NCBI RefSeq assembly: GCF_030813915.1
Contig: NZ_JAUSUJ010000007.1
Location: 1-64,000, forward strand
Direction: 5' to 3'
DNA: 64,000 nucleotides
DNA from: Rhodoplanes tepidamans
Lineage (GTDB): Bacteria; Pseudomonadota; Alphaproteobacteria; Rhizobiales; Xanthobacteraceae
Positions 1-64,000 of this stretch are shown here, piece after piece (the first letter of the stretch is position 1; every line of letters starts with the position of its first letter). The notes below the pieces were generated by a model. That model ran no database searches. It worked only from the letters and a program-made list of their open reading frames with translations, and was not told the DNA's origin. Made by a program: the position numbers and the translations under genes.

Positions 1-1659
1 GCCTCGACGAGCTTCACCGGCACAGCCGACATCACCGCGGCAACCCTGACGCTCGCCACCGCCGGCACGGTCGCCGGCAGCAAGGTCTACGACGGAACCA
101 CCGCGGCTACCGTCACGGGCAGCGGCACCCTCGCCGGTCTCGTCGACGGCGATACCGTCACGGTGAGCCTCACGGGCACGACCTATGCCGACAAGACCGT
201 CGGCACCGGCAAGACCGTCACCGGCACCTACGCGCTCTCGGGCGCCGATGCCGGCAACTACGTGCTGGCCTCGACGGCCTTCACGACGACGGCCGACATC
301 ACCGCGGCGACCCTGACGCTCGCCACCACCGGCACGGTCGCCGGCAGCAAGGTCTACGACGGCACCACCGCGGCCACCGTCACCGGCAACGGCAGCCTCG
401 CCGGCCTCGTCGACGGCGACGCCGTCACGCTGACCCTCGGCGGCACCACCTACGCCGACAAGAATGTCGGCACCGCCAAGACCGTCACCGGCACCTACGC
501 GATCTCGGGCGCCGATGCCGGCAACTACGTGCTCGCCTCGACGGCCTTCGTCACCACGGCCGACATCACGGCGGCGACCCTCGTCGTCACGGCAGACCCG
601 CAGACCAAGCAGGTCGGCCAGGCCGACCCTGCCCTGACCTATCAGGTGACCGGCACGCTCTACGGCACCGACACGCTGACCGGCGCGCTCACCCGCACGC
701 CGGGCGAGACGGCCGGGACCTATGCGATCCTGGTCGGCACGCTCGGCGCCGAGAATTACGCCGTCACCTATGTCGGGGCCGACCTCACCATCACCGGCGG
801 AACCGCGGAGCCGACCACGGCCGACTATCCGACCAGCCGCTACACGGCCCCCGGCGTCGCCGCGACGCCGGCCCCGGTGAGCATCAGCTGGCAGGCCGTG
901 GCCGCCACTCCGGTCGTGCTGACGACGGCCGGCGCCGCCCTGCCCGGCCGCACGGCGGCGGCCCGGCCGGCGCGTCAGACCACCGTCGCCACCACGACGG
1001 CACCGAGCCAGGACGTCGCCACCGGCAGCGGCGGCGACCTCGTGTTCGTGCCGATCTCCCAGTTCGACAAGTCGCAGTACACGGACGCGGCCCTCCCGCC
1101 TTATGCGCCCGATGCCGGTGAGGCGACCATCGCGGCCATGGTGGCGCGGGCGCTCGCCGGCGAGCCCGGCACTCCGGCGGTCGACCGGCTGTGGTCGGAC
1201 GGTGCGGCGCGCTGGGCCACGGTGCCGGGCGTGCGGCTGGTGGACCGCGCCGGAACGCCGCGCACCACCGCGGACGCGGCCGGGTTCCCGCTCGCCGCGG
1301 GCCTCGATCTGCCGGCCCTGCTCGCCGCCGGTCCGGTGATGCTCGCCAGCGCCGCACCGCAGCGCACCTCCGGCCCGGTCTGGATGCTGGTGATCGGCCT
1401 CACGCCCGACGGCACCGGCCTCCTCGCCAACGATCCCGGCACCGGCCTGCAGGTGGTGCTCGCCTGGGATGCGCGCACCCGCACGGTCGGCGGCGTGACC
1501 GCGGTGCTCGATCCGCAGACCCGCCAGCCGCGCGCCCTCGGCGCCGAGGCGCCGGCGGTCGCGCCGCCCGGCTTCCCGCCGCCGGCCGAGGCCTGGGCGG
1601 CGCTCCGGACCTTCGTGCCGACCGGCTATGTGTCGATCGCGATCGTCCGCGATCGGTGA
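1..1659 (+). CDS. C-terminal part of a large MBG/YDG-repeat adhesin-like surface protein (5' end outside window)
   Basis: The reading frame is open from the first base, so this is the 3' end of a longer gene. It begins with repeats of 89 residues containing the words KVYDGTTAATV, TYADK and ADAGNYVL, which match YDG-type beta-sandwich repeats of bacterial surface proteins. One MBG_2-like domain follows (about residues 196-265; ADPQTKQVGQADP, ENYAVTY). A Pro/Ala/Thr-rich linker leads to a C-terminal region of about 200 residues with GPVMLAS and LLANDPGTG, resembling the second half of a C39-like papain-fold domain, although the usual catalytic His position reads Val-Trp. The family usually consists of exported filamentous-haemagglutinin-like adhesins. 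Surface location is inferred because the signal/secretion region is not in the window. No partner secretion gene is visible downstream. Confidence 0.8.
   Translation, partial: ASTSFTGTADITAATLTLATAGTVAGSKVYDGTTAATVTGSGTLAGLVDGDTVTVSLTGTTYADKTVGTGKTVTGTYALSGADAGNYVLASTAFTTTADITAATLTLATTGTVAGSKVYDGTTAATVTGNGSLAGLVDGDAVTLTLGGTTYADKNVGTAKTVTGTYAISGADAGNYVLASTAFVTTADITAATLVVTADPQTKQVGQADPALTYQVTGTLYGTDTLTGALTRTPGETAGTYAILVGTLGAENYAVTYVGADLTITGGTAEPTTADYPTSRYTAPGVAATPAPVSISWQAVAATPVVLTTAGAALPGRTAAARPARQTTVATTTAPSQDVATGSGGDLVFVPISQFDKSQYTDAALPPYAPDAGEATIAAMVARALAGEPGTPAVDRLWSDGAARWATVPGVRLVDRAGTPRTTADAAGFPLAAGLDLPALLAAGPVMLASAAPQRTSGPVWMLVIGLTPDGTGLLANDPGTGLQVVLAWDARTRTVGGVTAVLDPQTRQPRALGAEAPAVAPPGFPPPAEAWAALRTFVPTGYVSIAIVRDR
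25..558 (+). repeat. Tandem 267-bp coding repeats (YDG units)
   Basis: The phrase encoding ADITAATL recurs at 25, 292 and 559, exactly 267 bp (89 codons) apart. This gives two complete units here and the first codons of a third before the sequence switches to the MBG domain. The units are nearly identical at DNA level, so copy number could vary by recombination. Confidence 0.9.
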
Positions 1660-2239
1660 GCGACACGGCGCCCGCGCCGGGACGGTGCGGGCGCGACCGG
1701 CCTCGTGCGGCCGGCCGTCCGGCACGTTTCGTCTTCGCCGCACCGGCGGTGCCGGCCCCTCGAGTCCCTGCACGGTCGAAGACCGGATTCGCGCGATCGT
1801 GATTCCCGGAGGCGAGACGCCGCCTTTCGGGGGACGTTCCCCGAGCCGCCCACGCGGCGATCGCGGGACGACCGCTTCGGCCCGCCTCTCGAGCGGATCA
1901 TCGGCGGTCGCCGCCCGCGGCCGCCGGCCGGCGCAGGATATCGACCGGGATCCCGTCCGCCGCCGCGTCGGCGCGGCGTGCCGGACCGAACGCGGCCGTC
2001 CGCCGCCGCCCGGCCGCCGGCTGAACCATCACCCCCGCTCCCCCGTGCGCGACCACTCCGCCGAGACCCTGCGCGCGGGCCGGATCGGGATCCCGGATGG
2101 CCCGGCTCGTCCGCGGCGCGGTGAGCGTCCCCGGCCGGTTCTGCGACTCGACCGCCGGCGCCGGCGCGCGCCTCCGACGGTCCGATCGTCGGTCGCAGCC
2201 GCGGCCGTTCCGCCGGTCCCGCCGCGAGCCGGCAGGGGC
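1660..2239. other. GC-rich intergenic region, no gene seen
   Basis: Reading frames across this stretch are open only because stops are rare at this GC content. The translations are Arg/Pro-rich and contain no recognisable domain, start or ribosome site. No terminator hairpin with a T-run follows the adhesin gene. Confidence 0.5.
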
Positions 2240-2389
2240 ATTATTCGCAACGTCAATAAGCGGTATTCTATTAGGTTATATATTTCTACGGAAAACCTTA
2301 TATTTGTCGCTGTGTTATTTTTATCACCACAGGTCCGGAAGACTCTATTAGGTTACATGCATCCTGACTTTTTGGAGGGTGGGAGAAAC
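2240..2389 (+). promoter_or_regulatory. AT-rich promoter/leader region of the outer-membrane barrel gene with a 12-bp direct repeat
   Basis: About 110 bp of strongly AT-rich sequence stands out from the GC-rich surroundings and ends at a good ribosome site (GGAGGGTGGGAG, 2374-2385) for the ATG at 2390. The 12-mer TCTATTAGGTTA occurs twice in the same orientation, at 2267-2278 and 2344-2355 (77 bp apart). It could be an operator pair or a duplicated -10-like element; which one cannot be told from sequence. Confidence 0.55.
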
Positions 2390-3148
2390 ATGAAACGGAT
2401 TCTGCTCGCGACTGCCGCGGGGCTCGCGCTGACCTGTGCCGCCTCTGCTGCCGATCTGCCCGTGAAGGCGCGCCCGTTCGCGCCGGCGCCGGCCTTCAGC
2501 TGGACGGGCTGCTACATCGGCGCCCATGTCGGCGCCGGCAGCCTCGAAGGCTCGGTGGCCGACTACTCGAGCATCTTCTATTACGACAGCGTCACCGACC
2601 GCACCGGCGTCGGCGCCATCGCGGGCGGCCAGATCGGGTGCAACTATCAGGTCGGCATGCTCGTCCTCGGCATCGAGGGCGAGGGCGCGTGGTCCGGCGT
2701 CAAGCGGACGAGCGAGCTCAGCTACGACGACTACACGTACTCCGCCGAGCTGAAGAGCAAGTACACCTACGACGTGGCGGCCCGAATCGGCGTCGCGTTC
2801 GATCGCGCGCTGGTCTACGGCAAGCTCGGCTGGGCCTGGGGCAAGTTCGACTATGCGTCGAGCTACGGCTACGCCGGCCTGACCAGCAGAGACGGCTCGG
2901 CGAGCGCCACGCTCAACGGCGTCCTGCTCGGCCTCGGCCTCGAATATGCGCTCACCGGCAACTGGACCGTCAAGGCCGAGTACAACTACCTGAACTTCGG
3001 CGCCGACACGCTGGACATCACCTACTGCGACAGCGGCGTCTGCGCCGGCGGCTACCGCTCGACGCTCGATGCCACGCAGCACATCGGCAAGATCGGCGTG
3101 AACTACAAGTTCGACTGGGGCGCCGCCCCGGTCCTCGCGAAGTACTGA
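2390..3148 (+). CDS. Outer-membrane beta-barrel protein, Omp25/RopB type
   Basis: A 252-residue protein that starts with a signal peptide (MKRILLATAAGLALTCAASA) followed by ADLPVKARPFAPAPAFSWTGCYIGAHVG, the standard opening of Rhizobiales 31-kDa/Omp25-like barrels (shown here as the pieces DLPVKA, FSWTGCY and IGAHVG). Alternating aromatic/polar beta strands follow, with KLGWAWG and the terminal strand IGVNYKFDW, typical of an eight-stranded outer-membrane barrel (OMP_b-brl). The ATG at 2390 was chosen because it starts the signal peptide and has a strong ribosome site. The longer upstream frame has no export signal. It is monocistronic and ends at a rho-independent terminator. Its role is probably structural or permeability-related in the outer membrane. 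Confidence 0.88.
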   Translation: MKRILLATAAGLALTCAASAADLPVKARPFAPAPAFSWTGCYIGAHVGAGSLEGSVADYSSIFYYDSVTDRTGVGAIAGGQIGCNYQVGMLVLGIEGEGAWSGVKRTSELSYDDYTYSAELKSKYTYDVAARIGVAFDRALVYGKLGWAWGKFDYASSYGYAGLTSRDGSASATLNGVLLGLGLEYALTGNWTVKAEYNYLNFGADTLDITYCDSGVCAGGYRSTLDATQHIGKIGVNYKFDWGAAPVLAKY

Positions 3149-3172
3149 TTTCCCGAGTCCCCCTCTTTCTGC

Positions 3173-3201
3173 AAAGCCCCGGCCATCCGGCCGGGGCTTT
3201 T
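3173..3201 (+). terminator. Rho-independent terminator of the barrel gene
   Basis: A perfect 12-bp stem AAAGCCCCGGCC / GGCCGGGGCTTT with an ATCC loop is followed by a T, 24 bp after the stop codon. Confidence 0.9.
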
Positions 3202-3454
3202 GTCTGTCCCGGGGCCGCTTTTTATTTCGGTATGGTTCCATCATTGCCGCGGCGTCATCGGCTTTTTCCGATGCGCGACCCGCGAAGGAGCCGTCGCCTC
3301 ACCCGCCGAGGCGCCCTCCGCGGCCGGGTCGTCCGCTTCGCACCGGACGTCCCCCGAGACCCCGGCAGCGAGCCGGGCCGGAATCACGAAGCCGAGTTCG
3401 TGATCGCTCTCGACAGAATCTTCAAGGACGCCACTCGGACGAAGCGGACGGGAT

Positions 3455-3528
3455 TGGAGCGGGTGAAGGGAATCGAACCCTCGTCATCAGCTTGGAAGGC
3501 TGTTGCTCTACCATTGAGCTACACCCGC
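3455..3528 (-). tRNA. tRNA-Gly (anticodon TCC)
   Basis: On the minus strand a 74-nt cloverleaf has acceptor GCGGGTG/CACCCGC, D-arm AGCTCAATGGTAGAGC, anticodon loop CTTCCAA (anticodon TCC), T-arm GAGGG-TTCGATT-CCCTT and an encoded CCA end. It stands alone between the barrel gene and small hypothetical genes. Confidence 0.96.
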
Positions 3529-4115
3529 CGACACGCCGTCGCCCGGAGGCCGGGGACGCGATCGGGCCCCGCGCGGGGCTCGCCGGCTTCTCGCACAAGG
3601 GCGGGACGACTTCAACCCTGGCACGACGACACAGCAGGACCTGGGACTCGATCCCTGCCGGCAAGGCCCGGGACCTGCCCGCAGGACCTGGGATCGCCCG
3701 CAGGACCTGGGCTGCCGTGGCGTGGATCGAACGCCGGTCATGCACCAATCGACCGCCCCTCATCCACCGCCCCGCCTCGACGACCGCCGCATCGCGGCGA
3801 CCATCCGCGGCAGCTCACGCTGCACCGCAAATAAAACCGGAATCGGACGCCGGTGGTCCAAAACTGTGCCCGAACGTAGACGAGATCCGTAAGCCCTGTT
3901 TTACCGAGCTGTGCAAGTCTTCGCACAGTGGGAATGCATCGAGTGCATGCGTGCTTGAGGCGAAACGTGTTTCCGCCGGCCCGATCTCTTCGCCGCGCGG
4001 AACGCAGACCTGCCACGACTTGACGGCACTCGGGATCCAGGTAACGGATGGCCACCCTAGAACCTGTCGACAGCAGACGCGACTAAAACGAGACCCAATA
4101 ACCAGAGACACCCCC
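3529..4115. other. Intergenic region with short repeats, no gene seen
   Basis: No convincing coding frame. The 12-mer GCAGGACCTGGG occurs at 3634, 3681 and 3700. A small hairpin CTGTGC-N8-GCACAG lies near 3908-3928. The rest is unremarkable and partly less GC-rich (about 3825-3960), consistent with promoter DNA for the small gene at 4116. Confidence 0.4.
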
Positions 4116-4292
4116 ATGGCTCCGACGCATCATTCCCTTCCCGACGACCCGCCCACCGCGGTCCTGGCGATCCTCGACACGTTCCGGCGACACCCCAACG
4201 CGGTGTCCGAACGGGCCCGGGAGACGCTGAAGTCCTTCGGCCTGATCGACAGCGCCGAGGGCGGCGCGACCCGCACGGCGCACCGTTGCTGA
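4116..4292 (+). CDS. Small hypothetical protein (58 aa)
   Basis: ATG at 4116 opens a 58-residue frame starting MAPTHHSLPDDPPTAVLAIL, with a predicted amphipathic helix (LAILDTFRRHPNAVSERARETLKSF split around residues 15-40). The composition is more protein-like than the Arg/Pro-rich shadow frames around it. The ribosome site is weak (AGAGA upstream). No family is recognised and there are no operon partners. It could be a spurious frame. Confidence 0.4.
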   Translation: MAPTHHSLPDDPPTAVLAILDTFRRHPNAVSERARETLKSFGLIDSAEGGATRTAHRC

Positions 4293-4659
4293 ACCCGGCC
4301 GACGGGCGCGCGACGGCGCGCCCGCAGCGGCACGGCACGAGCGCGCTCCGCGCCAGGCGGACCGCGCCCTCGCGAGGCCGGGCCCGATCGGTTCGCCCGC
4401 CCGCCACGCCAGGGCGACCGGAAGCCCGCGGGGCGATCCACGCCCGGGCGCCGGCCGCGACCAGGCCGGCCGGTCCCGCGGTTCAGGACCCGCCGGGACG
4501 GGCCCGCGAGTCGCGGATCGATTCAACCTTTCCTCAAAGCCTCGGTGGGACAAAGGCGTCCGGCGCCGTGCGGACGGGCACCTTCACCAACCGGGCGGCC
4601 GCCGCAAGACCCCTCGCCCCGCCGCCCCCGCCGCCCCCGCCGCCCACGAGGAGATTCCC
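4293..4659. other. Intergenic, nothing recognised
   Basis: GC-rich sequence without a credible frame. It ends in a run of CCG/CCC triplets (4616-4646) just before the ribosome site of the next small gene. Confidence 0.4.
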
Positions 4660-4863
4660 ATGCCGGACGAGATCACGATGCGCTGTGCCCGCTGCGGTCT
4701 CGCGGCCGAAGTCCCCGCCAGCCTGTCGCCCGTCTCGATCGCCGACGGCGAGTGGGAGAAGTGCCCCAGCGGGGTCTACGGGGTGATCTCCTGCCCGGCC
4801 CTCAACGACGCCTGGCTCGCGGTCGCCGACGCCGTGCGGGCCGACGCCCCGCCGACCGGCTGA
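4660..4863 (+). CDS. Small Cys-containing hypothetical protein (67 aa)
   Basis: A 67-residue protein beginning MPDEITMRCARCGLAAEVPA, preceded by a GAGGAGA ribosome site at the right distance. It has a CxxC pair near the N-terminus and two further cysteines (KCPSG and VISCPAL), an arrangement that could bind one zinc ion as a small ribbon. No family name can be given. It is followed by about 350 bp without genes. Confidence 0.6.
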   Translation: MPDEITMRCARCGLAAEVPASLSPVSIADGEWEKCPSGVYGVISCPALNDAWLAVADAVRADAPPTG

Positions 4864-5216
4864 GTCGAGCGCCGGCGCCCTGTCGCGAACCTGACACGGC
4901 GCCTCAGAGACTCGCCGCAACGCTTTGGCTAGACAATATTTTCGCTGACAATCGAATCCAACGGGACCGAGCGGAGTCCGACGCCGCACGCCGTGTCGCA
5001 GGTCCGCTGATGCGGCAGGCGCTCCGGCGGGCGGGGCCGTGGGCCGTCGTCGTGACGGCAGAGCGGCAACGCCGGCAGCCTTGGCCTCGGGGCGGACCGC
5101 AGCGCGGCCGGGCGAGCCCCGGGACGGTGCGCGAGCCCCCGGCCTCCCGAAGGCCCGATCGACCCGCCGGAGGTCCACACGACCCGGTCCGTCGACTGCA
5201 ACGAAACTTAAGGACA
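4864..5216. other. Upstream region of the diguanylate cyclase gene
   Basis: No gene. An AT-richer patch at about 4925-4955 (ACAATATTTTCGCTGACAAT) could hold a promoter for the cyclase. No clear -35/-10 pair could be assigned. Confidence 0.35.
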
Positions 5217-5240
5217 ATGGCTGCATGGTTCCCGGGATAG
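5217..5240 (+). CDS. Candidate 7-residue leader peptide abutting the GGDEF gene
   Basis: ATG at 5217, preceded by TTAAGGACA (a good ribosome site), encodes MAAWFPG and stops with TAG at 5238-5240. The next base begins the ATG of the GGDEF gene, so stop and start are directly adjacent (TAGATG). The downstream ATG lacks a strong ribosome site of its own, so it may be translated by coupling. No attenuator hairpin was found. Confidence 0.35.
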   Translation: MAAWFPG

Positions 5241-6659
5241 ATGGACGGGTCGAGAGCTTTGTCGAAGTACGGTCATCGGCCGATGCGGGGTGGCGCGACA
5301 CGGGGGCCCGAACGATCGGGAGCGCGCGACGCGCGAGATCGACGGACACTTCGTCCGGACCTCGATTTCGGCCCGCTCTGCCGGACGGCTCGCGCATTGT
5401 TCGACGTTCCGGCCGCCTGTCTCCGGCTGGGACACGACGGACCCTGCTGGACCGATCTCGCCGCATCGGAAGACCGAGCCACATGGGCGGCCGTGACCTC
5501 CGCGGTCGGCCGGCTGGACATCGGAGGACCGATCGTCTGGATCGAAGACGTCCTGAAGGACGCCGCCCTGGCCGGGCACCCGGGCGTGGCCGGAATGCCG
5601 GCCCTGCGCTTCGTCGCCGCGGTGTCGCTCGGCCCGGACGGGAGGGACCGGCTGGTCCTGTTCGATACGCGCCCGCGCGCCCGGTCGGTCGAGGGCCTTC
5701 GGCGCCTGGACGACCTCGGGGCCATCGCGCGACAGCAGGTGAGCCTGTCGACGGCCGCACGAGACGCGACGGACCGCGAAGCCGAGTTCCGGCTTCTCGC
5801 CGAGACCTCGACCGACACGATCGTTCGCGGCGATCTCGACGGAAACCGGATTTACGTTTCGCCCTCGGTGAAGACGCTTCTCGGCTACGCGCCGGAGGAG
5901 CTGGTCGGGCGCAGAGCCGTCGAGCTGACCCATCCCGACGACCTGCCGGCGTTCCGATGTCTCATGACGGATGTCCGTGCCGGGCGCCTGGACGTCGGCG
6001 TGACCGAGCAGCGCCAACGCCACCGGGACGGCTCGTGGGTGTGGCTGGAAGCCTCGCTGCGCCTCACCTTCGACCGCCCGACGGGCGCCCCGAACGGCTA
6101 TGTCGCCTCGGTCCGTGACATCGGCCGGCGCAAGGCGCTGGAAGCGCAACTGGCGCAGCTCGCGATGTCCGACGAACTCACGGGCCTGCCGAACCGGAAC
6201 CTGTTCGGGAAACGCCTGCTCGAGGCCGTCGAGAACACGCGGCGCACCGGTCGTTGCTTCGCGCTTCTCTACATGGACATCGATGGCTTCAAGCAGGTGA
6301 ACGACAATCTCGGGCATGCTGCCGGTGACGCTCTCCTCCGCGAGATCGCCACGCGGTTCCGCGCCGTGCTGCGCAGCGACGACACGGTCGCCCGCCTCGG
6401 TGGCGACGAGTTCGCCTTCATTCTGACCGTGAACCGGACCATGGCCGCGGACCTGACCCAGCGCCTGATCGCCGTCGCCGAAGAGCCGTTCAGATACGGC
6501 GATGCGGACTTCATGATCGGGCTCAGTGCCGGCATCGCCTGTGCACCGGACGACGGGCTGACTCCGGACAGTCTTCTGGTCCGCGCCGACCGCGCTCTCT
6601 ACACCGCCAAAGCGGCAGGAAAAGGCGTCTACCGCTATTTCGACCCGTCCATGCTGTGA
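5241..6659 (+). CDS. GAF-PAS-GGDEF diguanylate cyclase
   Basis: A 472-residue cytoplasmic signalling protein with no membrane segment. Residues about 30-175 resemble a GAF sensor (FDVPAACLRL, LVLFDTRPR). Residues about 180-305 form a PAS domain with a PAC-like end (IYVSPSVKTLLGYAPEELVG, GYVASVRDIGRRK). The GGDEF domain follows (DELTGLPNRN, YMDIDGFKQVNDNLGH, RLGGDEF). The active-site motif GGDEF is intact, and RSDD five residues upstream fits the RxxD inhibitory I-site, so c-di-GMP synthesis with product inhibition is expected. There is no EAL domain. The gene starts directly after a possible leader peptide. An internal ATG at 5283 is an alternative start. Confidence 0.9.
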   Translation: MDGSRALSKYGHRPMRGGATRGPERSGARDARDRRTLRPDLDFGPLCRTARALFDVPAACLRLGHDGPCWTDLAASEDRATWAAVTSAVGRLDIGGPIVWIEDVLKDAALAGHPGVAGMPALRFVAAVSLGPDGRDRLVLFDTRPRARSVEGLRRLDDLGAIARQQVSLSTAARDATDREAEFRLLAETSTDTIVRGDLDGNRIYVSPSVKTLLGYAPEELVGRRAVELTHPDDLPAFRCLMTDVRAGRLDVGVTEQRQRHRDGSWVWLEASLRLTFDRPTGAPNGYVASVRDIGRRKALEAQLAQLAMSDELTGLPNRNLFGKRLLEAVENTRRTGRCFALLYMDIDGFKQVNDNLGHAAGDALLREIATRFRAVLRSDDTVARLGGDEFAFILTVNRTMAADLTQRLIAVAEEPFRYGDADFMIGLSAGIACAPDDGLTPDSLLVRADRALYTAKAAGKGVYRYFDPSML

Positions 6660-6866
6660 GCGAGCGGGTCCCGGCGGCGACGCGATCGCCTCGGGCCCCC
6701 GCACCTCAGGGCCGGCGTCATCCGCATCCACACCGAGAGGACGGGCGAGCGGATGACGATCGCCATGGCGCCGGGCTGGAGCAGCCGGATTCGGAACGAT
6801 CGCCGACCCGCCACGCCGACCTGAAAGAGGAAAATGCTGTTATATTTCAGCATGATAGCGACTGAA

Positions 6867-6951
6867 TGGTGGGGGAGGTAGGACTCGAACCTACGAAGGC
6901 ATAGCCAGCGGATTTACAGTCCGCCCCCTTTGCCGCTCGGGACACTCCCCC
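6867..6951 (-). tRNA. tRNA-Tyr (anticodon GTA)
   Basis: Minus-strand class II tRNA of 85 nt with acceptor GGGGGAG/CTCCCCC, anticodon loop carrying GTA (GACTGTAAATCC), a long variable arm, T-arm GTAGG-TTCGAGT-CCTAC and encoded CCA. Confidence 0.95.
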
Positions 6952-7251
6952 ACGCCGCGGTCGGCGTCTCGTCGCCGAGACGGCCTCGCTCCGGAAGACC
7001 GGGCAGGCGCCGCGCGTCGGGCCGTCTTATGGGTGGCCATCCCCCCGGTGTCAACACGAAAAACCCGGTCCCGGCCGGACCATGCGGCGGCCCGGACGGG
7101 GCGGCGGCGACGCCGCGCGCGGCGCTGCGGTTCCCCTGCCCCGGCCGGCCGGCGCAGCCCCGTTCCGCGAGGCCGGGCCAGATTTTCGCCCGACAGGCGC
7201 CCCGACATGCTCTATGCAGTCGGCAGCCGTTCTTCCCACGCCGGACCCGCC
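6952..7251. other. Intergenic between divergent tRNA-Tyr and rlmB
   Basis: No gene. It must hold the promoters of both flanking genes, but no clear consensus was seen. An in-frame ATG at 7207 is a possible earlier rlmB start. Confidence 0.35.
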
Positions 7252-8202
7252 ATGCCCGACCACGATCGCCCGAAGAAGCCGTTCCGTTCCGGCACCTCCG
7301 GCCCCGGAAAGTCCGGCGCCTCCGGCCCCGGAAAGCCCGGCAAGCGCCCGTGGCGCCCGGAGGGGCCCCGCGCCGGCGGCAAGGCGACGCCCTGGCCGCG
7401 CAAGGACGGTCCCCGCAAGGACGGTCCCCACCGGGACGGCCCGCGCGGCGGCCGGCGCGGCTTCCGGCCGGAGCCGCGCGACCGCGACGGCCCGGCGATC
7501 CTCTACGGCTGGCACACCGTGAAGGCGGCGCTGGAAAATCCGGCGCGGCGCTTCCTCCGCCTGCTCGCCACCGAGAACGCGGCCCGCCGCCTCGCCGACG
7601 AGGGCGTGCCGACCCCGGTCGCCCCCGAGTTGGTGCGGCCCGAGCAGATCGCCGCCATCGTCGGGCCCGAGGCCGTGCACCAGGGCCTGCTCGCCGAGGC
7701 CGAGCCGCTCCAGTCGCCCGACATCGAGGACCTGCCGGCCGAGGGCCTGATCCTGGTGCTCGACCAGATCACCGACCCGCACAATGTCGGCGCCATCCTG
7801 CGCAGCGCCGCCGCCTTCGCGGTCGCCGCCGTGGTGACCACGGCGCGCCACAGCCCGGAGGCGACCGGCGTGCTCGCCAAGGCCGCCTCGGGGGCGCTCG
7901 ACATCGTGCCGATCGTCACGGTCGGCAATCTGTCGCGGGCGCTCACCACGCTGAAGGACAACGGCTGGATGACGGTCGGGCTCGACAGCGAGGGCACCGC
8001 CGACCTCGCCGACACGCCGCTGCGCGGCCCGCTCGCCCTGGTGCTCGGCGCCGAGGGCAAGGGCCTGCGCCAGCTCACCCGCACCACCTGCGACGCGGTC
8101 GCCCGCATCGACCTGCCGGGGCAGATCACCAGCCTCAACGTGTCGAACGCGACGGCGCTCGCCCTCTATGTCGCCCACACCCGGCTGAAGGCCGGCGGCT
8201 GA
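7252..8202 (+). CDS. rlmB: 23S rRNA 2'-O-ribose methyltransferase, TrmH/SpoU family (RlmB)
   Basis: A 316-residue SPOUT methyltransferase. Residues 1-75 are a Lys/Arg/Gly/Pro-rich basic tail with short repeats (GPGKSGASGPGKPG, KDGPRKDGPHRDG) that probably helps RNA binding. An L30e-like substrate domain follows (ILYGWHTVKAALENP). The knotted SAM domain carries the three SpoU motifs: LDQITDPHNVGAILRSA, LVLGAEGKGLRQL and LPGQITSLNVSNATALALY. The family methylates G2251 in the 23S peptidyl-transferase region. The ATG at 7252 was chosen over 7207 because MPDHDRPKK begins the usual basic tail. It is divergent from tRNA-Tyr. Confidence 0.9.
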   Translation: MPDHDRPKKPFRSGTSGPGKSGASGPGKPGKRPWRPEGPRAGGKATPWPRKDGPRKDGPHRDGPRGGRRGFRPEPRDRDGPAILYGWHTVKAALENPARRFLRLLATENAARRLADEGVPTPVAPELVRPEQIAAIVGPEAVHQGLLAEAEPLQSPDIEDLPAEGLILVLDQITDPHNVGAILRSAAAFAVAAVVTTARHSPEATGVLAKAASGALDIVPIVTVGNLSRALTTLKDNGWMTVGLDSEGTADLADTPLRGPLALVLGAEGKGLRQLTRTTCDAVARIDLPGQITSLNVSNATALALYVAHTRLKAGG

Positions 8203-8292
8203 GCCGTCACGCCGGTGCGGCGCCCGGCCGCCGGCGGCGGCGCGCGGGGCCGGCGGCCGCCGCGGCGGCGGCGCGGCACCGGCGCCTGCCGG

Positions 8293-8967
8293 TCAGGCGG
8301 GGCCGACCGCGAAGAAGTCGATCGGCCCGGCGCCGAGCAGCGCGAGCTTCGCCCGGGCCGCGAGCGGGATGGGCTGGCGGCGGAACGCGGGCCGGCCGGC
8401 GAACAGGGCCCAGCGGCGCGGATTGACGTAGACGATGCGGATCGCCCGCGGCTCGCGCGCCGCCGCTTCGGCGATGCGGTCGGCGACCCGCTCCAGCACC
8501 TCGAGTCCGAACGGATTGTAGAAGAACAGCACGAGGTCGCCGGCCGGCGGCACGAAGTCGGCGGCGTTCATGTGCACGACCGACACGTCGCGGCAGGCGA
8601 GGCGGTCGGGCGGATGGGCGGCGATGTTGTCGCGGGCCTCGGCGTGCAGGCTGGCGGAATACTCGACCCCGATGCAGCGCGCGAAGGGTAGCCGCGCCGC
8701 GGTCAGCAGGGCGCGGCCGCGCCCGGCGCCGTAGTCGACGAAGGTGGTGCCGGCCGGATCGATGCCGAGCGCGGCGAGCGACCACAGAAGCGGCAACCGC
8801 GGGAACGCCTCGTAGCGGCGGTCCTGCAGACGGCCGGGCGGACCGGCGATGTCGTCCGCCGCGACCGTGCGGCTGCGCCCGCTCGGCCACCGCTCGAGCG
8901 CGTCGAGGGCGCGGTCGTAGACGGCATGATGGACCAGGATCCGGCCCTGCCGGAGATAGTAGCCCAC
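8293..8967 (-). CDS. Class I SAM-dependent methyltransferase, substrate unknown
   Basis: A 224-residue protein with the SAM-binding motif I VDYGAGRGRALL (about residues 80-91) followed by acidic GVEYSASL, the Rossmann arrangement of class I methyltransferases. A post-I acidic residue and FFYNPFG (motif IV-like) are also present. The N-terminus matches proteins that start with a GTG codon; the GTG at 8965-8967 has no obvious ribosome site, so the start is uncertain. It is transcribed leftwards behind a small secreted-protein gene (22-bp gap), possibly in the same transcript. The substrate cannot be inferred. Confidence 0.72.
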   Translation of the reverse strand: MGYYLRQGRILVHHAVYDRALDALERWPSGRSRTVAADDIAGPPGRLQDRRYEAFPRLPLLWSLAALGIDPAGTTFVDYGAGRGRALLTAARLPFARCIGVEYSASLHAEARDNIAAHPPDRLACRDVSVVHMNAADFVPPAGDLVLFFYNPFGLEVLERVADRIAEAAAREPRAIRIVYVNPRRWALFAGRPAFRRQPIPLAARAKLALLGAGPIDFFAVGPA

Positions 8968-8989
8968 GGGGGTGCTGCCGGAGCGGCCC

Positions 8990-9568
8990 TCAGCGCTGGC
9001 CGCGCCGGCGCGGCTCGGTGCCGGGCTTCGGCGCCACGGTGCCGGTCGCGGCCGGGCCGTCGACCACCTCGGCGCGGGCGACCTTCTGCACGTCGATCAC
9101 CTTGGCCTTCGGTGCCGGGCGGACCTCGTAGGCGCCGAAGGGCGGCGCCCCGGCGACCCGCGGGCTCGGCCCGATGTCCCCCGGACCGACATAGCCGTAG
9201 CGCCGCGGCCCGTAATAGGGCCGCCTGTAGGCGCGGTGGACCGGGCCGTAGGTGTAGGGATAGCGCAGCGACCAGGCGTAGCCGCCCTCCGAATAGGTCG
9301 GCACCGCGTAGATGCCCGGGCCGCGATAGAGCGGGCCCTGGTCGACCACGTACATGGGCGGCCGCGCGTCGGACGGATCGAGCAGATAGCCGGTCGGCGG
9401 CACCACGGGCGGCACCGGCGCGGCGCCGTACACCACGACCGGACCGCCGGCGCAGCAGCCCTCCTGCGCGACGGCCGGCGCGGCCACCGCCGCGATCGCG
9501 ACCACGCACGCGGCGGCCGCCGCGACGTCGAGCCCCCGAATGCTCCGACCCTGTCCCATCCGACGCAT
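8990..9568 (-). CDS. Secreted Tyr/Pro-rich hypothetical protein
   Basis: A 192-residue protein. An N-terminal hydrophobic stretch (VAAAAACVVAIAAVAAPAVA) ends in a cleavage-like AQE, followed by two adjacent cysteines and a segment rich in Tyr, Pro, Gly and Arg (GPVHRAYRRPYYGPRRYGYVG). Such proteins are common, uncharacterised envelope proteins in Rhizobiales. No catalytic motif is visible. A second secreted protein of similar character lies upstream (9692-10213) on the same strand. Confidence 0.65.
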   Translation of the reverse strand: MRRMGQGRSIRGLDVAAAAACVVAIAAVAAPAVAQEGCCAGGPVVVYGAAPVPPVVPPTGYLLDPSDARPPMYVVDQGPLYRGPGIYAVPTYSEGGYAWSLRYPYTYGPVHRAYRRPYYGPRRYGYVGPGDIGPSPRVAGAPPFGAYEVRPAPKAKVIDVQKVARAEVVDGPAATGTVAPKPGTEPRRRGQR

Positions 9569-9691
9569 GACTCGTCCCTTCTGGCCCGTTCCCTGTGGCC
9601 GTCCCGGTGGCGGACTCGCCTGCCACCGTCCGGGAACTCTACGCGCGACCCGACGCGGCGCAAGCCGCGCCGGCGGTCGCTCCCCGGATCG

Positions 9692-10213
9692 TCATCGCGG
9701 CCGCGGCGGCCGCGGTCGCGGACGCGGCCCCGGTTCCGGCCCTGGCCCCGGCCCGCCCCATGGCGGCGTCACCACGACGCCCGGCATGTCGTAGGAATAG
9801 TCCGGCGGCATGATGGTGGCCGGATTGTCCTGCGACTTCGCCGACCAGGATTCGTGGAACTCGGGTGCCGGCTTCGGCGGCTTGTTCTTGTCGGGATCGT
9901 ATTCGAGCCGGCCGACCCGCGGCAGCTCTCCCGAGCTCGGATACCACGGGCGATGGCGGGCGACCCGCGGCTGCGGACTGCAGCACAGCGGCTGGATCAC
10001 CGACGGGCCGTACCAGCCGGGCCGGTAGAGCCCCCAGTCGCCGTCGACCACCGCATAGGATGCCTCGCGCCCGTTGACGAAGACCGGCACGTCCTGCCGG
10101 CCCGGAATCACGATCACGGGCCCGTTGTCCTGGGCGACCGCCGGCAGCGGCGCGGCCGCGAGCGTCACGGCGACGAGCCCCGCCCATCCGATGATCCTCG
10201 CCTGCGACGTCAT
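9692..10213 (-). CDS. Secreted Pro-rich hypothetical protein
   Basis: A 173-residue protein with a clean signal peptide (MTSQARIIGWAGLVAVTLAA, then PLPAVAQDN). The mature part contains VIVIPGRQDVPVFVNGREASYAVVDGD (pieces IVIPGRQDVPVF and VVDGDWGLYRPGWYG) and CCSPQPR, and ends in a Pro/Gly/Arg tail (GPGPGPEPGPRPRPRPPRPR). The start at 10213 has a strong ribosome site (GGAGGGGG). The longer upstream frame would bury the signal peptide. Function unknown. Along with the next gene it forms a small leftward group of envelope proteins. Confidence 0.68.
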   Translation of the reverse strand: MTSQARIIGWAGLVAVTLAAAPLPAVAQDNGPVIVIPGRQDVPVFVNGREASYAVVDGDWGLYRPGWYGPSVIQPLCCSPQPRVARHRPWYPSSGELPRVGRLEYDPDKNKPPKPAPEFHESWSAKSQDNPATIMPPDYSYDMPGVVVTPPWGGPGPGPEPGPRPRPRPPRPR

Positions 10214-10531
10214 GCCCCCTCCTGCCCCGATCGCCCCGTCGGCCGTGCGAACCCGCCGGCGCACGGCTCCAGCACATCCGACAACGATCAAGAATTCCCT
10301 GGGATCGCCGGTGTTCCCGGGCCATTTCGCCGGGTAACCCTAAGAGACCGTAGCGGCGCGGCGGGGCCGCCGCGCCGGCCCGCACCGGCCCCGCCCGGTT
10401 CGACTTTCGACCAACCCGCGAAGATCCGGAGAGACTTGGCCGGCGGCGCGTCATAAAGCTGGGGCGGGCGAGCGGCCGTACCGGCCCGCCCCAACGACAA
10501 GCAGCGAGACGCGGAAACACCGAGGGGCCAG
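10214..10531. other. Divergent intergenic region, no gene seen
   Basis: Lies between the leftward secreted-protein gene and the rightward MHS transporter. AT-richer near 10270-10305. No specific operator or promoter motif could be assigned. Confidence 0.35.
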
Positions 10532-12172
10532 ATGGTGGGCAGGACCCGGATTTCGGCGCGCGGCGCCGGCATGACGAAGGACGAGAAGTTCGTCATCTTC
10601 GCCTCGTCGCTCGGCACCGTGTTCGAGTGGTACGACTTCTATCTCTACGCCACACTGGCGCCGTTCTTCGCCGCGCTGTTCTTCCCGCCCGGCAACGACA
10701 CCGCCGCCCTGCTCTCCGCCTTCGCGACCTATGCGGCGGGCTTTCTCGTGCGGCCGTTCGGCGCCCTGGTGTTCGGCCGCATCGGCGACCTGGTCGGCCG
10801 CAAGTACACGTTCCTGGTGACCATCTTCGTGATGGGCGCGGCGACCTTCATGGTCGGGCTGCTGCCGACCTTCGACACCATCGGCTGGGCCGCGCCGCTG
10901 CTGCTCGTCGCGCTGCGGCTGGTGCAGGGGCTGGCGCTCGGCGGCGAGTACGGCGGCGCTGCCACCTATGTCGCCGAGCACGCCCGCCCGCAGAACCGCG
11001 GCTTCGCGACGAGCTTCATCCAGATCACCGCGACGCTCGGCTTCTTCCTGGCGCTCCTGGTGATCGGCGCCTGCCGCATCTACATGGACGCCGACACCTT
11101 CGCGTCCTGGGGCTGGCGCATCCCGTTCGTCGTGTCGCTGCTCCTGCTCGTCCTGTCGATCTGGATCCGGCTGCGCCTCAACGAGACGCCGATCTTCCAG
11201 CGCATGAAGGAGGAGGGCAAGGGCTCGAAGGCGCCGCTGACCGAGAGCTTCTTCCGCTACCCGAACAACAAGTACGTCCTGCTCGCGCTGCTCGGCGCCA
11301 CCGCCGGCCAGGGCGTGGTCTGGTACACGGGCCAGTTCTACGCGCTGTTCTTCCTGCAGATCACCCTGCAGCTCGACTACCTGCTCGCCTATCTGCTGGT
11401 CGGCGTGTCGCTGCTGATCGGCACCCCGCTGTTCATCGCCTTCGGCTGGCTGTCCGACCGCATCGGCCGGCTGAAGATCATCCTGCTCGGCTGCCTGCTC
11501 GCCGCCGCGACCTACATGCCGCTGTTCCAGGTGCTCACCCGGGCCGTGAACCCCGACCTCGTCGCCTTCCAGGAGCGCTCGGCGGTCAGCGTCTCGGCCG
11601 ACCGCGCCACCTGCCGGGTGCACGTGTTCGTCGGCCCGTGGTCGGACTTCTCCGACTGCGACCGCGCCCAGGACTTCGTCACCAAGCTCGGCGTCTCGTT
11701 CCACAAGGTGGACGTGCCGGGCGGCCCCGTGACCCTGACCATCGGCGAGACGACGGTCGCGGGCTGGAGCCAGGCGCGCTGGCAGGCCGCCTTCGAGGGC
11801 GCCGGCTATCCGACCTACGCGGATCCGAGCAAGGTCGACTGGGTGACGGCGGAGCTCGTCCTGCTCGTCATGGTGCTCTACGTGGTCATGGTGTACGCGC
11901 CGATGGCGGCCTTCCTGGTCGAGATGTTCCCGACCCGCATCCGCTACACCTCGATGTCGCTGCCCTACCACATCGGCAACGGCTGGTTCGGCGGCATGCT
12001 GCCCCTGCTCGCCACCGCGATCGTCGCCTCGACGGGCGACATCTATGCGGGCCTCTGGTACCCGATCGGCGTCGCCGGCATGACCGTCCTGATCGGTGCC
12101 GTGTTCCTGCGCGAGACCAAGGACGTCGACATCGCGACCGGGTCGGGGGTGGAGATCTCGCGGCGGGGATGA
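10532..12172 (+). CDS. MFS transporter of the MHS (metabolite:H+ symporter) family with a periplasmic insertion
   Basis: A 546-residue, 12-helix major facilitator. The signature EWYDFYLYATLAPFFAALFF after the cytosolic start, GRIGDLVGRKYTF between helices 2 and 3, and GLALGGEYGGAATYVAEHA are those of the MHS group (ShiA, ProP, KgtP relatives), which takes up organic acids, betaines or shikimate with protons. Unusually, about 90 extra residues (roughly 335-430, VAFQERSAVSVSADRATC to YADPSKVDW) lie between helices in the C-terminal half, with two cysteines. ATG at 10532 has GAGGGG upstream; ATG at 10571 (MTKDEKF) is equally plausible. The substrate is unknown and there is no neighbouring catabolic gene. 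Confidence 0.87.
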   Translation: MVGRTRISARGAGMTKDEKFVIFASSLGTVFEWYDFYLYATLAPFFAALFFPPGNDTAALLSAFATYAAGFLVRPFGALVFGRIGDLVGRKYTFLVTIFVMGAATFMVGLLPTFDTIGWAAPLLLVALRLVQGLALGGEYGGAATYVAEHARPQNRGFATSFIQITATLGFFLALLVIGACRIYMDADTFASWGWRIPFVVSLLLLVLSIWIRLRLNETPIFQRMKEEGKGSKAPLTESFFRYPNNKYVLLALLGATAGQGVVWYTGQFYALFFLQITLQLDYLLAYLLVGVSLLIGTPLFIAFGWLSDRIGRLKIILLGCLLAAATYMPLFQVLTRAVNPDLVAFQERSAVSVSADRATCRVHVFVGPWSDFSDCDRAQDFVTKLGVSFHKVDVPGGPVTLTIGETTVAGWSQARWQAAFEGAGYPTYADPSKVDWVTAELVLLVMVLYVVMVYAPMAAFLVEMFPTRIRYTSMSLPYHIGNGWFGGMLPLLATAIVASTGDIYAGLWYPIGVAGMTVLIGAVFLRETKDVDIATGSGVEISRRG

Positions 12173-12264
12173 GCCGTCCGGGGCGGCGCCGGCGGGCCCT
12201 TCATTGAATCGCCCTGCCCCGGCTGCTAGACGGGTCGACCCTCGGACCCCGCGTGCCCGTGACC

Positions 12265-13818
12265 ATGCCGAACGCCTTGCCCCTGAAGACCCCGATCGAC
12301 GCCGTACGGCCGCCGGCCGCACCCGGCCGTCTCGCGCAACGCGAGCCGCTGGCGCGGCTTCCCCTGCTGCTGGCGATCCTCGGCGCGCTGACGGCGCTGC
12401 GGCTGATCGGCCTGCGGCTGTCGGTGGTCGACCTCTTCTACGACGAGGCGCAGTACTGGTCGTGGGCCCAGAACCTCGCCTTCGGCTACTACTCGAAGCC
12501 GCCGCTGCTCGCCTGGATCATCTGGGGCGCCGAACGGGTGTGCGGCGACGCCGAATGGTGCGTGCGGGCGCCGGCGCCGGTGTTCTATCTGGGCACCAGC
12601 CTGATGGTGTACGCGATCGGCCGCGCCCTCTACGACGAGCGGACCGGCTTCTGGGCGGCGCTGATGACGGCGCTGACCACCGGCGCGGCGTTCTCCTCGC
12701 GCATCGTCTCGACCGACGTGCCGCTGCTGTTCTTCTGGGCCGTGGCGCTGTGGGCCTTCGTGAAGCTCGTCGAGGCGCCGCGCTGGCGCCACGCCGTGCT
12801 GCTCGGCATCGCCACCGGCCTCGGCCTGCTGGCCAAGTACGCCATGGTCTACATCGTGCCGGGCATCGCCCTCGCGGCCATCCTCAGCCCGCGCGCCCGC
12901 GCCCTGCTGCGCAGGCCGCATCCGTGGGTGGCGCTGCTGGTCGCCCTCGTCGTGGTGTCGCCCAATCTCCTGTGGAACGCTTCGACCGGCTTCATCACCT
13001 TCAGGCACACCGGCGGCCTCATCATCGGCGAGGAGGTGCGCTGGAGCGTCCTGCGGGCACTCGAGTTCCTCGGCGCACAGTTCGGCGTGTTCGGCCCGGT
13101 GATCTTCGGCACCATGATCGTCGTCACGGTGCGGCTCGTCCGCGGGCGCCTCGCCGAGCCCGACCGGCTGATGATCGCCTTCTCGCTGTTCCCGATCGCC
13201 CTGGTGACGTCGTTCGCCGTGACGGTGCACGCCTATGCGAACTGGGCCGCCGTCGCCTTCGTGTCGGGCGTCGTCGTCGCTGCCGCGCATCTCGTGCGCG
13301 AGCGGGCGTGGGGCTGGATCGGCGCGAGCCTCGCCATCGGCGCGGTGACGCAGGCACTGCTGATGGTCGGCGACGTGGTGGCGGACAGGGTGGCGCTGCC
13401 GTTCCTGAAGAACCCGAACCCCTATGCCCGCACGCTCGGTTGGCGCGACTTCGCCGAGAAGGCCGGGGCCGCGGCGCGCGCCGCCGGCGCCGGCGCGATC
13501 GTCAGCGATTCCCGCGGCGACCTCGGCGCCCTGCTCTACTATCTGCGCGACCAGACCATCCCGGTGCTCTCGTGGCGCACCGAGGAGATCCCGTCCTTCG
13601 ACCTCGGCCGGCCCTACGGGCCGCGCACCGAAGGCCCGGTCGTGATGATCACGGCCTGCCGCGACGTCGCGCGCATCCGGCCGCATGTCGACACGGTCGA
13701 GCCCCTCGGCCTCACCCGCACCGGCGAAGGCACCGGCGGGCCGCGCGGCTTCCACGCGTTCCGGCTGACCGGCCCGAAGGACCCGCTGCCGCCGCTCGCG
13801 GTCTGCCCGTTCCCGTGA
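12265..13818 (+). CDS. GT39-family membrane glycosyltransferase (ArnT-like)
   Basis: About 517 residues with many hydrophobic helices. The first periplasmic loop carries FYDEAQYWSWA and YYSKPPLLAW, the acidic DE and KPP pattern of the GT39/ArnT (PMT_2) superfamily, which transfers sugars from polyprenyl phosphates to lipid A or other envelope acceptors. A soluble C-terminal region follows about residue 395 (DFAEKAGAAARAAGAGAIVSD region). Start at ATG 12265; GTG at 12253 is possible. It is convergent with a PAP2 phosphatase, 3 bp apart, which supports a role in envelope lipid modification. Acceptor and sugar are not known. Confidence 0.85.
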   Translation: MPNALPLKTPIDAVRPPAAPGRLAQREPLARLPLLLAILGALTALRLIGLRLSVVDLFYDEAQYWSWAQNLAFGYYSKPPLLAWIIWGAERVCGDAEWCVRAPAPVFYLGTSLMVYAIGRALYDERTGFWAALMTALTTGAAFSSRIVSTDVPLLFFWAVALWAFVKLVEAPRWRHAVLLGIATGLGLLAKYAMVYIVPGIALAAILSPRARALLRRPHPWVALLVALVVVSPNLLWNASTGFITFRHTGGLIIGEEVRWSVLRALEFLGAQFGVFGPVIFGTMIVVTVRLVRGRLAEPDRLMIAFSLFPIALVTSFAVTVHAYANWAAVAFVSGVVVAAAHLVRERAWGWIGASLAIGAVTQALLMVGDVVADRVALPFLKNPNPYARTLGWRDFAEKAGAAARAAGAGAIVSDSRGDLGALLYYLRDQTIPVLSWRTEEIPSFDLGRPYGPRTEGPVVMITACRDVARIRPHVDTVEPLGLTRTGEGTGGPRGFHAFRLTGPKDPLPPLAVCPFP

Positions 13819-13821
13819 GGG

Positions 13822-14580
13822 TCAGGCGGCCCGCCCCGGCCGCAGGATCAAGGCGTGGAGCACCCAGACGGTCAGCGCCGTCAGCACCGCCGACATCAGC
13901 ACGTCCGAGGTGAAGTGCCCGCCCATGGCGATGCGCACGCCGCCGACCGCCAGGGCCCAGGCGAGCACCGCGGCGACGCCGAGCGGCCGCCAGCGCGCCG
14001 GCAGCAGCACCGCCACCGACAGGAGCCACATGGCGCTCGACATCTCGCCGGACGCGAACGAGCAGTTGGAGTCGCAGCGGCCGAACGGGCTCCACCACGG
14101 CACGAAGTCGAGCGTGCCGCCGAACTGCGTCACCTCGATCGGCCGCGGCCGCCCGCCATGCGGCTTGAGGATGCCGTTGATGATCAGGCCGGGGGCGACC
14201 GCCAGGGTCGCCAGCACGAAGGCGGCGGCGCGCAGCGACAGCGCCCGCGGCAGCCGCGCCGCGGCGACGCGCGGCGCCGCGAGCCACAGGATCAGCACCA
14301 CGCCGGCCGCCACCGCGACGGCCCGGACGAGGCCGTCGTTGACGTCGCGGATGGTCTGCAGCGCCTGCGTGTAGGTGTAGGGAAAGAAGCGCCGGGCCTC
14401 GTCCCAGACGAGCGACGTGACGGCGAGGTCGAGCCTCGGCCACAGGCCGAACACGATCCCGACCACCGCGCCGACCGCCAGGATCGCGGCGAGCGCCAGC
14501 GCGGCGCGCCGGCCCGGCGGCGTCGCGGGAGAAAGCGCCCCGGCGGGAACCCGCAGGGGCGTGGCGGACGGGCGGGACAT
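13822..14580 (-). CDS. PAP2-family membrane phosphatase (lipid A phosphatase-like)
   Basis: A 252-residue protein with about six membrane helices. The three PAP2 motifs are visible: KPHGGRPRP (motif 1), CSFASGEMSSA (motif 2, SGE where the textbook motif is SGH) and RIAMGGHFTSDVL (motif 3 with the catalytic His). The Cys-rich DSNCSFASGE style is seen in alphaproteobacterial LpxE-like enzymes that remove lipid phosphates on the periplasmic face. ATG at 14580 has a GGAGG site; the ATG at 14607 does not. It is tail-to-tail with the GT39 gene. The exact lipid substrate is inferred, not shown. Confidence 0.8.
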   Translation of the reverse strand: MSRPSATPLRVPAGALSPATPPGRRAALALAAILAVGAVVGIVFGLWPRLDLAVTSLVWDEARRFFPYTYTQALQTIRDVNDGLVRAVAVAAGVVLILWLAAPRVAAARLPRALSLRAAAFVLATLAVAPGLIINGILKPHGGRPRPIEVTQFGGTLDFVPWWSPFGRCDSNCSFASGEMSSAMWLLSVAVLLPARWRPLGVAAVLAWALAVGGVRIAMGGHFTSDVLMSAVLTALTVWVLHALILRPGRAA

Positions 14581-14728
14581 GCAACCTCCGGCGGGCCTGA
14601 TGGGCACGGCCGGAGCGCGGCGTCGCCACGCCCTCCCCGGCCGCCGCCGTTAAAGCAAGTCCGGCGCCGGGGCGAAAGACCCGCGGCGGCGGCGCGACGC
14701 CGCGGCCCGGGTCCGCCGGATCGCTCCG

Positions 14729-15517
14729 TCAGTGCCCGGCGGGCTTCAGCACCGTGAAGCCGCCCGCCTCGAACACGGCCCGGGCCGCGGGCTGCGACAG
14801 GAAGGCGAGGAACCTGGCCGGCGCATCGCCCTTGGCGACCGCCGTCAGGGCGAACGGGTAGACGACCGCCGGGTGCGAATCGGCCGGGAACACCGCCACC
14901 ACCTTGACGCGCGGCTCGGCCTTGGCGTCGGTCTCGTAGACGATGCCCAGCGACGCCTCGCCGCGGGCGACCAGCACCAGCGCGGCCCGCACGCTCTCGG
15001 CCTGGGCGAGCTTCGGCTCGACCTCGCCCCACAGGCCGAGCGTCTCCAGCGCCGTCTTGGCGTACTTGCCGACCGGCACCGAGGCGACCGCGCCGGTGGC
15101 GAGCCGGCCGTCGCCGAGCGCCGCCTTCAGGCCGTCCCGGGTGAGATCGACCTTGGCGATCTTGCCGTCGGCCGGGGCCACCACCACGAGGCGGTTGCCG
15201 AGCAGGCTGACGCGGGTCTTCGGATCGATCAGCTTGCGCTCCTGCGACCAGTCCATCCAGGCGAGGTCGGCGGAGGCGAACAGGTCGGCCGGGGCGCCCT
15301 GCTCCATCTGGCGCGCGAGCGTCGAGGACGCCGCGTAGGAGAACCGCACCGGAATCTTCGTCTCGGCCGTGAACGCCTTGCCGATGTCGTTGAGGACGTT
15401 GGTGAGCGAGGCGGCGGCGAACACCGTGACGGGGGCGCTCTCCTGGGCGCGCGCCGGCATCGCCGTCGACCAGGCGACGACCGCCGCGACCAGGGCGTGG
15501 ACGACCATACGGACCAT
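14729..15517 (-). CDS. modA: Molybdate ABC transporter substrate-binding protein ModA
   Basis: A 262-residue periplasmic protein with a signal peptide (ending AMPARAQ), then VTVFAAASLTNVLNDIGKAF, the ModA opening in which AASL contributes oxyanion ligands. YAASSTLARQMEQGAPADLFASAD and GIVYETDA are further ModA signatures. It binds molybdate or tungstate in the periplasm. The strong AGGAG ribosome site supports the start. No modB or modC genes are adjacent, so it must work with a transporter encoded elsewhere. A candidate Mo-box sits about 70 bp upstream. Confidence 0.92.
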   Translation of the reverse strand: MVRMVVHALVAAVVAWSTAMPARAQESAPVTVFAAASLTNVLNDIGKAFTAETKIPVRFSYAASSTLARQMEQGAPADLFASADLAWMDWSQERKLIDPKTRVSLLGNRLVVVAPADGKIAKVDLTRDGLKAALGDGRLATGAVASVPVGKYAKTALETLGLWGEVEPKLAQAESVRAALVLVARGEASLGIVYETDAKAEPRVKVVAVFPADSHPAVVYPFALTAVAKGDAPARFLAFLSQPAARAVFEAGGFTVLKPAGH

Positions 15518-15588
15518 GAAAGGGCTCCTGAAAGGCGACGGCCGGTCCCCCGGAGCGGCCTGGATCGGAGCCGCGGCACGGACGTCTT

Positions 15589-15610
15589 GCTGTATTCATA
15601 TCGATATAGC
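15589..15610 (-). promoter_or_regulatory. Candidate ModE/Mop-type Mo-box upstream of modA
   Basis: The imperfect inverted repeat GCTGTAT-N8-ATATAGC (6 of 7 positions symmetrical) is the only AT-rich stretch in the modA upstream region, and its TAT/ATA arms resemble the Mo-box bound by ModE-type regulators. It lies 72-93 bp before the modA start. This is similarity by eye only. Confidence 0.4.
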
Positions 15611-15713
15611 TACGGGCGCCCGGGCGGGTCAAGCCGCACGCGGCCTCCGCCGGCCCGCCGGCGCGCCGCGCCGACGCCGGCCGCCCCTCCGGCCCTCGCC
15701 CGTGCCGCCCGCC

Positions 15714-16703
15714 TCATTCCGTGAGGATGTCGACGAACGCCTCGGGATCGAGATTGTGGAAGTAGTCGCCGATCGCGATCGCGGCGAGGGTCTCGCGCAG
15801 GCAGCCCCTCTCCAGGCGGGCCCCCTCCAGCAGACGTCCGAGCTCGGCGCTGTCGCCGTCGCCGAAATAGTCGCCGAAGAAGGCGATCCGCCGGATCGTG
15901 CCGCGCTCCACGTCCATGTGCACCTCGATCTTGCCGCAGCCGTCCACGCGCCGCTCCTTGCGAATCCTGTAGGCGGGGGACTCGCCGAAGTTCCACGCCC
16001 AGGTGTCGTAGACGTCGCGCTGCAGGCGCCGCGTCGCGTCGCGGTCGGCCGCGCTCAACGCATGCGGCTCCATCGCGAACTCCCTGAACATCGCGTCGCG
16101 CAGCTCCTCCATGAAGCGCTCGACGCCGAGGTCGGCGGCCATGTGGTCCCTGATGTTGCAGACCCGGCTCCGCACCGACTGGACCGCCTTGGACTCGTAC
16201 TTGTCCTTCGGCACCATCAGCGCCTTGCCGAGGACGGACAGATCGGAATCGTACAGGATCGTGCCGTGGTGCAGCACCCGGCCGCGCTTGCGGTACTGCG
16301 CGTTGCCCGAGAACTTCCTGCCGCCGATGGTCATGTCGTTGCGGCCGCTGATCTCCGCCGTGACACCCAGGGCCGCCAGCGCCCGGACGACCGGGCGGCA
16401 GAACGCGCCGAAGTCGAGCGGCCGGTCGCCGCCGGCCGCCGTGATGAAGGTGAAGTTGACGTTCCCGAGATCGTGATAGACCGCCCCGCCCCCCGACAGC
16501 CGCCGCACCACGTGGATGTTCCGCTGCCGGACGTATTCGGCGTTGATCTCGGCCGCCGTGTTCTGGTGCTTCCCGACGATGATGGCATTGTCGTTGCGCC
16601 ACAGCATGAAGCAGTCCTGCGCCGGATCCAGGCTGTCGAAGACGACCTGCTCCAGCGCGAGGTTGAACCGCGGATCGACGGAGTCGCTCTCGAGATAGTG
16701 CAT
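15714..16703 (-). CDS. lplA: Lipoate-protein ligase A
   Basis: A 329-residue ligase of the biotin/lipoyl-protein ligase fold. It contains MLWRNDNAIIVGKHQN, the lipoyl-AMP binding motif RRLSGGGAVYHDLGNVNF and KFSGNAQYRKRGRVLHHGTI (seen as KFSGNAQYRK and RVLHHGTILYD). C-terminal residues about 245-329 match the LplA accessory domain. It activates lipoate with ATP and attaches it to the E2 lysine. It starts 56 bp after the stop of the sigma-54 regulator on the same strand, so the two may be co-transcribed. Its position opposite an E2/E3 operon suggests it lipoylates that E2. Confidence 0.93.
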   Translation of the reverse strand: MHYLESDSVDPRFNLALEQVVFDSLDPAQDCFMLWRNDNAIIVGKHQNTAAEINAEYVRQRNIHVVRRLSGGGAVYHDLGNVNFTFITAAGGDRPLDFGAFCRPVVRALAALGVTAEISGRNDMTIGGRKFSGNAQYRKRGRVLHHGTILYDSDLSVLGKALMVPKDKYESKAVQSVRSRVCNIRDHMAADLGVERFMEELRDAMFREFAMEPHALSAADRDATRRLQRDVYDTWAWNFGESPAYRIRKERRVDGCGKIEVHMDVERGTIRRIAFFGDYFGDGDSAELGRLLEGARLERGCLRETLAAIAIGDYFHNLDPEAFVDILTE

Positions 16704-16759
16704 CGCACGAACCTGCTTCCTGATGACGTCGGACGCGCCGGGAGGACCGGCCCCTCTCC

Positions 16760-18673
16760 TCAGCGCCCCCGCTTCTCCGTTCTGCCCTTCATCCGTTGAT
16801 GAAGCGTGTTCCGACTGATGTTCATGAGCTGGGCCGCCTTGGACTTGTTGCCGTCGCAGCGGGCGACGACCGCCTCGATGAGCTCGCGCTGCATGTCGTC
16901 GAGGGTCCCGAGCGGGACCTGGACGAGCGTGGCGTCGGCCGGGAGCGGCGCCGGATGCGCCGCCCTCTGGAACTCGTGGAAGAAGTAGCGGTCCAGCCGG
17001 TCGACCCGCTCGCAGAGCACCAGGTAGCGCTCGACGAAGTTCTGCAGCTCGCGGATGTTCCCGGGCCAGTCGTAGTCGCGCACCAGGGCGTGCATCGCCT
17101 CCGCGTGCCGCTCGACGTCGCGGCCGCCGCCGGCGAGCTTCCGGGCGAAGTGGCGCAGCAGCACCGGGATGTCGGCCCGACGCTCACGCAGTGGCGGCAG
17201 CGTGATGTTGAGCACGTTGATGCGGTAGTAGAGATCGCTGCGGAACGTCTGCGCCGCGATCTTGCCCTTCAGGTTCTCGTTGGTCGCCGTGATGATGCGC
17301 ACGTCGACCGGGATGACGCTCTCGCCGCCGACGTGCCGCACGGTCTTCTCCTGGACGATCCGCAGCAGCTTCGACTGCAGCGACGGCGACAGCTGGTTGA
17401 TCTCGTCGAGGAAGATCGTTCCCTTGTGGGCCTGCTCGAACAGGCCGGTCTTGCCGCCCTTGCGGGCGCCCGTGAACGCCCCCTCGTCGTAGCCCATGAG
17501 CTCGCTTTCCAGCAACGTGTCCGGAAGCGCGGCGCAGTTGATGGCGACGAACGGCCCGTGCTTCCTGGCGCTGGCGTTGTGGATGCTCTGGGCGAAGATC
17601 TCCTTGCCGGTGCCGGTCTCGCCTTCGATCAGGATCGTCGTGTCGCAGCGCGTGTAGATCTTGGTGCGCTCGACGATCTCGCGCATGATCGGGCTTTCGC
17701 AGACGATGTCGTCGAACGTGTAGCGCGCCACCAGGCCGCGCGACCTCTGGAGCCGGAACTTGCTCTCCATTCCCTGGATCTTCGCGGCTTCCTGCAGGGT
17801 TCCCACCGAGCCGATCGTCCGTCCCCCCTCCTGGATCGGCTGGCGGGTGGAGAAGAAGCTGTTGCGCTTGTAGGTGAACAGCGTGTCGACCTGCACGGCG
17901 TCCTGCCCGTAGACCTTCTCCCAGGTCGGATCGCCGAGCAGCTGGCAGACATTGGCGCCGAGCACCTGGTCGCGCGACAGGCCGAGCATCTCGAGCGCCC
18001 GCTTGTTGCACAGCCCGATCGTGCCGGCCGCGTCGGTCTCCAGCAGTCCTTCCGGAATGATGTCGATGATCGCGTCGAGGCGTTCCCGCTGGCGGATCTC
18101 CTTGTCCATCAGGGACAGGATCTCGCGCGTCTTCTCGACCGCGTCCTGCAGCGCCTGCTCGCGGTAGACGAGCTGCACGGCGTCGAGGTCGAACCCGGCC
18201 GCCATGCCGACGGCGGTCGGGCCGCCGACGACCAGGGCGTAGTCGTGTCGCGCCAGCCTCTCGAAGACCAGGCGCATGTCCGCCTTGGTCCTGTAGGTGA
18301 AGAGATCGATGGTCCGGTTGATGAAGTGTCGCAGCCGGCCTTCGTCGATGCGGTTGTCCTCGTGCAGGATGAGCGCGATCTTCTTGTTCTCCAGGGTGCG
18401 GCGCGCCTCCGCGTATTTCACGGTCTCGAGAATGTCGATGTAGTTCGGATAGGCGATCACGAGCGGCACGGGGATCAGCCGGCGCGTTTCCGCGGCGATG
18501 CCGGGCGCGCTGATCACGGCGCTGATCGTGGAGAAATCGAGCTGGCCGATGATCGCCGGCACGTCGTCGACGCCGACGCTCTGGAACATCCGGATGTTGT
18601 CCTGATCCGCCATCGCGCCGGCGTCGATGACGCCGGCCCACATGATGACGATCGAATGGGTCTTGGCGTCCAT
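16760..18673 (-). CDS. Sigma-54-dependent activator with PrpR_N sensor, PAS and AAA+ domains
   Basis: A 637-residue regulator. Residues about 10-170 resemble the PrpR_N (periplasmic-binding-like) sensor (VDDVPAIIGQLDFSTISAVIS as VDDVPAIIGQLDF). PAS follows at about 200-300 (IIPEGLLETDAAG, LGLSRDQVLGANV). The AAA+ domain has Walker A GETGTGKE, the sigma-54-contacting GAFTGA and DEINQLS. The C-terminus is a Fis-type helix-turn-helix (NKSKAAQLMNISRNTLHQRM). It therefore activates sigma-54 promoters after sensing a small molecule. The ATG at 18673 follows GAGGGGG. It diverges from the dehydrogenase operon, whose promoter is a sigma-54 type. PrpR itself senses 2-methylcitrate; the ligand here is unknown. 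Confidence 0.9.
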   Translation of the reverse strand: MDAKTHSIVIMWAGVIDAGAMADQDNIRMFQSVGVDDVPAIIGQLDFSTISAVISAPGIAAETRRLIPVPLVIAYPNYIDILETVKYAEARRTLENKKIALILHEDNRIDEGRLRHFINRTIDLFTYRTKADMRLVFERLARHDYALVVGGPTAVGMAAGFDLDAVQLVYREQALQDAVEKTREILSLMDKEIRQRERLDAIIDIIPEGLLETDAAGTIGLCNKRALEMLGLSRDQVLGANVCQLLGDPTWEKVYGQDAVQVDTLFTYKRNSFFSTRQPIQEGGRTIGSVGTLQEAAKIQGMESKFRLQRSRGLVARYTFDDIVCESPIMREIVERTKIYTRCDTTILIEGETGTGKEIFAQSIHNASARKHGPFVAINCAALPDTLLESELMGYDEGAFTGARKGGKTGLFEQAHKGTIFLDEINQLSPSLQSKLLRIVQEKTVRHVGGESVIPVDVRIITATNENLKGKIAAQTFRSDLYYRINVLNITLPPLRERRADIPVLLRHFARKLAGGGRDVERHAEAMHALVRDYDWPGNIRELQNFVERYLVLCERVDRLDRYFFHEFQRAAHPAPLPADATLVQVPLGTLDDMQRELIEAVVARCDGNKSKAAQLMNISRNTLHQRMKGRTEKRGR

Positions 18674-18751
18674 GGCGGTCGAGCCCCCTCGCCGGCGCCG
18701 CATCCGTAGTCTTGCTGATGACGGGCCGTGACGACGGCGCCGGGCCGGTCC

Positions 18752-18809
18752 GTCCTGAATGCGGCCAGCGCGGCGCCCTTTGCGCAAAATCAGGACGCCA
18801 ATACAGGAC
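18752..18809 (+). promoter_or_regulatory. Candidate upstream activating sites for the sigma-54 regulator
   Basis: Between the divergent genes lie three copies of CAGGAC: one inverted (GTCCTG, 18752-18757) and two direct, 13 bp apart (18791-18796 and 18804-18809). A perfect palindrome TTTGCGCAAA is at 18779-18788. These are 50-110 bp upstream of the -24/-12 promoter, the usual position for enhancer-binding protein sites. Which of these elements is bound is not known. Confidence 0.4.
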
Positions 18810-18859
18810 ACACCATCCCCGGACCAGCGAAAAGTCGCGAGAACACGCTGGAATCTCAC

Positions 18860-18875
18860 TGGCATGGGACTTGCG
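18860..18875 (+). promoter_or_regulatory. Sigma-54 (-24/-12) promoter of the dehydrogenase operon
   Basis: TGGCATGGGACTTGCG matches the RpoN consensus TGGCAC-N5-TTGCW, with exactly 10 bases between the invariant GG (18861-18862) and GC (18873-18874). It lies 118 bp before the E2 start and faces the operon, next to a gene for a GAFTGA-containing activator. Confidence 0.8.
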
Positions 18876-18992
18876 GTCATCGACCCGTGAACGTGGCGGG
18901 CCGTGCCCCGACGACGCGAGACCGGTCGTCGGAGCTGGCGAAGCTGCTCATCCGGTCCGGCCTCGCCGGGCGGAGCATGCGGGAGGTGCGTC

Positions 18993-20225
18993 GTGGCGGT
19001 CGAGATACGAATGCCGCAGATCAGCATGACGATGACGGACGGCACGATCGTCAAATGGCTGAAGGCGGTCGGCGATGCCGTGGTCGAAGGCGAGGCGCTG
19101 GTCGAGATCCAGACCGACAAGGCCGTCGACGAGCTCGGCGCCGCCGCGTCCGGCGTGATCCGGTCCATCGCGGCGCCCGAAGGCGAGATCGTCCTGGTCG
19201 GCGACGTGATCTGCACCATCGCGGCGGACGGCGAGGCCGAGGCGGCTGCGGGTGGCGACGCCGCCGCGCCCGCCCCCGCGGATGCGCCGCCCGTCGCATC
19301 CGCCGCCGCCGCGGCGCCGGCACCGGCCGATGCCGCCGCCGACGGCCGGACCCGCGCCTCGCCGCTGGCGAAGCGCATCGCGGCGCAGCAGGGCATCGAT
19401 CTCTCGGCCGTCTCCGGCACCGGACCGAACGGCATGATCGTGAAGGCCGACGTCGAGGACGCGGCGACTCGCCGCGCCGCGTCGCCGGCCGGGCCCGCAC
19501 CGTCGGACCGGGCCGCGTCGAGAGCCGCCCCGCCTCCCGTGGCGGTGGAGGCGGACGACACGGTGGTGCCGTTCGAGGGCATCCGTCGCGCCATCGCCGA
19601 CAACCTGATGCTGTCGAAGCGGTCCGCGGCCGAGGTGACCACCGTGGCCGACGTCGACATGGGCGCCGTCAAGGCCATGCGCGCGGTGCTGCCGGTCTCC
19701 TACACGGTGTTCTGCGTCCTCGCCGCCGCCAAGGCGCTGCAGGACTATCCGGTCATGAACGCGCTCGTCGAGGACGACCGCGTCGTCCTCAAGAAGCGCA
19801 TCAATGTCTGCGTGGCCGTCGCGACCGCGATGGGCCTGCTGACCCCGGTCATCCCGGACGCCGGCCGCAAGAACCTGCTGACCATCGCCGAAGACCTCGC
19901 GGATCTCTCCGAGCGCGGCCGGGCCGGCAAGCTCGGCGCCCGCGACTTCGAGGGCGGCACGTTCACGGTGACCAATTCCGGCGTGTTCGGCTCGGTCCTC
20001 TTCACGCCCATCATCAACCACCCGCAGAGCGCCGTGCTCGGGCTCGGCCGCATCGCCCCGACCCCGGTGGTGCGCGGCGACGCCATCGTGCCGGCGCTGA
20101 TGATGTACCTGTCGCTCACCTACAATCACCGCTCCATCGACGGAGAGACCGCGGTGAAGTTCCTGCAGCAGGTGCGTCACTATCTGGAGCATCCGGACGA
20201 CATGCTGGGGCTGAAGACGAAATAG
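18993..20225 (+). CDS. Dihydrolipoamide acyltransferase, E2 of a 2-oxoacid/acetoin-type dehydrogenase
   Basis: A 410-residue E2. The lipoyl domain has QTDKAVDEL with the acceptor Lys at residue 43. An Ala/Pro linker follows, then an E3/E1-binding domain (RASPLAKRIAAQQGIDL, GTGPNGMIVKADVE) at about 120-160, and the trimer-forming catalytic domain, whose active-site motif reads NHRSIDGETAVKFL (family: HRxxDG). The GTG at 18993 was chosen because GGGAGG lies six bases upstream and the lipoyl domain begins at once; the longer frame adds an Arg-rich tail. It is first in the operon, 117 bp before E1-alpha. The acyl substrate cannot be read from the sequence. Confidence 0.9.
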   Translation: MAVEIRMPQISMTMTDGTIVKWLKAVGDAVVEGEALVEIQTDKAVDELGAAASGVIRSIAAPEGEIVLVGDVICTIAADGEAEAAAGGDAAAPAPADAPPVASAAAAAPAPADAAADGRTRASPLAKRIAAQQGIDLSAVSGTGPNGMIVKADVEDAATRRAASPAGPAPSDRAASRAAPPPVAVEADDTVVPFEGIRRAIADNLMLSKRSAAEVTTVADVDMGAVKAMRAVLPVSYTVFCVLAAAKALQDYPVMNALVEDDRVVLKKRINVCVAVATAMGLLTPVIPDAGRKNLLTIAEDLADLSERGRAGKLGARDFEGGTFTVTNSGVFGSVLFTPIINHPQSAVLGLGRIAPTPVVRGDAIVPALMMYLSLTYNHRSIDGETAVKFLQQVRHYLEHPDDMLGLKTK

Positions 20226-20342
20226 CCGCTTCGCGGGGCGCGCGGCCGCGCGCCGTTCAGCCCGCACCGTGGGGCGTCCCCCGTCCCCCTCGCCTGCCGC
20301 CCCCGCCTCTCCGCCGATGCCGAACGAGGACGCAGAGCCGTC

Positions 20343-21323
20343 ATGGAACACCTGGACACACGAGATCTCCTGAAGCTGTACGAGTGGATGCTGCTCTCCC
20401 GCATCACGGAAGAGCGCATGACGGACTATCACAAGCACACGCCGCTGCCCGAGCTGCCGCATGCCGGCATCGGCCAGGAGGCGATCGCCGCCGGGACGGT
20501 CCTCGACCTGCGCATCGACGATCAGATCCTGCCGTCGCTGCGCACCCGCGGCGCCTTCATCTTCAAGGGGATCTCGTCGCGCACCATGATGGCCGGCGCG
20601 TTCGCCAAGGTGACGGGCGCGGCGCGCGGCAAGAACACGTCGCATCACATGGGCGATCCCAAGGTCGGGGTCGTCGCCGGGTCCGGGGTGGTCGCGGCCC
20701 ATCTGCCGATCGCCGTCGGGGTCGCCCTGGCCGCCAAGCTGCAGAAGAAGGACTACGTGGCGGTCGCCTATTTCGGCGACGGCGGCAGCAATCGCGGCGA
20801 CGTCCACGAGAGCATGAACATGGCCGCCGTCATGAAGCTCGGCGTCGTCTTCGTCTGCGAGAACAACGGCTACTCCATCTCGACGCCGCTCGACGTGCAC
20901 TGCGCGGTCCGCGACATCGCGGTCCGGGCGCAGGGCTACGGCATGCCGGGCGTCGTCGTCGACGGCAACGACGTCCTCGCCGTGCTCGCGGCCGCGCGCG
21001 AGGCCTATGCGCGGGCGCGCGCCGGCGAGGGCCCGACGCTCATCGAATGCAAGACCTATCGGTGGCTCGGCCATTCGGAACGCGACCCGCGCGACCTGCG
21101 GCCGGCCGAGGAGATCGCGGCCTGGCGGGAGAAGTGCCCGATCAAGCGGCTCCGCGACCATCTCCTCTCCAACGGGCTCGCCGACGAGGCGACCCTGGAC
21201 GACATCCGGGCCGGGGTCGCGGCGGAGGTCGACGACGCCATCGTGTTCGCCGAGCAGAGCCCGCTGCCGCCGCCCGAGGAGGCCGCCTTGCACGTCTACG
21301 CCGAACCGAGGACCGACCGATGA
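20343..21323 (+). CDS. Thiamine-diphosphate-dependent dehydrogenase E1 alpha subunit
   Basis: A 326-residue E1-alpha. GHxG-like opening (HAGIGQEAIAAGTVL), the TPP/Mg motif GDGGSNRGDVHESMN ... CENNGYSIST and the phosphorylation-loop-like YRWLGHSERDPRDLR are all present. Its length and the motif AFAKVTGAARGKNTSHHMGD (as TGAARGKNTSHHMGD) resemble acetoin dehydrogenase AcoA and PDH-type E1-alpha. It decarboxylates or cleaves the substrate on TPP with E1-beta. Its stop overlaps the E1-beta start (ATGA), indicating translational coupling. Confidence 0.9.
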   Translation: MEHLDTRDLLKLYEWMLLSRITEERMTDYHKHTPLPELPHAGIGQEAIAAGTVLDLRIDDQILPSLRTRGAFIFKGISSRTMMAGAFAKVTGAARGKNTSHHMGDPKVGVVAGSGVVAAHLPIAVGVALAAKLQKKDYVAVAYFGDGGSNRGDVHESMNMAAVMKLGVVFVCENNGYSISTPLDVHCAVRDIAVRAQGYGMPGVVVDGNDVLAVLAAAREAYARARAGEGPTLIECKTYRWLGHSERDPRDLRPAEEIAAWREKCPIKRLRDHLLSNGLADEATLDDIRAGVAAEVDDAIVFAEQSPLPPPEEAALHVYAEPRTDR

Positions 21324-22303
21324 AGATCACCCTTCGCGAGGCCGTGCGCCAGACGCTGGCCGAGGAGATGCGCCGCGATTCCCGCGTGTTCGTGCTCGGC
21401 GAGGACGTGGCCGCCTACGGCGGGACCCTGCAGGTGACGGCGGGCCTGTTCGACGAGTTCGGTCCCGATCGCGTCTTCGACACGCCGCTCTCCGAGGTCG
21501 TCATCACGGGCGCGGCGATCGGCTCCGCCATGATGGGGATGCGTCCCGTCCTCGAGATCATGTTCGCCGACTTCATCCCGCTGGCCTTCGACCAGATCCT
21601 GAACAACGCCGCGAAGATGTGCTACGCCTACGACGGCGAGATGAGCGTGCCGATGGTCCTGCGGGCGCCGTTCGGCGGCGGCATGCGGTCCGGCATGCAT
21701 CATTGCCAGAATCTCGAAGCCATGTTCGCCCATGTCCCGGGCATCAAGGTGGTGATGCCCACCACGCCCGAGGACGCCAAGGGCCTCCTGCTCGCCGCGA
21801 TCCGCGATCCCAACCCGGTCATCTATCTCGAGCACAAGATGCTCTACGGGGCGCGCGGCGAGGTGCCGGACGGCGACCACGTCACGCCGATCGGCAAGGC
21901 GGCGATCCGGCGCGAGGGTCGCGACCTGACCATCGTCGCGTGCGGCGCCCTGGTCGGCAAGGCGCTGCAGGCCGCCAAGGAGCTGGAGAAGACGGGCGTG
22001 GAGGCGGAGGTCGTGGACCTGCGCACGATCAGCCCGCTGGACAAGGACACGATCCTCGACTCCGTGATCAAGACGAGCCGCCTGCTCGTCGCCCACGAAG
22101 CCTGCAAGACCGGTGGCATCGGGGCCGAGATCGCCGCGATCGTCGCCGAGCACGCCATCGACGCCCTCGACGCACCGATCGAGCGCGTCGCCGCCCCCGA
22201 CTGCCCGGTGCCGTTCAGCGCCTCGCTCGAGGACGCGTTCCTGCCCCAGCCGGCGCAGATCGTGGCCCAGGCGAAGCGCATGCTCGGCCGACGCTTCGCC
22301 TGA
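21320..22303 (+). CDS. Dehydrogenase E1 beta subunit (transketolase-like)
   Basis: A 327-residue E1-beta with FVLGEDVAAYGGTLQVTAGL, FDTPLSEVVITGAAIGSAMMG and the C-terminal transketolase domain (DLRTISPLDKDTI, VAHEACKTGGIGAEI). It has no N-terminal lipoyl domain, unlike the PdhB of the housekeeping complex in many alphaproteobacteria, which suggests this is an additional, inducible complex. It starts within the stop of E1-alpha (4-bp overlap). The pair forms the TPP site at the subunit interface. Confidence 0.9.
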   Translation: MKITLREAVRQTLAEEMRRDSRVFVLGEDVAAYGGTLQVTAGLFDEFGPDRVFDTPLSEVVITGAAIGSAMMGMRPVLEIMFADFIPLAFDQILNNAAKMCYAYDGEMSVPMVLRAPFGGGMRSGMHHCQNLEAMFAHVPGIKVVMPTTPEDAKGLLLAAIRDPNPVIYLEHKMLYGARGEVPDGDHVTPIGKAAIRREGRDLTIVACGALVGKALQAAKELEKTGVEAEVVDLRTISPLDKDTILDSVIKTSRLLVAHEACKTGGIGAEIAAIVAEHAIDALDAPIERVAAPDCPVPFSASLEDAFLPQPAQIVAQAKRMLGRRFA

Positions 22304-22375
22304 GGAACGACGGAGCATCGGTGGCGGATGGTCGAATGAATTGATAGCCGTGTCATTCAGCATCAGAGGTTCGTC

Positions 22376-23368
22376 ATGATCGTGAAGTCTGCCGTGCGCT
22401 GCGCTTTCGGTCTCGTCGCGCTCGCCCTGTCGTTCACCGCCGGCGTCGCGCCGGTTTCGGCTCAGGACTACCCGCAGCGTGCCGTGACGCTGGTGGTGCC
22501 GTTCGCGGCGGGCGGGACGACCGACTCGATCGGGCGCCTGTACGCCCACTACATGGGGGCCGTTCTCGGCCAGTCGGTCATCATCGACAACCGGCCCGGC
22601 GCCGGCAGCACGGTCGGCGCCACCGCCGTGGCCCGGTCCGCGCCCGACGGCTACACCCTGCTGCTGGGCGCCATCAGCACGCATGCGATCGCGCTCGCGA
22701 TCTACGACAAGGTGAGCTACGACCCCGACAAGGACTTCATCCCGATCGCCCATGTGGCGAGCGTGCCGAACGTCCTGGTGGTCAGCCCCAAGCGCGTCAA
22801 GGCGACGACGGTCCAGCAGTTCGTCGAGGACGCCAAGAAGTCCGGCACCGCCCTCAACATGGCGTCGTCCGGCGCCGGCACCTCCATCCACCTCTCCGGC
22901 GAGATGTTCAAGGTCGGGGCGAAGGTGGACATGGTGCATGTTCCCTATCGGGGCGCCGGGCCGGCCCTCAACGACATGATCGCCGGCAACGTCGATCTCA
23001 TGTTCGACAACCTGCCGTCGTGCCTGCCGCACATCCAGGCCGGGCTGCTGCGGCCGCTCGCGGTCACCTCGAGCAAGCGCCTCGACAGCCTGCCGAACGT
23101 GCCGACCGTGGACGAGACCGTCATCCCGGGCTTCGAGGCCGGCTCGTGGTTCGTCGTGTTCGCGCCGGCCAACACCCCGGCCGACGTGGTGAACCGTCTG
23201 AAGGCGGCGACCGCGAAGGTGATCGAGAATCCCGAATTCCGGGCCCGCACCATCGCGCTCGGGGCGACGCCCCAGCTGATGACCGGCGAGGAGCTCGAGC
23301 GTTTCCTCCACCAGGAGCGCAAGAAGTGGGCCGAGGTGGTGCGCATCTCCGGCGCCAAGGCGCAGTGA
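22376..23368 (+). CDS. Bug/TctC-family solute-binding protein
   Basis: A 330-residue periplasmic protein. The signal peptide ends PVSAQDYP, followed by the Bug hallmark VTLVVPFAAGGTTDSIGR, then IIDNRPGAGSTVGA and ARSAPDGYTLLLG. The family binds carboxylates (citrate, tricarboxylates, amino acids, nicotinate and others) and either feeds TctAB-type transporters or acts as an orphan receptor. No TctA/TctB genes are nearby. Placement between E1-beta and E3 suggests it captures or senses the substrate of the dehydrogenase pathway. The start has an AGAGG site, 72 bp after E1-beta. Confidence 0.9.
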   Translation: MIVKSAVRCAFGLVALALSFTAGVAPVSAQDYPQRAVTLVVPFAAGGTTDSIGRLYAHYMGAVLGQSVIIDNRPGAGSTVGATAVARSAPDGYTLLLGAISTHAIALAIYDKVSYDPDKDFIPIAHVASVPNVLVVSPKRVKATTVQQFVEDAKKSGTALNMASSGAGTSIHLSGEMFKVGAKVDMVHVPYRGAGPALNDMIAGNVDLMFDNLPSCLPHIQAGLLRPLAVTSSKRLDSLPNVPTVDETVIPGFEAGSWFVVFAPANTPADVVNRLKAATAKVIENPEFRARTIALGATPQLMTGEELERFLHQERKKWAEVVRISGAKAQ

Positions 23369-23430
23369 GCCGGCGCTCTCCGGGCCCGTCACGGCGGATC
23401 CGCTCCGCCTGACGGTGCCCCCGACGGCCG

Positions 23431-23452
23431 GCCGGACGGGTTTCCGTCCGGC
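23431..23452 (+). other. Intercistronic hairpin between the Bug gene and lpdA
   Basis: A perfect 9-bp stem GCCGGACGG / CCGTCCGGC with a GTTT loop in the 204-bp gap before lpdA. No T-run follows, so it may be an mRNA-stabilising or attenuating element rather than a terminator. Confidence 0.5.
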
Positions 23453-23572
23453 TCGGCCGCGCTCCTGACGATCCCGCAGCCGGAGCCCGGCGGCCGGCGT
23501 CCCCCCACCCCCGTTCAGGCTCGGCCGATCGGCCCCGGCGGTGCCGGTCGGCCGCATGACAGGACTTCACCC

Positions 23573-24994
23573 GTGTCCGACACCACCTTCGACGTCATCA
23601 TCATCGGCTCCGGCCCGGGCGGCTACGTCACGGCGATCCGGGCGGCGCAGCTCGGCTTCAGGACGGCGATCGTCGAGAAGTCGCATCTCGGCGGCATCTG
23701 CCTGAACTGGGGCTGCATCCCGACCAAGGCGCTGCTGCGCTCGGCCGAGATCTACCACCACATGCAGCACCCCGAGGCCTACGGCCTGAAGGCCGACAAT
23801 GTGAGCTTCGATCCGGCCGCCGTGGTGAAGCGCTCGCGCGGCGTGTCGAAGCGCCTCGCCGACGGCGTCGGTTTCCTGATGAAGAAGAACAAGGTCTCGG
23901 TGATCTGGGGCGCCGCGACCCTCGACGCGCCCGGCAAGATCACGGTGGCCGCCGCGAAGACCGAGGCGCCGAAGGGCGCGCTCGGCCCGGGCAGCTACCA
24001 GGCGAAGCACATCATCCTGGCGACCGGCGCGCGGCCGCGCGTGCTGCCGGGCCTGGAGCCGGACGGCAAGCTGGTGTGGACCTATTTCGAGGCGATGGTC
24101 CCCGAGAAGATGCCGAAGTCGCTCCTCGTCGTCGGCTCGGGCGCGATCGGCATCGAGTTCGCCTCGTTCTACCGCACCATGGGGGCCGAGGTGACGGTGG
24201 TCGAGGTGCTGCCGCAGATCCTCCCCGTCGAGGACGCCGAGATCGCGGCGTTCGCGCGCAAGCAGTTCGAGAAGCAGGGCTTCAGGATCCTCACCGGCGC
24301 GAAGGTGACCAGGCTCGACAAGCAGGCCGACAGCGTCACCGCCACCATCGACGACGGCAAGGGCGGCACCCAGACGCTCACGGTCGACCGGGTGATCTCC
24401 GCGGTCGGCGTCGTCGGCAACGTGGAAAATCTCGGGCTGGAGAAGCTCGGCGTGAAGATCGAGCGCGGCGTCGTCGTCACCGACGGCCTCGGCAGGACCA
24501 ACGTGCCGGGCCTCTACGCGATCGGCGACCTCGCCGGCCCGCCGATGCTGGCCCACAAGGCCGAGCACGAGGGCGTCATCTGCACCGAGGCGATCAAGGG
24601 CCTGCACCCGCATCCGCTCGACAAGGCGAAGATCCCCGGCTGCACCTACTGCACGCCGCAGATCGCCTCGGTCGGCCTGACGGAGGCCAAGGCGAAAGAG
24701 CAGGGGCGCGACATCCGGGTCGGCCGCTTCCCGTTCGCCGGCAACGGCAAGGCGATCGCGCTCGGCGAGGACCAGGGCCTCGTCAAGGTGATCTTCGACA
24801 AGAAGACCGGCCAGCTTCTCGGCGCCCACATGGTCGGCGCCGAGGTGACCGAGCTGATCCAGGGCTACGTCGTCGCGATGAATCTTGAGACGACCGAGGA
24901 AGAGCTGATGCACACGGTCTTCCCGCATCCGACCTTGTCTGAGATGATGAAGGAAGCCGTGCTCGACGCCTATGGGCGCGTGCTCAACGCCTGA
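23573..24994 (+). CDS. lpdA: Dihydrolipoyl dehydrogenase (E3)
   Basis: A 473-residue flavoprotein disulfide reductase. FAD-binding GSGPGG at residues 12-17, redox-active CLNWGC with Cys43 and Cys48, NAD-binding VVGSGAIGIEFASFY, second FAD motif LYAIGDLAGPPMLAHKAEHEG (as YAIGDLAGPPMLAHKAEHE) and the C-terminal dimer motif FPHPTLSEMM with the catalytic His. It reoxidises the dihydrolipoyl group of E2 and makes NADH. GTG start at 23573. It is the last gene of the operon, 204 bp after the Bug gene. A poorly conserved Lys/Ala insertion (KTEAPKGALG) follows residue 120. Confidence 0.95.
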   Translation: MSDTTFDVIIIGSGPGGYVTAIRAAQLGFRTAIVEKSHLGGICLNWGCIPTKALLRSAEIYHHMQHPEAYGLKADNVSFDPAAVVKRSRGVSKRLADGVGFLMKKNKVSVIWGAATLDAPGKITVAAAKTEAPKGALGPGSYQAKHIILATGARPRVLPGLEPDGKLVWTYFEAMVPEKMPKSLLVVGSGAIGIEFASFYRTMGAEVTVVEVLPQILPVEDAEIAAFARKQFEKQGFRILTGAKVTRLDKQADSVTATIDDGKGGTQTLTVDRVISAVGVVGNVENLGLEKLGVKIERGVVVTDGLGRTNVPGLYAIGDLAGPPMLAHKAEHEGVICTEAIKGLHPHPLDKAKIPGCTYCTPQIASVGLTEAKAKEQGRDIRVGRFPFAGNGKAIALGEDQGLVKVIFDKKTGQLLGAHMVGAEVTELIQGYVVAMNLETTEEELMHTVFPHPTLSEMMKEAVLDAYGRVLNA

Positions 24995-25195
24995 CGCCGG
25001 GGAGACGGTCGGCCGGCGGCGCGCCTGCGACTCGCATCCGTCGCGGCTCGAGGCCGGCGCCCCGAAGGCCTTCCGGCGACCGGTCGAGGCCGCCGGCACC
25101 CGAGCCCCCTCGCCCGGCGAACCGCCGCGAGACGCGCCCGCCCGGGCGCCGCCCCGGTGAAGCAACTCGTTGAAATTTTTGAAGAAGTCGTCTTC

Positions 25196-25271
25196 TGGTG
25201 CCGGCTGAGGGATTCGAACCCCCGACCCCCTGATTACAAATCAGGTGCTCTACCAGCTGAGCTAAGCCGGC
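25196..25271 (-). tRNA. tRNA-Thr (anticodon TGT)
   Basis: Minus-strand 76-nt cloverleaf with acceptor GCCGGCT/AGCCGGC, D-arm AGCTCAGCTGGTAGAGC, anticodon loop TTTGTAA (TGT), T-arm GGGGG-TTCGAAT-CCCTC and encoded CCA. Confidence 0.96.
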
Positions 25272-25562
25272 GCGCCGACGATTCGGCGGCGGTCGCGGCG
25301 CGGATTCGGCCGCACGGGCGGCCCGGCCGCCCGGCGACCTCGCGCTCTATACCAAAGCGCGCTGCGCGACGCCACGTCGGCCGAGGCCGGACGCGCCACC
25401 GGCGACCGGCGGCCACCCCGCCGGCGGCCAAAGCGATGTCCGCGGGCGAAGGGCGCGACGACTGTGTCAATCCGCCGCTCCGAAGTATTCGTCAGGATCA
25501 GTTGACGTTCGTCACAAGGACGACATCCCTTCTCTACTCGGCTCGTCTTCGGTTCCGCTCGA
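25272..25562. other. Intergenic region upstream of the EcfG-type promoter
   Basis: No gene seen. It should contain the tRNA-Thr promoter on the minus strand. An AT-richer patch lies at 25484-25540. Confidence 0.35.
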
Positions 25563-25587
25563 GGAACCCGGATCATGCTCTGTCGTT
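25563..25587 (+). promoter_or_regulatory. EcfG-type (general stress response) promoter
   Basis: GGAAC (25563-25567), 16 bases, then CGTT (25584-25587) is an exact match to the EcfG sigma-factor consensus GGAAC-N16/17-CGTT of alphaproteobacteria. It would give a leader of about 60 nt before the ATG at 25656. Confidence 0.65.
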
Positions 25588-25655
25588 CGACGATCATGGA
25601 TGCGAGCGCGGCGGTGATGCGCCGCCGCGCGTCGCGTTCGCCACGGAGACGCCGC

Positions 25656-25919
25656 ATGCGAGACTTCGCCCGCCGTTACGGGACCGCCCTCGTCGAGACC
25701 ATCACGCGCAACCCGGTTCGCAGCAACGCGGTCGAACGCATGAACAGCCTGGTCGGCGCCACCTTCGCGGTGCTGTTCGCCGGCCTGGCGGCGACGACCG
25801 TCGTCGAGGCGGGGTCCTGGCTGGCGCAGGCGCTCTGCCTTCCGCTCGCCGCCGTCACGGCGATGCTGACGCTGCTGATCGTTCTCGAGCTCGCCGCCGC
25901 GATCCGTCGGGTGACCTGA
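25656..25919 (+). CDS. Small membrane protein (87 aa), probably stress-induced
   Basis: An 87-residue protein, MRDFARRYGTALVETITRNP..., with two predicted membrane helices (about 34-56, VGATFAVLFAGLAATTVVEAG as FAVLFAGLAATTVVEAG, and 60-83, LPLAAVTAMLTLLIVLELAA). The ATG at 25656 has a GGAGA site; earlier in-frame ATGs give only an Arg-rich tail and begin inside the promoter. No family is recognised. The exact EcfG-type promoter suggests induction in the general stress response. Confidence 0.6.
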   Translation: MRDFARRYGTALVETITRNPVRSNAVERMNSLVGATFAVLFAGLAATTVVEAGSWLAQALCLPLAAVTAMLTLLIVLELAAAIRRVT

Positions 25920-26085
25920 GACGTCGGGCCGCGGCCTTCGGGCAGCGCCCGGCTCGCCCGGCCGCTTTCGCCCGACCTCGATTTCTGCGACCCTTCGAGC
26001 CGGCCGGCGGACTGCCGCCCGCAGTCACCGTCGCCGCATGGGCTTTGTCGTCGTCGTCCCGCCGGGCTCTCGCAGGGCGCTGCAC

Positions 26086-26111
26086 GGAACGATAGTGCGC
26101 CACGGGGTGTT
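26086..26111 (+). promoter_or_regulatory. Weaker EcfG-like promoter before treZ
   Basis: GGAAC (26086-26090), 17 bases, then TGTT (26108-26111): one mismatch in the -10 element. It ends 32 bp before the treZ ATG. Trehalose synthesis is a known general-stress-response output in alphaproteobacteria, which makes the site more credible. Confidence 0.4.
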
Positions 26112-26143
26112 GCACACCGGCAACCATCCACTCGACGGGTTTC

Positions 26144-28006
26144 ATGTCCATCACGTCTCTCGGCTCCTCGTCCTCCCGCACGCGCATGTCCGGCGGCAGG
26201 CCGACACCGACCCGCCCTGCCCCGCGGTTCGGGCCGCAGCTCGATCGGGGCGGCGTGCGATTCCGCCTGTGGGCTCCCCGTCACGACCGCATCGACGTCG
26301 ACCTGCCGGAGACGAGCCGCCGGATCGCCATGACGCCCGGTGCGGACGGCTGGCACGAGGCGTTCGTCGCCGACGCCGGCCCCGGGACGCGCTACCGCTT
26401 CCTGCTGCCCGACGGTCTCGCGGTGCCGGACCCCGGATCCCGCTTCCAGCCCGACGACGTGCACGGGCCGAGCGAGGTGATCGATCCCGATGCCTATGCG
26501 TGGACGACGGCCGGCTGGCACGGCCGGCCGTGGCACGAGGCCGTGGTCTACGAGCTGCATGTCGGCACCTTCACGCCCGAGGGGACGTTCCGGGCCGCGA
26601 TCGAGAAGCTGGACCATCTCGTCGATCTCGGCGTCACGGCGATCGAGCTGATGCCGGTCGCCGACTTCCCGGGCCGGCGGAACTGGGGCTACGACGGCGT
26701 GCTGCCGTTCGCCCCCGACGCCGGCTACGGGCGGCCCGAGGATCTCAAGGCGCTGATCGACGCCGCGCACGGCCGCGACCTGATGGTGCTGCTCGACGTC
26801 GTCTACAATCACTTCGGGCCGGACGGAAACTACCTCGCCGCCTATGCGCCGATCTTCACCGAGCGGCACCACACGCCGTGGGGCGCAGCCGTCAACTTCG
26901 ACAGCGACGGGGCCGACATGGTGCGGGCCCTGGTGATCGAGAACGCGCTCCACTGGATCGACGAGTTCCGTTTCGACGGGCTGCGGCTCGACGCCGTGCA
27001 CGCGATCCTGGACGACAGCGACGAGCATGTCCTCCACGCGATCGCCGCCGCGGCCCGCACCGCGGCGCCCGAGCGCCACGTGCACCTGATCCTCGAGAAC
27101 GAGGAGAACGAGGCGCATCTGCTGGCCCGCGACGCCGACGGCGGCGCGTCGCTCTACACGGCGCAGTGGAACGACGACGTCCATCACGTCCTGCACTGCG
27201 CCGCGAGCGGCGAGTGCGCCGGCTATTACGCCGACTACGCCGGCGACACCGACAAGCTCGGCCGCGCGCTGGCCGAGGGCTTCGCGTTCCAGGGCGAGGA
27301 GATGCCGTATCGCGGCTCGCCGCGCGGCGAGCCGTCGGCGGATCTGCCGACCACCGCCTTCGTGTCCTTCGTCCAGAACCACGACCAGGTCGGCAACCGC
27401 GCCTTCGGCGACCGCATCACGGCGTTCGCGCCGGCCGCGGCGGTGCGCGCGGTCACCGCCGTCTATCTGCTCCTCCCTCAGGTGCCGATGCTGTTCATGG
27501 GCGAGGAATGGGCCGCGACGGAACCCTTCCCGTTCTTCTGCGACTTCACCGAGCCGCTGGCGAGCGCGGTGCGCGAGGGACGCCGCGCCGAGTTCGCCCG
27601 CTTTCCCGAGTTCCACGATCCCGCCCAGCGCGACCGCATCCCCGATCCGACGCTCGCCGAGACCTTCCTGTCGGCGAAGCTCGACTGGAGCGCCCTCGCG
27701 CAGCCGGAGCACGCCGGCTGGCTCGCCGTCTATCGCGACCTCCTCGCCGTGCGGCATCGCGAGATCGTGCCGCGGCTCGCCGGAGCGGGCGCCGGGCGAT
27801 GGACCGTCCTCGGTCCGGGGACCGTCGCGGTCGACTGGATGCTGCGCGACGGCACGCTGCGGCTGGTCGCCAATCTCGCATCCGGCCCGCGCGCGGAGAT
27901 CGGCCTTCCGGCCGGCCGGCGCCTGTGGACCGAGGGGACGGTCGGCCCGCAGGGCCTCGGTCCGTGGAGCGTGGTGTGGGCGATCGACGACGGCACCGCC
28001 CCATAA
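26144..28006 (+). CDS. treZ: Malto-oligosyltrehalose trehalohydrolase
   Basis: A 620-residue GH13 enzyme that releases trehalose from maltooligosyl-trehalose. An N-terminal CBM48/E-set domain (GGVRFRLWAPRHDRIDV) precedes the catalytic barrel with VVYELHVGTFTPEGTF, LLDVVYNHFGP, the nucleophile motif FRFDGLRLDAVHAI, the acid/base ILENEENE and FVQNHDQVGNRA. These are TreZ signatures. Its usual partner treY is not in the window, so the substrate maker must be elsewhere. ATG 26144 was used; ATG 26186 (MSGGRPTP) is an alternative. Probably under stress control. Confidence 0.94.
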   Translation: MSITSLGSSSSRTRMSGGRPTPTRPAPRFGPQLDRGGVRFRLWAPRHDRIDVDLPETSRRIAMTPGADGWHEAFVADAGPGTRYRFLLPDGLAVPDPGSRFQPDDVHGPSEVIDPDAYAWTTAGWHGRPWHEAVVYELHVGTFTPEGTFRAAIEKLDHLVDLGVTAIELMPVADFPGRRNWGYDGVLPFAPDAGYGRPEDLKALIDAAHGRDLMVLLDVVYNHFGPDGNYLAAYAPIFTERHHTPWGAAVNFDSDGADMVRALVIENALHWIDEFRFDGLRLDAVHAILDDSDEHVLHAIAAAARTAAPERHVHLILENEENEAHLLARDADGGASLYTAQWNDDVHHVLHCAASGECAGYYADYAGDTDKLGRALAEGFAFQGEEMPYRGSPRGEPSADLPTTAFVSFVQNHDQVGNRAFGDRITAFAPAAAVRAVTAVYLLLPQVPMLFMGEEWAATEPFPFFCDFTEPLASAVREGRRAEFARFPEFHDPAQRDRIPDPTLAETFLSAKLDWSALAQPEHAGWLAVYRDLLAVRHREIVPRLAGAGAGRWTVLGPGTVAVDWMLRDGTLRLVANLASGPRAEIGLPAGRRLWTEGTVGPQGLGPWSVVWAIDDGTAP

Positions 28007-28268
28007 CGGTGCCATGACACCTTCACCGGATCCGACGTGATCACGATCGCGGCGCGGCGTGGAACGCTTCCCGCCGTCGCACGTTGACCCGCGACCTTCA
28101 CGCCCCCGCGGCCACGGAACCGCATGCCGAGACCCGCACGAAGCGGGCCGCGCCGCCGGATCGGGCCGTCGCACCGGCTGCGGACGCAGCCGACACGTTT
28201 CGTAACGACACCGCAGCCCTCGACGCCCGCGACCGACGGTCCGCGGCGCCGCGACCGACAGGATCGTC

Positions 28269-29546
28269 ATGACGAAGCTCCGCATCATCCCGGCCCTGAC
28301 CCGAACCCGCCCGGACCGTCCGGCGCCGCGCGCCGCCGCCCCGGCCGCGGGGTCCTTCACGGTCGGCCTCGAGGAGGAGTTCTTCCTCGTCGAGGCGCAC
28401 AGCCTGGCCGTGCCGGCGCAGGTGCCGGAGGCCTTCTTCGCCCGCGCCGCGGCCGCCACCGGCGGCCGCGCCAAGCCGGAATTCCTGAAGGCCCAGATCG
28501 AGATCGTCAGCGGCGTGCACGACGATCTCGGGGCGGCCCGCCGCGAGCTCGCCGAGCTGCGCGACTCCGTCGCCGAGATCGCCGGCGAGCACGGGCTGGC
28601 GGTCCTGGCGGCCGGCACGCATCCCACCGCCGACTGGCGGCGCGACGCGCAGCAGACCGAGGCACCGCGCTACGACCGGGTGATGGACCAGCTCCAGATG
28701 ATCGGCCGCCGCGACATGCTGTGCGGCCTGCACGTGCACGTCGCCCTGCCGGACCCGGCCCGGCGGGTCGAGCTGATGGGCCGCATGCTGCCGTGGCTGC
28801 CGCTGCTCCTGGCGCTGTCGGCCTCGTCGCCGTTCTGGGCCGGCATCCGCACCGGCCTCAAGGCCTACCGGCTCTCCGCCTACAGCGAGCTGCCGCGCAC
28901 CGGCCTGCCGGTCGCCTTCGCCGACGAGGCCGAGTACCGCGCCTATGTCGAGGCGATGGCGCGGGCCGGCGCGATCCCCGACGCCTCCTATCTGTGGTGG
29001 GCGATGCGCCCCTCCGAGAGCCATCCGACGCTGGAGCTGCGCGCGCCCGACGCCTGCCCGCGGCTCGACGACGCGATCGCCATCGCGGCGCTGTACCGGG
29101 TGCTGGCGCGCCGGCTGTATCGCACCGCGCCGGAGGGCGGCGACAGCCCGGCTCTCGCCGCCGCCTTCGCGGCCGAGAATCTCTGGCGGGCGCAGCGCTA
29201 CGGCGTGCAGACGAGCTTCGTGACCCGCGACGGACCGGAGCCGGTCGCGGCGCTGCTCGAACGGCTCCTGCACGAGACGGCCGAGGACGCCGAGATCCTC
29301 GGCTGCACGGCCGAGCTCGCCCGGTGCAGCCGCATCGTCGCCGACGGCACATCGGCGGACGCGCAGCTCGCCGTCTACGAGCGGCACGCGGAGATCGCCG
29401 GCCATCGCGAGGCGCTGCGGGCGGTCTCCCGTGCCCTGGTCGAGGAGACGCGGTCCGGCCGGCGCGGCCCGGCCGAGATCCTGCCGGCCGTCTCCGCCTG
29501 CTCGATCCAGCCCGGCGGGACGCCCCTGCCCGTCCCCGGCGGCTGA
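28269..29546 (+). CDS. ybdK: YbdK-type carboxylate-amine ligase (GCS2 family)
   Basis: A 425-residue member of glutamate-cysteine ligase family 2. FTVGLEEEFFLVE is the ATP/Mg-binding acidic strand, followed by EFLKAQIEIVSGVH, AAGTHPTADWR, CGLHVHVALPD and SESHPTLELRAPDA. YbdK has weak glutamate-cysteine ligase activity; the physiological substrate is not established. The Pro/Ala-rich N-terminus (residues 10-28) precedes the fold. The gene stands alone between treZ and an MgtC gene on the same strand. Confidence 0.9.
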   Translation: MTKLRIIPALTRTRPDRPAPRAAAPAAGSFTVGLEEEFFLVEAHSLAVPAQVPEAFFARAAAATGGRAKPEFLKAQIEIVSGVHDDLGAARRELAELRDSVAEIAGEHGLAVLAAGTHPTADWRRDAQQTEAPRYDRVMDQLQMIGRRDMLCGLHVHVALPDPARRVELMGRMLPWLPLLLALSASSPFWAGIRTGLKAYRLSAYSELPRTGLPVAFADEAEYRAYVEAMARAGAIPDASYLWWAMRPSESHPTLELRAPDACPRLDDAIAIAALYRVLARRLYRTAPEGGDSPALAAAFAAENLWRAQRYGVQTSFVTRDGPEPVAALLERLLHETAEDAEILGCTAELARCSRIVADGTSADAQLAVYERHAEIAGHREALRAVSRALVEETRSGRRGPAEILPAVSACSIQPGGTPLPVPGG

Positions 29547-29650
29547 ACCCGCCGGCGTGACCGGCGCCGGCACACGCGGCGCGTTCTGCGAATCTCCGTG
29601 CTGGGTTAGAAGCTCGGCGAGTTCTCCCGTCGCCGCCGGCCGGAGCCCGC

Positions 29651-30373
29651 ATGAGCGTCGCCGCCCTGACCAATTTCGACGTCGCCCAGTTCGCCAACAC
29701 CCTGGTGAGCCTGACCACCGCCTTCGTGCTCGGCACCGCGATCGGGGCCGAGCGCCAGTGGCGCCAGCGCACCGCCGGTCTGCGCACCGCGGCGCTGGTC
29801 GCGGTCGGCGCCGCCGCCTTCGTCGACATCGGGATGCGGCTGAACGGCACCGCCGCGGCCGTGCACGTGCTGGCCTATGTGGTGTCCGGCGTCGGTTTCC
29901 TGGGCGCCGGCGTGATCATGAAGGAAGGCCTCAACATCCGCGGCCTCAACACCGCCGCGACCCTGTGGGGATCCGCGGCGGCCGGCGGCGCGGCGGGCGC
30001 CGACCTGATCGGCGAGGCGGTGGTCATCGCGGTGTTCGTGCTGATGGCCAACACGGCCCTGCGGCCGCTGGTCGACCGGATCAACCGCCAGCCGCTCGAC
30101 GAGGCGACCACCGAGGCCACCTACGAGCTGAGGATCACGGTGTCGCCCGAGGAGATGCCGGTGGTGCGGGGCGCCCTGCTCGACCGGCTCGACGCCAAGA
30201 GCTACGCGGTGCGCGGCACCGCGGTGGCGGAGCAGACCGAGGACTCGCTCGAGCTCGCCGTGACGCTGGCCGGCTCGTCGGCACGGCCGGGCGAGCTCGA
30301 CGAGATCGTCGACGCGATCGGCACCCTGCCCGGCGTCGATCACGCGTCGTGGGCGATGCGGACGGCCGACTGA
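29651..30373 (+). CDS. MgtC/SapB-family membrane protein
   Basis: A 240-residue protein with four or five membrane helices in the first 140 residues (VLGTAIGAERQWRQRTAGLRT, VSGVGFLGAGVIMKEGLNIRG as GFLGAGVIMKEG, GLNTAATLWGSAA), matching MgtC/SapB. A cytoplasmic ACT-like domain follows (about 160-240; YELRITVSPEEMPVVRGALL as ITVSPEEMPVVRGALL). Family members influence Mg2+ adaptation, membrane potential and survival in acid. It is convergent with the histidine kinase gene. Its transported substrate is unknown. Confidence 0.9.
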   Translation: MSVAALTNFDVAQFANTLVSLTTAFVLGTAIGAERQWRQRTAGLRTAALVAVGAAAFVDIGMRLNGTAAAVHVLAYVVSGVGFLGAGVIMKEGLNIRGLNTAATLWGSAAAGGAAGADLIGEAVVIAVFVLMANTALRPLVDRINRQPLDEATTEATYELRITVSPEEMPVVRGALLDRLDAKSYAVRGTAVAEQTEDSLELAVTLAGSSARPGELDEIVDAIGTLPGVDHASWAMRTAD

Positions 30374-30382
30374 CCCGGCCCT

Positions 30383-31777
30383 TCACCCGGCGGCGGCGGA
30401 CGGAGCGGTCGGGCTCGCGTCGATCTCCGCCGTCAGCGGCACCCGGATCTCGAAAGCCGCGCCCGTGGTGCCCGGCAGCGCCCGCAGAACCCCGCCGAGC
30501 TGGTCGAGCGCGCTCGTCGCCATGCGCAGGCCGAGGCCGCGACCGCGGCCGATCTCGAAGCCCTCGGGCAGCCCGCGGCCGTTGTCCGACACCCGGATGA
30601 CCAGCGCGCCGTCGTCGCGCCCACAGCGCACCCGCACGGTCGGCCGGGCGCTGCCCGCATGGGTGAGCGCGTTGGTGACGAGCTCCGTGGTGGCGAAGAT
30701 CAGCGGAACGGCGAGATCGCTGCGCAGCCGCACCTCGGTGGTGCCGACGATCTCCATGTCGGCCGGGCGGCCGGCGATGCCGACCAGGTCGCCGACCAGC
30801 TGACGCAGCGTGGCGCCGATCTCGATCGTGCCGAAGTCGGCGCTGCGGTGAAGCTGGTCGTGAATGCGGGAGATCGCCCCGACGCGCTGCTCGAGCGCCG
30901 TGATGCGGCGGCGCGCGCTTTCGTCCTCGACCTCGCGGGCGCAGGTCCAGATCAGGCCGGCGACCGTCTGCAGGGTGTCGCGCGTGCGCTGATGGATCTC
31001 GGACAGCAGCAGAATGTTGTGCCGGTTGGCGTCGCGCAGCGCCTGCTCCGAGGCGACCTCGCGGCTGATGTCGCGCACGATGGCGGCGACTCCGATCCAG
31101 GTGCCGTCGGCGAGGCGCACCGGCCCGGTGGCGACGGCGACGTCGATCCGGCGCCCGTCACGGGTGATGCAGACGGCGGCGAACTGCGCGCTGTCGCGGG
31201 CGAGCAGCCGGCGCGCCCCGCCGGCGTCGGGCTCGCCGTCGGCGCCGAACAGCACGCCGGCGGGCCGGCCGACGATGTCGGCGGCGGCATAGCCGAACAG
31301 GCGCTCGGCCCCGGTGTTCCAGTCCTCGACGATGCCGGCGCGGTCGAAGCCGATGATCGCGTCGGTGCTGTTGGTGACGATCGAGGCGAGCCGGGCGGCG
31401 GCGGCGGCGTTGCTCTCGGCCCGGCGGCGGGCGCGCTCGTAGAGGCCGGCGGCCCACAGCACCAGAATGCACAGGATCGCATAGGCGATCAGATTGCCCG
31501 CATCCCTGAAGCTCGGGACCGCGAGCACGAAGTACGGCTCGACGAACGCCCACTGGCTCACGACGCCGCCCAGGATCGCGGCGAGCAGGCCGGCGCCGAG
31601 GCCGCCGGCGAGCGCCGCGACGACGACGGCCGGCAGCATCGCGGTGAAGGACAAATCGGTCGAAAGAACTAGCCCGAGCAGTACACGCAGGCCCGCCGCG
31701 ACCGTGACCGACGCGGCGGCGACGAAGACCGCCCAGGCGACGGCCGACCCGGCATTCCGTAAACGTCGTGACGGCAT
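30383..31777 (-). CDS. DUF4118-PAS sensor histidine kinase of the HisKA_2 type with an altered H-box
   Basis: A 464-residue membrane sensor. Four helices (about 10-115) resemble the KdpD-type DUF4118 module. A PAS/PAC domain follows (SIVTNSTDAIIGFDRAGIVE, AAIVRDIS). The dimerisation segment is LLLSEIHQRTRDTLQTVAGL, where HisKA_2 kinases usually have HHRVKNNLQ: His262 is present, but Gln263 occupies the position normally taken by the phosphorylated His. The ATPase domain is intact (ELVTNALTHA, VSDNGRGLPEG, GRGLGLRM). No response regulator is adjacent. The start at 31777 (MPSRRL) was chosen; 31822 is possible. Confidence 0.85.
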   Translation of the reverse strand: MPSRRLRNAGSAVAWAVFVAAASVTVAAGLRVLLGLVLSTDLSFTAMLPAVVVAALAGGLGAGLLAAILGGVVSQWAFVEPYFVLAVPSFRDAGNLIAYAILCILVLWAAGLYERARRRAESNAAAAARLASIVTNSTDAIIGFDRAGIVEDWNTGAERLFGYAAADIVGRPAGVLFGADGEPDAGGARRLLARDSAQFAAVCITRDGRRIDVAVATGPVRLADGTWIGVAAIVRDISREVASEQALRDANRHNILLLSEIHQRTRDTLQTVAGLIWTCAREVEDESARRRITALEQRVGAISRIHDQLHRSADFGTIEIGATLRQLVGDLVGIAGRPADMEIVGTTEVRLRSDLAVPLIFATTELVTNALTHAGSARPTVRVRCGRDDGALVIRVSDNGRGLPEGFEIGRGRGLGLRMATSALDQLGGVLRALPGTTGAAFEIRVPLTAEIDASPTAPSAAAG

Positions 31778-31861
31778 CGACGACCTCGCGCCACGTCTGG
31801 AAGCAGCACGACGTCCTAACACGACACCATCGTGCCAGACGATGGCCGGCGATCAAAAACC

Positions 31862-33010
31862 TCAGCTGTCGCGAAACAGCTCCGCGACGAGACGCGCGGG
31901 ACGCGCCTCGACCTGGAGCTGATCGAACCGGCACTGATGCGGCGCCTTGTCGGGACGCCAGCGGAGCAGCGTCGTGCCGTGCCGGAAGCGGTCGCCCGTC
32001 ACCTGATCATATCCGACCTCGGCGATCAGCTCCGGCCGCAGCGGCTGCCAGGCCTCGACCTCGCCGTTGCTCCACCGGCTCGGGCCGGGGCTGCGGCCGG
32101 TGAAGCCGGGCGGCGCGATCAGGGCCTCCAGCCGCGACGTCAGCGCCGTCCGCTCGTCGCGCGGCAGCGAGGCGGTGAAGCCGACGTGATCGAGCCGGCC
32201 GGCGGCGTCGTACAGGCCGAGCAGCAGCGAGCCGACGATCCGGCCTCCCGTCGCGTAGCGGAAGCCGCCGACCACGCAGTCGGCGGTCCGGCGCCGCTTG
32301 ACCTTCAGCATCGCCCGCTCGCCCGGCCGGTAGCCGTCGTCGAGACGCTTGGCGACGACGCCGTCGAGCGCGCCGCCGGCGCGGGCGAGCCACGCCTCCG
32401 CCTCGTCGCGATCCCGGGTCGCTGGCGACAGCCGCAGCGCCGGCCCGGCCTGCGCCGCGAAGAACGCCTCGAGCCGGGCGCGGCGCTCGGCGAGCGGACG
32501 ATCGAGCAGGCTCTCCCCGCCCGGCCCGACCGGCATGTCGAACAGCACCAGACGCGCCGGCGTCTCGGCGGCGAGCTTGCGGACGCGGCTCGCGGCCGGG
32601 TGCAGGCGCATCTGCAGCGCATTGAAGGACAGGCTGTCGCCCTGCGGGATCACCAGCTCGCCGTCGAGCACGACCCGGCGCGCGGCGAGCGGCGCGAGGG
32701 CCGTGACCATCTCGGGGAAATAGCGGCCGAGCGGCTTGCCGGAGCGCGCCCGCAGGTCGACGGCTCCGTCGTCGACGACTCCGCAGAAGGCGAGGCAGCG
32801 GAAGCCGTCCCATTTCGGCTCGTACTGCCAGCCGGGCTCGTCCGGCAGTGCCGCGACCGCCTTCGCCTCCATCGGCCGGAGCGCGTCGGGCGAAACCGAG
32901 GCACCGGCGGGTGACGCCGGCCCGGCCGGCGCCGGAACGGCCGGTGCCCGGACGGCATCGGCCGCCCGTCGTCTGCTGCGGCTCACGCCGCGGTCTCCGC
33001 GTGCGGGCAT
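31862..33010 (-). CDS. ATP-dependent DNA ligase (stand-alone, LigC/LigD-ligase type)
   Basis: A 382-residue ligase. After an Ala/Pro-rich N-terminus comes the adenylation motif EPKWDGFRCLA with the nucleophilic Lys, then DGELVIP (motif III), LFDMP (IIIa), DGVVAKRLDDGY (IV) and MLKVKRRRTADCVV (V), followed by an OB domain (YDQVTGDRFRHGTTLLRWR). No polymerase or nuclease domain is fused, and no Ku gene is near. The family acts in DNA-end joining or repair rather than replication. Start at ATG 33010; 33046 is possible. Confidence 0.9.
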   Translation of the reverse strand: MPARGDRGVSRSRRRAADAVRAPAVPAPAGPASPAGASVSPDALRPMEAKAVAALPDEPGWQYEPKWDGFRCLAFCGVVDDGAVDLRARSGKPLGRYFPEMVTALAPLAARRVVLDGELVIPQGDSLSFNALQMRLHPAASRVRKLAAETPARLVLFDMPVGPGGESLLDRPLAERRARLEAFFAAQAGPALRLSPATRDRDEAEAWLARAGGALDGVVAKRLDDGYRPGERAMLKVKRRRTADCVVGGFRYATGGRIVGSLLLGLYDAAGRLDHVGFTASLPRDERTALTSRLEALIAPPGFTGRSPGPSRWSNGEVEAWQPLRPELIAEVGYDQVTGDRFRHGTTLLRWRPDKAPHQCRFDQLQVEARPARLVAELFRDS

Positions 33011-33214
33011 TGCGGTCCTGTCTGATCGACTGTCGACGGGACTCAACGGGAGGCATCACGCCACGTTCCGCCGGCCCGTCATGGCGACGGCGACGGCGCG
33101 ACGGCCGACGGCGGGACCCCCGACATGGAAACGGCGCCCGCGGGCCTGTGCTGCCCGCGCGCGCCGCTCGTGGCACGCGTCACGGTCGGGCGCGGGCGGT
33201 GCCCGCGCGCCGGT

Positions 33215-33511
33215 CTACTGCGGGGTCGCCTCGCTGCCGAAGGCGAGCACCGGAATGTCGGCGGCCATCGGACCGCGGAAATCGTCGGGACGCGGATCGT
33301 CGTTGAGCGCGACCGTCAGGTCCGCTGCCCCCTGGCCCTCGAAGGCGGCCTGGATGGTCGCGGCGTCGGCGGTCGGGCAGGTCCAGCTCTCGCCGGTCGG
33401 CGCCGCCGCCATCCAGCGCTGATCGATGAGCTGGCGCACGTCCAGCGTCTCGGCGTTCGCGGCACCGATGCCGAGACCGGCCAGCGTGAGCAGAAGGGTC
33501 AGGGTCTTCAT
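33215..33511 (-). CDS. Small secreted hypothetical protein (98 aa)
   Basis: A 98-residue protein with a textbook signal peptide (MKTLTLLLTLAGLGIGAANA) and a short mature part containing LIDQRWMAAAPTGESWTCP and one cysteine. ATG 33511 has a strong GGGAGGTGG site; the longer frame buries the signal peptide. No known domain. It stands alone on the minus strand. Confidence 0.7.
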   Translation of the reverse strand: MKTLTLLLTLAGLGIGAANAETLDVRQLIDQRWMAAAPTGESWTCPTADAATIQAAFEGQGAADLTVALNDDPRPDDFRGPMAADIPVLAFGSEATPQ

Positions 33512-33772
33512 GGTCCACCTCCCGTGCATAGGCGCCGCCGTCGGGCCCTGTGGCCGGACGGGATCGGCGTGGGTCCGCGAGAACACTGCGGCCGGTCGAG
33601 AACGCGAGGGAAGACGGCGTGTCCCCCTCGGACCGGGCCGAACTCCCGACTACAACTGCGGAGAGCGCGGCCGGTTCCGTCGGACGTCAAGATTATCGAA
33701 AGAGGTCGGCCGGACGGGCGGCACCGCCACGGCAGGCCTCAGGCTCGCGCGCGGTCGGCACGTGGCGGCCGC

Positions 33773-34495
33773 TCAGAAGCTCGCCTGCCCGCCGGAGAGA
33801 TCGAACACGGCGCCGCTGTTGTAGCTGCAGGCGTCCGAGCACAGCCAAGCGACCAGCTCGGCGAACTCGGCGACGTCGCCGAGGCGCTTCATCGGGCTGC
33901 GCGCCACCATGGCCTCGACCACGGCCGGCGCCATGGCGCGGACGAACTCGGTGTCGATCCCGGCCGGGGCGATGCAGTTGGCCCGCACCGGCGTGTCGGC
34001 GAGCTCGCGGCCGAGCGCCTTGGTGAAGGCGACGATGCCGGCGCTGGCCGCCGAGAAGGCGGCGAGCCCGGCGCGGCCCTCCTTGGCGGCCAGCGAGGCG
34101 ACCGTGACGATGCGGCCGCGGCCGGCCCGCCGCATGTGCGGCACCACGGCGCGACACACCTGGAAGACGCCGGTGAGCGTCACGTCGATCACCTGGCGCC
34201 ATTCGGATTCGGTCACCGCCTCGACCGGCCGGCGGGTGCCGCCATAGCCTGCGGCGAGCACCAGCATGTCGATGCCGCCGGCCGCCACGGCCCGGGCGGT
34301 CGCGGCGGCGACCTGGTGGGCCGAGGTGACGTCGACGCCGACCGGGACGATGCCCTCGACCGGCACCGGGTCGACGTCCCATGCCTCCACGGTGGCCCCG
34401 GCGGCGCGCAGCCGCTCGGCGACGCCGCGTCCGAGACCGCGCGCCCCGCCCGTGATCACGGCCCGGCGGCCGGAGAAGTCGTACGAGACCGTCAT
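33773..34495 (-). CDS. Short-chain dehydrogenase/reductase-like protein with a degenerate catalytic tetrad
   Basis: A 240-residue SDR fold. The dinucleotide site TGGARGLG (15-22) is intact, and the C-terminal PAGIDTEFVRAM and SGAVFDLSGGQ are standard. The catalytic tetrad is not: Asn is Thr106 (VIDVTLTG), Ser134 is kept (VASLAA), Tyr is Phe147 and Lys is Ser151 (AFSAASAGIVAFTK). So the fold and cofactor pocket remain while the proton relay is lost. It could be a binding or regulatory protein, or use different chemistry. It sits alone between small secreted and haem proteins. The short distance (54 bp) to the next minus-strand gene allows co-transcription. Confidence 0.82.
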   Translation of the reverse strand: MTVSYDFSGRRAVITGGARGLGRGVAERLRAAGATVEAWDVDPVPVEGIVPVGVDVTSAHQVAAATARAVAAGGIDMLVLAAGYGGTRRPVEAVTESEWRQVIDVTLTGVFQVCRAVVPHMRRAGRGRIVTVASLAAKEGRAGLAAFSAASAGIVAFTKALGRELADTPVRANCIAPAGIDTEFVRAMAPAVVEAMVARSPMKRLGDVAEFAELVAWLCSDACSYNSGAVFDLSGGQASF

Positions 34496-34549
34496 GGCGC
34501 CCCCGCTGGCCGGCGCCGCCCGAGCGGCGGCCCGGCATGCGGTGACATC

Positions 34550-35140
34550 CTACGGTCGGCGGGCGAGCGTGAACACGCCCCGCATGTCGCCGGCCTTGAA
34601 GCCGGTGGCGGTGTCCTCGGGATAGAGCTGCTTCAGGGCGGCGGCGACGTCGGGCTTCAGCGTGGCGCCGTGGCAGGCGAGGCAGGGCTCGCCGGTCGGA
34701 ATCGCCTTGACGAAGCGGAACAGCGGCCCCTCCGCGGTCTCCACGGTGGCGCTGCGCATCTGGGCGGCGACCGCCTCGCCCTGGGCGATGCGGGCCGCGA
34801 AGTCCGCCATGGCGGCGCGCTCGAAGTCGTCGGGGGCGGAGGCCGGATTGCGCGGCTTCAGGCTGGTGCGGGCGATCCGCCAGCCGGTGCGCTGCGACTG
34901 CTCGGCGGCGATCGCCGGGGCCTGCTCCTTGCAGAACCCGATGGCGCCGACCAGGCCGGAGGTCTCGATGGCGCCCTTCACGGCGCCGAGCAGCGTCGCG
35001 CCGTAGTCGGCCGCGACCCTGCCGGCCTCGGCGGCGAGCCGCGTCTCGCGCGCCGCCCGCTCGCGCTCGGCCGCCAGGAACAACGCGACGGCCGCGACCG
35101 CCGCCGCCGCGACCACGAGGGCTCTCACCGTGACGACCAT
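34550..35140 (-). CDS. DUF3365 (Tll0287-like) one-haem protein
   Basis: A 196-residue protein with an N-terminal membrane helix (VVTVRALVVAAAAVAAVALF) and a periplasmic domain with FCKEQAPAIAAEQ, WRIARTSLKPRNPASAP, FRFVKAIPTGEPCLACHG and FKAGDMRGVFTLARRP. CLACH is a c-type haem attachment motif. This is the DUF3365 family, whose members are PAS-like haem proteins proposed as redox or gas sensors. No fused output domain is present. It lies upstream of the SDR-like gene on the same strand. Confidence 0.87.
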   Translation of the reverse strand: MVVTVRALVVAAAAVAAVALFLAAERERAARETRLAAEAGRVAADYGATLLGAVKGAIETSGLVGAIGFCKEQAPAIAAEQSQRTGWRIARTSLKPRNPASAPDDFERAAMADFAARIAQGEAVAAQMRSATVETAEGPLFRFVKAIPTGEPCLACHGATLKPDVAAALKQLYPEDTATGFKAGDMRGVFTLARRP

Positions 35141-35281
35141 CCGCGCCTCCGTCTCGCCGGAGGGTTGTCGTCCGGCCCAGCAGGCAGCATGGCGCGAAGC
35201 CGGGCCCCGGTCTGTGACGGAGTCACCGGCCGCATCGGGCGCGGTGGCCAGGTGCGGCCCGGCGCGGACGGGCGGACCGGC

Positions 35282-35866
35282 TCAGGCGGCGCCGGCGTCG
35301 CGCATCGGCGCCTCCGCCTCGGCGGCGTAGCGGTCCGACGCCTCGCGAAGGATGCGGGCCACCGGGCGCGCGCCGAGCGTGCGGGCGAGATCGCGGGCGG
35401 CGAGGTCGAGCAGCACGGCGCTGCCGTCGCCGATCCCGTGTGCCTCGGCCTCGGCCGCGAGCCGCGCCACCCCGTCGCGCCAGAACGCGTCGGTGCGGGC
35501 TCGTTCGGCCGCCAGGATGTCGGCGATCGGCGCGCCGCCCGAGGCCGGGACCACCGGCACCGGATCGGCCGGCACGGCGGCGAGCTGGACGGCCCGGGCC
35601 ACCGGTGCGTTGCGCTTCGGCGTGCCGCGCGGCGGCGCCCACTGGTCGGGGAAGCGGCCCTCCCGCATCGCCTCGGCGGCGGCCTTGCTGCGGCGGATGT
35701 CGGCCCGCAGGCCGACCAGCCCCACCACCATGGCCACCAGCGCGGCGCCGAGCACCAGGGCGTTGCCGCCGTCGCCGCGGATGAACATCAGGCCCTGAAT
35801 GGCGACGAGCGCCGCGCCGAAGGCGGAGGCGCCGACGGTGAAGAAGAAGGAGATCAAGCGGATCAT
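35282..35866 (-). CDS. Hypothetical membrane protein (194 aa)
   Basis: A 194-residue protein with two N-terminal hydrophobic helices (about 5-28 and 34-52), a basic linker (RRSKAAAEAMREGRFPDQW) and an Ala-rich, probably helical C-terminal part. No family is recognised. The ATG at 35866 follows AGGAG-like sequence only weakly. It stands alone. Confidence 0.6.
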   Translation of the reverse strand: MIRLISFFFTVGASAFGAALVAIQGLMFIRGDGGNALVLGAALVAMVVGLVGLRADIRRSKAAAEAMREGRFPDQWAPPRGTPKRNAPVARAVQLAAVPADPVPVVPASGGAPIADILAAERARTDAFWRDGVARLAAEAEAHGIGDGSAVLLDLAARDLARTLGARPVARILREASDRYAAEAEAPMRDAGAA

Positions 35867-36113
35867 CTGGTCGTCCCATCGCGCCGTCGCCGGCGCAGGA
35901 TCCTGCCGGCGGGCACCGGGATCCTCGCGCTTCCGGCCGCCGGGTTGTCAAGCTGGGAATGATCCGAGATGTCGCGCCAGCTTGACACCCGCGACCCGGC
36001 GGCCCCGGCCGGGCTCGCTGCACGCGGGCTGCCCGGGGTGGCGGCCGGGATTTCGCCAAACTGCTGCCGCCTTGGCGGCGTCAGTCGGCCCCGACGGGCG
36101 GGAGAGATCTTTC

Positions 36114-36659
36114 ATGCGATACGTGCTTGCGACCTTGATGTGCCTGGCGACCGCCACGGCCGCTTCGGCCCAGTCGTCCGGCGGCGCCCCCGGCCTGCCC
36201 GGCGTCGGCGAGCGGCCGCCGCCCGACATCCGCGCGATCAACCGGCCCGGCACCGATCCGGTCCGCCAGTCGGCGCCCGCCTGGGACGCCAACCGCGACG
36301 GCGTGTTCACCTGCGACGAGTGGAAACAGTACGCCACCCGGATCTTCAACACCGCCGACCTCAACCGCGACGGCTATGTCGACGGCAAGGAGTTCGACGG
36401 CATCCGCCGCGCCGACCCGTCGTTCAAGAACGCCGAGTTCGGCTACTTCGACGACAACCGCGACGGCCGCATCGCCCGCGCCGAGTTCATCGAGCGCAAG
36501 AGCCCGCTGTTCGCCCGCTTCGACCACAACGGCGACTGCCGGGTCACGGCCGAGGAGCTGCGCGGCGAGGGCCGCGGCCGCGGGAGCGGCGGCGGACCGA
36601 GCATGCGGCCCAGCCTCGGCGGCGGCGGCATGGGCGGCAGCATCGGCGTTCCGTTCTGA
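36114..36659 (+). CDS. Secreted EF-hand calcium-binding protein
   Basis: A 181-residue protein with signal peptide (MRYVLATLMCLATATAASAQ) and four calcium loops: DANRDGVFTCDE, DLNRDGYVDGKE, DDNRDGRIARAE and DHNGDCRVTAEE. All keep the Asp/Asn positions 1, 3 and 5 and the final Glu. A Gly-rich tail ends the protein. The start has a GGGAGAG site. It probably binds Ca2+ in the periplasm or outside the cell. It is followed by a terminator-like hairpin. Confidence 0.88.
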   Translation: MRYVLATLMCLATATAASAQSSGGAPGLPGVGERPPPDIRAINRPGTDPVRQSAPAWDANRDGVFTCDEWKQYATRIFNTADLNRDGYVDGKEFDGIRRADPSFKNAEFGYFDDNRDGRIARAEFIERKSPLFARFDHNGDCRVTAEELRGEGRGRGSGGGPSMRPSLGGGGMGGSIGVPF

Positions 36660-36715
36660 CCGCCGGAGCGGTCGACGCCGCGCCGCTTGCCGGGACGGCC
36701 GGCGCCTGTGCTACC

Positions 36716-36745
36716 AGAGGGCCGCGCCGCCGGTGCGGCCCTCTT
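36716..36745 (+). terminator. Probable terminator hairpin after the EF-hand gene
   Basis: A perfect 10-bp stem AGAGGGCCGC / GCGGCCCTCT with a nine-base loop, followed only by T and then C, so a weak terminator at best. It lies 57 bp after the stop and 32 bp before the next ATG. Confidence 0.4.
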
Positions 36746-36777
36746 CGCATGCCCTTACCCCGATCGAGTTCACCCCC

Positions 36778-37875
36778 ATGACCAGTGCCCTGTTCACCCC
36801 CCTCGAGATCGCCGGCCGGACCTTCGACAACCGGATCGTCGTCGCGCCCATGTGCCAGTACAGCGGCGACGACGGCTGCGCCTCCGACTGGCACATGACG
36901 CATCTCGGCATGCTGGCGAACTCGGGCGCCGGCCTGGTCGTCGTCGAGGCCACCCATGTGGAGCGGCGCGGCCGCATCACCCATGGCTGCCTCGGCCTGT
37001 ACTCCGACGCCTGCGAGGCGGCGCTCGCCCGCGTCGTCGCCCACTGCCGGCGGATCGGCACCGCCCGACTCGGCGTCCAGCTCGCCCATGCCGGCCGGAA
37101 GGCGTCGTCGCAGCGGCCCTGGGAGGGCGGCAAGGCGCTCGGTGCCGACCAGGACGCCTGGCCGACCGAGGCCGCCTCGCCGCTGCCCTTCGGGCCGGGC
37201 TGGCACGTCCCCCAGGCGATGACCGAGGACGACATGGAGCGGGTCGTCGCCGCCTTCGCCCAGGCAGCGACGCGGGCGGTGCGGATCGGCTTCGACGCGG
37301 TCGAGCTGCACGCCGCCCACGGCTACCTGGTCCACGCCTTCCTGTCGGCGGTCTCCAACCGGCGCACCGACGCCTATGGCGGCTCGCGCGAGAACCGCAT
37401 GCGGTTTCCGCTCGCGATCGCCCAGGCGGTGCGGGCGAGCGTACCGCGCGACGTGGCGCTCGGCGCCCGCATCACCGGCAGCGACTGGCTCGACGGCGGC
37501 ATCGACATCGACGAGGCGATCGTCTTCGCCCGTGCCCTGAAGGACATCGGCTACGACTATGTGGACGTCTCCTCGGGCGGCCTCACCGCCGACGCGCGCA
37601 ACCCGACCACGCCCGGCTACAACGTGCCGCTCGCCGAGGCGGTGCGCCACGCGACCGGCCTGACCACCCGGGCGGTCGGCTTGATCGTCGATCCGAAGCA
37701 GGCGGACGCGATCGTCGCCGAGGGCAAGGCCGACATGGTGGCGCTCGCCCGCGCCATGTTGGACGATCCGCACTGGGGCTGGCACGCCGCCCGCGCGCTG
37801 GGCGCCGAGACCCGCCGCCCGCCCCAGTATCTCCGCGCCGGTCCGAGCCTGTGGGCCCCGGCGGCACGCGGCTGA
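36778..37875 (+). CDS. Old-yellow-enzyme family NADPH:flavin oxidoreductase (YqjM-like)
   Basis: A 365-residue FMN barrel of the OYE family. Features include VVAPMCQYSGDDG with the Cys that tunes the flavin in YqjM-type enzymes, VQLAHAGRKASS, the substrate-binding pair in VELHAAHGYLVHAFLS (His-Ala-Ala-His), SNRRTDAYGGSRENR and the C-terminal ADMVALARAML. It reduces activated alkenes of enones with NAD(P)H; physiological substrate unknown. ATG 36778 gives the normal family length. It is 68 bp before the next gene on the same strand. Confidence 0.92.
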   Translation: MTSALFTPLEIAGRTFDNRIVVAPMCQYSGDDGCASDWHMTHLGMLANSGAGLVVVEATHVERRGRITHGCLGLYSDACEAALARVVAHCRRIGTARLGVQLAHAGRKASSQRPWEGGKALGADQDAWPTEAASPLPFGPGWHVPQAMTEDDMERVVAAFAQAATRAVRIGFDAVELHAAHGYLVHAFLSAVSNRRTDAYGGSRENRMRFPLAIAQAVRASVPRDVALGARITGSDWLDGGIDIDEAIVFARALKDIGYDYVDVSSGGLTADARNPTTPGYNVPLAEAVRHATGLTTRAVGLIVDPKQADAIVAEGKADMVALARAMLDDPHWGWHAARALGAETRRPPQYLRAGPSLWAPAARG

Positions 37876-37943
37876 GCCCGCGCGACCGGCGACGCGGGCG
37901 CGCCGGGTAGCTATTCGCAACCCGGGGCGGCTATGCTGTCGGG

Positions 37944-39347
37944 ATGCCGCACCAGCCGCCGCCCGACCCGCTCCGCCGCGCCCTCCTGGGCGGGCTCGCC
38001 GGCGTCGCCGGCCTGACGATCGCCGGAGCGCCCGCCGCCGCCCAGCCGCGCCCCCCCAGAGCCGCCGGGGGCGGACCGGTTTCCGCCTTCGGCGTCGACG
38101 CGGCGACGCTCGGGCTGCGCCCCGGCAGCCCCGACGACCAGACCTTCGTGCTCCAGCGCGCCCTCGACCGGACGGCCGCGACCGGCGCGCCGCTGGCGCT
38201 GCCGCCCGGCGTCTACAGGGTCGGCGGCGTGCGGCTGCCCGACGGCGCCCGGCTGGTCGGGACGCCCGGCGCGGTGAAGCTCGTGTTTCTCGGCGGCGCC
38301 TCGCTGCTCTCCGCCGACCGGGTCGGGCGCGTCGCGCTCGACGGCCTGGTGCTCGACGGCAACGGCCGGCCGCTGCCGGAGAACCGCGCCCTCCTCCATT
38401 GCGAGCGGGTCGACGCGCTCGCCGTGACCGACTGCACGATCGCCGGCGCCGACGGCACCGCGGCCTATCTCTACGCCTGCGCCGGCACGGTCGCCGACAC
38501 CCGCATCGCCGATGCCGGCGACGTCGCGATCCAGGCCCGCGACAGCCGCGGTCTGGTGATCGCCCGCAACGTGATCGCCGGCGCCGGCAACGCCGGCATC
38601 CAGGTGCTGCGCTTCGAAGCCGGCGAGGACGGCACGCTGGTGGTCGACAACCGCCTCACCGGGATCCGCAACCGGTCCGGCGGCACCGGCCAGTTCGGCA
38701 ACGCCATCAACGTGTTCCGGGCCAACGGCGTGATCGTGCGCGGCAACCGCATCGCCGACTGCGCCTTTTCCGGTGTGCGCGGCAACTCCGCCTCCAATCT
38801 GCAGATCGTCGGCAACACGGTCACCCGGGTCGGCGAGACGGCGCTCTATTCCGAGTTCGAGTTCGAGGCCGCCGTGATCGCCGGCAACATCGTCGACGGC
38901 GCCCAGATGGGCGTCTCGGTGGCCAACTACGCCAGCGGCGGACGGGTCGCCGTCGTCCAGGGCAACATCCTGCGCAACCTCGCCCCCGGCCCGGTCAATC
39001 CGGACCCCGAGTTCCTGCTCGGGGTGGGCATCTCGGTCGAGGCCGACACGGCCGTCACCGGCAACGTGGTCGAGCGGGCGACGGCGGTCGGCATCGCGGC
39101 CGGCTGGGGGCGCTACCTGCGCGACGTCGCCCTCACCGGCAACGTGGTGCGCGAGTGCGGCATCGGCATCGGCGTGACCGTGGTGCCGGGCGCCCGCAGC
39201 ACCCTCGTCGCCAACAACGTGATCTCGGGCAGCCGGCGCGGCGCCATCCTGGGGCTCGACCACAAGGTTCCGGTGACCGAAGATCTGGCGGCCGGCGGCG
39301 CCGAGCGTTATCCGCATCTCTCAGTAAGTGGTAATAAGGTTTCGTGA
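37944..39347 (+). CDS. Tat-exported right-handed beta-helix protein (TIGR03808 type)
   Basis: A 467-residue protein. The N-terminus DPLRRALLGGLAGVAGLTIA is a twin-arginine-type signal ending in APAAAQP. The mature protein consists of short beta-helix coils (NAGIQVL, NAINVFRANGVIVRGNRIAD as NAINVFRANGVIVRGN, SGVRGNSASNLQIVGN), the pattern of the Rhizobiales TIGR03808 family of exported repetitive proteins. Such folds often bind or cut polysaccharide, but no catalytic residues could be assigned. It is in line with the OYE gene (68-bp gap). Confidence 0.85.
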   Translation: MPHQPPPDPLRRALLGGLAGVAGLTIAGAPAAAQPRPPRAAGGGPVSAFGVDAATLGLRPGSPDDQTFVLQRALDRTAATGAPLALPPGVYRVGGVRLPDGARLVGTPGAVKLVFLGGASLLSADRVGRVALDGLVLDGNGRPLPENRALLHCERVDALAVTDCTIAGADGTAAYLYACAGTVADTRIADAGDVAIQARDSRGLVIARNVIAGAGNAGIQVLRFEAGEDGTLVVDNRLTGIRNRSGGTGQFGNAINVFRANGVIVRGNRIADCAFSGVRGNSASNLQIVGNTVTRVGETALYSEFEFEAAVIAGNIVDGAQMGVSVANYASGGRVAVVQGNILRNLAPGPVNPDPEFLLGVGISVEADTAVTGNVVERATAVGIAAGWGRYLRDVALTGNVVRECGIGIGVTVVPGARSTLVANNVISGSRRGAILGLDHKVPVTEDLAAGGAERYPHLSVSGNKVS

Positions 39348-39692
39348 GCCCGCCGGACCGCCGGCTCGTCGTGGCAACGCGACGAAAAACTGCATTGCAG
39401 CAAGCACCTGATACTAGCCCGCTGCGACGATCGAGAGCAGATTTCCGCGTTCACCAGTGATTTCTTGCTGGCACAATCCCCGGCTCATCTGTTAGACTAA
39501 AGTCCAAGCTGCAGTCGAACATCGCCTCGGCTGGCAGTCTTCCAAAAAAATGGCAACGCTACGGGGGATTTCGGTCGTCGCCTCAGGCGCCGGGCCGGAA
39601 TCCGTACTGTGTCCGTGCGGCACCCTCGAGCCGCGATACGGATGCCGGTGCCGTGGCCGCGCCACCGCCGGCGGTCGACAGGGAGGAAGATC
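39348..39692. other. Intergenic region, mixed composition, no gene seen
   Basis: AT-richer around 39395-39500, with possible promoter sequence for the downstream small gene. An A-run (39543-39550) is present. No hairpin with a T-run follows the beta-helix gene and no clear motif was found. Confidence 0.35.
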
Positions 39693-39932
39693 ATGATGAA
39701 CAGCGGCGGCCTCGAGGTGCGGGGGCCCGAGAGGCCACTCTTCGGAAAGCAGCACTGCCCGCGATGCTCCTATCTGCTCGTCGCGCCCGACGAGTCCCAC
39801 CACATCGCCGACCGCGTCGTGCGGCACATGTGGACCTGCGAGGCCTGCGGAACCGGGTTCAGCACCTGGGTCAAGTTCCAGCCGGAGCTCGGCGAGTTGC
39901 ACTGCGTTCCGCAGTGCGCCGAAGCGGCCTGA
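39693..39932 (+). CDS. Small zinc-ribbon protein (79 aa)
   Basis: A 79-residue protein starting MMNSGGLEVRG with an AGGGAGG-type ribosome site. Two cysteine pairs (CPRC at about 20-23 and CEAC at about 47-50) are spaced as in a zinc ribbon. Similar small Rhizobiales proteins carry the words CPRC..LLAP.xS and W.CexCg.xF, as here (SYLLVAPDESHH, WTCEACGTGFST). Function unknown. It stands alone. Confidence 0.68.
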   Translation: MMNSGGLEVRGPERPLFGKQHCPRCSYLLVAPDESHHIADRVVRHMWTCEACGTGFSTWVKFQPELGELHCVPQCAEAA

Positions 39933-40469
39933 CGGCAGGCCACGCCACACGACGATCGACGTCGGTCCGGCAGGCCGCCCGGCCTGCCGCGGCGTCGCAT
40001 CGCGCCATTCGGCCCTCCGCGCCATTCGCTCCCGATCGTCCGTGCATCCTGTTCGCGTGCCTGTCGCGCAGCGCCTCTCCCGGGGTGTGCCCGTCCCGGG
40101 CCGTCCCCGTCCCGCGGCGAGCCCGTTGGTGCGACCGAGGGCATGATGGTCGCGTGCCCGGGGCATGACATCGACGCGAAAGCGATGCAACCCGAGAGAA
40201 ACGTGTCGACGCGTCGCGCATCGGGATGCGGCGGCGAGCCCGGCAGGCTCATTCCGCTGAGCGGAACGGTCGGGCCGCCGCCCCGTCGCCGCGGGGCAGC
40301 CGCGGCGCCGCGCACGGCGCCGGGCCTTCCGGTCGGCGACATCGGCGCTCCATGTCCTCGCGCTACGCCGCGGTATTGCCGAACGCCGTAAAACCCGGCT
40401 AACTCCACGGCCCCGATCAAGAGCCCGGCCGCCGCCGACCGTCGGCCGGGCCATCGCACAGGACCGCCG
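39933..40469. other. Intergenic region upstream of aas, no gene seen
   Basis: Frames are open on both strands but give only Arg/Pro-rich translations with no ribosome sites. The aas promoter should lie here; no motif could be assigned. Confidence 0.4.
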
Positions 40470-43400
40470 ATGTTCTCGCACCTGATGACCACCCGACGGT
40501 TCGCGCCCCTGTTCTGGTGCCAGTTCTTCAGTGCCTTCAACGACAACTTCCTCAAGAACTCGCTGGTCTTCCTGATCCTCTACCGGATGACGGGCTCCAA
40601 CTCGGAGGCCCTGATCACGCTCGCCGGCGCCACCCTGATCTTCCCGTTCTTCGTGCTGTCGGCGATCGGCGGCGAGATCGCCGACCGCTACGACAAGGCG
40701 ATCGTGGCGCGCTGGCTGAAGCTCGCCGAGATCCCGGTGGCGCTGTTCGCCGTGCTGGGCTTCTGGCTGCACTCGATCGCGCTGCTGTTCGTCGCGCTGT
40801 TCCTGGTCGGGGTGATCGCGGCGCTGTTCGGGCCGATCAAGTACGGCATCCTGCCCGACCATCTGGAGCGCTCCGAGCTGCCCGCCGGCAACGCGCTGGT
40901 CGAGGCCGCGACCTTCCTGGCGATCCTGCTCGGCACCATCGTGGGCGGCCTCGCCGCCAAGGACGGCGGCGACCCGGCCTCCTTCGCCGGCCTGATGATG
41001 GTGGTCGCCATCCTGTGCTGGCTCGCCGCGCTGCTGATCCCGCGCACCGGCCAGGGCGCGCCGACCCTGCGGATCGATCCCAACATCGTCCGCTCGACCA
41101 CCCGCCTGATGGGCGAGCTGAGGGCCGACCGGCGGCTGTGGTGGGCCGCCCTGGTGGTGAGCTGGTTCTGGCTCACCGGCGCCATCGCGCTCTCCCTGAT
41201 GCCGCCGCTGATCAAGACCACGCTCGGCGCCGCCGAGGAGGTGATCACGGTCTATCTCGCGGTGTTCTCGATCGGCATCGCGGCCGGCTCGGCGCTCGCC
41301 GCCTGGCTCGCCTCGGGCCGCATCGTGCTCTTGCCGACCGTGCTGGGCGCGGCGCTGCTCGGCATCCTGTGCATCGACCTCGGATGGTGGATGTCGGGCG
41401 TCGCGAGCCCGGTGACGGGGCGCGGCATCGGCGAGGTGCTCGGCTCGGTGCGCGGCCTGCATGTCGGCTTCGACCTGTTCGGCATGGCGGTCGCCGGCGG
41501 CCTGTTCATCGTGCCGGCCTTCTCGGCCATGCAGGCCTGGGCCGGGCCCGACCACCGCGCCCGGGTGATCGCCGCCAACAACGTGCTCAACGCCGCCTTC
41601 ATGGTGGCGGCCGGCCTGTTCGTCGCGCTGCTGCAGCTCGCCGGGCTGGCGCCGTCGATGCTGTTCATCCTGCTCGGCGCCGCCAATCTCGTGGTCGGCT
41701 GGGCGATCTTCAAGACGCTGCCGACCAACCCGGTGCGCGACTTCCTCTCCACCGTGTTCCGCGCCTTCTTCCGGGCCGAGGTGCACGGGCTCGAGAACCT
41801 CGAGAAGGCCGGGTCGAACGCCATCATCGCGCTCAACCATGTCAGCTTCCTGGACGCGCCCTTCGCGCTCTCGGTGCTGCCCAAGGACCCGGTGTTCGCG
41901 ATCGACTGCCACATCGCCGAGCGCTGGTGGGTGAAGCCGTTCCTGCGCTTCACCCGCGCCATGCCGATCGACCCGACCAATCCGTGGGGCACCCGCCAGC
42001 TCATCCACGCCGTGCAGGGCGGCGAGAGCCTGATCATCTTCCCCGAGGGCCGCATCACGGTCACCGGGAGCCTGATGAAGATCTACGACGGCGCCGGGCT
42101 GATCGCCGACAAGTCGGGCGCCATGGTGCTGCCGGTGCGCATCAAGGGGCTGGAGCAGACGCCGTTCTCGCGGCTGAAGGACCACCAGGTCCGCCGCCGC
42201 TGGTTCCCGAAGATCTCGCTGACCATCCTGCCGCCGGTCCGGATCTCGGTGCCCGAGGAGCTGCGCGGAAAGAAGCGGCGCGTCGCCGCCGGCGCGGCGC
42301 TCTACCGGGTGATGTCGGACCTCATCTTCCGCACCACCGAGATGGACGTGACGGTGCCCGAGGCGATGGTGCACGCCGCCCAGTTCCACGGCATGGGCCG
42401 CATCGCCATCGAGGATCCGGTGTCGGGCGCCCTCTCCTACAAGCGGATGCTGGTCGGCGCCGCCGTGCTGGGCCGCAAGCTGAGCGCCTATGCGGGTCCG
42501 GGCGAGTATATCGGCGTGCTGCTGCCCAACGCCAACGGCGCCGCCGTGACGCTGCTCGGCCTGATGTGGGCGGGCCGCGTGCCGGCGATCCTCAACTTCT
42601 CGGCCGGGCCGACCAACATCAGGGCGGCCTGCAAGGCGGCCGGCCTGACCACCGTGGTGACGTCGCGCACCTTCATCGAGAAGGGGCGGCTCGGCCCGGT
42701 GATCGCGGCGCTCAAGCCCGACTACCGCATCGTCTGGCTGGAGGACGTGCGGCCGACCGTGACGACGCTCGACAAGCTCCGCGGCCTGCGCGAGTTCCAG
42801 AAGCCGATGGTCGCCCGCCAGCCGACCGATCCGGCCGCGGTGCTGTTCACGTCCGGCTCGGAGGGCGTGCCGAAGGGCGTCGTGCTGTCGCACCGCAACG
42901 TGCTGTCCAACGCCGCCCAGGCCAAGGCGATCGTCGACTTCGGCTACTCGGACAAGCTGTTCAACGTGCTGCCGGTGTTCCACGCCTTCGGCCTGACGGC
43001 GGGGTTCATCCTGCCGCTGGTCAACGGCGTGCACGTCTATCTCTATCCCTCGCCCCTGCACTACCGGCTGGTGCCCGAGCTGGTCTACGCGACCAACGCG
43101 ACCATCATGTTCGGCACCGACACCTTCCTCAACGGCTACGCCCGCACCGCCAATCCCTACGACCTGCGGTCGCTGCGCTACATCTTCGCCGGCGCCGAGG
43201 CGGTGAAGGAGGCGACCCGCAAGACCTACATGGAGAAGTTCGGCGTGCGCATCCTCGAGGGCTACGGCGTCACCGAGGCGGCGCCCGTGATCGCCCTCAA
43301 CACGCCGATGTTCAACAAGTTCGGCACGGTCGGCCGGTTGTTCCCGGGCATCGAGGCGCGGCTCGACGCGGTCCCTGGCGTCGACGAGGGCGGCCGGCTG

Positions 43401-43871
43401 TTCATCCGCGGCCCCAACGTGATGGTCGGGTATCTCAAGGTCGACAATCCCGGCGTGATCGAGCCGCCGCACGAGGGCTGGCACGACACCGGCGACATCG
43501 TCGCCATCGACGCCGACGGCTACGTGACGATCAAGGGCCGGGCCAAGCGCTTCGCCAAGGTCGGCGGCGAGATGATCTCGCTCGCCGCGGTGGAAACGAT
43601 CGCGTCCGACCTGTGGCCGGACGCCCTGCACGCGGTCGCCACCGTGCCGGACGCCCGCAAGGGCGAGAAGCTGATCATGCTGACCACCCAGAAGGGCGCC
43701 AGCCGGTCCGACTTCATCGCCTTCGCCCGCAGGCGCGGCGCCTCCGAGATGCTGATCCCGGCCGAGATCGTCCATGTCGAGACGATGCCTCTGCTCGGCT
43801 CCGGCAAGGTCGACAACCTCGCCGTCGTCCAGATGGTGCGCGAGCGCGCCAAGCTGGAGGGCGTGGCATAG
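40470..43871 (+). CDS. aas: Fused lysophospholipid transporter / acyltransferase / acyl-ACP synthetase (Aas)
   Basis: An 1133-residue fusion. Residues about 10-405 form an LplT-like MFS carrier (RFAPLFWCQFFSAFNDNFLK). Residues about 425-640 are a PlsC acyltransferase with NHVSFLD (HX4D) and FPEGRIT. Residues about 650-1125 are an AMP-binding acyl-ACP synthetase (LFTSGSEGVPKGVVLSHRN, EGYGVTEAAPVIALNT, GWHDTGDI, GKVDNLAVVQ). The protein would flip lysophospholipid inward and reacylate it with an acyl group activated on ACP. All catalytic motifs look intact. It stands alone and is followed by a palindromic repeat element. Confidence 0.95.
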   Translation: MFSHLMTTRRFAPLFWCQFFSAFNDNFLKNSLVFLILYRMTGSNSEALITLAGATLIFPFFVLSAIGGEIADRYDKAIVARWLKLAEIPVALFAVLGFWLHSIALLFVALFLVGVIAALFGPIKYGILPDHLERSELPAGNALVEAATFLAILLGTIVGGLAAKDGGDPASFAGLMMVVAILCWLAALLIPRTGQGAPTLRIDPNIVRSTTRLMGELRADRRLWWAALVVSWFWLTGAIALSLMPPLIKTTLGAAEEVITVYLAVFSIGIAAGSALAAWLASGRIVLLPTVLGAALLGILCIDLGWWMSGVASPVTGRGIGEVLGSVRGLHVGFDLFGMAVAGGLFIVPAFSAMQAWAGPDHRARVIAANNVLNAAFMVAAGLFVALLQLAGLAPSMLFILLGAANLVVGWAIFKTLPTNPVRDFLSTVFRAFFRAEVHGLENLEKAGSNAIIALNHVSFLDAPFALSVLPKDPVFAIDCHIAERWWVKPFLRFTRAMPIDPTNPWGTRQLIHAVQGGESLIIFPEGRITVTGSLMKIYDGAGLIADKSGAMVLPVRIKGLEQTPFSRLKDHQVRRRWFPKISLTILPPVRISVPEELRGKKRRVAAGAALYRVMSDLIFRTTEMDVTVPEAMVHAAQFHGMGRIAIEDPVSGALSYKRMLVGAAVLGRKLSAYAGPGEYIGVLLPNANGAAVTLLGLMWAGRVPAILNFSAGPTNIRAACKAAGLTTVVTSRTFIEKGRLGPVIAALKPDYRIVWLEDVRPTVTTLDKLRGLREFQKPMVARQPTDPAAVLFTSGSEGVPKGVVLSHRNVLSNAAQAKAIVDFGYSDKLFNVLPVFHAFGLTAGFILPLVNGVHVYLYPSPLHYRLVPELVYATNATIMFGTDTFLNGYARTANPYDLRSLRYIFAGAEAVKEATRKTYMEKFGVRILEGYGVTEAAPVIALNTPMFNKFGTVGRLFPGIEARLDAVPGVDEGGRLFIRGPNVMVGYLKVDNPGVIEPPHEGWHDTGDIVAIDADGYVTIKGRAKRFAKVGGEMISLAAVETIASDLWPDALHAVATVPDARKGEKLIMLTTQKGASRSDFIAFARRRGASEMLIPAEIVHVETMPLLGSGKVDNLAVVQMVRERAKLEGVA

Positions 43872-43893
43872 CGGCACGACGAGCCGCGTCGCC

Positions 43894-44042
43894 GACCCTT
43901 CCCCCTAGCGGGAGAGGGTCGGGCGCGCACGACGTGCGCGGCCGGGGTGAGGGGGGCCGCCGCGGGCTCGGAGCTTGCGGACCGCCCCCTCACCCGTCTC
44001 GGACCTTCGGTCCGAGCCACCCTCTCCCGCGAGGGGAGAGGG
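43894..44042. repeat. Intergenic palindromic repeat element (three hairpins)
   Basis: Three perfect inverted repeats sit in 150 bp between convergent aas and btuB: GACCCT/AGGGTC (43894-43920), CTCGGACC-TTC-GGTCCGAG (43998-44016) and CCCTCTCCC-N5-GGGAGAGGG (44020-44042). The outer ends (ACCCTTCCCCC and GGGGAGAGGGAAG) are complementary in type. This looks like a dispersed REP/BIME-like element and could also act as a bidirectional terminator. Confidence 0.7.
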
Positions 44043-44089
44043 AAGCAAGGCAGAGCGGCGAGGCCGCCTGACCGAGCAGCCGTCCGCGG

Positions 44090-46273
44090 TCAGAAATTCG
44101 CCCCGGCCCGCACCAGGAAGGTGCGGCCGGCGAGCGGATAGGCGTTGTAGATCCCGATCGTCGAGGCCGAGGCGATCGCGTAGTCGAAATAATCCTCGTC
44201 GAACAGGTTCTGCACGGCGACCGACCAGAAGTAACGGTCCCACTCGCCGCCCAGCTTGACGTCGACCAGCACCACCGACGGGATCAGCGGCTGACGGTTG
44301 GCCGAGTCGTTGTCCATGCGGCGCGAGCCGACGTAGCGGACGTCGCCGTTGAACACGAGGCGCTTGTCGAGGATCGACCAGACGACGCCGGCGCTCGCGG
44401 TGTTGCGCGACACCAGCGGCACGTCGTTGCCGGCGTAGTCGCCCTCGCGGAACACGGCGCGCGTGTAGGCGACGCCGGCCTTGAGCTTGACCGCCTCGTT
44501 GAGCTGGAACGTCGCCATCGCCTCGGTGCCGTAGCGCCGGGTCGGATCGAGATTGATGTTGGTGAAGGTGGCCGGGCTGTAGAAGATCTCGTTGTCGAGA
44601 TACATGTCGTAGACGCTCCACTGCATCCACAGCGGGCCGGCGGACACGCGGATCCCGCCCTCGTAGTCGTAGGAGGTCTGGGTCTCCAGGTCGAAGTTCC
44701 CCACCGCGTAGTAGGGCGAGCTGCCGACCCGCTCGTCGACGTTCGGCACCCGGAAGCTCTGGGCCGTGCGTCCGAACAGGGTCAGCATCGTGTTGAACCG
44801 GTGCTCGAAGCCGAGATGATAGGCGTGGTTGGTCTGCGTCTGGTCGAGCGGGCTCGCCTGCGGCCGGTCGTTGGCGTAGCAGCCCCACACCGGGTCGCAG
44901 ACATAGTAGCCGGGCGCCGCGGTGTTCAGGCTGTCGGTCGCGGTGACGCGGGTCCGCTGCACGCGCCCGCCGAAGGACAGGTCGGTGCTCGGCAGCACCG
45001 TGACGGTGTTCATCGCGTAGGCGGCGAGCGAGGTCTGCGCGAGATCGTAGGTGTGGATCGGCGCGGCGCCTTCGAAGTAGCTCCGCGGCGACCCGTAGTC
45101 CGTGTAGTAGTAGTCGACCCCGATGGTCGCCTTCCACGGCACGCCGAGCACGCTGGTGTCGACGCGCAGGCGCGGCGTCACCGACGAGGTGACCAGCGTC
45201 GAGTCGATGTAGCTGGTCGGCGTGCGCGCGCATCCCGGGACGGAGACGTTGGACGTGTAGTCGAAGCAGGAGACGAAGAAGCCCGCCTGCTGCTTCCTGG
45301 CCCGCACGCCGCCGTCGAGGATCAGCTCGATCCCCGGCAGCAGATCGTAGGTCAGGCCGGCCGTGGCGCTCGCCTGCTGCTGGTTGCCGTAGTCGTAGGG
45401 CGTGTCGGTGCCGCGCCGGTCGGTGCCGAGCTGGTTGACGCCGTTCCACGGGTCGACGCGGCGGGCGCCCGGATAGCCGAGATGCTGGTCGCTGCCCGTC
45501 GCGGTGAGATAGAAGCTCCCCCACTCCCGCGTGTAGCGATAGTCGGCGACGGCGTTGGTCTGGTGATAGGCGTTGTTGTCGCGATAGCCGTCGGAGCGGA
45601 CGGCGTTGCCGTACAGCGCGAGCGCGTGCGCGCCGCTCGCCATCGTCGCCGACGCGCGGCCCTCGACCTGCCCGTAGGAGCCGAACGCCGTCTCGACCCG
45701 GGCGCTCGGCGTCGCCCCCGCCCCGGCCTTGGTGACGATGTTGATGACGCCGCCGACCGCGCCGTCGCCGTACAGCACCGCGCCGCTGTTGCCGCGCGTG
45801 ACCTCGATCCGCTCGATGCTGTTGAGCGGGATCGAGCCCCAGTCGAAGCCCTGCTGGTCGGGGACGTCGACGCGGCGGCCGTTGACGAGCACCAGGGTGT
45901 TCGACATGCCGGTGGCGCCGAAGCCGCGCAGGTCGACCGTGGACCGCGCGCCGTTCACGCCGCCGTACATGTTGCTAACCTGGACGCCCGGCACGCGCGA
46001 GAGGATTCCGGGAATGGTCTGCTCGGGCGACCGCTCGATCTCCTCGGCCGTGACGACCGTGGTCGACGCTCCGGCGATGCCGCCGGAGCCGCCGTCGAGA
46101 CGCGTCGCGGTGACGTAGAGGTCGGGCAGCGTCGCCTCGGTCGTGGTCGCCTGCTGGGCGAGCGCGGCGCCGCAGAGCAGCGCGCTGCTGCCGATCAGTG
46201 CGCTGCTGCCCAGCAGCATTCCGAGGCCGGCGGCGCGGGCCGCCCTAGGGGTGTATCGGTCGAGACGAATCAT
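44090..46273 (-). CDS. btuB: TonB-dependent outer-membrane receptor, probable cobalamin transporter
   Basis: A 727-residue TonB-dependent receptor. A long signal peptide ends at GAALAQQ, a TonB box-like LPDLYVTATR follows, then the plug domain (EIERSPEQTIPGILSRVPGV as IPGILSRVPGVQVSN, VDLRGFGATG, VLVNGRRVDVPDQQG, YGDGAVGGVINIVTK) and the 22-strand barrel ending in RTFLVRAGANF (terminal Phe). ATG 46273 was preferred to 46300. The B12 riboswitch upstream on the same strand is the main reason for the BtuB assignment. No btuCDF genes are in the window. Confidence 0.9.
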   Translation of the reverse strand: MIRLDRYTPRAARAAGLGMLLGSSALIGSSALLCGAALAQQATTTEATLPDLYVTATRLDGGSGGIAGASTTVVTAEEIERSPEQTIPGILSRVPGVQVSNMYGGVNGARSTVDLRGFGATGMSNTLVLVNGRRVDVPDQQGFDWGSIPLNSIERIEVTRGNSGAVLYGDGAVGGVINIVTKAGAGATPSARVETAFGSYGQVEGRASATMASGAHALALYGNAVRSDGYRDNNAYHQTNAVADYRYTREWGSFYLTATGSDQHLGYPGARRVDPWNGVNQLGTDRRGTDTPYDYGNQQQASATAGLTYDLLPGIELILDGGVRARKQQAGFFVSCFDYTSNVSVPGCARTPTSYIDSTLVTSSVTPRLRVDTSVLGVPWKATIGVDYYYTDYGSPRSYFEGAAPIHTYDLAQTSLAAYAMNTVTVLPSTDLSFGGRVQRTRVTATDSLNTAAPGYYVCDPVWGCYANDRPQASPLDQTQTNHAYHLGFEHRFNTMLTLFGRTAQSFRVPNVDERVGSSPYYAVGNFDLETQTSYDYEGGIRVSAGPLWMQWSVYDMYLDNEIFYSPATFTNINLDPTRRYGTEAMATFQLNEAVKLKAGVAYTRAVFREGDYAGNDVPLVSRNTASAGVVWSILDKRLVFNGDVRYVGSRRMDNDSANRQPLIPSVVLVDVKLGGEWDRYFWSVAVQNLFDEDYFDYAIASASTIGIYNAYPLAGRTFLVRAGANF

Positions 46274-46472
46274 TCCGGTCGTCCTTCGCTGAAGCGTCAT
46301 GCGGTTGGTGCTGCATGAGCCGACGCGAAGAACGCCCGAGCGGCCGGACGGGCCGTTCGACGTGCTGCTGCTCGAAGAGACGTACGCGCATTGCGGTCCC
46401 CGCGCCGGTCACGGTGTCACCGCTGCGAAAGACCGCTCCGTATGGGGCTTCCCGCCCACCGGTTGGGTGACC

Positions 46473-46660
46473 GTGCCGGCAGGTCTCCTGGCTCGCGGGT
46501 CGTCGCTGCATCCGGCCTTCCCGGTTTCCCAGTGGCCGTGTCGGATGCGGCTCGCCGCTCACAGTTGCGGGACCAGCCACGGCTTCGCGGCCGGAGCCGC
46601 GTCCCGTGTTCCCTCTTTCCTCTCCGCGGTCGCCCGCGGAGAACCAGCACGGCGTCACAT
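46473..46660 (-). promoter_or_regulatory. Cobalamin (AdoCbl) riboswitch upstream of btuB
   Basis: Read on the minus strand it contains, in order, GTGCTGGTTC, GAGGGAACACGG, CCCGCAACTGTGAGC, GCCACTGGGAAACCGGGAAGG and the B12 box AGCCAGGAGACCTGCC (46478-46493). These are the conserved core elements of the cobalamin riboswitch in correct order. About 200 nt separate it from the btuB ATG. It is expected to shut off the receptor when B12 is plentiful. Confidence 0.95.
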
Positions 46661-46858
46661 TCGGGCGCACGCCCCCCGAGCGTCAAGCGTACAGCTCCCG
46701 ACCCGGACGCATTAGGCGGGCAGGTGTTGCCCGCCGTACACACCCCGAGGCCGACCGTCGAGCGGGGCCGGCCGAAGCCGCCCCCTCCTCCGCTCATCCG
46801 CGCGCCAGCGGGGACGAGCGGAGCCAGGGGCGATGCTGCGCCAAAGAGGTCGCGCGGC

Positions 46859-47194
46859 TCAGTCGGCTTTGTCGTCCTGCTCGGTCTCGGCGAGCAGCCA
46901 GGAGAGATACGTGTGGTCGACACTCTCGATCGGCAGCACCAGGATCGCCGGCGTCGTGTAGGAATGGCGCTCCTTCACGGCGGCGCGCACCGGCTCGGCG
47001 AGCGAGGCGCGGGTCTTGACGACCATCACCACCTCCTCGGCCCGCTCGATCGCCCCCTCCCAGCGGTAGAGCGAGACCATGCCGGGCAGGATGTTGACGC
47101 AGGCGGCGAGCCGCGCCTCCAGCAGGGCCCGTCCGGTCTCCTCCGCCTCGACAAGCCCCGGAAACGTCGTATAGACGAACACCACGCGTTCCAT
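46859..47194 (-). CDS. cutA: Divalent-cation tolerance protein CutA
   Basis: A 111-residue CutA1 protein: [42 protein letters not shown] (as [10 protein letters not shown] and SLYRWEG), [10 protein letters not shown] and [23 protein letters not shown] (as [10 protein letters not shown] and YLSWL) are family signatures. It forms trimers related to the PII fold and is linked to copper tolerance, though its biochemical role is unsettled. ATG 47194 has an AAGGAG site; the longer frame adds an Arg-rich tail. It diverges from nadK with a 65-bp gap. Confidence 0.93.
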
Positions 47195-47259
47195 CGCCAC
47201 TCCTTCTCGCCGGCGGCGGTGCGGCGCCTGGACCGCACCAGCTGCCGCACGAGCCGCGC

Positions 47260-48042
47260 ATGACCCGCCTGCCCGCCGAGATCGAGCGGATCGCCTTCGT
47301 GGCGAGCCAGACGCCCGAGGCACACGCCGCCCTGGAGCGGCTGGCGAAGCGCTACGGCAACGCCGAGCCCGAGGACGCCGACGTCATCGTCGCGCTGGGC
47401 GGCGACGGCCTGATGCTCAAGACCCTGCACGTCTTCATGAGCACCGGCAAGCCGATCTACGGCATGCATCGCGGCACCGTCGGCTTCCTGATGAACGAGT
47501 ACCACGAGCACGGCCTCAAGGAGCGGCTGCACGCCGCCGAGGCGACCGTCATCCATCCGCTGGTGATGCGCGCGCTCGACTTCGCCGGCCAAGGCCACGA
47601 GTACCGCGCCATCAACGAGGTGTCGCTGTTCCGCCAGACCTATCAGGCGGCCCGCCTCGACGTGATGGTCGACGGCAAGCAGCGGCTGCGCGAGCTCACC
47701 GCCGACGGCATCATGGTGGCGACGCCGGCCGGCTCCACCGCCTACAATCTCTCGACCGGCGGCCCGATCATCCCGATCGGCTCGCCGCTCCTGGCGCTCA
47801 CCCCGATCAGCCCGTTCCGGCCGCGGCGCTGGCGCGGCGCGCTGCTGCCCGACACCGCCGTGGTCACCATCGAGGTGCTGGAGGCCGACAAGCGCCCGGT
47901 CGCCGCCGTCGCCGACCACGACGAGGTGCGCTCGGTGAAGCATGTCGACATCCGCATGGACCACGCCATCGACATGCTGATGCTGTTCGACCCCGGCCAC
48001 AGCCTCGACGAGCGGATTCTGCGCGAGCAGTTCAGCCACTGA
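47260..48042 (+). CDS. nadK: NAD kinase
   Basis: A 260-residue ATP-NAD kinase. [14 protein letters not shown] holds the GGDG catalytic motif. [24 protein letters not shown] and the second conserved block [23 protein letters not shown] (as [17 protein letters not shown]) with HDE near the C-terminus complete the family pattern. It makes NADP from NAD in the cytosol. Its length is the short form usual in alphaproteobacteria. It is divergent from cutA and followed by a signalling gene group. Confidence 0.95.
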
Positions 48043-48188
48043 GGCGACCGCCGCGCGGCCCGCGTCGGCGGGGCGCGCCCAGATGCCGCCGCAGCCCCGG
48101 GCCGCGCCGGATTAACCTAAACCCTTCCTTAAATCTTCCGCGTCAGGATCGCCGCGACTTCTGGACCTCTGTTCCGTGCGCGTGAGCC

Positions 48189-48737
48189 ATGATCCGCATC
48201 GACTTCAACCGGCTGCGGTTTCTCCTGATCGACGACAACGCGCACATGCGCCGCATCCTGCGCACGCTGCTGCACGGATTCGGCTCGCGCGAGGTGTACG
48301 AGGCCGAGGACGGCGCCGCCGGACTCGAGGCCTTCACCCACAACATCCCGGACATCGTGATCACCGACTGGGCGATGCCGATCTTCGACGGCCTCGAGCT
48401 CACCCAGATGATCCGCCAGCCGGGCGCCAACGCCAATCCGTTCGTGCCGATCATCATGCTGACCGGCCACTCGGAGAAGAAGCGCGTGATGGCGGCGCGC
48501 GATTGCGGCGTCACCGAGTTCCTGGTCAAGCCGATCTCGGCCAACGCGCTCTACCAGCGCGTCCTCACCGTCGTCGTCAACCCGCGCCCGTTCATCAAGA
48601 CCAAGACCTTCTTCGGGCCGGACCGGCGGCGGCTGGTGAATCCGAACTATGTCGGCGTCGAGCGCCGCAAGGGAACGGCCAAGGCCGAGATCATCCCGCA
48701 GCAGGCGCTGCTCGAGCGCGTCAAGATCAGCGAGTGA
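48189..48737 (+). CDS. Response-regulator receiver protein with a C-terminal extension
   Basis: A 182-residue protein. The receiver domain (residues about 10-130) has the acidic pair (LIDDN), phospho-acceptor Asp in VITDWAMPIFDGLEL, Thr in MLTGHSEKK and Lys in FLVKPIS. A basic extension (about 135-182; RPFIKTKTFFGPDRRR) has no known DNA-binding domain, so it is probably a CheY/DivK-like signal relay. It is followed 13 bp later by an Hpt protein gene, a likely phospho-partner. An AT-rich promoter-like stretch (AACCTAAACCCTTCCTTAAA) precedes it. Confidence 0.9.
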   Translation: MIRIDFNRLRFLLIDDNAHMRRILRTLLHGFGSREVYEAEDGAAGLEAFTHNIPDIVITDWAMPIFDGLELTQMIRQPGANANPFVPIIMLTGHSEKKRVMAARDCGVTEFLVKPISANALYQRVLTVVVNPRPFIKTKTFFGPDRRRLVNPNYVGVERRKGTAKAEIIPQQALLERVKISE

Positions 48738-48750
48738 GCGGGGATTTGCG

Positions 48751-49362
48751 ATGACCTCCGGTCGACGGGGCGGCAGGAAGACCGGCAAGCCGGACGCTCC
48801 GAAGGTCACCAATTTCGGCGACCACGCCGTGATCGTGCCGAAGAACCTGCTGCGCAAGGCGTGGGCCCGCAACTCCGCCGAGGGCCTGCCGGATCCGGTC
48901 GCCGACGCCGAGCGGGCGCTGGCCGCGCTCTCGGGCGAGTTCGCCGGCTGGATGGACAGCGAGTGCGAGCGCCTCGACACGGCGCGCAAGGCGGTGCGGG
49001 CGAAGGGCTTCGACGCCGAGACGCGGCAGGCGCTCTATCACGCCGCCCACGACATCAAGGGCGAGGCCGCGACCTTCGGCTTCCCGCGCGCCGCCACGGC
49101 GGCGGCGAGCCTGTGCCGGCTGATCGAGCGCACCACCGACACCCGCCGCATCCCCCTCACCCTCGTCGACCAGCACGTCGACGCGGTGCGGGCGATCGTG
49201 CGCGAGCACGGCACCACCCGGGCCGAGATCGTCGCCGACGCGCTGACGGCGCGGCTGCGCGAGATCGTCGACGCGTTCCTCAAGAGCGAGAACGGCGGCC
49301 GCCTGCCCGACGACGACGAGGTGCTGAGCCCGCCGACCGTGCCGCGCGCCGACGGGCCGTAG
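48751..49362 (+). CDS. Hpt (histidine phosphotransfer) domain protein
   Basis: A 203-residue cytosolic protein. About residues 55-160 form a helical Hpt domain with the phosphorylatable His in AAHDIKGEAATFGF (H-x-x-K-G pattern). The N-terminal ~40 residues are basic, containing KTGKPDAPKVTNFGDHAVIV (as TNFGDHAVIVPKN). It starts 13 bp after the receiver gene and very probably exchanges phosphate with it. The cognate kinase is not in the window. Confidence 0.88.
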   Translation: MTSGRRGGRKTGKPDAPKVTNFGDHAVIVPKNLLRKAWARNSAEGLPDPVADAERALAALSGEFAGWMDSECERLDTARKAVRAKGFDAETRQALYHAAHDIKGEAATFGFPRAATAAASLCRLIERTTDTRRIPLTLVDQHVDAVRAIVREHGTTRAEIVADALTARLREIVDAFLKSENGGRLPDDDEVLSPPTVPRADGP

Positions 49363-49445
49363 CGCAGGGCGGACCGTAACGAAGGCGGGCCGGGCGCGGA
49401 CCGCGCCTTCCCCCTCCCCCGGACGACTTCGATTCCGCAACCGGC

Positions 49446-50612
49446 CTACGCCGCCATCCGGATCCGCATCAGCTCGGCGACGACCTCCTGCTCCAGCTTC
49501 TCGCAGGCGATCAGCGCCTCCTCGCGGGCGGCCTCGGCGGCGAAGCGGCGCAGCAGCGCGAGCAGCGGCTCGACCTCGCCGACGTCGGACTGGCCGCAGG
49601 CGGTCAGCACGCGCTCGACCATGCGGCGGTGCAGCCGTGCCGAGCCGTCGAGATCGGGCCCCTCGCGCCACGCCTCCAGGGCGAAGCGGAACGCCGGGAA
49701 GGTCGAGGCCGGCAGGCCGGCGCGCGAGAACACGGCCCGGAAGCCGACGCCGGTGCGGTCGTACATCAGCAGGCGGACGCGCCGCAGCGGCAGCCCGGCG
49801 AGCTCCGCCAGCGCCTCCTCGAACAGCGCGATGTTGCCGGACAGCAGCGCCCGCAGCACCAGGCCGGCGGTGAGCTGGCCGGTGACGCGCAGGTGGCGGA
49901 CCAGCGGGCCCGCCGCCTCCTCGCCGACCTCGGCGGCGAGCGCGACCGTCGCCTTCTCGCAGGCCTCGCGGGCGGCCGTCTCGGCATGTCTGTCGTTCAT
50001 CCAGGCGCGGCCGGAGACGAAGGCGGCGAGCGTCGCCGAGAGGCGCGCGATCAGCGCCTGGCGGCTCTCCACCGGCAGGTCGGGCCGGGCGAGCAGCGCC
50101 TCGCGCATCGCGCCGAGATGGCCGAAGCGCTCGATCATCCGGTCGAACGACAGCCGCGCGATCGCGGCCTGCGGGTTCTCGACCAGCACCAGGCACGCCT
50201 CGGCGGTCGCCACCTCCGCGATGGCGGCGGCGACGGGCCGCGGCAGCGGCATGCGGCCGGCGATCGCCGCCTGCACGGTGTCGCCGCCGGTGGCGACGAG
50301 ATCGACCAGCTCGGCGTCGATGAACAGCGGCGAGCGCGCCAGCACCACGGCGGCGATGTCGGGGCGGTCGTGCGCCAGCATGTGGACGACGGTGGCGGGC
50401 GCCTCCGCGCTCGGCGCCAGCGCGCCGGCGAGCGCCGCGCGCACCAGCGGCGAGACGTCGTCGGCCAGCATCACCAGCACGCCCTCGATGGCGGCGCGCT
50501 CGTCGTCCGGCAGGTCGGAATAGAGGTAGGCGCGGGCGAGCGCGCTGGTCGCCTCGGCCCGCTCGCCGGCGGGCGCGGTACGGACCCACTGCAGGAACTG
50601 GCGTACGATCAT
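49446..50612 (-). CDS. DUF2336 protein
   Basis: A 388-residue, almost wholly alpha-helical protein of the alphaproteobacterial DUF2336 family. HEAT-like helical hairpins are visible (RAYLYSDLPDDERAAIEGVL as YLYSDLPDDERAAIE, DDVSPLVRAALAGALA, HMLAHDRPDIAAVVLARSP as ALAHDRP-type loop, LVDLVATGG). Function unknown; the family often lies beside signalling and polar-development genes, as here. The start at 50612 has a GGGAAG site and sits next to an AT-rich promoter region (50725-50780). Confidence 0.85.
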   Translation of the reverse strand: MIVRQFLQWVRTAPAGERAEATSALARAYLYSDLPDDERAAIEGVLVMLADDVSPLVRAALAGALAPSAEAPATVVHMLAHDRPDIAAVVLARSPLFIDAELVDLVATGGDTVQAAIAGRMPLPRPVAAAIAEVATAEACLVLVENPQAAIARLSFDRMIERFGHLGAMREALLARPDLPVESRQALIARLSATLAAFVSGRAWMNDRHAETAAREACEKATVALAAEVGEEAAGPLVRHLRVTGQLTAGLVLRALLSGNIALFEEALAELAGLPLRRVRLLMYDRTGVGFRAVFSRAGLPASTFPAFRFALEAWREGPDLDGSARLHRRMVERVLTACGQSDVGEVEPLLALLRRFAAEAAREEALIACEKLEQEVVAELMRIRMAA

Positions 50613-50833
50613 GTCACTTCCCGAACGCGACGGAGGGCGGCACGGACAATTCTCGAGGGATCCGGCCGGAACCGGCCACACGGCCGGCGAGTCCCGACAG
50701 ACCTCAGCCTACCGGCGCGCCCTTAACAAAGGGTTCACCATAAATCTTTGCGTTCGTTGCCGAATTGTTAACGGAGCGAGACCGTCCGCGGCGCTCGGCG
50801 GAGGGCGCAGCGGGTCCGCCGCGGACGCGCGCC

Positions 50834-51937
50834 CTACCCCCGCCGGCCGAACAGGCCGCCGGCATTGGTGCCGGGGGCGGAGAAGAGCTCGGAGGCGCGG
50901 CTCGGGTCGGTGGCGGTGAGCGCGGCCGGCGCGGCCTGCTCGGCGACCGTGGTGGCCGGCGCCGGCGGGGCCGGCGGCGTCCCGGCCGTCGCGGCGGCCG
51001 GTGTCGTGGCAGTCGGCGCCGCCCTGGTCGCCGTCACGGGCGGCGGGGCCGGGTAGCCGCCCGCTCCCGACAGCGCCGCCGCGACATGCGGGCGGGTCGA
51101 CCACAGCTCGCTGACATAGCTCGACACGGCGCCGCGCGCCGGATCGCTCTGGAACAGGCTGTGGAACAGCGGCGCCGTCGATGCGGTGCGGGCCGCCTCG
51201 GGCTCGTAGGTCGCCGGCGTGAACAGCTCGGGATCGAGGCGCTCGCCCGCGGCCGCCGGCCGCGCCGGCTGCGCCGCGGCGGTGGCGGTCCCCTGGGTGG
51301 CGCCGCCGAGCGCCCGGTCGTAGCGGCCGACCAGCACGCCGTAGACCTGGGCGAAGCTGCGCGGCGTGCCGTCGCGCTCGTAGAAGATCGAGCGGTTCGA
51401 GGCGGCGGCGTTGGGAAAGGTCTCGGCCGCGATGCCGGAGGGATTGCGGCCCGCCTCGGTGATCAGCCGCGCGGCGCCGCCGGGGCCGAGGAAATGGGCG
51501 ATGTAGAGCTCGCCGTCGGTCGGCGTGCGGCCGATCAGCGCCTCGACCTTCTGGGCGTTGCGCTGGGTGAAGGCGCCCGCCATGGCGGCGCTCGCCTGCG
51601 GGTCGCTGCGCAGCTCCATGACGGCCTGCTGCAGGCCCGGATCCGTCACCTCGTAGCGGCCCGAGGCGGTCTTGCCGATGGCGTCGGCGTAGCGGCCGAA
51701 GCCGAGCGCGGCGCCCGCCTCCTTCAGCATCATCAGCCAGGTCTGGTCGATGAACTGGAACAGGCCGCGGGCCGACGAGCTTGTCGACGCGGCGTTAGGG
51801 TTGAAGTCCGATTCGACCTTCGCAGTGGCCAGAAGATAGGTGAAGCTGGTGCCGGTGGACCGCGACGCGCTTCGGATGGCGTCGTTGACGGCCCATCCGG
51901 AGGTCGAGGCGTTGGTGCCGGAAACTGGCAAGAGCAA
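50834..51937 (-). CDS. SLT-type lytic transglycosylase
   Basis: About 367 residues. The N-terminal part (20-180) is a lysozyme-like SLT domain with the catalytic Glu in LATAKVESDFNP, then SSSARGLFQFIDQTWL and YIAHFLGPGGAARLI. The C-terminal half is a disordered Ala/Pro/Thr-rich tail ending GLFGRRG. There is no ordinary ATG: the frame opens at a TTG (51937) after a weak site, so the start is uncertain, and no clear signal peptide is visible. It cleaves peptidoglycan glycan strands, possibly during assembly of envelope structures. AT-rich promoter DNA lies at 51985-52010. Confidence 0.8.
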   Translation of the reverse strand: MLLPVSGTNASTSGWAVNDAIRSASRSTGTSFTYLLATAKVESDFNPNAASTSSSARGLFQFIDQTWLMMLKEAGAALGFGRYADAIGKTASGRYEVTDPGLQQAVMELRSDPQASAAMAGAFTQRNAQKVEALIGRTPTDGELYIAHFLGPGGAARLITEAGRNPSGIAAETFPNAAASNRSIFYERDGTPRSFAQVYGVLVGRYDRALGGATQGTATAAAQPARPAAAGERLDPELFTPATYEPEAARTASTAPLFHSLFQSDPARGAVSSYVSELWSTRPHVAAALSGAGGYPAPPPVTATRAAPTATTPAAATAGTPPAPPAPATTVAEQAAPAALTATDPSRASELFSAPGTNAGGLFGRRG

Positions 51938-52069
51938 CCTGCGGAGCGGGCCCGAGTCGGGTCGTGAGACACGTCCGAGGCTGCGCCCTTTATGGTAAAC
52001 AAATTATGAATCGGCGCCGCCGGCCGGGCCCGGCCGGGGGGCGCCGACAGCCAGGAGGGAGCGAGAGGA

Positions 52070-52555
52070 ATGTCCCACGCGACGGCCGTCCGGCACCCGC
52101 GCGGCGGACTGTATTTCGAGGACTTCGTCATCGGCGAGGTCGTCGAGCACCGCTATCGGCGGACCGTGACCCAGATGGACAACATGTTGTTCTCCAACAT
52201 GACCCTGAATCCGCAGCCGCTGCACATCGACCGGCACTTCTGCGAGAACGAGACCCAGTGGGGCCGGCCGCTGATGAACTCGCTGTTCACGCTCGGCCTG
52301 ATGATCGGAATGTCCGTCTCCGACCTCACGGTCGGCACCACCATCGCCAATCTCGGCATGACCGACGTGATCTTCCCGCATCCGCTGTTCGAAGGCGACA
52401 CGCTGCGGGCGCAGACCGAGGTGATCAACAAGCGCGAATCGTCGTCGCGGCCGAACGCCGGGATCGTCGAGTTCCACCACCGCGGCTTCAATCAGAACGA
52501 CAAGCTGGTCGCCGAATGCCGGCGCCAGGCCTTCATGCTCAAGCGCCCCGCCTGA
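52070..52555 (+). CDS. MaoC-type hotdog dehydratase
   Basis: A 161-residue hotdog-fold protein: YFEDFVIGEVVEHRYRRTVTQMDN (as FEDFVIGEVVEHRYRRTVT), TLNPQPLHIDRHFCENETQWGRPLMNSLFTLGL (as NPQPLHIDRHF and GRPLMNSLFTLGL) carry the MaoC/R-hydratase Asp-His dyad region. These enzymes hydrate or dehydrate acyl-CoA thioesters. Its stop is 13 bp before a CitE-like lyase gene. The two are a common alphaproteobacterial pair and probably act in sequence on branched C4/C5 acyl-CoAs. The ribosome site is GGAGGGAG-like. Confidence 0.9.
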   Translation: MSHATAVRHPRGGLYFEDFVIGEVVEHRYRRTVTQMDNMLFSNMTLNPQPLHIDRHFCENETQWGRPLMNSLFTLGLMIGMSVSDLTVGTTIANLGMTDVIFPHPLFEGDTLRAQTEVINKRESSSRPNAGIVEFHHRGFNQNDKLVAECRRQAFMLKRPA

Positions 52556-52568
52556 GGAGACCCCGAAG

Positions 52569-53453
52569 ATGCGCTCCCTGCTGTTCGTCCCGGCCGACGC
52601 CGAGAAGAAGCTCGCCAAGGCGATGGAGTGCGGCGCCGACGCCGTGATCGTCGACCTCGAGGACTCGATCTCGGCCGACCGCAAGGATTCGGCCCGTGCC
52701 GCCGCCGCCGAGTTCGTCGCCGCCGTGTCGGAGTGGCCGACGCGGCCCCGCATCCTGGTGCGGGTGAACGGGCTCGAGACCGGCCTCACCGACCTGGACC
52801 TCGACGCCGTCATCCCGGCCCGGCCCGATGCCGTGATGCTGCCCAAGGCCGAGGGCGGCCAGGCCGTCATCCACCTCGACGCCAAGCTGGCCGTGCGCGA
52901 GGCGGTCGCCGGCCTCTCCGACGGCCACGTCACGGTCTACGCCATCGCCACCGAGACGGCCGCCTCGCTGTTCGTCGCCGGCAGCTACCGGGCGTCGAGC
53001 CGCCGCCTCGCCGGCCTCACCTGGGGGGCCGAGGATCTCGCCGTCGAGCTCGGCGCCGAGCAGAACCGCGACGCCGACGGGCGCTTCCTCGACGCCTTCC
53101 GGCTCGCCCGCGCGCTCTGCCTCGCCGCCGCGGCGTCGGCCCGGGTGCAGGCGATCGACACGGTGGCGGTCGACTTCCGCGACGAGGCGAAGCTGCGGCG
53201 CGAATGCGAGGAGGCGCGGCGCGACGGCTTCACCGGCAAGATGGCAATCCATCCGGACCAGGTGCCGGTGATCAACACGGTGTTCACCCCGACCGCGGAG
53301 GCGGTGGAAAAGGCCCGGGCGATCGTCGAGGCCTTCGCGGCGCAGCCCGGCGCCGGCGTGGTCGGCCTCGGCGGCGTCATGTTCGACCGCCCCCATCTGG
53401 CGCGCGCCCAGGCCCTGCTCGCCCGCATGAAGGAGATCGAGGAGGCGGTGTGA
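52569..53453 (+). CDS. CoA ester lyase of the HpcH/CitE family
   Basis: A 294-residue TIM-barrel lyase: SLLFVPADAEKKLAKAM, AVIVDLEDSI (metal Asp/Glu), ILVRVNG, VMLPKAEG, LTWGAEDLAVELG and GFTGKMAIHPDQV are CitE/malyl-CoA lyase-like signatures. It would cleave beta-methylmalyl-CoA, citramalyl-CoA or a related thioester. The exact substrate cannot be fixed from sequence. It follows the MaoC gene by 13 bp. Together the pair suggests mesaconyl/methylmalyl-type chemistry. Confidence 0.9.
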   Translation: MRSLLFVPADAEKKLAKAMECGADAVIVDLEDSISADRKDSARAAAAEFVAAVSEWPTRPRILVRVNGLETGLTDLDLDAVIPARPDAVMLPKAEGGQAVIHLDAKLAVREAVAGLSDGHVTVYAIATETAASLFVAGSYRASSRRLAGLTWGAEDLAVELGAEQNRDADGRFLDAFRLARALCLAAAASARVQAIDTVAVDFRDEAKLRRECEEARRDGFTGKMAIHPDQVPVINTVFTPTAEAVEKARAIVEAFAAQPGAGVVGLGGVMFDRPHLARAQALLARMKEIEEAV

Positions 53454-53510
53454 CCGTGACAGCCGGCGCGGCGCACCGCGCGGCCGTCGGCGCGGCGGAC
53501 ACGGCGATCG

Positions 53511-54401
53511 TCACCGCGGCAGCACGGCCTCCAGGATCTGGCCGCTCTCGGACTCGGTCATCAGGAGCGTGCGGCCGTCCGGCCGCAGCACCGCATTGGT
53601 GAGGGTGCGGCCGGCGCAGGAGCGCACCCGGTAGAGCGGCTCGCCGAGCGGTGACAGCACCCAGGCGCTGCCGTGGCCGGGATCGCAGACGATCACCCGG
53701 CCGGCGGCGTCGACGACGAGGCCGTCCGGCCCCGAGACGCCGCCGGGCAGCTGGGCGAACACCTGGGTCTTCGACGCCAGCGCCGACGGGGCGAGCGGCA
53801 CCCGCCAGATCTGGCAGGCGCGGGTGAGCGCCAGATAGGCGTGGGTGCCGGCCGGGGCGACGGCGACGCCGTTGGGCGAGGCGGCGTTGCCGACCAGCCG
53901 GTCGAGGCGGCCGTCCGGCCACAGACGATAGAGCCGGCCGCTCGGGTCGTGCATGCCGGTCTGGCCCTGGTCGGTGAACAGCACCGAGCCGTCGGCCAGC
54001 AGCGCGAGATCGTTGGGCCCCTTGAAGCTCTCGCTGTTCACGCTGGTGCACACCGGGTGGATGGTGCCGCTCTCCGGATCGATGCGCAGCAGGCCGCGCC
54101 GATAGTCGGCGACCAGCAGGCTGCCGTCGGTCGTGACCTTCATGCCGTTCGGCCAGCCGTCGTACTCGTGGACGAGGCTCCACCGCCCGCTGCCGTCGAT
54201 CGCGAAGATGCGGCCGTAGGGGATGTCGGCGACGTAGAGCGTGCCGTCCGGGGCGCAGCACGGGCCTTCCAGGAAGCTGTCGATCGACACGCCGGGCTTG
54301 TTGGCGACCCCCCACTCGGTCGGCCGGGGAGTCCTGAAGTTGTCGGGGAGGCGCGCAAAGACGCGGCTCTCGATGTCGGCGGGCGGGGCGAACCAGGTCA
54401 T
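53511..54401 (-). CDS. SMP-30/gluconolactonase-family protein
   Basis: A 296-residue six-bladed beta-propeller: SFLEGPCCAPDGTLYVADIP, SFKGPNDLALLADGSVLFTD, NAASPNGVAVAPAG and SGPDGLVVDAAGRVIVCDPG hold the acidic/Asn metal ligands (E, N, D) of SMP-30 lactonases. It probably hydrolyses a sugar or other lactone. The short version from ATG 54401 (MTWFAPPADIE) matches the fold; the longer frame is Arg/Pro-rich. No sugar pathway gene adjoins it. Confidence 0.86.
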   Translation of the reverse strand: MTWFAPPADIESRVFARLPDNFRTPRPTEWGVANKPGVSIDSFLEGPCCAPDGTLYVADIPYGRIFAIDGSGRWSLVHEYDGWPNGMKVTTDGSLLVADYRRGLLRIDPESGTIHPVCTSVNSESFKGPNDLALLADGSVLFTDQGQTGMHDPSGRLYRLWPDGRLDRLVGNAASPNGVAVAPAGTHAYLALTRACQIWRVPLAPSALASKTQVFAQLPGGVSGPDGLVVDAAGRVIVCDPGHGSAWVLSPLGEPLYRVRSCAGRTLTNAVLRPDGRTLLMTESESGQILEAVLPR

Positions 54402-54607
54402 GACGGATGTCGCTTCGGCTGCGGGCGGGGCCGCAGAGTAGCCCGGCAGCAGCGGCTTCGGAAGGAGCGTACGCCATCGTACGGGGGCGGCCGGAGCCGG
54501 GCACGTTCCCGGGGCCGGCCGGTTTCCTCTGGACAGCGCCGCGCCGGTCGCGCCCCGTCCCCGGCCGCGCCGCGGCATCCCGCAAACACCTCGCCAGGGA
54601 GCCGTCC

Positions 54608-54967
54608 ATGAGAGTGGTCGAGGATCGCGCCAGCCGTCTCGCCCTGCAATCGAGCGGATTCGCCAACGCCGTCACCTGCATCCTCGACAAGCCCGAGGGC
54701 ACCCTGCGGGTGCAGCGCAAGGTCCTGCTGTGGCCGCGCTCGCCGATCGAGGCGCCGCTCGACGCGGTCGAGGACGTCACCGTCAGCGAGGTCAAGGACC
54801 CCGCCTCCGGCACCCATCTCCACATTCCGGTGCTGCATCTCGCCACCGGCCAGCTGGTCTCGCTGTCCAGCACCGACGAAGGGAACGCCACCGAGGTGGT
54901 GGAGAAGATCCGCGCCTTCCTGGACATCGACGGCGACGGCGGCGACTTGGCAGTGCCGCGGCGCTGA
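54608..54967 (+). CDS. Conserved-looking hypothetical protein (119 aa)
   Basis: A 119-residue soluble protein (MRVVEDRASRLALQSSGFAN...) with alternating beta strands (TCILDKPEGTLRVQRKVLLW as CILDKPEGTLRVQRK; VEDVTVSEVKDP; THLHIPVLHLATGQLVSLSS as LHIPVLHLATGQLVSLS) and a C-terminal helix (EVVEKIRAFLDI). The layout resembles a small PH-like domain. Family not recognised. ATG 54608 has AGGGAG upstream. Confidence 0.65.
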   Translation: MRVVEDRASRLALQSSGFANAVTCILDKPEGTLRVQRKVLLWPRSPIEAPLDAVEDVTVSEVKDPASGTHLHIPVLHLATGQLVSLSSTDEGNATEVVEKIRAFLDIDGDGGDLAVPRR

Positions 54968-55132
54968 GCCGCCGCGGCCGCCGATCGCCCGGCACGCACC
55001 GATCCGTTCGACACGGGGTGTCGCATCCGCTTGTTCGGGGCTAGATTTGGCGCTCGGATTTCTGGATGGTGGCCGGATCGACCGATCGGGACCGAGCACG
55101 GCCGACCGGTCGCCCTGGCCGCGGAGAGTGTC

Positions 55133-55666
55133 GTGCCGACCATCGACTCCAAGCGCTCGACCCTGGTGGTCGTCGACTTCCAGGAGCGGCTGATGCCGGC
55201 CATCGCCGAGAGCGAGACGGCGATCGCCAATGCCCGCCGCCTGCTCGACGCCGCCGCCCTGATCGGCATCCCGGTGGTGTTCACCGAGCAGAACCCCAAG
55301 GGCCTCGGCCGGACCGTCGCGGCGCTGCCGACCGGCGGCCACCCGGTGGTGACCAAGTCGACCTTCGATTCGGTGCCGGCGCCGGGCTTCATCGCCGCCC
55401 TCGCCCCGGCCCATGCCCTGGTGATCGCCGGCTGCGAGGCTCATGTCTGCGTCTGCCAGACCGTGCTCGGGCTGCTCACCAAGAAGCGCCAGGTCTATGT
55501 GGTGCGCGACGCGGTCGGCTCGCGCCGCGCCGAGAGCAAGGAGACGGCGCTGCGCCGGATGGAGCGCCACGGCGCCGAGATCGTCACCACCGAGATGGTG
55601 GTGTTCGAGTGGCTGGAGTCGGCCGAGCACCCGCGCTTCCGCGAGGTGGCGGCGCTGGTGAAGTAG
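55133..55666 (+). CDS. Isochorismatase-family cysteine hydrolase
   Basis: A 177-residue hydrolase with the Asp-Lys-Cys triad: LVVVDFQERLMP, VVTKSTFDS and AGCEAHVCVCQTVLGL. The family contains nicotinamidase, isochorismatase and YcaC-like enzymes of unknown substrate; this one lacks the zinc ligands of nicotinamidase, so YcaC/isochorismatase-like is preferred. GTG start at 55133 with GGAGAG upstream; the preceding part of the frame is not conserved-looking. Confidence 0.85.
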   Translation: MPTIDSKRSTLVVVDFQERLMPAIAESETAIANARRLLDAAALIGIPVVFTEQNPKGLGRTVAALPTGGHPVVTKSTFDSVPAPGFIAALAPAHALVIAGCEAHVCVCQTVLGLLTKKRQVYVVRDAVGSRRAESKETALRRMERHGAEIVTTEMVVFEWLESAEHPRFREVAALVK

Positions 55667-55872
55667 GCGGGCGCCGCACGCCTCATTCGGTTTCCCGGAA
55701 TTCCATCGCCGGACCGCGGCCTTGAAGTCGCCCTGCCGGACCACGGTGCCGCCGCCGGGCGGCCATCGCGTCGCCGAACTTCCACGCCGCCGCCGCGATC
55801 CCTCACGAATGGCGCCCGAGTTCCGGCCGACCATGGCATGGTTAACGATTCACGCTCGTCGGGGGGCTGAGC

Positions 55873-56178
55873 ATGATCGTGCTGGACTGGATCCTGCTGG
55901 CCTCGGTCGGCGGGTTCGTGGCCGCCGCGCTGGCGGCGAGCACCATCGAACGCAACCGAACCGGTACGGCGGGCGGCCGGCGGCCGCTGTCGGGCCGCGC
56001 GCCGGCGCCGCACGGCCTGTGGAGCGTGGCGGAGGCCGCCTGGATCGGCGCGCGCCGCCCGCTCGGCCGGCGGACCGGCGCGGACGGCGACGGCGGCCCG
56101 GCCGGCTACGGCATGGCGGGCGCCTACGACGTGCGCGTCCGCTGGTCGACCGAGCGCGACCGCGCCGGTCCGGCGTAG
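55873..56178 (+). CDS. Small single-helix membrane protein (101 aa), hypothetical
   Basis: A 101-residue protein with one N-terminal membrane helix (MIVLDWILLASVGGFVAAAL) and a Gly/Arg-rich cytoplasmic part. AT-rich DNA just upstream (ATGGTTAACGATTCACG) and a GGGGG site support a real start. No family recognised. Confidence 0.5.
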   Translation: MIVLDWILLASVGGFVAAALAASTIERNRTGTAGGRRPLSGRAPAPHGLWSVAEAAWIGARRPLGRRTGADGDGGPAGYGMAGAYDVRVRWSTERDRAGPA

Positions 56179-56249
56179 CGGCGGCGCGACGGCACCGAGC
56201 CCGGGACCCAGCCGCTGTCCGTCGTGGGCCACCCGCACCGGGGCCGGGG

Positions 56250-56287
56250 ATTCCGGGCTCGCGGACCTGCGGTCCGCGCCCCGGAAT
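56250..56287. repeat. Short palindromic repeat element (REP-like)
   Basis: Nested perfect arms ATTCCGGG/CCCGGAAT and CGCGGACC-TGC-GGTCCGCG form one long hairpin in the gap between two rightward genes. Its design (CCGGAAT ends, GC-rich centre) is that of intergenic palindromes common in Rhizobiales. Only one copy is in this window. Confidence 0.65.
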
Positions 56288-56325
56288 GACCATGCTCGTC
56301 ACGTTCGGCCTGCTATACTGCAGCC

Positions 56326-57177
56326 ATGCCCGAACGCGCTCCCCTTCCCGTCTCCGCCCCGGCCGGGGCCCCGGTCCCGATGCCCGCGGCGAAGCTCCGT
56401 CTCACCGCCCGCACCCTGCTGCTCGGCGACCGCATCGACACGGCCGGCCTCGAGCGCAGCGACCTGATCGCGACGACGCCGCTCGCCTTCCGGTCCGGCG
56501 CGACCGGCTACGCGGTGCTGTTCCGCTACGGCGTCGCCGTGCTGGTCGGCCTGTCGCCGGTCGAGGAGGACGAGGTGGTGCGGGCGCTCGGGCCGCGCCT
56601 CGCCGGCCGCTACGCCCCCATCGAGGACGAATCGACCGTCGTCGAGATCACCCCCGACCAGGACGACCAGGTGGTGCCGGGCGGACCGGTGGCGGTCCGC
56701 GCCCTCACCCCGCCCCGCCTCCTGGTGATCGCCGACGTGCTCGCCAAGAACGCCGCGCTGTCGCGCGACGAGCGCGAGGTCGGCAAGGTCCTGGAGGTGA
56801 TGGAGCCGTTCGCTGCGGCGCTCGCCCGCACCGGCAAGACGCCGTCGAACCGGCGGCAGATGCTCAAGACCATCGGCCAGGCCCTGCAGGTGCAGCACCG
56901 CCTCGCCGGCCGCGTCGAGATCGAGGACAAGCCCGACATCCTGTGGGACCAGCCGGAGTTCGAGCGGCTGTGGCTGCGGCTGGCCGACGAGTACGAGCTC
57001 AAGGAGCGCGCCACCTCGCTCGCCCGCAAGCTCGCCGTGATCGACGACACGGCGCACGCCCTCACCGAGATCATCGACACCGAGCGCGGCGTGCGCCTGG
57101 AGATGACCATCATCCTCCTGATCGTCGTCGAGGTGCTGGTGACGTTCTACGAGCTGTTCGTGCGCGGCGGCCACTGA
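56326..57177 (+). CDS. RMND1/DUF155-family protein with a C-terminal membrane anchor
   Basis: A 283-residue protein. Residues about 55-230 match the DUF155/RMD1 fold (GYAVLFRYGVAVLVGLSPVEED as YAVLFRYGVAVLVGLSP, RLLVIADVLAKNAALSRDE, KPDILWDQPEFERLWLRLADEYEL as PDILWDQPEFERLW, RKLAVIDDTAHALTEIID). The C-terminal helix (EMTIILLIVVEVLVTFYELF) anchors it to the membrane. Eukaryotic RMND1 supports mitochondrial translation; the bacterial role is unknown. It stands alone, 174 bp before a GNAT gene. Confidence 0.88.
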   Translation: MPERAPLPVSAPAGAPVPMPAAKLRLTARTLLLGDRIDTAGLERSDLIATTPLAFRSGATGYAVLFRYGVAVLVGLSPVEEDEVVRALGPRLAGRYAPIEDESTVVEITPDQDDQVVPGGPVAVRALTPPRLLVIADVLAKNAALSRDEREVGKVLEVMEPFAAALARTGKTPSNRRQMLKTIGQALQVQHRLAGRVEIEDKPDILWDQPEFERLWLRLADEYELKERATSLARKLAVIDDTAHALTEIIDTERGVRLEMTIILLIVVEVLVTFYELFVRGGH

Positions 57178-57350
57178 GGACCGGCGCCGGCGGAGCCGGG
57201 CGCCCGGGCCGGCGAGGCGGTGTCGCGCGGCCGGAAAACTCGGGCGGAATCGGCGGAATACGACGGTTCCGCCGGTCTTCCCGCGACACGACCCGGTCGT
57301 GCGCACCTGCCGCTTCCGATCGCCGCAGTCGATGCTATGACGACCGGATC

Positions 57351-57896
57351 ATGCCCGACTCGCTCCGTCTCCGCGACCAGACCGACGCCGACGCCGACGC
57401 CGTCCGCGCCCTCGTCACCGCCGCCTATCGCGGCCTGCCGCACGCCTCCGGCACCGAGCCGGCCATCATGGAGGCGCTGTGGCGGAGCGGCGCCGCCGCG
57501 GTGGCGCTCCTCGCCGAGGATTCGTCCGGCCTGGTCGGCCAGGCGGCCTTCTCGGCCGTGGAGATCTTCGGCCCCGGCACCCGGCCGAACGGCAAGGCGC
57601 CGGCCGGCGGCTGGTTCGGCCTCGGCCCCCTCTCGGTGCGGCCCGACCGCCAGCGCCAGGGGGTCGGCACCGCGCTGATCCGCGCCGGCTTCGCCCGCCT
57701 GGAGGCGCGCGGGGCGAGCGGCTGCATCGTGGTCGGCGACCCCGCCTATTACGGCCGCCACGGCTTCCGCCGCGCCGCCAACCTGCACGTCCCCGGCATC
57801 CCGGACCGTTACGTGATGGCGGTGCTGTTCGGCGACGCCCCCCCGCCGACCGGCACGGTCGAGTTCCACGAGGCGTTCTCGGCGAGCGAGGGATGA
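57351..57896 (+). CDS. GNAT-family N-acetyltransferase (YhbS-like)
   Basis: A 181-residue acetyltransferase. GLGPLSVRPDRQRQGVGTALIRAGFARL carries the acetyl-CoA loop (RPDRQRQGVGTAL: Q/RxxGxG/A), followed by IVVGDPAYYGRHGFRRA, a YhbS-type motif. The substrate is unknown. ATG 57351 was chosen because the preceding frame contains a different gene and Arg-rich noise. No operon partner. Confidence 0.88.
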   Translation: MPDSLRLRDQTDADADAVRALVTAAYRGLPHASGTEPAIMEALWRSGAAAVALLAEDSSGLVGQAAFSAVEIFGPGTRPNGKAPAGGWFGLGPLSVRPDRQRQGVGTALIRAGFARLEARGASGCIVVGDPAYYGRHGFRRAANLHVPGIPDRYVMAVLFGDAPPPTGTVEFHEAFSASEG

Positions 57897-58061
57897 GCGG
57901 ACGGCGCGCAGACCCCGTCGAATCCGGCTCCTCCTGCGTTGTCGGACCGCCGTCATCGTGATCTCCTAGATGATGGCATTGTCCCACCACGCGCCCGGAC
58001 CCGCCGCGCCGAGCCCGGGGCGCGCCCGGGGCACCCGGCGCTTCCGGGCCAAGGAGGTACG

Positions 58062-58661
58062 ATGTTTCCGGTTCCCACCCAGGTCTTCCTCACCCGCGGG
58101 GTCGGCGTCCACAAGCAGCCGCTGACGGCGTTCGAGTACGCCCTGCGCGACGCCGACATCGAGCAGCAGAACCTCGTCACGGTGTCGTCGATCCTGCCGC
58201 CGCGCTGCCGGCTGATCGGCCGCGAGGAGGGCGTGCCGACGCTCGCGCCCGGCGAGATCACCTTCTGCGTGATGGCGCGGGCCGAGACCAACGAGCCGGG
58301 CCGCCGCATCGCCGCCTCGATCGGCCTCGCCCGGCCGAAGGACCCGACCGTGTACGGCTACATCTCCGAGCACCACGGCTACGGCATGACCGAGCGCGAG
58401 GCCGGCGACTACGCCGAGGATCTGGCCGCCACCATGCTGGCCTCGACGCTCGGCATCGAGTTCGACCCCAACGCCGCCTGGGACGAGCGGCGCAAGCTCT
58501 ACGCCACCACCGACCTGATCGTCGACACGCTGTCGATGACGGCCGCCGCCACCGGGGCCGACAGCGGCGACTGGACCTGCGCTGTCGCCTGCGCGGTGTT
58601 CCGCTTCTCGCCCGTCGACGCGCAGGCGGGCGCAGCGCAGCCCGGCGGGGCGCCGGCATGA
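58062..58661 (+). CDS. Pyruvoyl-dependent arginine decarboxylase
   Basis: A 199-residue protein of the PvlArgDC family: [20 protein letters not shown], the self-cleavage/pyruvoyl site [10 protein letters not shown] (Ser42/Ser43), [19 protein letters not shown] and [24 protein letters not shown] (as [18 protein letters not shown]). It converts arginine to agmatine. ATG 58062 has AAGGAGG. Its stop overlaps the agmatinase start by four bases (ATGA), so the two are coupled and would give putrescine. Confidence 0.93.
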
Positions 58662-59560
58662 GCGTCTCCCCGGCCACCTTCGCGCTGCCGGCCACCTTTC
58701 TCGGGCTGGCCGCGCACGGGCGCGACGCGTCCTGGTGCATCGCCGGCATCCCGCTCGACGTCGGCACCACCAACCGCTCGGGCGCCCGCGACGGCCCGGC
58801 GGCGATCCGGCGGGCGAGCCGCATGCTGGTCGACGGCGCCCACCCGGTGCACCGCATCGAGCCGGCGCTGCTGTCGGTCGCCGACATCGGCGACTTCGCC
58901 ATCGCGCTCGGCGACATCGAGAAGAGCCTCGCCCTGATCGAGCGGCAGGCGGCCGGCATCGGCCACCTGATCGCGCTCGGCGGCGAGCACGGCATCACGC
59001 TGCCGCTGCTGCGCGCGCTGGCGAAGCGCACCGGCCCGCTCGCGCTCGTCCATTTCGACGCCCATGTCGACACCTGGCCGGACAATTTCGGCCAGCGCTA
59101 CGCCCACGGCTCGGTGTTCTTCCACGCCATCGAGGAGGGGCTGGTCGATGCGCGCAGGGCCGTGCAGGTCGGCATCCGCTCGCCGATGGGCATCGACGTG
59201 CACGACTGGACGGTGGAACGTGGCGTGCGGATCGTGCCGGCCGAGGCCGTGCACGAGGCCGGGCCGGCCGCCGTGGCGGAGCAGATCCGCGCCGTGGTCG
59301 GCGACGCGCCGGCCTATCTCTCGGTCGACGTCGACGTGCTCGATCCCGCCTTCGCGCCCGGCACCGGCACGCCGGAGATCGGCGGGCTCGCCAGCTGGCA
59401 GCTGCTCGCCATCCTGCGCCGGCTCGGCGAGGTCGGCTTCGTCGGCATGGACGTGGTCGAGGTGGCGCCGGCCTACGACGTCGCCGAGATCACGGCGCTC
59501 GCCGCCGCCACGGTCGCCTGGGAATACCTCGCCCTGATGGGCAAGCGCGCCGCCGGGTAG
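58658..59560 (+). CDS. speB: Agmatinase (ureohydrolase family)
   Basis: A 300-residue ureohydrolase with the binuclear manganese ligands in [19 protein letters not shown] and [35 protein letters not shown] and [18 protein letters not shown] are agmatinase signatures. It hydrolyses agmatine to putrescine and urea. It is coupled to the arginine decarboxylase gene by a 4-bp overlap and followed by a terminator. Confidence 0.93.
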
Positions 59561-59607
59561 CCGCCGGCGGCGGCGCGCTCGTCGAGCGGGTTGTTTGTCG
59601 GCTGCGT

Positions 59608-59647
59608 GCCCCGGCGTACGGCTGCGGCGCCGGGGCGCTTTGTCTTC
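59608..59647 (+). terminator. Probable rho-independent terminator after the agmatinase gene
   Basis: A 9-bp stem GCCCCGGCG (59608-59616) / CGCCGGGGC (59628-59636) with an 11-base loop, followed by GCTTTGTCTT. It sits in the gap between the convergent agmatinase and Pmp3-like genes. Confidence 0.65.
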
Positions 59648-59662
59648 GGGTCGGCCGGGAGG

Positions 59663-59926
59663 TCAGCGCCGCCAGCCGGGCGGCGGGGGGCCGTGGCGCT
59701 CGATCGCCTCGACGATCTCGCGGTGCCGGCGGTTCTCGCGCGTCATGTAGATGCTGATCACGGCGTGCGCCGAGGGCAGCAGCATGAGCACCGGAAACGT
59801 GAAGATGGTCAGAACCGTGAGCACGATGCTGACCGCCAGCAGGGCCACGTTGAACAGCGCCGCGAAAGGCTGCCCGTTCACGAGCAGGCCGAGGGGAGGC
59901 AGGAAGACCGCCAGGATGTAGATCAT
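59663..59926 (-). CDS. Pmp3/YqaE-like small membrane protein (87 aa)
   Basis: An 87-residue protein with two membrane helices (MIYILAVFLPPLGLLVNGQ and FNVALLAVSIVLTVLTIFTF) and a charged tail. FLPPLG near the N-terminus and HAVISIY after the second helix fit the Pmp3/YqaE pattern (LPPLGV, HAxY). The family is linked to membrane potential and stress. It is convergent with the agmatinase gene. The ribosome site is weak. Confidence 0.72.
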   Translation of the reverse strand: MIYILAVFLPPLGLLVNGQPFAALFNVALLAVSIVLTVLTIFTFPVLMLLPSAHAVISIYMTRENRRHREIVEAIERHGPPPPGWRR

Positions 59927-60172
59927 CGCCGCATCGCTCCCAAGCGCGAGGTGGCGCACGGGGCGCCGTCGGCGGATATGTGGGGGCTCCCGACCCGGGT
60001 GCAATCCGGTGCGGCAGGATATGCCGCGGCGTCGCCCCGCCGGTAATCCTGCGCCGCGGCGGCCGCGCCGCCGATCTGCGCGCTTGCCGGCCGGCGCGTC
60101 CCGGCGCATAGGCGGGGCCCGCGGTCCTGCCGCCCTCCGCCCGTCCCCTGCCCGCCCGGTGTCCTCCTCCCC

Positions 60173-61561
60173 ATGCCCCTCTCCCGCGAGCGCATCGTTC
60201 CCTTCGTCGTCGCGGTCGCGCTGTTCATGGAGAACATGGACTCGACCGTGATCGCCACCGCGCTGCCGGCGATCGCGGCCGACATCGGCACCTCGCCGAT
60301 CGAGCTGAAGCTCGCCATCACGTCCTACCTGCTGGCGCTCGCCATCTTCATCCCGACCAGCGGCTGGATGGCCGACCGGTTCGGCGCGAGGACCATCTTC
60401 CGCAGCGCCATCGTGGTGTTCGTCGCCGGCTCCCTCGCCTGCGCCGTGTCGCAGGAGCTGTGGCACTTCGTGCTGGCCCGGTTCCTCCAGGGCATCGGCG
60501 GCGCCATGATGAGCCCGGTCGGCCGGCTGGTGCTGATCCGCGCCGTCGACAGGAGCCGGCTGGTCGACGCCATGGCGCTGGTCACCCTGCCGGCGCTGAT
60601 CGGCCCGCTGCTCGGGCCGCCGCTCGGCGGCTTCATCACCACCTTCGCGAGCTGGCACTGGATCTTCATCATCAACGTGCCGATCGGCGTGGTCGGCTTC
60701 CTGATGGTGACGGCCTTCGTCGAGAACGTGAGGAGCGAGGTGCCGGAGCCGTTCGACGTCCCCGGCATGGCGCTGGTGGCGCTCGGCATCGGCGGGCTCG
60801 CCTTCGGCTCGACGGTGAGCACGGTGGCGTTCGTGCCGGCCTGGGTCGCCGCCGCCCTGCTGGCGCTCGGCGCCGCCGCGACCGCGACCTATGTCGTGTA
60901 TGCGCGCCGCGTCGCCAACCCGGTGATGGACCTGTCGCTGTTCGCGCTGCCGACCTTCCGGGCCGGGGTCGCCGGCGGCTTCGTGTTCCGGGTCGGCGCC
61001 GGCGCGCTGCCGTTCCTGCTGCCGCTGATGCTGCAGGTCGGATTCGGCATGACGCCGTTCGAGTCCGGCATGGTGACGTTCGCCACCGCGTTCGGCGCCA
61101 TGGTGATGAAGACCCTGGTGCCGCGCATCCTGCGCCGCTTCGGCTTCCGCCTCGCCATGACGGTCAACGCCCTGCTCGCCGCCGTGACGATCGGGGCGCC
61201 GGCGCTGTTCTCGCCCGGCACCCCGGTGTGGATCATGATCGCCGTGCTGCTGGTCGGCGGCCTGTTCCGCTCGCTGCAGTTCACCAGCGTCAACACCATC
61301 GCCTTCGCCGAGGTGGAGCCGCGCCGGATGAGCCGGGCGACGTCGCTCGCCAGCGTGTCGCAGCAGCTCTCGGTGTCGACCGGCGTCACCATCGGGGCGC
61401 TGGCGCTGGAGATCGCCATGGCGGCGCGCGGCGACACGGCGCTCACGGCCGCGACCTTCCCGCCCGCCTTCGCCACCATCGCCCTGATCTCGGCCTCCGC
61501 CGCGATCCTGTTCGCGATGATGCCGAAGGACGCCGGGGCCGAGATGGCGCAGCGGAAGTGA
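60173..61561 (+). CDS. DHA2-family MFS multidrug efflux protein (EmrB/QacA type)
   Basis: A 462-residue, about 14-helix transporter. FMENMDSTVIATALPAIAAD is the first-helix motif of the DHA2 group, with WMADRFGARTIFR (motif A) and LARFLQGIGGAMMSPVGRL (motif B) and PLLGPPLGGFI (motif C) after it. Substrates are unknown; antibiotics and biocides are typical. No regulator or adaptor (EmrA) gene adjoins it. It is followed immediately by a palindromic repeat. Confidence 0.92.
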   Translation: MPLSRERIVPFVVAVALFMENMDSTVIATALPAIAADIGTSPIELKLAITSYLLALAIFIPTSGWMADRFGARTIFRSAIVVFVAGSLACAVSQELWHFVLARFLQGIGGAMMSPVGRLVLIRAVDRSRLVDAMALVTLPALIGPLLGPPLGGFITTFASWHWIFIINVPIGVVGFLMVTAFVENVRSEVPEPFDVPGMALVALGIGGLAFGSTVSTVAFVPAWVAAALLALGAAATATYVVYARRVANPVMDLSLFALPTFRAGVAGGFVFRVGAGALPFLLPLMLQVGFGMTPFESGMVTFATAFGAMVMKTLVPRILRRFGFRLAMTVNALLAAVTIGAPALFSPGTPVWIMIAVLLVGGLFRSLQFTSVNTIAFAEVEPRRMSRATSLASVSQQLSVSTGVTIGALALEIAMAARGDTALTAATFPPAFATIALISASAAILFAMMPKDAGAEMAQRK

Positions 61562-61573
61562 GTTTTTGGAACT

Positions 61574-61678
61574 CGTAGGGTGGGCAAAGCCGCGCAGCGG
61601 CGTGCCCACGCCGTCCCCTTTGCCGCTGCGGACCGCGTGGGCACGGCGCGCCTTCGGCGCACCTTTGCCCACCCTACG
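61574..61678. repeat. 105-bp palindromic element, copy A
   Basis: Perfect 16-bp terminal inverted repeats CGTAGGGTGGGCAAAG / CTTTGCCCACCCTACG bound an imperfect palindrome with inner arms GTGCCCACGC / GCGTGGGCAC. Copy B at 63087-63192 is the same over both ends with only central differences. Such elements are widespread intergenic repeats in Rhizobiales, with no coding capacity. Confidence 0.9.
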
Positions 61679-61782
61679 ACGATCCGGCGACGCTCGCTGA
61701 AGTCCAGGGCGGGGAAGCGTATTCTTGAATCTCACAGCGCCAGCTACGGTGGCCGAGCATCGAATCGAGAGAAGGACCAGCG

Positions 61783-62004
61783 ATGGGCGACGCAATCACC
61801 AAGGACAGCAACGGCAACCCGCTCGGCGACGGCGATTCGGTGACCGTGATCAAGGATCTGAAGGTCAAGGGCACGTCGGAGACGATCAAGCGCGGCACGC
61901 TCGTCAAGAACATCCGGCTGACCGGCAATCCCGGCAAGGTCGAATGCAACACCAAGCAGGTCAAAGGCCTCGTGCTGAAAACGGAGTTCCTCAAGAAGGC
62001 ATAG
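61783..62004 (+). CDS. Short PhnA/YjdM C-terminal domain protein (73 aa)
   Basis: A 73-residue protein matching the PhnA C-terminal barrel: DSNGNPLGDGDSVTVIKDLKVKG (as GNPLGDGDSVTVIKDLKVKG), GTLVKNIRLTG and VKGLVLKTEFLKKA. Full-length YjdM/PhnA has an N-terminal zinc ribbon that is missing here; short forms of the domain exist elsewhere. Despite the name, a role in phosphonate use is not established. AAGGA ribosome site. It sits between two palindromic element copies. Confidence 0.85.
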   Translation: MGDAITKDSNGNPLGDGDSVTVIKDLKVKGTSETIKRGTLVKNIRLTGNPGKVECNTKQVKGLVLKTEFLKKA

Positions 62005-62082
62005 CCCCGCTTTGCGGGTCCGCCGGGCGCGACAGCGAAGCGCATTGCGCCGAAACGTCTGCGCCGGCGGCGATGCCGAGAC

Positions 62083-62113
62083 GGCGGAATACGCTTCGCT
62101 GTTCCGCCCTACG
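62083..62113. repeat. Short dispersed palindrome (GGCGGAA/TTCCGCC)
   Basis: GGCGGAA-N12-TTCCGCC followed by CTACG. This is a fragment of another well-known Rhizobiales intergenic repeat (ends in CCGCCCTACG). One copy in the window. Confidence 0.55.
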
Positions 62114-62199
62114 AGGAACCGGGGTACGCTTGCTTAGGCAATACTGAAACGAAGTCGATTCGAGGCTCGCCGAGTGAGCACTTCCCCGCGGAAGCGTCC

Positions 62200-63078
62200 A
62201 TGCAAAATGAGCAAGAACGGCGTGAGTTGGCACGACTGCACTTGGATGCGGTGGAAATTTGGCTGCGCCGAATCATAAACCAATAATTAACGAGGTTTTT
62301 TGGGCAGGACTATTGGAATGCGAGGTTTTCTGCCGATCAGCAGGCAATAATTCCGCCGAGAGTCCGGGACCGTGTTACGAAAAGGCAGGCGGCAGAACCC
62401 GACCGCTTCAAACGGCCCCTGGAAGCAATCACGTTCGATGATGCTATTGACATAGTACTGCATCAACGGCCTTTTCCGGAATACTTTCGACCTGCACTTA
62501 GCGCCGCCTTCTCCGACGGATCAGCGGAAGCGCGCACATTTCTTTCACGCCTAAAATCGCACCGCGACCAACTCGCCCACGGCGGCATCTGCAGCCAGCG
62601 CTGCCTTGAGCAATGTATTTGCTATTCGAACGATGTGATCGACTCACTCAAGGCACACTTTCGGGAACTGAAGATGGAGCAAATATTTAACGTTCCAAGA
62701 TTCATTCACGCTATCGACAACAAAGGAAATGATTTCAGCCTGGATATCGAAAAAGAACAAGGTCAATTCGTTGATCGCTGGACGCGCGGCAAGGGAGATC
62801 TCTATATTGGAGAATGCCTTGTAATCGAGGTTGAGGTAGACGAGAGCTTCTCTGATTTCACAATAGAATGGTTTTCATTCAACGGCGACCGCGGTAATGG
62901 AAAGGTTGCAATCATCGCGATCGAGCCCAAACATGTTGGAATTCAAATGGATGTCAGATTTGAGTTAAGATCGAAGGAAACTTGGCATCGCTTGCATGGC
63001 GGCATAGACGATATGCTTGATATTCGCTATCGTGTTTTCCCGCCAACCCAAGCGATTAATGACGCCAAGCCTCGGTAG
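62200..63078 (+). pseudogene. HEPN (Swt1/RiboL-PSP-like) domain gene interrupted by one in-frame TAA
   Basis: From ATG 62200 the frame reads MQNEQERRELARLHLDAVEI then WLRRIINQ, meets TAA at 62284-62286 (codon 29), and continues open in the same frame for 263 codons to 63078. The downstream part reads like protein: LEAITFDDAIDIVLHQRPF, FSDGSAEARTFLSRLKSHRD and QLAHGGICSQ, containing RDQLAH (Arg122, His127), the RX4H motif of HEPN ribonucleases, then YSNDVIDSLKAHF and a C-terminal beta-rich region. No ATG or GTG lies between the stop and codon 146 (GTG 62635). Codons are AT-richer than neighbours, a sign of transfer. A GTG-initiated C-terminal fragment (62635-63078) would lack the HEPN motif. 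Confidence 0.8.
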
Positions 63079-63086
63079 CAGCAGAG

Positions 63087-63192
63087 CGTAGGGTGGGCAA
63101 AGCCGCGCAGCGGCGTGCCCACGCCGTCCACCCTCGCCGCCCCCGACCGCGTGGGCACGGCGCGCCTTTGGCGCACCTTTGCCCACCCTACG
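63087..63192. repeat. 106-bp palindromic element, copy B
   Basis: Same 16-bp terminal inverted repeats and inner arms as copy A, same orientation, with a diverged centre. Its right end overlaps the last codon and TAG stop of the minus-strand rlmE gene, so the element supplies that stop. Confidence 0.9.
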
Positions 63193-63874
63193 CGTCGGAG
63201 ACCTGCCGGAACCCCATCGCCAGAACATAAAGCTCGGCCGAGTCGGCGCGGCTGGCGGCGGGCTTGACGTGCTTGACCTTGGCGAAGTCGCGCTTGAGGT
63301 CGGCCAAGAGGTCGCCCTCGGTGCCCCCGCGAAGAACCTTGCAGAGGAACGATCCGCCGGGGTCGAGCACCTCGCGGGCGAACATCGCGGCGGCTTCGGC
63401 GAGCGCCATGATCTTGAGGTGGTCGGTCTGGCGGTGGCCGGTGGCGTTGGCCGCCATATCGGAGAGGACGACGTCGGCGGGGCCGCCGAGCAGCGCCTTC
63501 AGCCGGTCGGGGGCGGCGGGGTCGAGGAAGTCGAGATGCAGCACGTCGACCCCGACGATCGGCGGCATGTCGAGGATGTCGATCGCCACGACCCGGCCTT
63601 TGCCGGCCTCGGCGCCGACCCGCTTGGCCGCCACCTGGCTCCAGCCGCCCGGCGCGGCGCCGAGGTCGACGACGCGGCCGCCCGGCCGGAACAGCTTGAA
63701 GCGGTCGTCGAGCTCGATCAGCTTGTAGGCGGCGCGCGAGCGGTACCCCTCGCGCTTCGCCCGCGCCACATAGGGGTCGTTGAGCTGCCGGTCGAGCCAC
63801 AGTTTTTGGGCCAGGGTGCGGCCCTTGCGCTTCTTGACCTGGACTTTGAGGGGGCGGCTGCGGTCGGTGGTCAT
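63188..63874 (-). CDS. rlmE: 23S rRNA U2552 2'-O-methyltransferase RlmE (RrmJ/FtsJ)
   Basis: A 228-residue FtsJ-type methyltransferase. A basic N-terminus ([15 protein letters not shown]) is followed by [19 protein letters not shown] (catalytic Lys), the SAM motif [32 protein letters not shown] (catalytic Asp), and [12 protein letters not shown] (second Lys). It methylates U2552 in the 50S A-loop. ATG 63874 gives the usual length; the longer frame begins without a family match. Its 3' end lies in a palindromic element. Confidence 0.94.
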
Positions 63875-64000
63875 CGGGTGGCGATCTCGGGGTCGGTGGC
63901 GCGCGCAATCGAGGTCGGGCGCTCTCGCATGAGCGGCGTCATGCGCGGGCTCGACCCGCGCATCCATCCCTGCGCAAGACGGTTTTCTGCGTCGAGTGCT

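Follow-up and report, generated by a model that had tools for sequence, protein, structure and literature searches.

The question raised by the right-hand part of this window (the whole stretch of 64,000 nucleotides of Rhodoplanes tepidamans DNA that was analysed) is whether a reading frame interrupted by one stop codon represents a real gene that has been lost and, if so, what kind of gene it was. On the forward strand, translation of 62200-63078 gives an ATG with 28 codons, a premature TAA at codon 29 (62284-62286), 263 sense codons (30-292) and a terminal TAG, that is, 292 codons plus TAG with a single in-frame nonsense codon. The other two forward frames of the same DNA contain 12 (+1) and 16 (+2) internal stops, and no more than one internal stop was found in just 5 of 20000 first-order Markov simulations that used the gene's own dinucleotides; therefore the open frame is not a product of chance. 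The GC content of the gene is 49.3%, versus 71.5% for the window, in agreement with an earlier note on this DNA, which had described the gene as AT-richer than its neighbours. The 40 clear genes of the window end in TGA (32), TAG (7) or TAA (1).

With the residues after the stop as query, protein searches of plasmids, phages, genome_contigs and viral_contigs returned no relative, a search of 149 related genomes matched the genome itself alone, and the class (385 genomes) and phylum (398 genomes) samples gave matches at chance level. We inspected 16 of the 30 weak loci from these two samples; the matching frames there look unrelated (one of them we take to be ClpP-like), and the family profile missed these loci in the same phylum sample. 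In order to find homologues, we searched with a degenerate pattern built from the residues WH[RK]..DD..Y.V.P of the C-terminal part. In viral_contigs this pattern matched eight stretches, one of which encodes a true homologue (L080); a narrower version matched 50 stretches in genome_contigs, and 18 of these encode homologues with E below 1e-5, a value that is relative to the small set of frames and not to the whole collection. A first C-terminal pattern and a stricter one matched nothing, the two matches of a HEPN-motif pattern were due to chance, a two-row alignment scan returned just the contig already found, and neither the plasmid searches with the family proteins L094 and L134 nor the phage searches with L130 and L094 produced a match. 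Since the search pattern selects for the C-terminal motif, the invariance of that motif is partly by construction; the invariance of the WLRR and RX4H motifs described below is not.

We aligned the family in 18 rows, three of them partial, so that 15 rows are full-length including that of R. tepidamans (alignment A3). The column of the stop codon is variable, and each of the 15 full-length rows has an entry there (X in R. tepidamans); the disabling TAA thus lies within a region homologous to the open frames of 14 full-length relatives, as expected of a pseudogene. The earlier note had read codons 1-28 and 30-292 as one protein in the same frame and had named homologues that begin naturally downstream of the TAA as the observation that would speak against this. 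No such start was found: helix 1 (residues 4-27) is encoded before the TAA, which lies just past it, the tetrapeptide WLRR (residues 21-24, 62260-62271, forward strand) is upstream of the stop and invariant in full-length members, and the two copies from Bradyrhizobium start within one residue of the R. tepidamans ATG. Identity to one of these (L134) is 15/27 over residues 1-28, 59/126 over residues 30-156 and 64/127 over residues 157-285, and is no lower before the stop than after it. After the TAA there is no in-frame ATG, GTG or TTG before codon 146, a GTG at 62635-62637 (forward strand). Because the alignment crosses the TAA and no start is available until codon 146, past the HEPN motif, the gene is broken, and recently. 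Homology before and after the stop thus bears out the earlier description of an HEPN-type gene broken by a single nonsense codon, and we conclude that 62200-63078 does read as one protein interrupted by a single TAA.

The gene carries one stop and no frameshift. Of its 2619 possible single substitutions, 105 would create a further stop; therefore about 73 neutral substitutions (8.4% divergence) would give another stop with a 95% chance, an estimate that ignores frameshifts. Relative-rate counts against L134 reveal no significant excess of change on the R. tepidamans branch for 11 of 13 outgroups, and an excess with the other two (L092, p 0.033; L099, p 0.001). When changes were counted at three consensus thresholds, the results were 3 versus 1 (p 0.63), 8 versus 1 (p 0.039) and 15 versus 11 (p 0.56), so that extra change on the R. 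tepidamans branch is seen at one threshold of the three. The R. tepidamans protein keeps 34 of the 37 columns that are invariant in the other full-length rows. At columns with at least 85% conservation it retains 53/73, a smaller share than any other of the 15 (next come L112 with 55/71 and L134 with 60/72). Judging from these comparisons, the break looks young, with some indication of relaxed constraint, in line with a recent inactivation, one of the options in the earlier note; because of the extra change on the branch and the lowest share of conserved columns, the break may be older than its single stop suggests.

We examined the protein architecture with an AlphaFold2 run that used A3 as its alignment (mean pLDDT 90.0, pTM 0.63); a single-sequence model (mean pLDDT 43.4) and the fold search based on it were of no use. 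The N-terminal HEPN part (residues 1-156, 62200-62667, forward strand) is predicted with high confidence to be almost wholly helical over residues 4-156. It carries the RX4H motif from R122 to H127 (62563-62580, forward strand), whose R and H are invariant in 18 of 18 rows; both residues are where the earlier note had placed them, and the motif agrees with the RX4-6H catalytic motif of the HEPN superfamily. The C-terminal part (residues 162-283, 62683-63048, forward strand) is modelled as an Ig/PKD-like beta-sandwich and bears the family signature WHR..DD..Y.V.P. A PDB fold search matched roughly residues 162-283 to beta-sandwiches of the Ig/PKD type, the best being 6v8o_H (Z 9.5, rmsd 2.7, 99 aligned residues), along with a PKD match to 4jrw_A (Z 8.7, rmsd 2.5, 85 aligned), and the best Foldseek E was 1.4e-3. 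Because best Z scores of 7 to 8 are usual without relationship, according to the search tool's own note, these matches indicate a common fold and not a function. In a viral-library fold search the named best matches were mostly Ig-like or capsid-decoration proteins. No HEPN structure appears in the PDB fold lists, which are filled by the Ig-like domain and therefore provide no argument against HEPN.

The affiliation of the helical part comes from profile comparison. Against seven Swt1-like HEPN domains, hhalign gave a probability of 95.5% (E 1.4e-8, residues 4-148), versus at most 0.9% for 100 column-shuffled control alignments, and it placed R122 and H127 on R and H of the seven sequences, which pass the PF18731 cut-off; for just the columns as far as the stop, too few to judge by, the probability was 0.8%. 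HEPN_Swt1 (PF18731) is matched by 7 of 14 members with a best E of 3e-4, which we infer to lie under the 27.5-bit cut-off, and by the R. tepidamans protein not at all at E up to 10. The family thus probably stays below the curated PF18731 cut-off and is related to PF18731 at the level of profiles. In Pfam the R. tepidamans protein touches DUF6217 only (E 0.023, under the cut-off), and one member touches Ig_3 (E 0.062). In PADLOC, PDC-M34B is matched by 5 of 14 members (best E 6.7e-5) and not by the R. tepidamans protein, and single members match DUF1156_MTase (8.1e-4) and AbiD (0.0064). NCBIfam (best E 0.08) and PHROGs gave no match under E 0.05; the PHROGs family 'abortive infection resistance protein' is touched by 4 of 14 members, at best with 0.071. 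The earlier note had named both Swt1-like HEPN and RiboL-PSP-HEPN as possible homologues: the former is the nearest HEPN branch found, and the latter is not among the matched Pfam families. By predicted structure and profile similarity, the family pairs a Swt1-related HEPN domain with a C-terminal Ig/PKD-like beta-sandwich.

The homologues are spread over Pseudomonadota, Bacillota, Verrucomicrobiota and Bacteroidota, with further copies in Ignavibacteriales and Candidatus Cryosericum. Among the 149 relatives of R. tepidamans the family profile matched one genome, its own, and in the phylum sample 2 of 398, namely its own and G544, where the match is short and partial (positions 36-92, 20.2 bits, E 6.1e-4). 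In Bradyrhizobium the family is present in 2 of the 252 genomes searched. Both copies are intact; a 'TAG' flagged in a Bradyrhizobium gene is taken as that gene's own end because the genus search reported none there. These are the closest copies, identical to ours at 139/280 and 135/281 residues, and a comparison of the two gives dN 0.15 and dS 1.73. In the tree, the R. tepidamans copy and L134 are sisters (100/100), and rows from Verrucomicrobiota and Pseudomonadota interleave (for example L128 with L087, 98/93), which argues for horizontal spread.

The locus in R. tepidamans itself has the appearance of an insertion site. The gene is surrounded by what we take, from their translations, to be MFS, phnA-like and rlmE genes. 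Comparison of 60000-64000 with the closest congener (L059) by blastn shows that 62135-63103 is absent there, its 969 nt being replaced by 121 nt in the congener; no gene other than the HEPN gene was recognised within this stretch. In the congener the phnA-like gene is 94% identical and the 121-nt spacer between it and rlmE is HEPN-free. In three further genomes (G002, G003, G004) the gap from the MFS gene to rlmE measures 454, 1641 and 784 nt, with no phnA-like match in it, and the family profile found no match in five congeners, one of which is 58% complete.

We examined the genomic neighborhoods of the relatives, where 23 different neighbor proteins were scanned, some of them against one library only. 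The Paenibacillus copy (L080; L118 is the same protein) sits downstream of integrase, tail, amidase and holin genes in a prophage. In both Bradyrhizobium loci the end of the HEPN gene abuts the end of another gene, with a tRNA gene no more than 0.8 kb further on. In one of them (L135) the stretch before the HEPN gene matches a terminase and a primase-polymerase gene is found further up; in the other (L185) a primase-type gene shares 52% identity over 351 residues with its L135 counterpart, and the gene adjoining the HEPN gene is terminase-like by eye only. This composition suggests a prophage- or satellite-like element, possibly a phage satellite or a prophage remnant. We sought a remnant of such an element in the R. 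tepidamans window, where the HEPN gene alone matches. Elsewhere, one copy (L130) lies 0.9 kb from GajA-GajB, and other neighbors include a resolvase (L089), ribonucleotide reductase, which L128 follows, an AraC-type regulator (near L112) and a hydrolase gene (near L109). In total, just five copies have phage or known defence genes beside them, and the scanned neighbors of L110 (two), L109 (two), L094 (one) and L128 (one) include no known phage-defence gene. As separate observations, primase-type, terminase-type and HEPN genes stand near a tRNA-Lys and a tRNA-Arg gene at L135 412-7371 and L185 2786-8390; at L135 the terminase match overlaps the next open frame, which lies in a different reading frame; and at L099 2271-3985 a 265-residue gene and then the HEPN gene come directly after BrxL, a possible BREX accessory pair.

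Could a working product still be made, or did the gene die for want of a partner? We consider it unlikely that the gene is intact and its TAA an artefact of sequencing or assembly: the draft genome comprises 63 contigs and the gene otherwise looks intact at its invariant columns, but in our judgement a substitution error that lands exactly as a stop should be rare in a draft with a completeness of 100. Recoding or readthrough of the UAA, which would still yield the full-length protein and which the earlier note had proposed to check by way of a suppressor tRNA, is scarcely credible. TAA ends just one of the 40 clear genes of the window, so that the cost of a weak reassignment would be low; against this, none of the 45 places in the genome that match RF00005 reads UAA (ARAGORN assigned an anticodon at 44 of them, none being UUA), TAA still terminates a 620-codon gene at 26144-28006, and no aligned relative has a stop in the variable column concerned. 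UAA followed by U terminates well. ARAGORN called one further weak tRNA gene, beside L161. Since tRNA-Ile is absent among the 45 matches, some tRNAs may be unassembled. The 45th match, a tRNA-like sequence at G000:C23:79721-79791 (L180) with an anticodon UGU by eye and an imperfect acceptor stem, was not called by ARAGORN. Very improbable, too, is a shorter working protein from a start after the TAA, such as the Ig-like domain alone from GTG 62635: this frame of 147 codons is open, but its product would be without the HEPN motif, inspection by eye shows no clear ribosome-binding sequence before the GTG, and the 18 genome loci hold no member consisting of the Ig-like domain only, apart from cut, broken or unclear pieces (L115, L113 and L100, the last completed as L134, are cut by a contig or locus end; L106 is frameshifted; and L093, at a contig start, apparently changes frame).

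The earlier note had reasoned that inactivation would make sense if a partner had been lost. HEPN toxins are often paired with MNT antitoxins, according to PMC7641770, and the family shares an HEPN-type motif with these toxin-antitoxin systems. However, no adjacent MNT antitoxin gene or other recurrent neighbor was found at the 18 family loci: in an all-versus-all comparison of the frames around them the HEPN gene alone recurs, bar two short, weak matches of 41 and 45 residues, and the two Bradyrhizobium loci have phage-type genes in common and no small partner. Judging from sequence, the HEPN and Ig-like family is rare, horizontally spread and solitary; loss of a partner is therefore unsupported, and we regard it as very doubtful that the gene was half of such a pair. 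We favor, with a probability of roughly 0.7, the reading that a horizontally acquired, solitary HEPN ribonuclease gene, likely anti-phage cargo, was inserted beside rlmE and later inactivated by the nonsense codon at position 29. Our verdict is that the loss of function of this acquired gene is real and young.

In order to place the family among known systems, we compared it with described HEPN proteins. Its profile-profile match is to Swt1-like HEPN (PF18731), placed in an Abi2/Swt1 branch by Anantharaman et al. 2013 (PMC3710099); that paper's main text contains none of the words Ig-like, immunoglobulin and beta-sandwich. Tha-1, as described in PMC11087260, is likewise a single prophage-borne protein (301 residues) with an HEPN ribonuclease, an RX4H motif and a second region, but its HEPN domain is C-terminal and that of the family here is N-terminal; the resemblance is one of plan only. 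In Tha-like defence a phage tail protein switches on the HEPN RNase. DS-11 of DefensePredictor, as described in PMC13092281, is also a single-protein anti-phage system in which a regulatory domain is coupled to HEPN, the regulator being a CBS domain there and an Ig/PKD-like domain here. PDC-M34B, a candidate defence family of PADLOC, is matched weakly by the five members mentioned above, and a literature search on the term PDC-M34 found no paper. Passages of a BREX survey (PMC12839542) report standalone HEPN genes beside BREX and suggest that Ig-like domains there sense foreign proteins; these passages do not describe the HEPN plus Ig-like protein. Among the listed titles and abstract openings of open-licence texts, none describes the HEPN plus Ig-like architecture.

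The RX4H motif, the domain plan, a context that is solitary and in part mobile, and the examples of Tha and DS-11 lead us to propose a triggered HEPN mechanism. The gene would travel as cargo of prophage- or satellite-like elements, with a function that is most likely anti-phage. Intact members would be dimeric HEPN ribonucleases that stay inactive until a sign of infection, such as a phage structural protein, reaches the C-terminal Ig/PKD-like domain; the triggered dimer would then cut RNA and phage growth would stop. Given the sequences, the model and these analogies, the intact family is most likely a one-gene, infection-triggered ribonuclease. In the R. tepidamans lineage the gene would have been inserted beside rlmE and subsequently inactivated by the single nonsense mutation at codon 29; translation would end after 28 residues and leave no working enzyme, so that most likely the enzyme is not made from this genome. 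More tentatively, and as something we hold to be possible rather than probable, the intact family may be an undescribed single-gene anti-phage system in which the Ig/PKD-like domain both holds the HEPN domain and senses a phage structural protein, its loss here being recent.

As an event, the broken gene is ordinary, an accessory gene that was gained and then silenced. Its value is that it uncovered an unnamed, rare and solitary HEPN plus Ig-like family, distributed over distant phyla and matched no more than weakly in Pfam (E 3e-4 at best) and PADLOC (6.7e-5 at best), whose intact members are available for phage-defence tests.

Other copies and repeats provide some minor observations. The copy in Candidatus Cryosericum (L106 4210-5121, reverse strand) is a second broken one, frameshifted into three pieces. 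At L093 (1-737, forward strand), which begins at a contig start, the frame apparently changes by eye within the first 25 bases, so this is either an assembly edge or another broken copy. In R. tepidamans the HEPN gene is flanked by two copies of a palindromic repeat of about 105 nt (61574-61678 and 63087-63192), which are in the same orientation and 93% identical. The repeat is REP or MITE-like and has dozens of full or partial matches across the genome, both strands counted, as well as in congeners.
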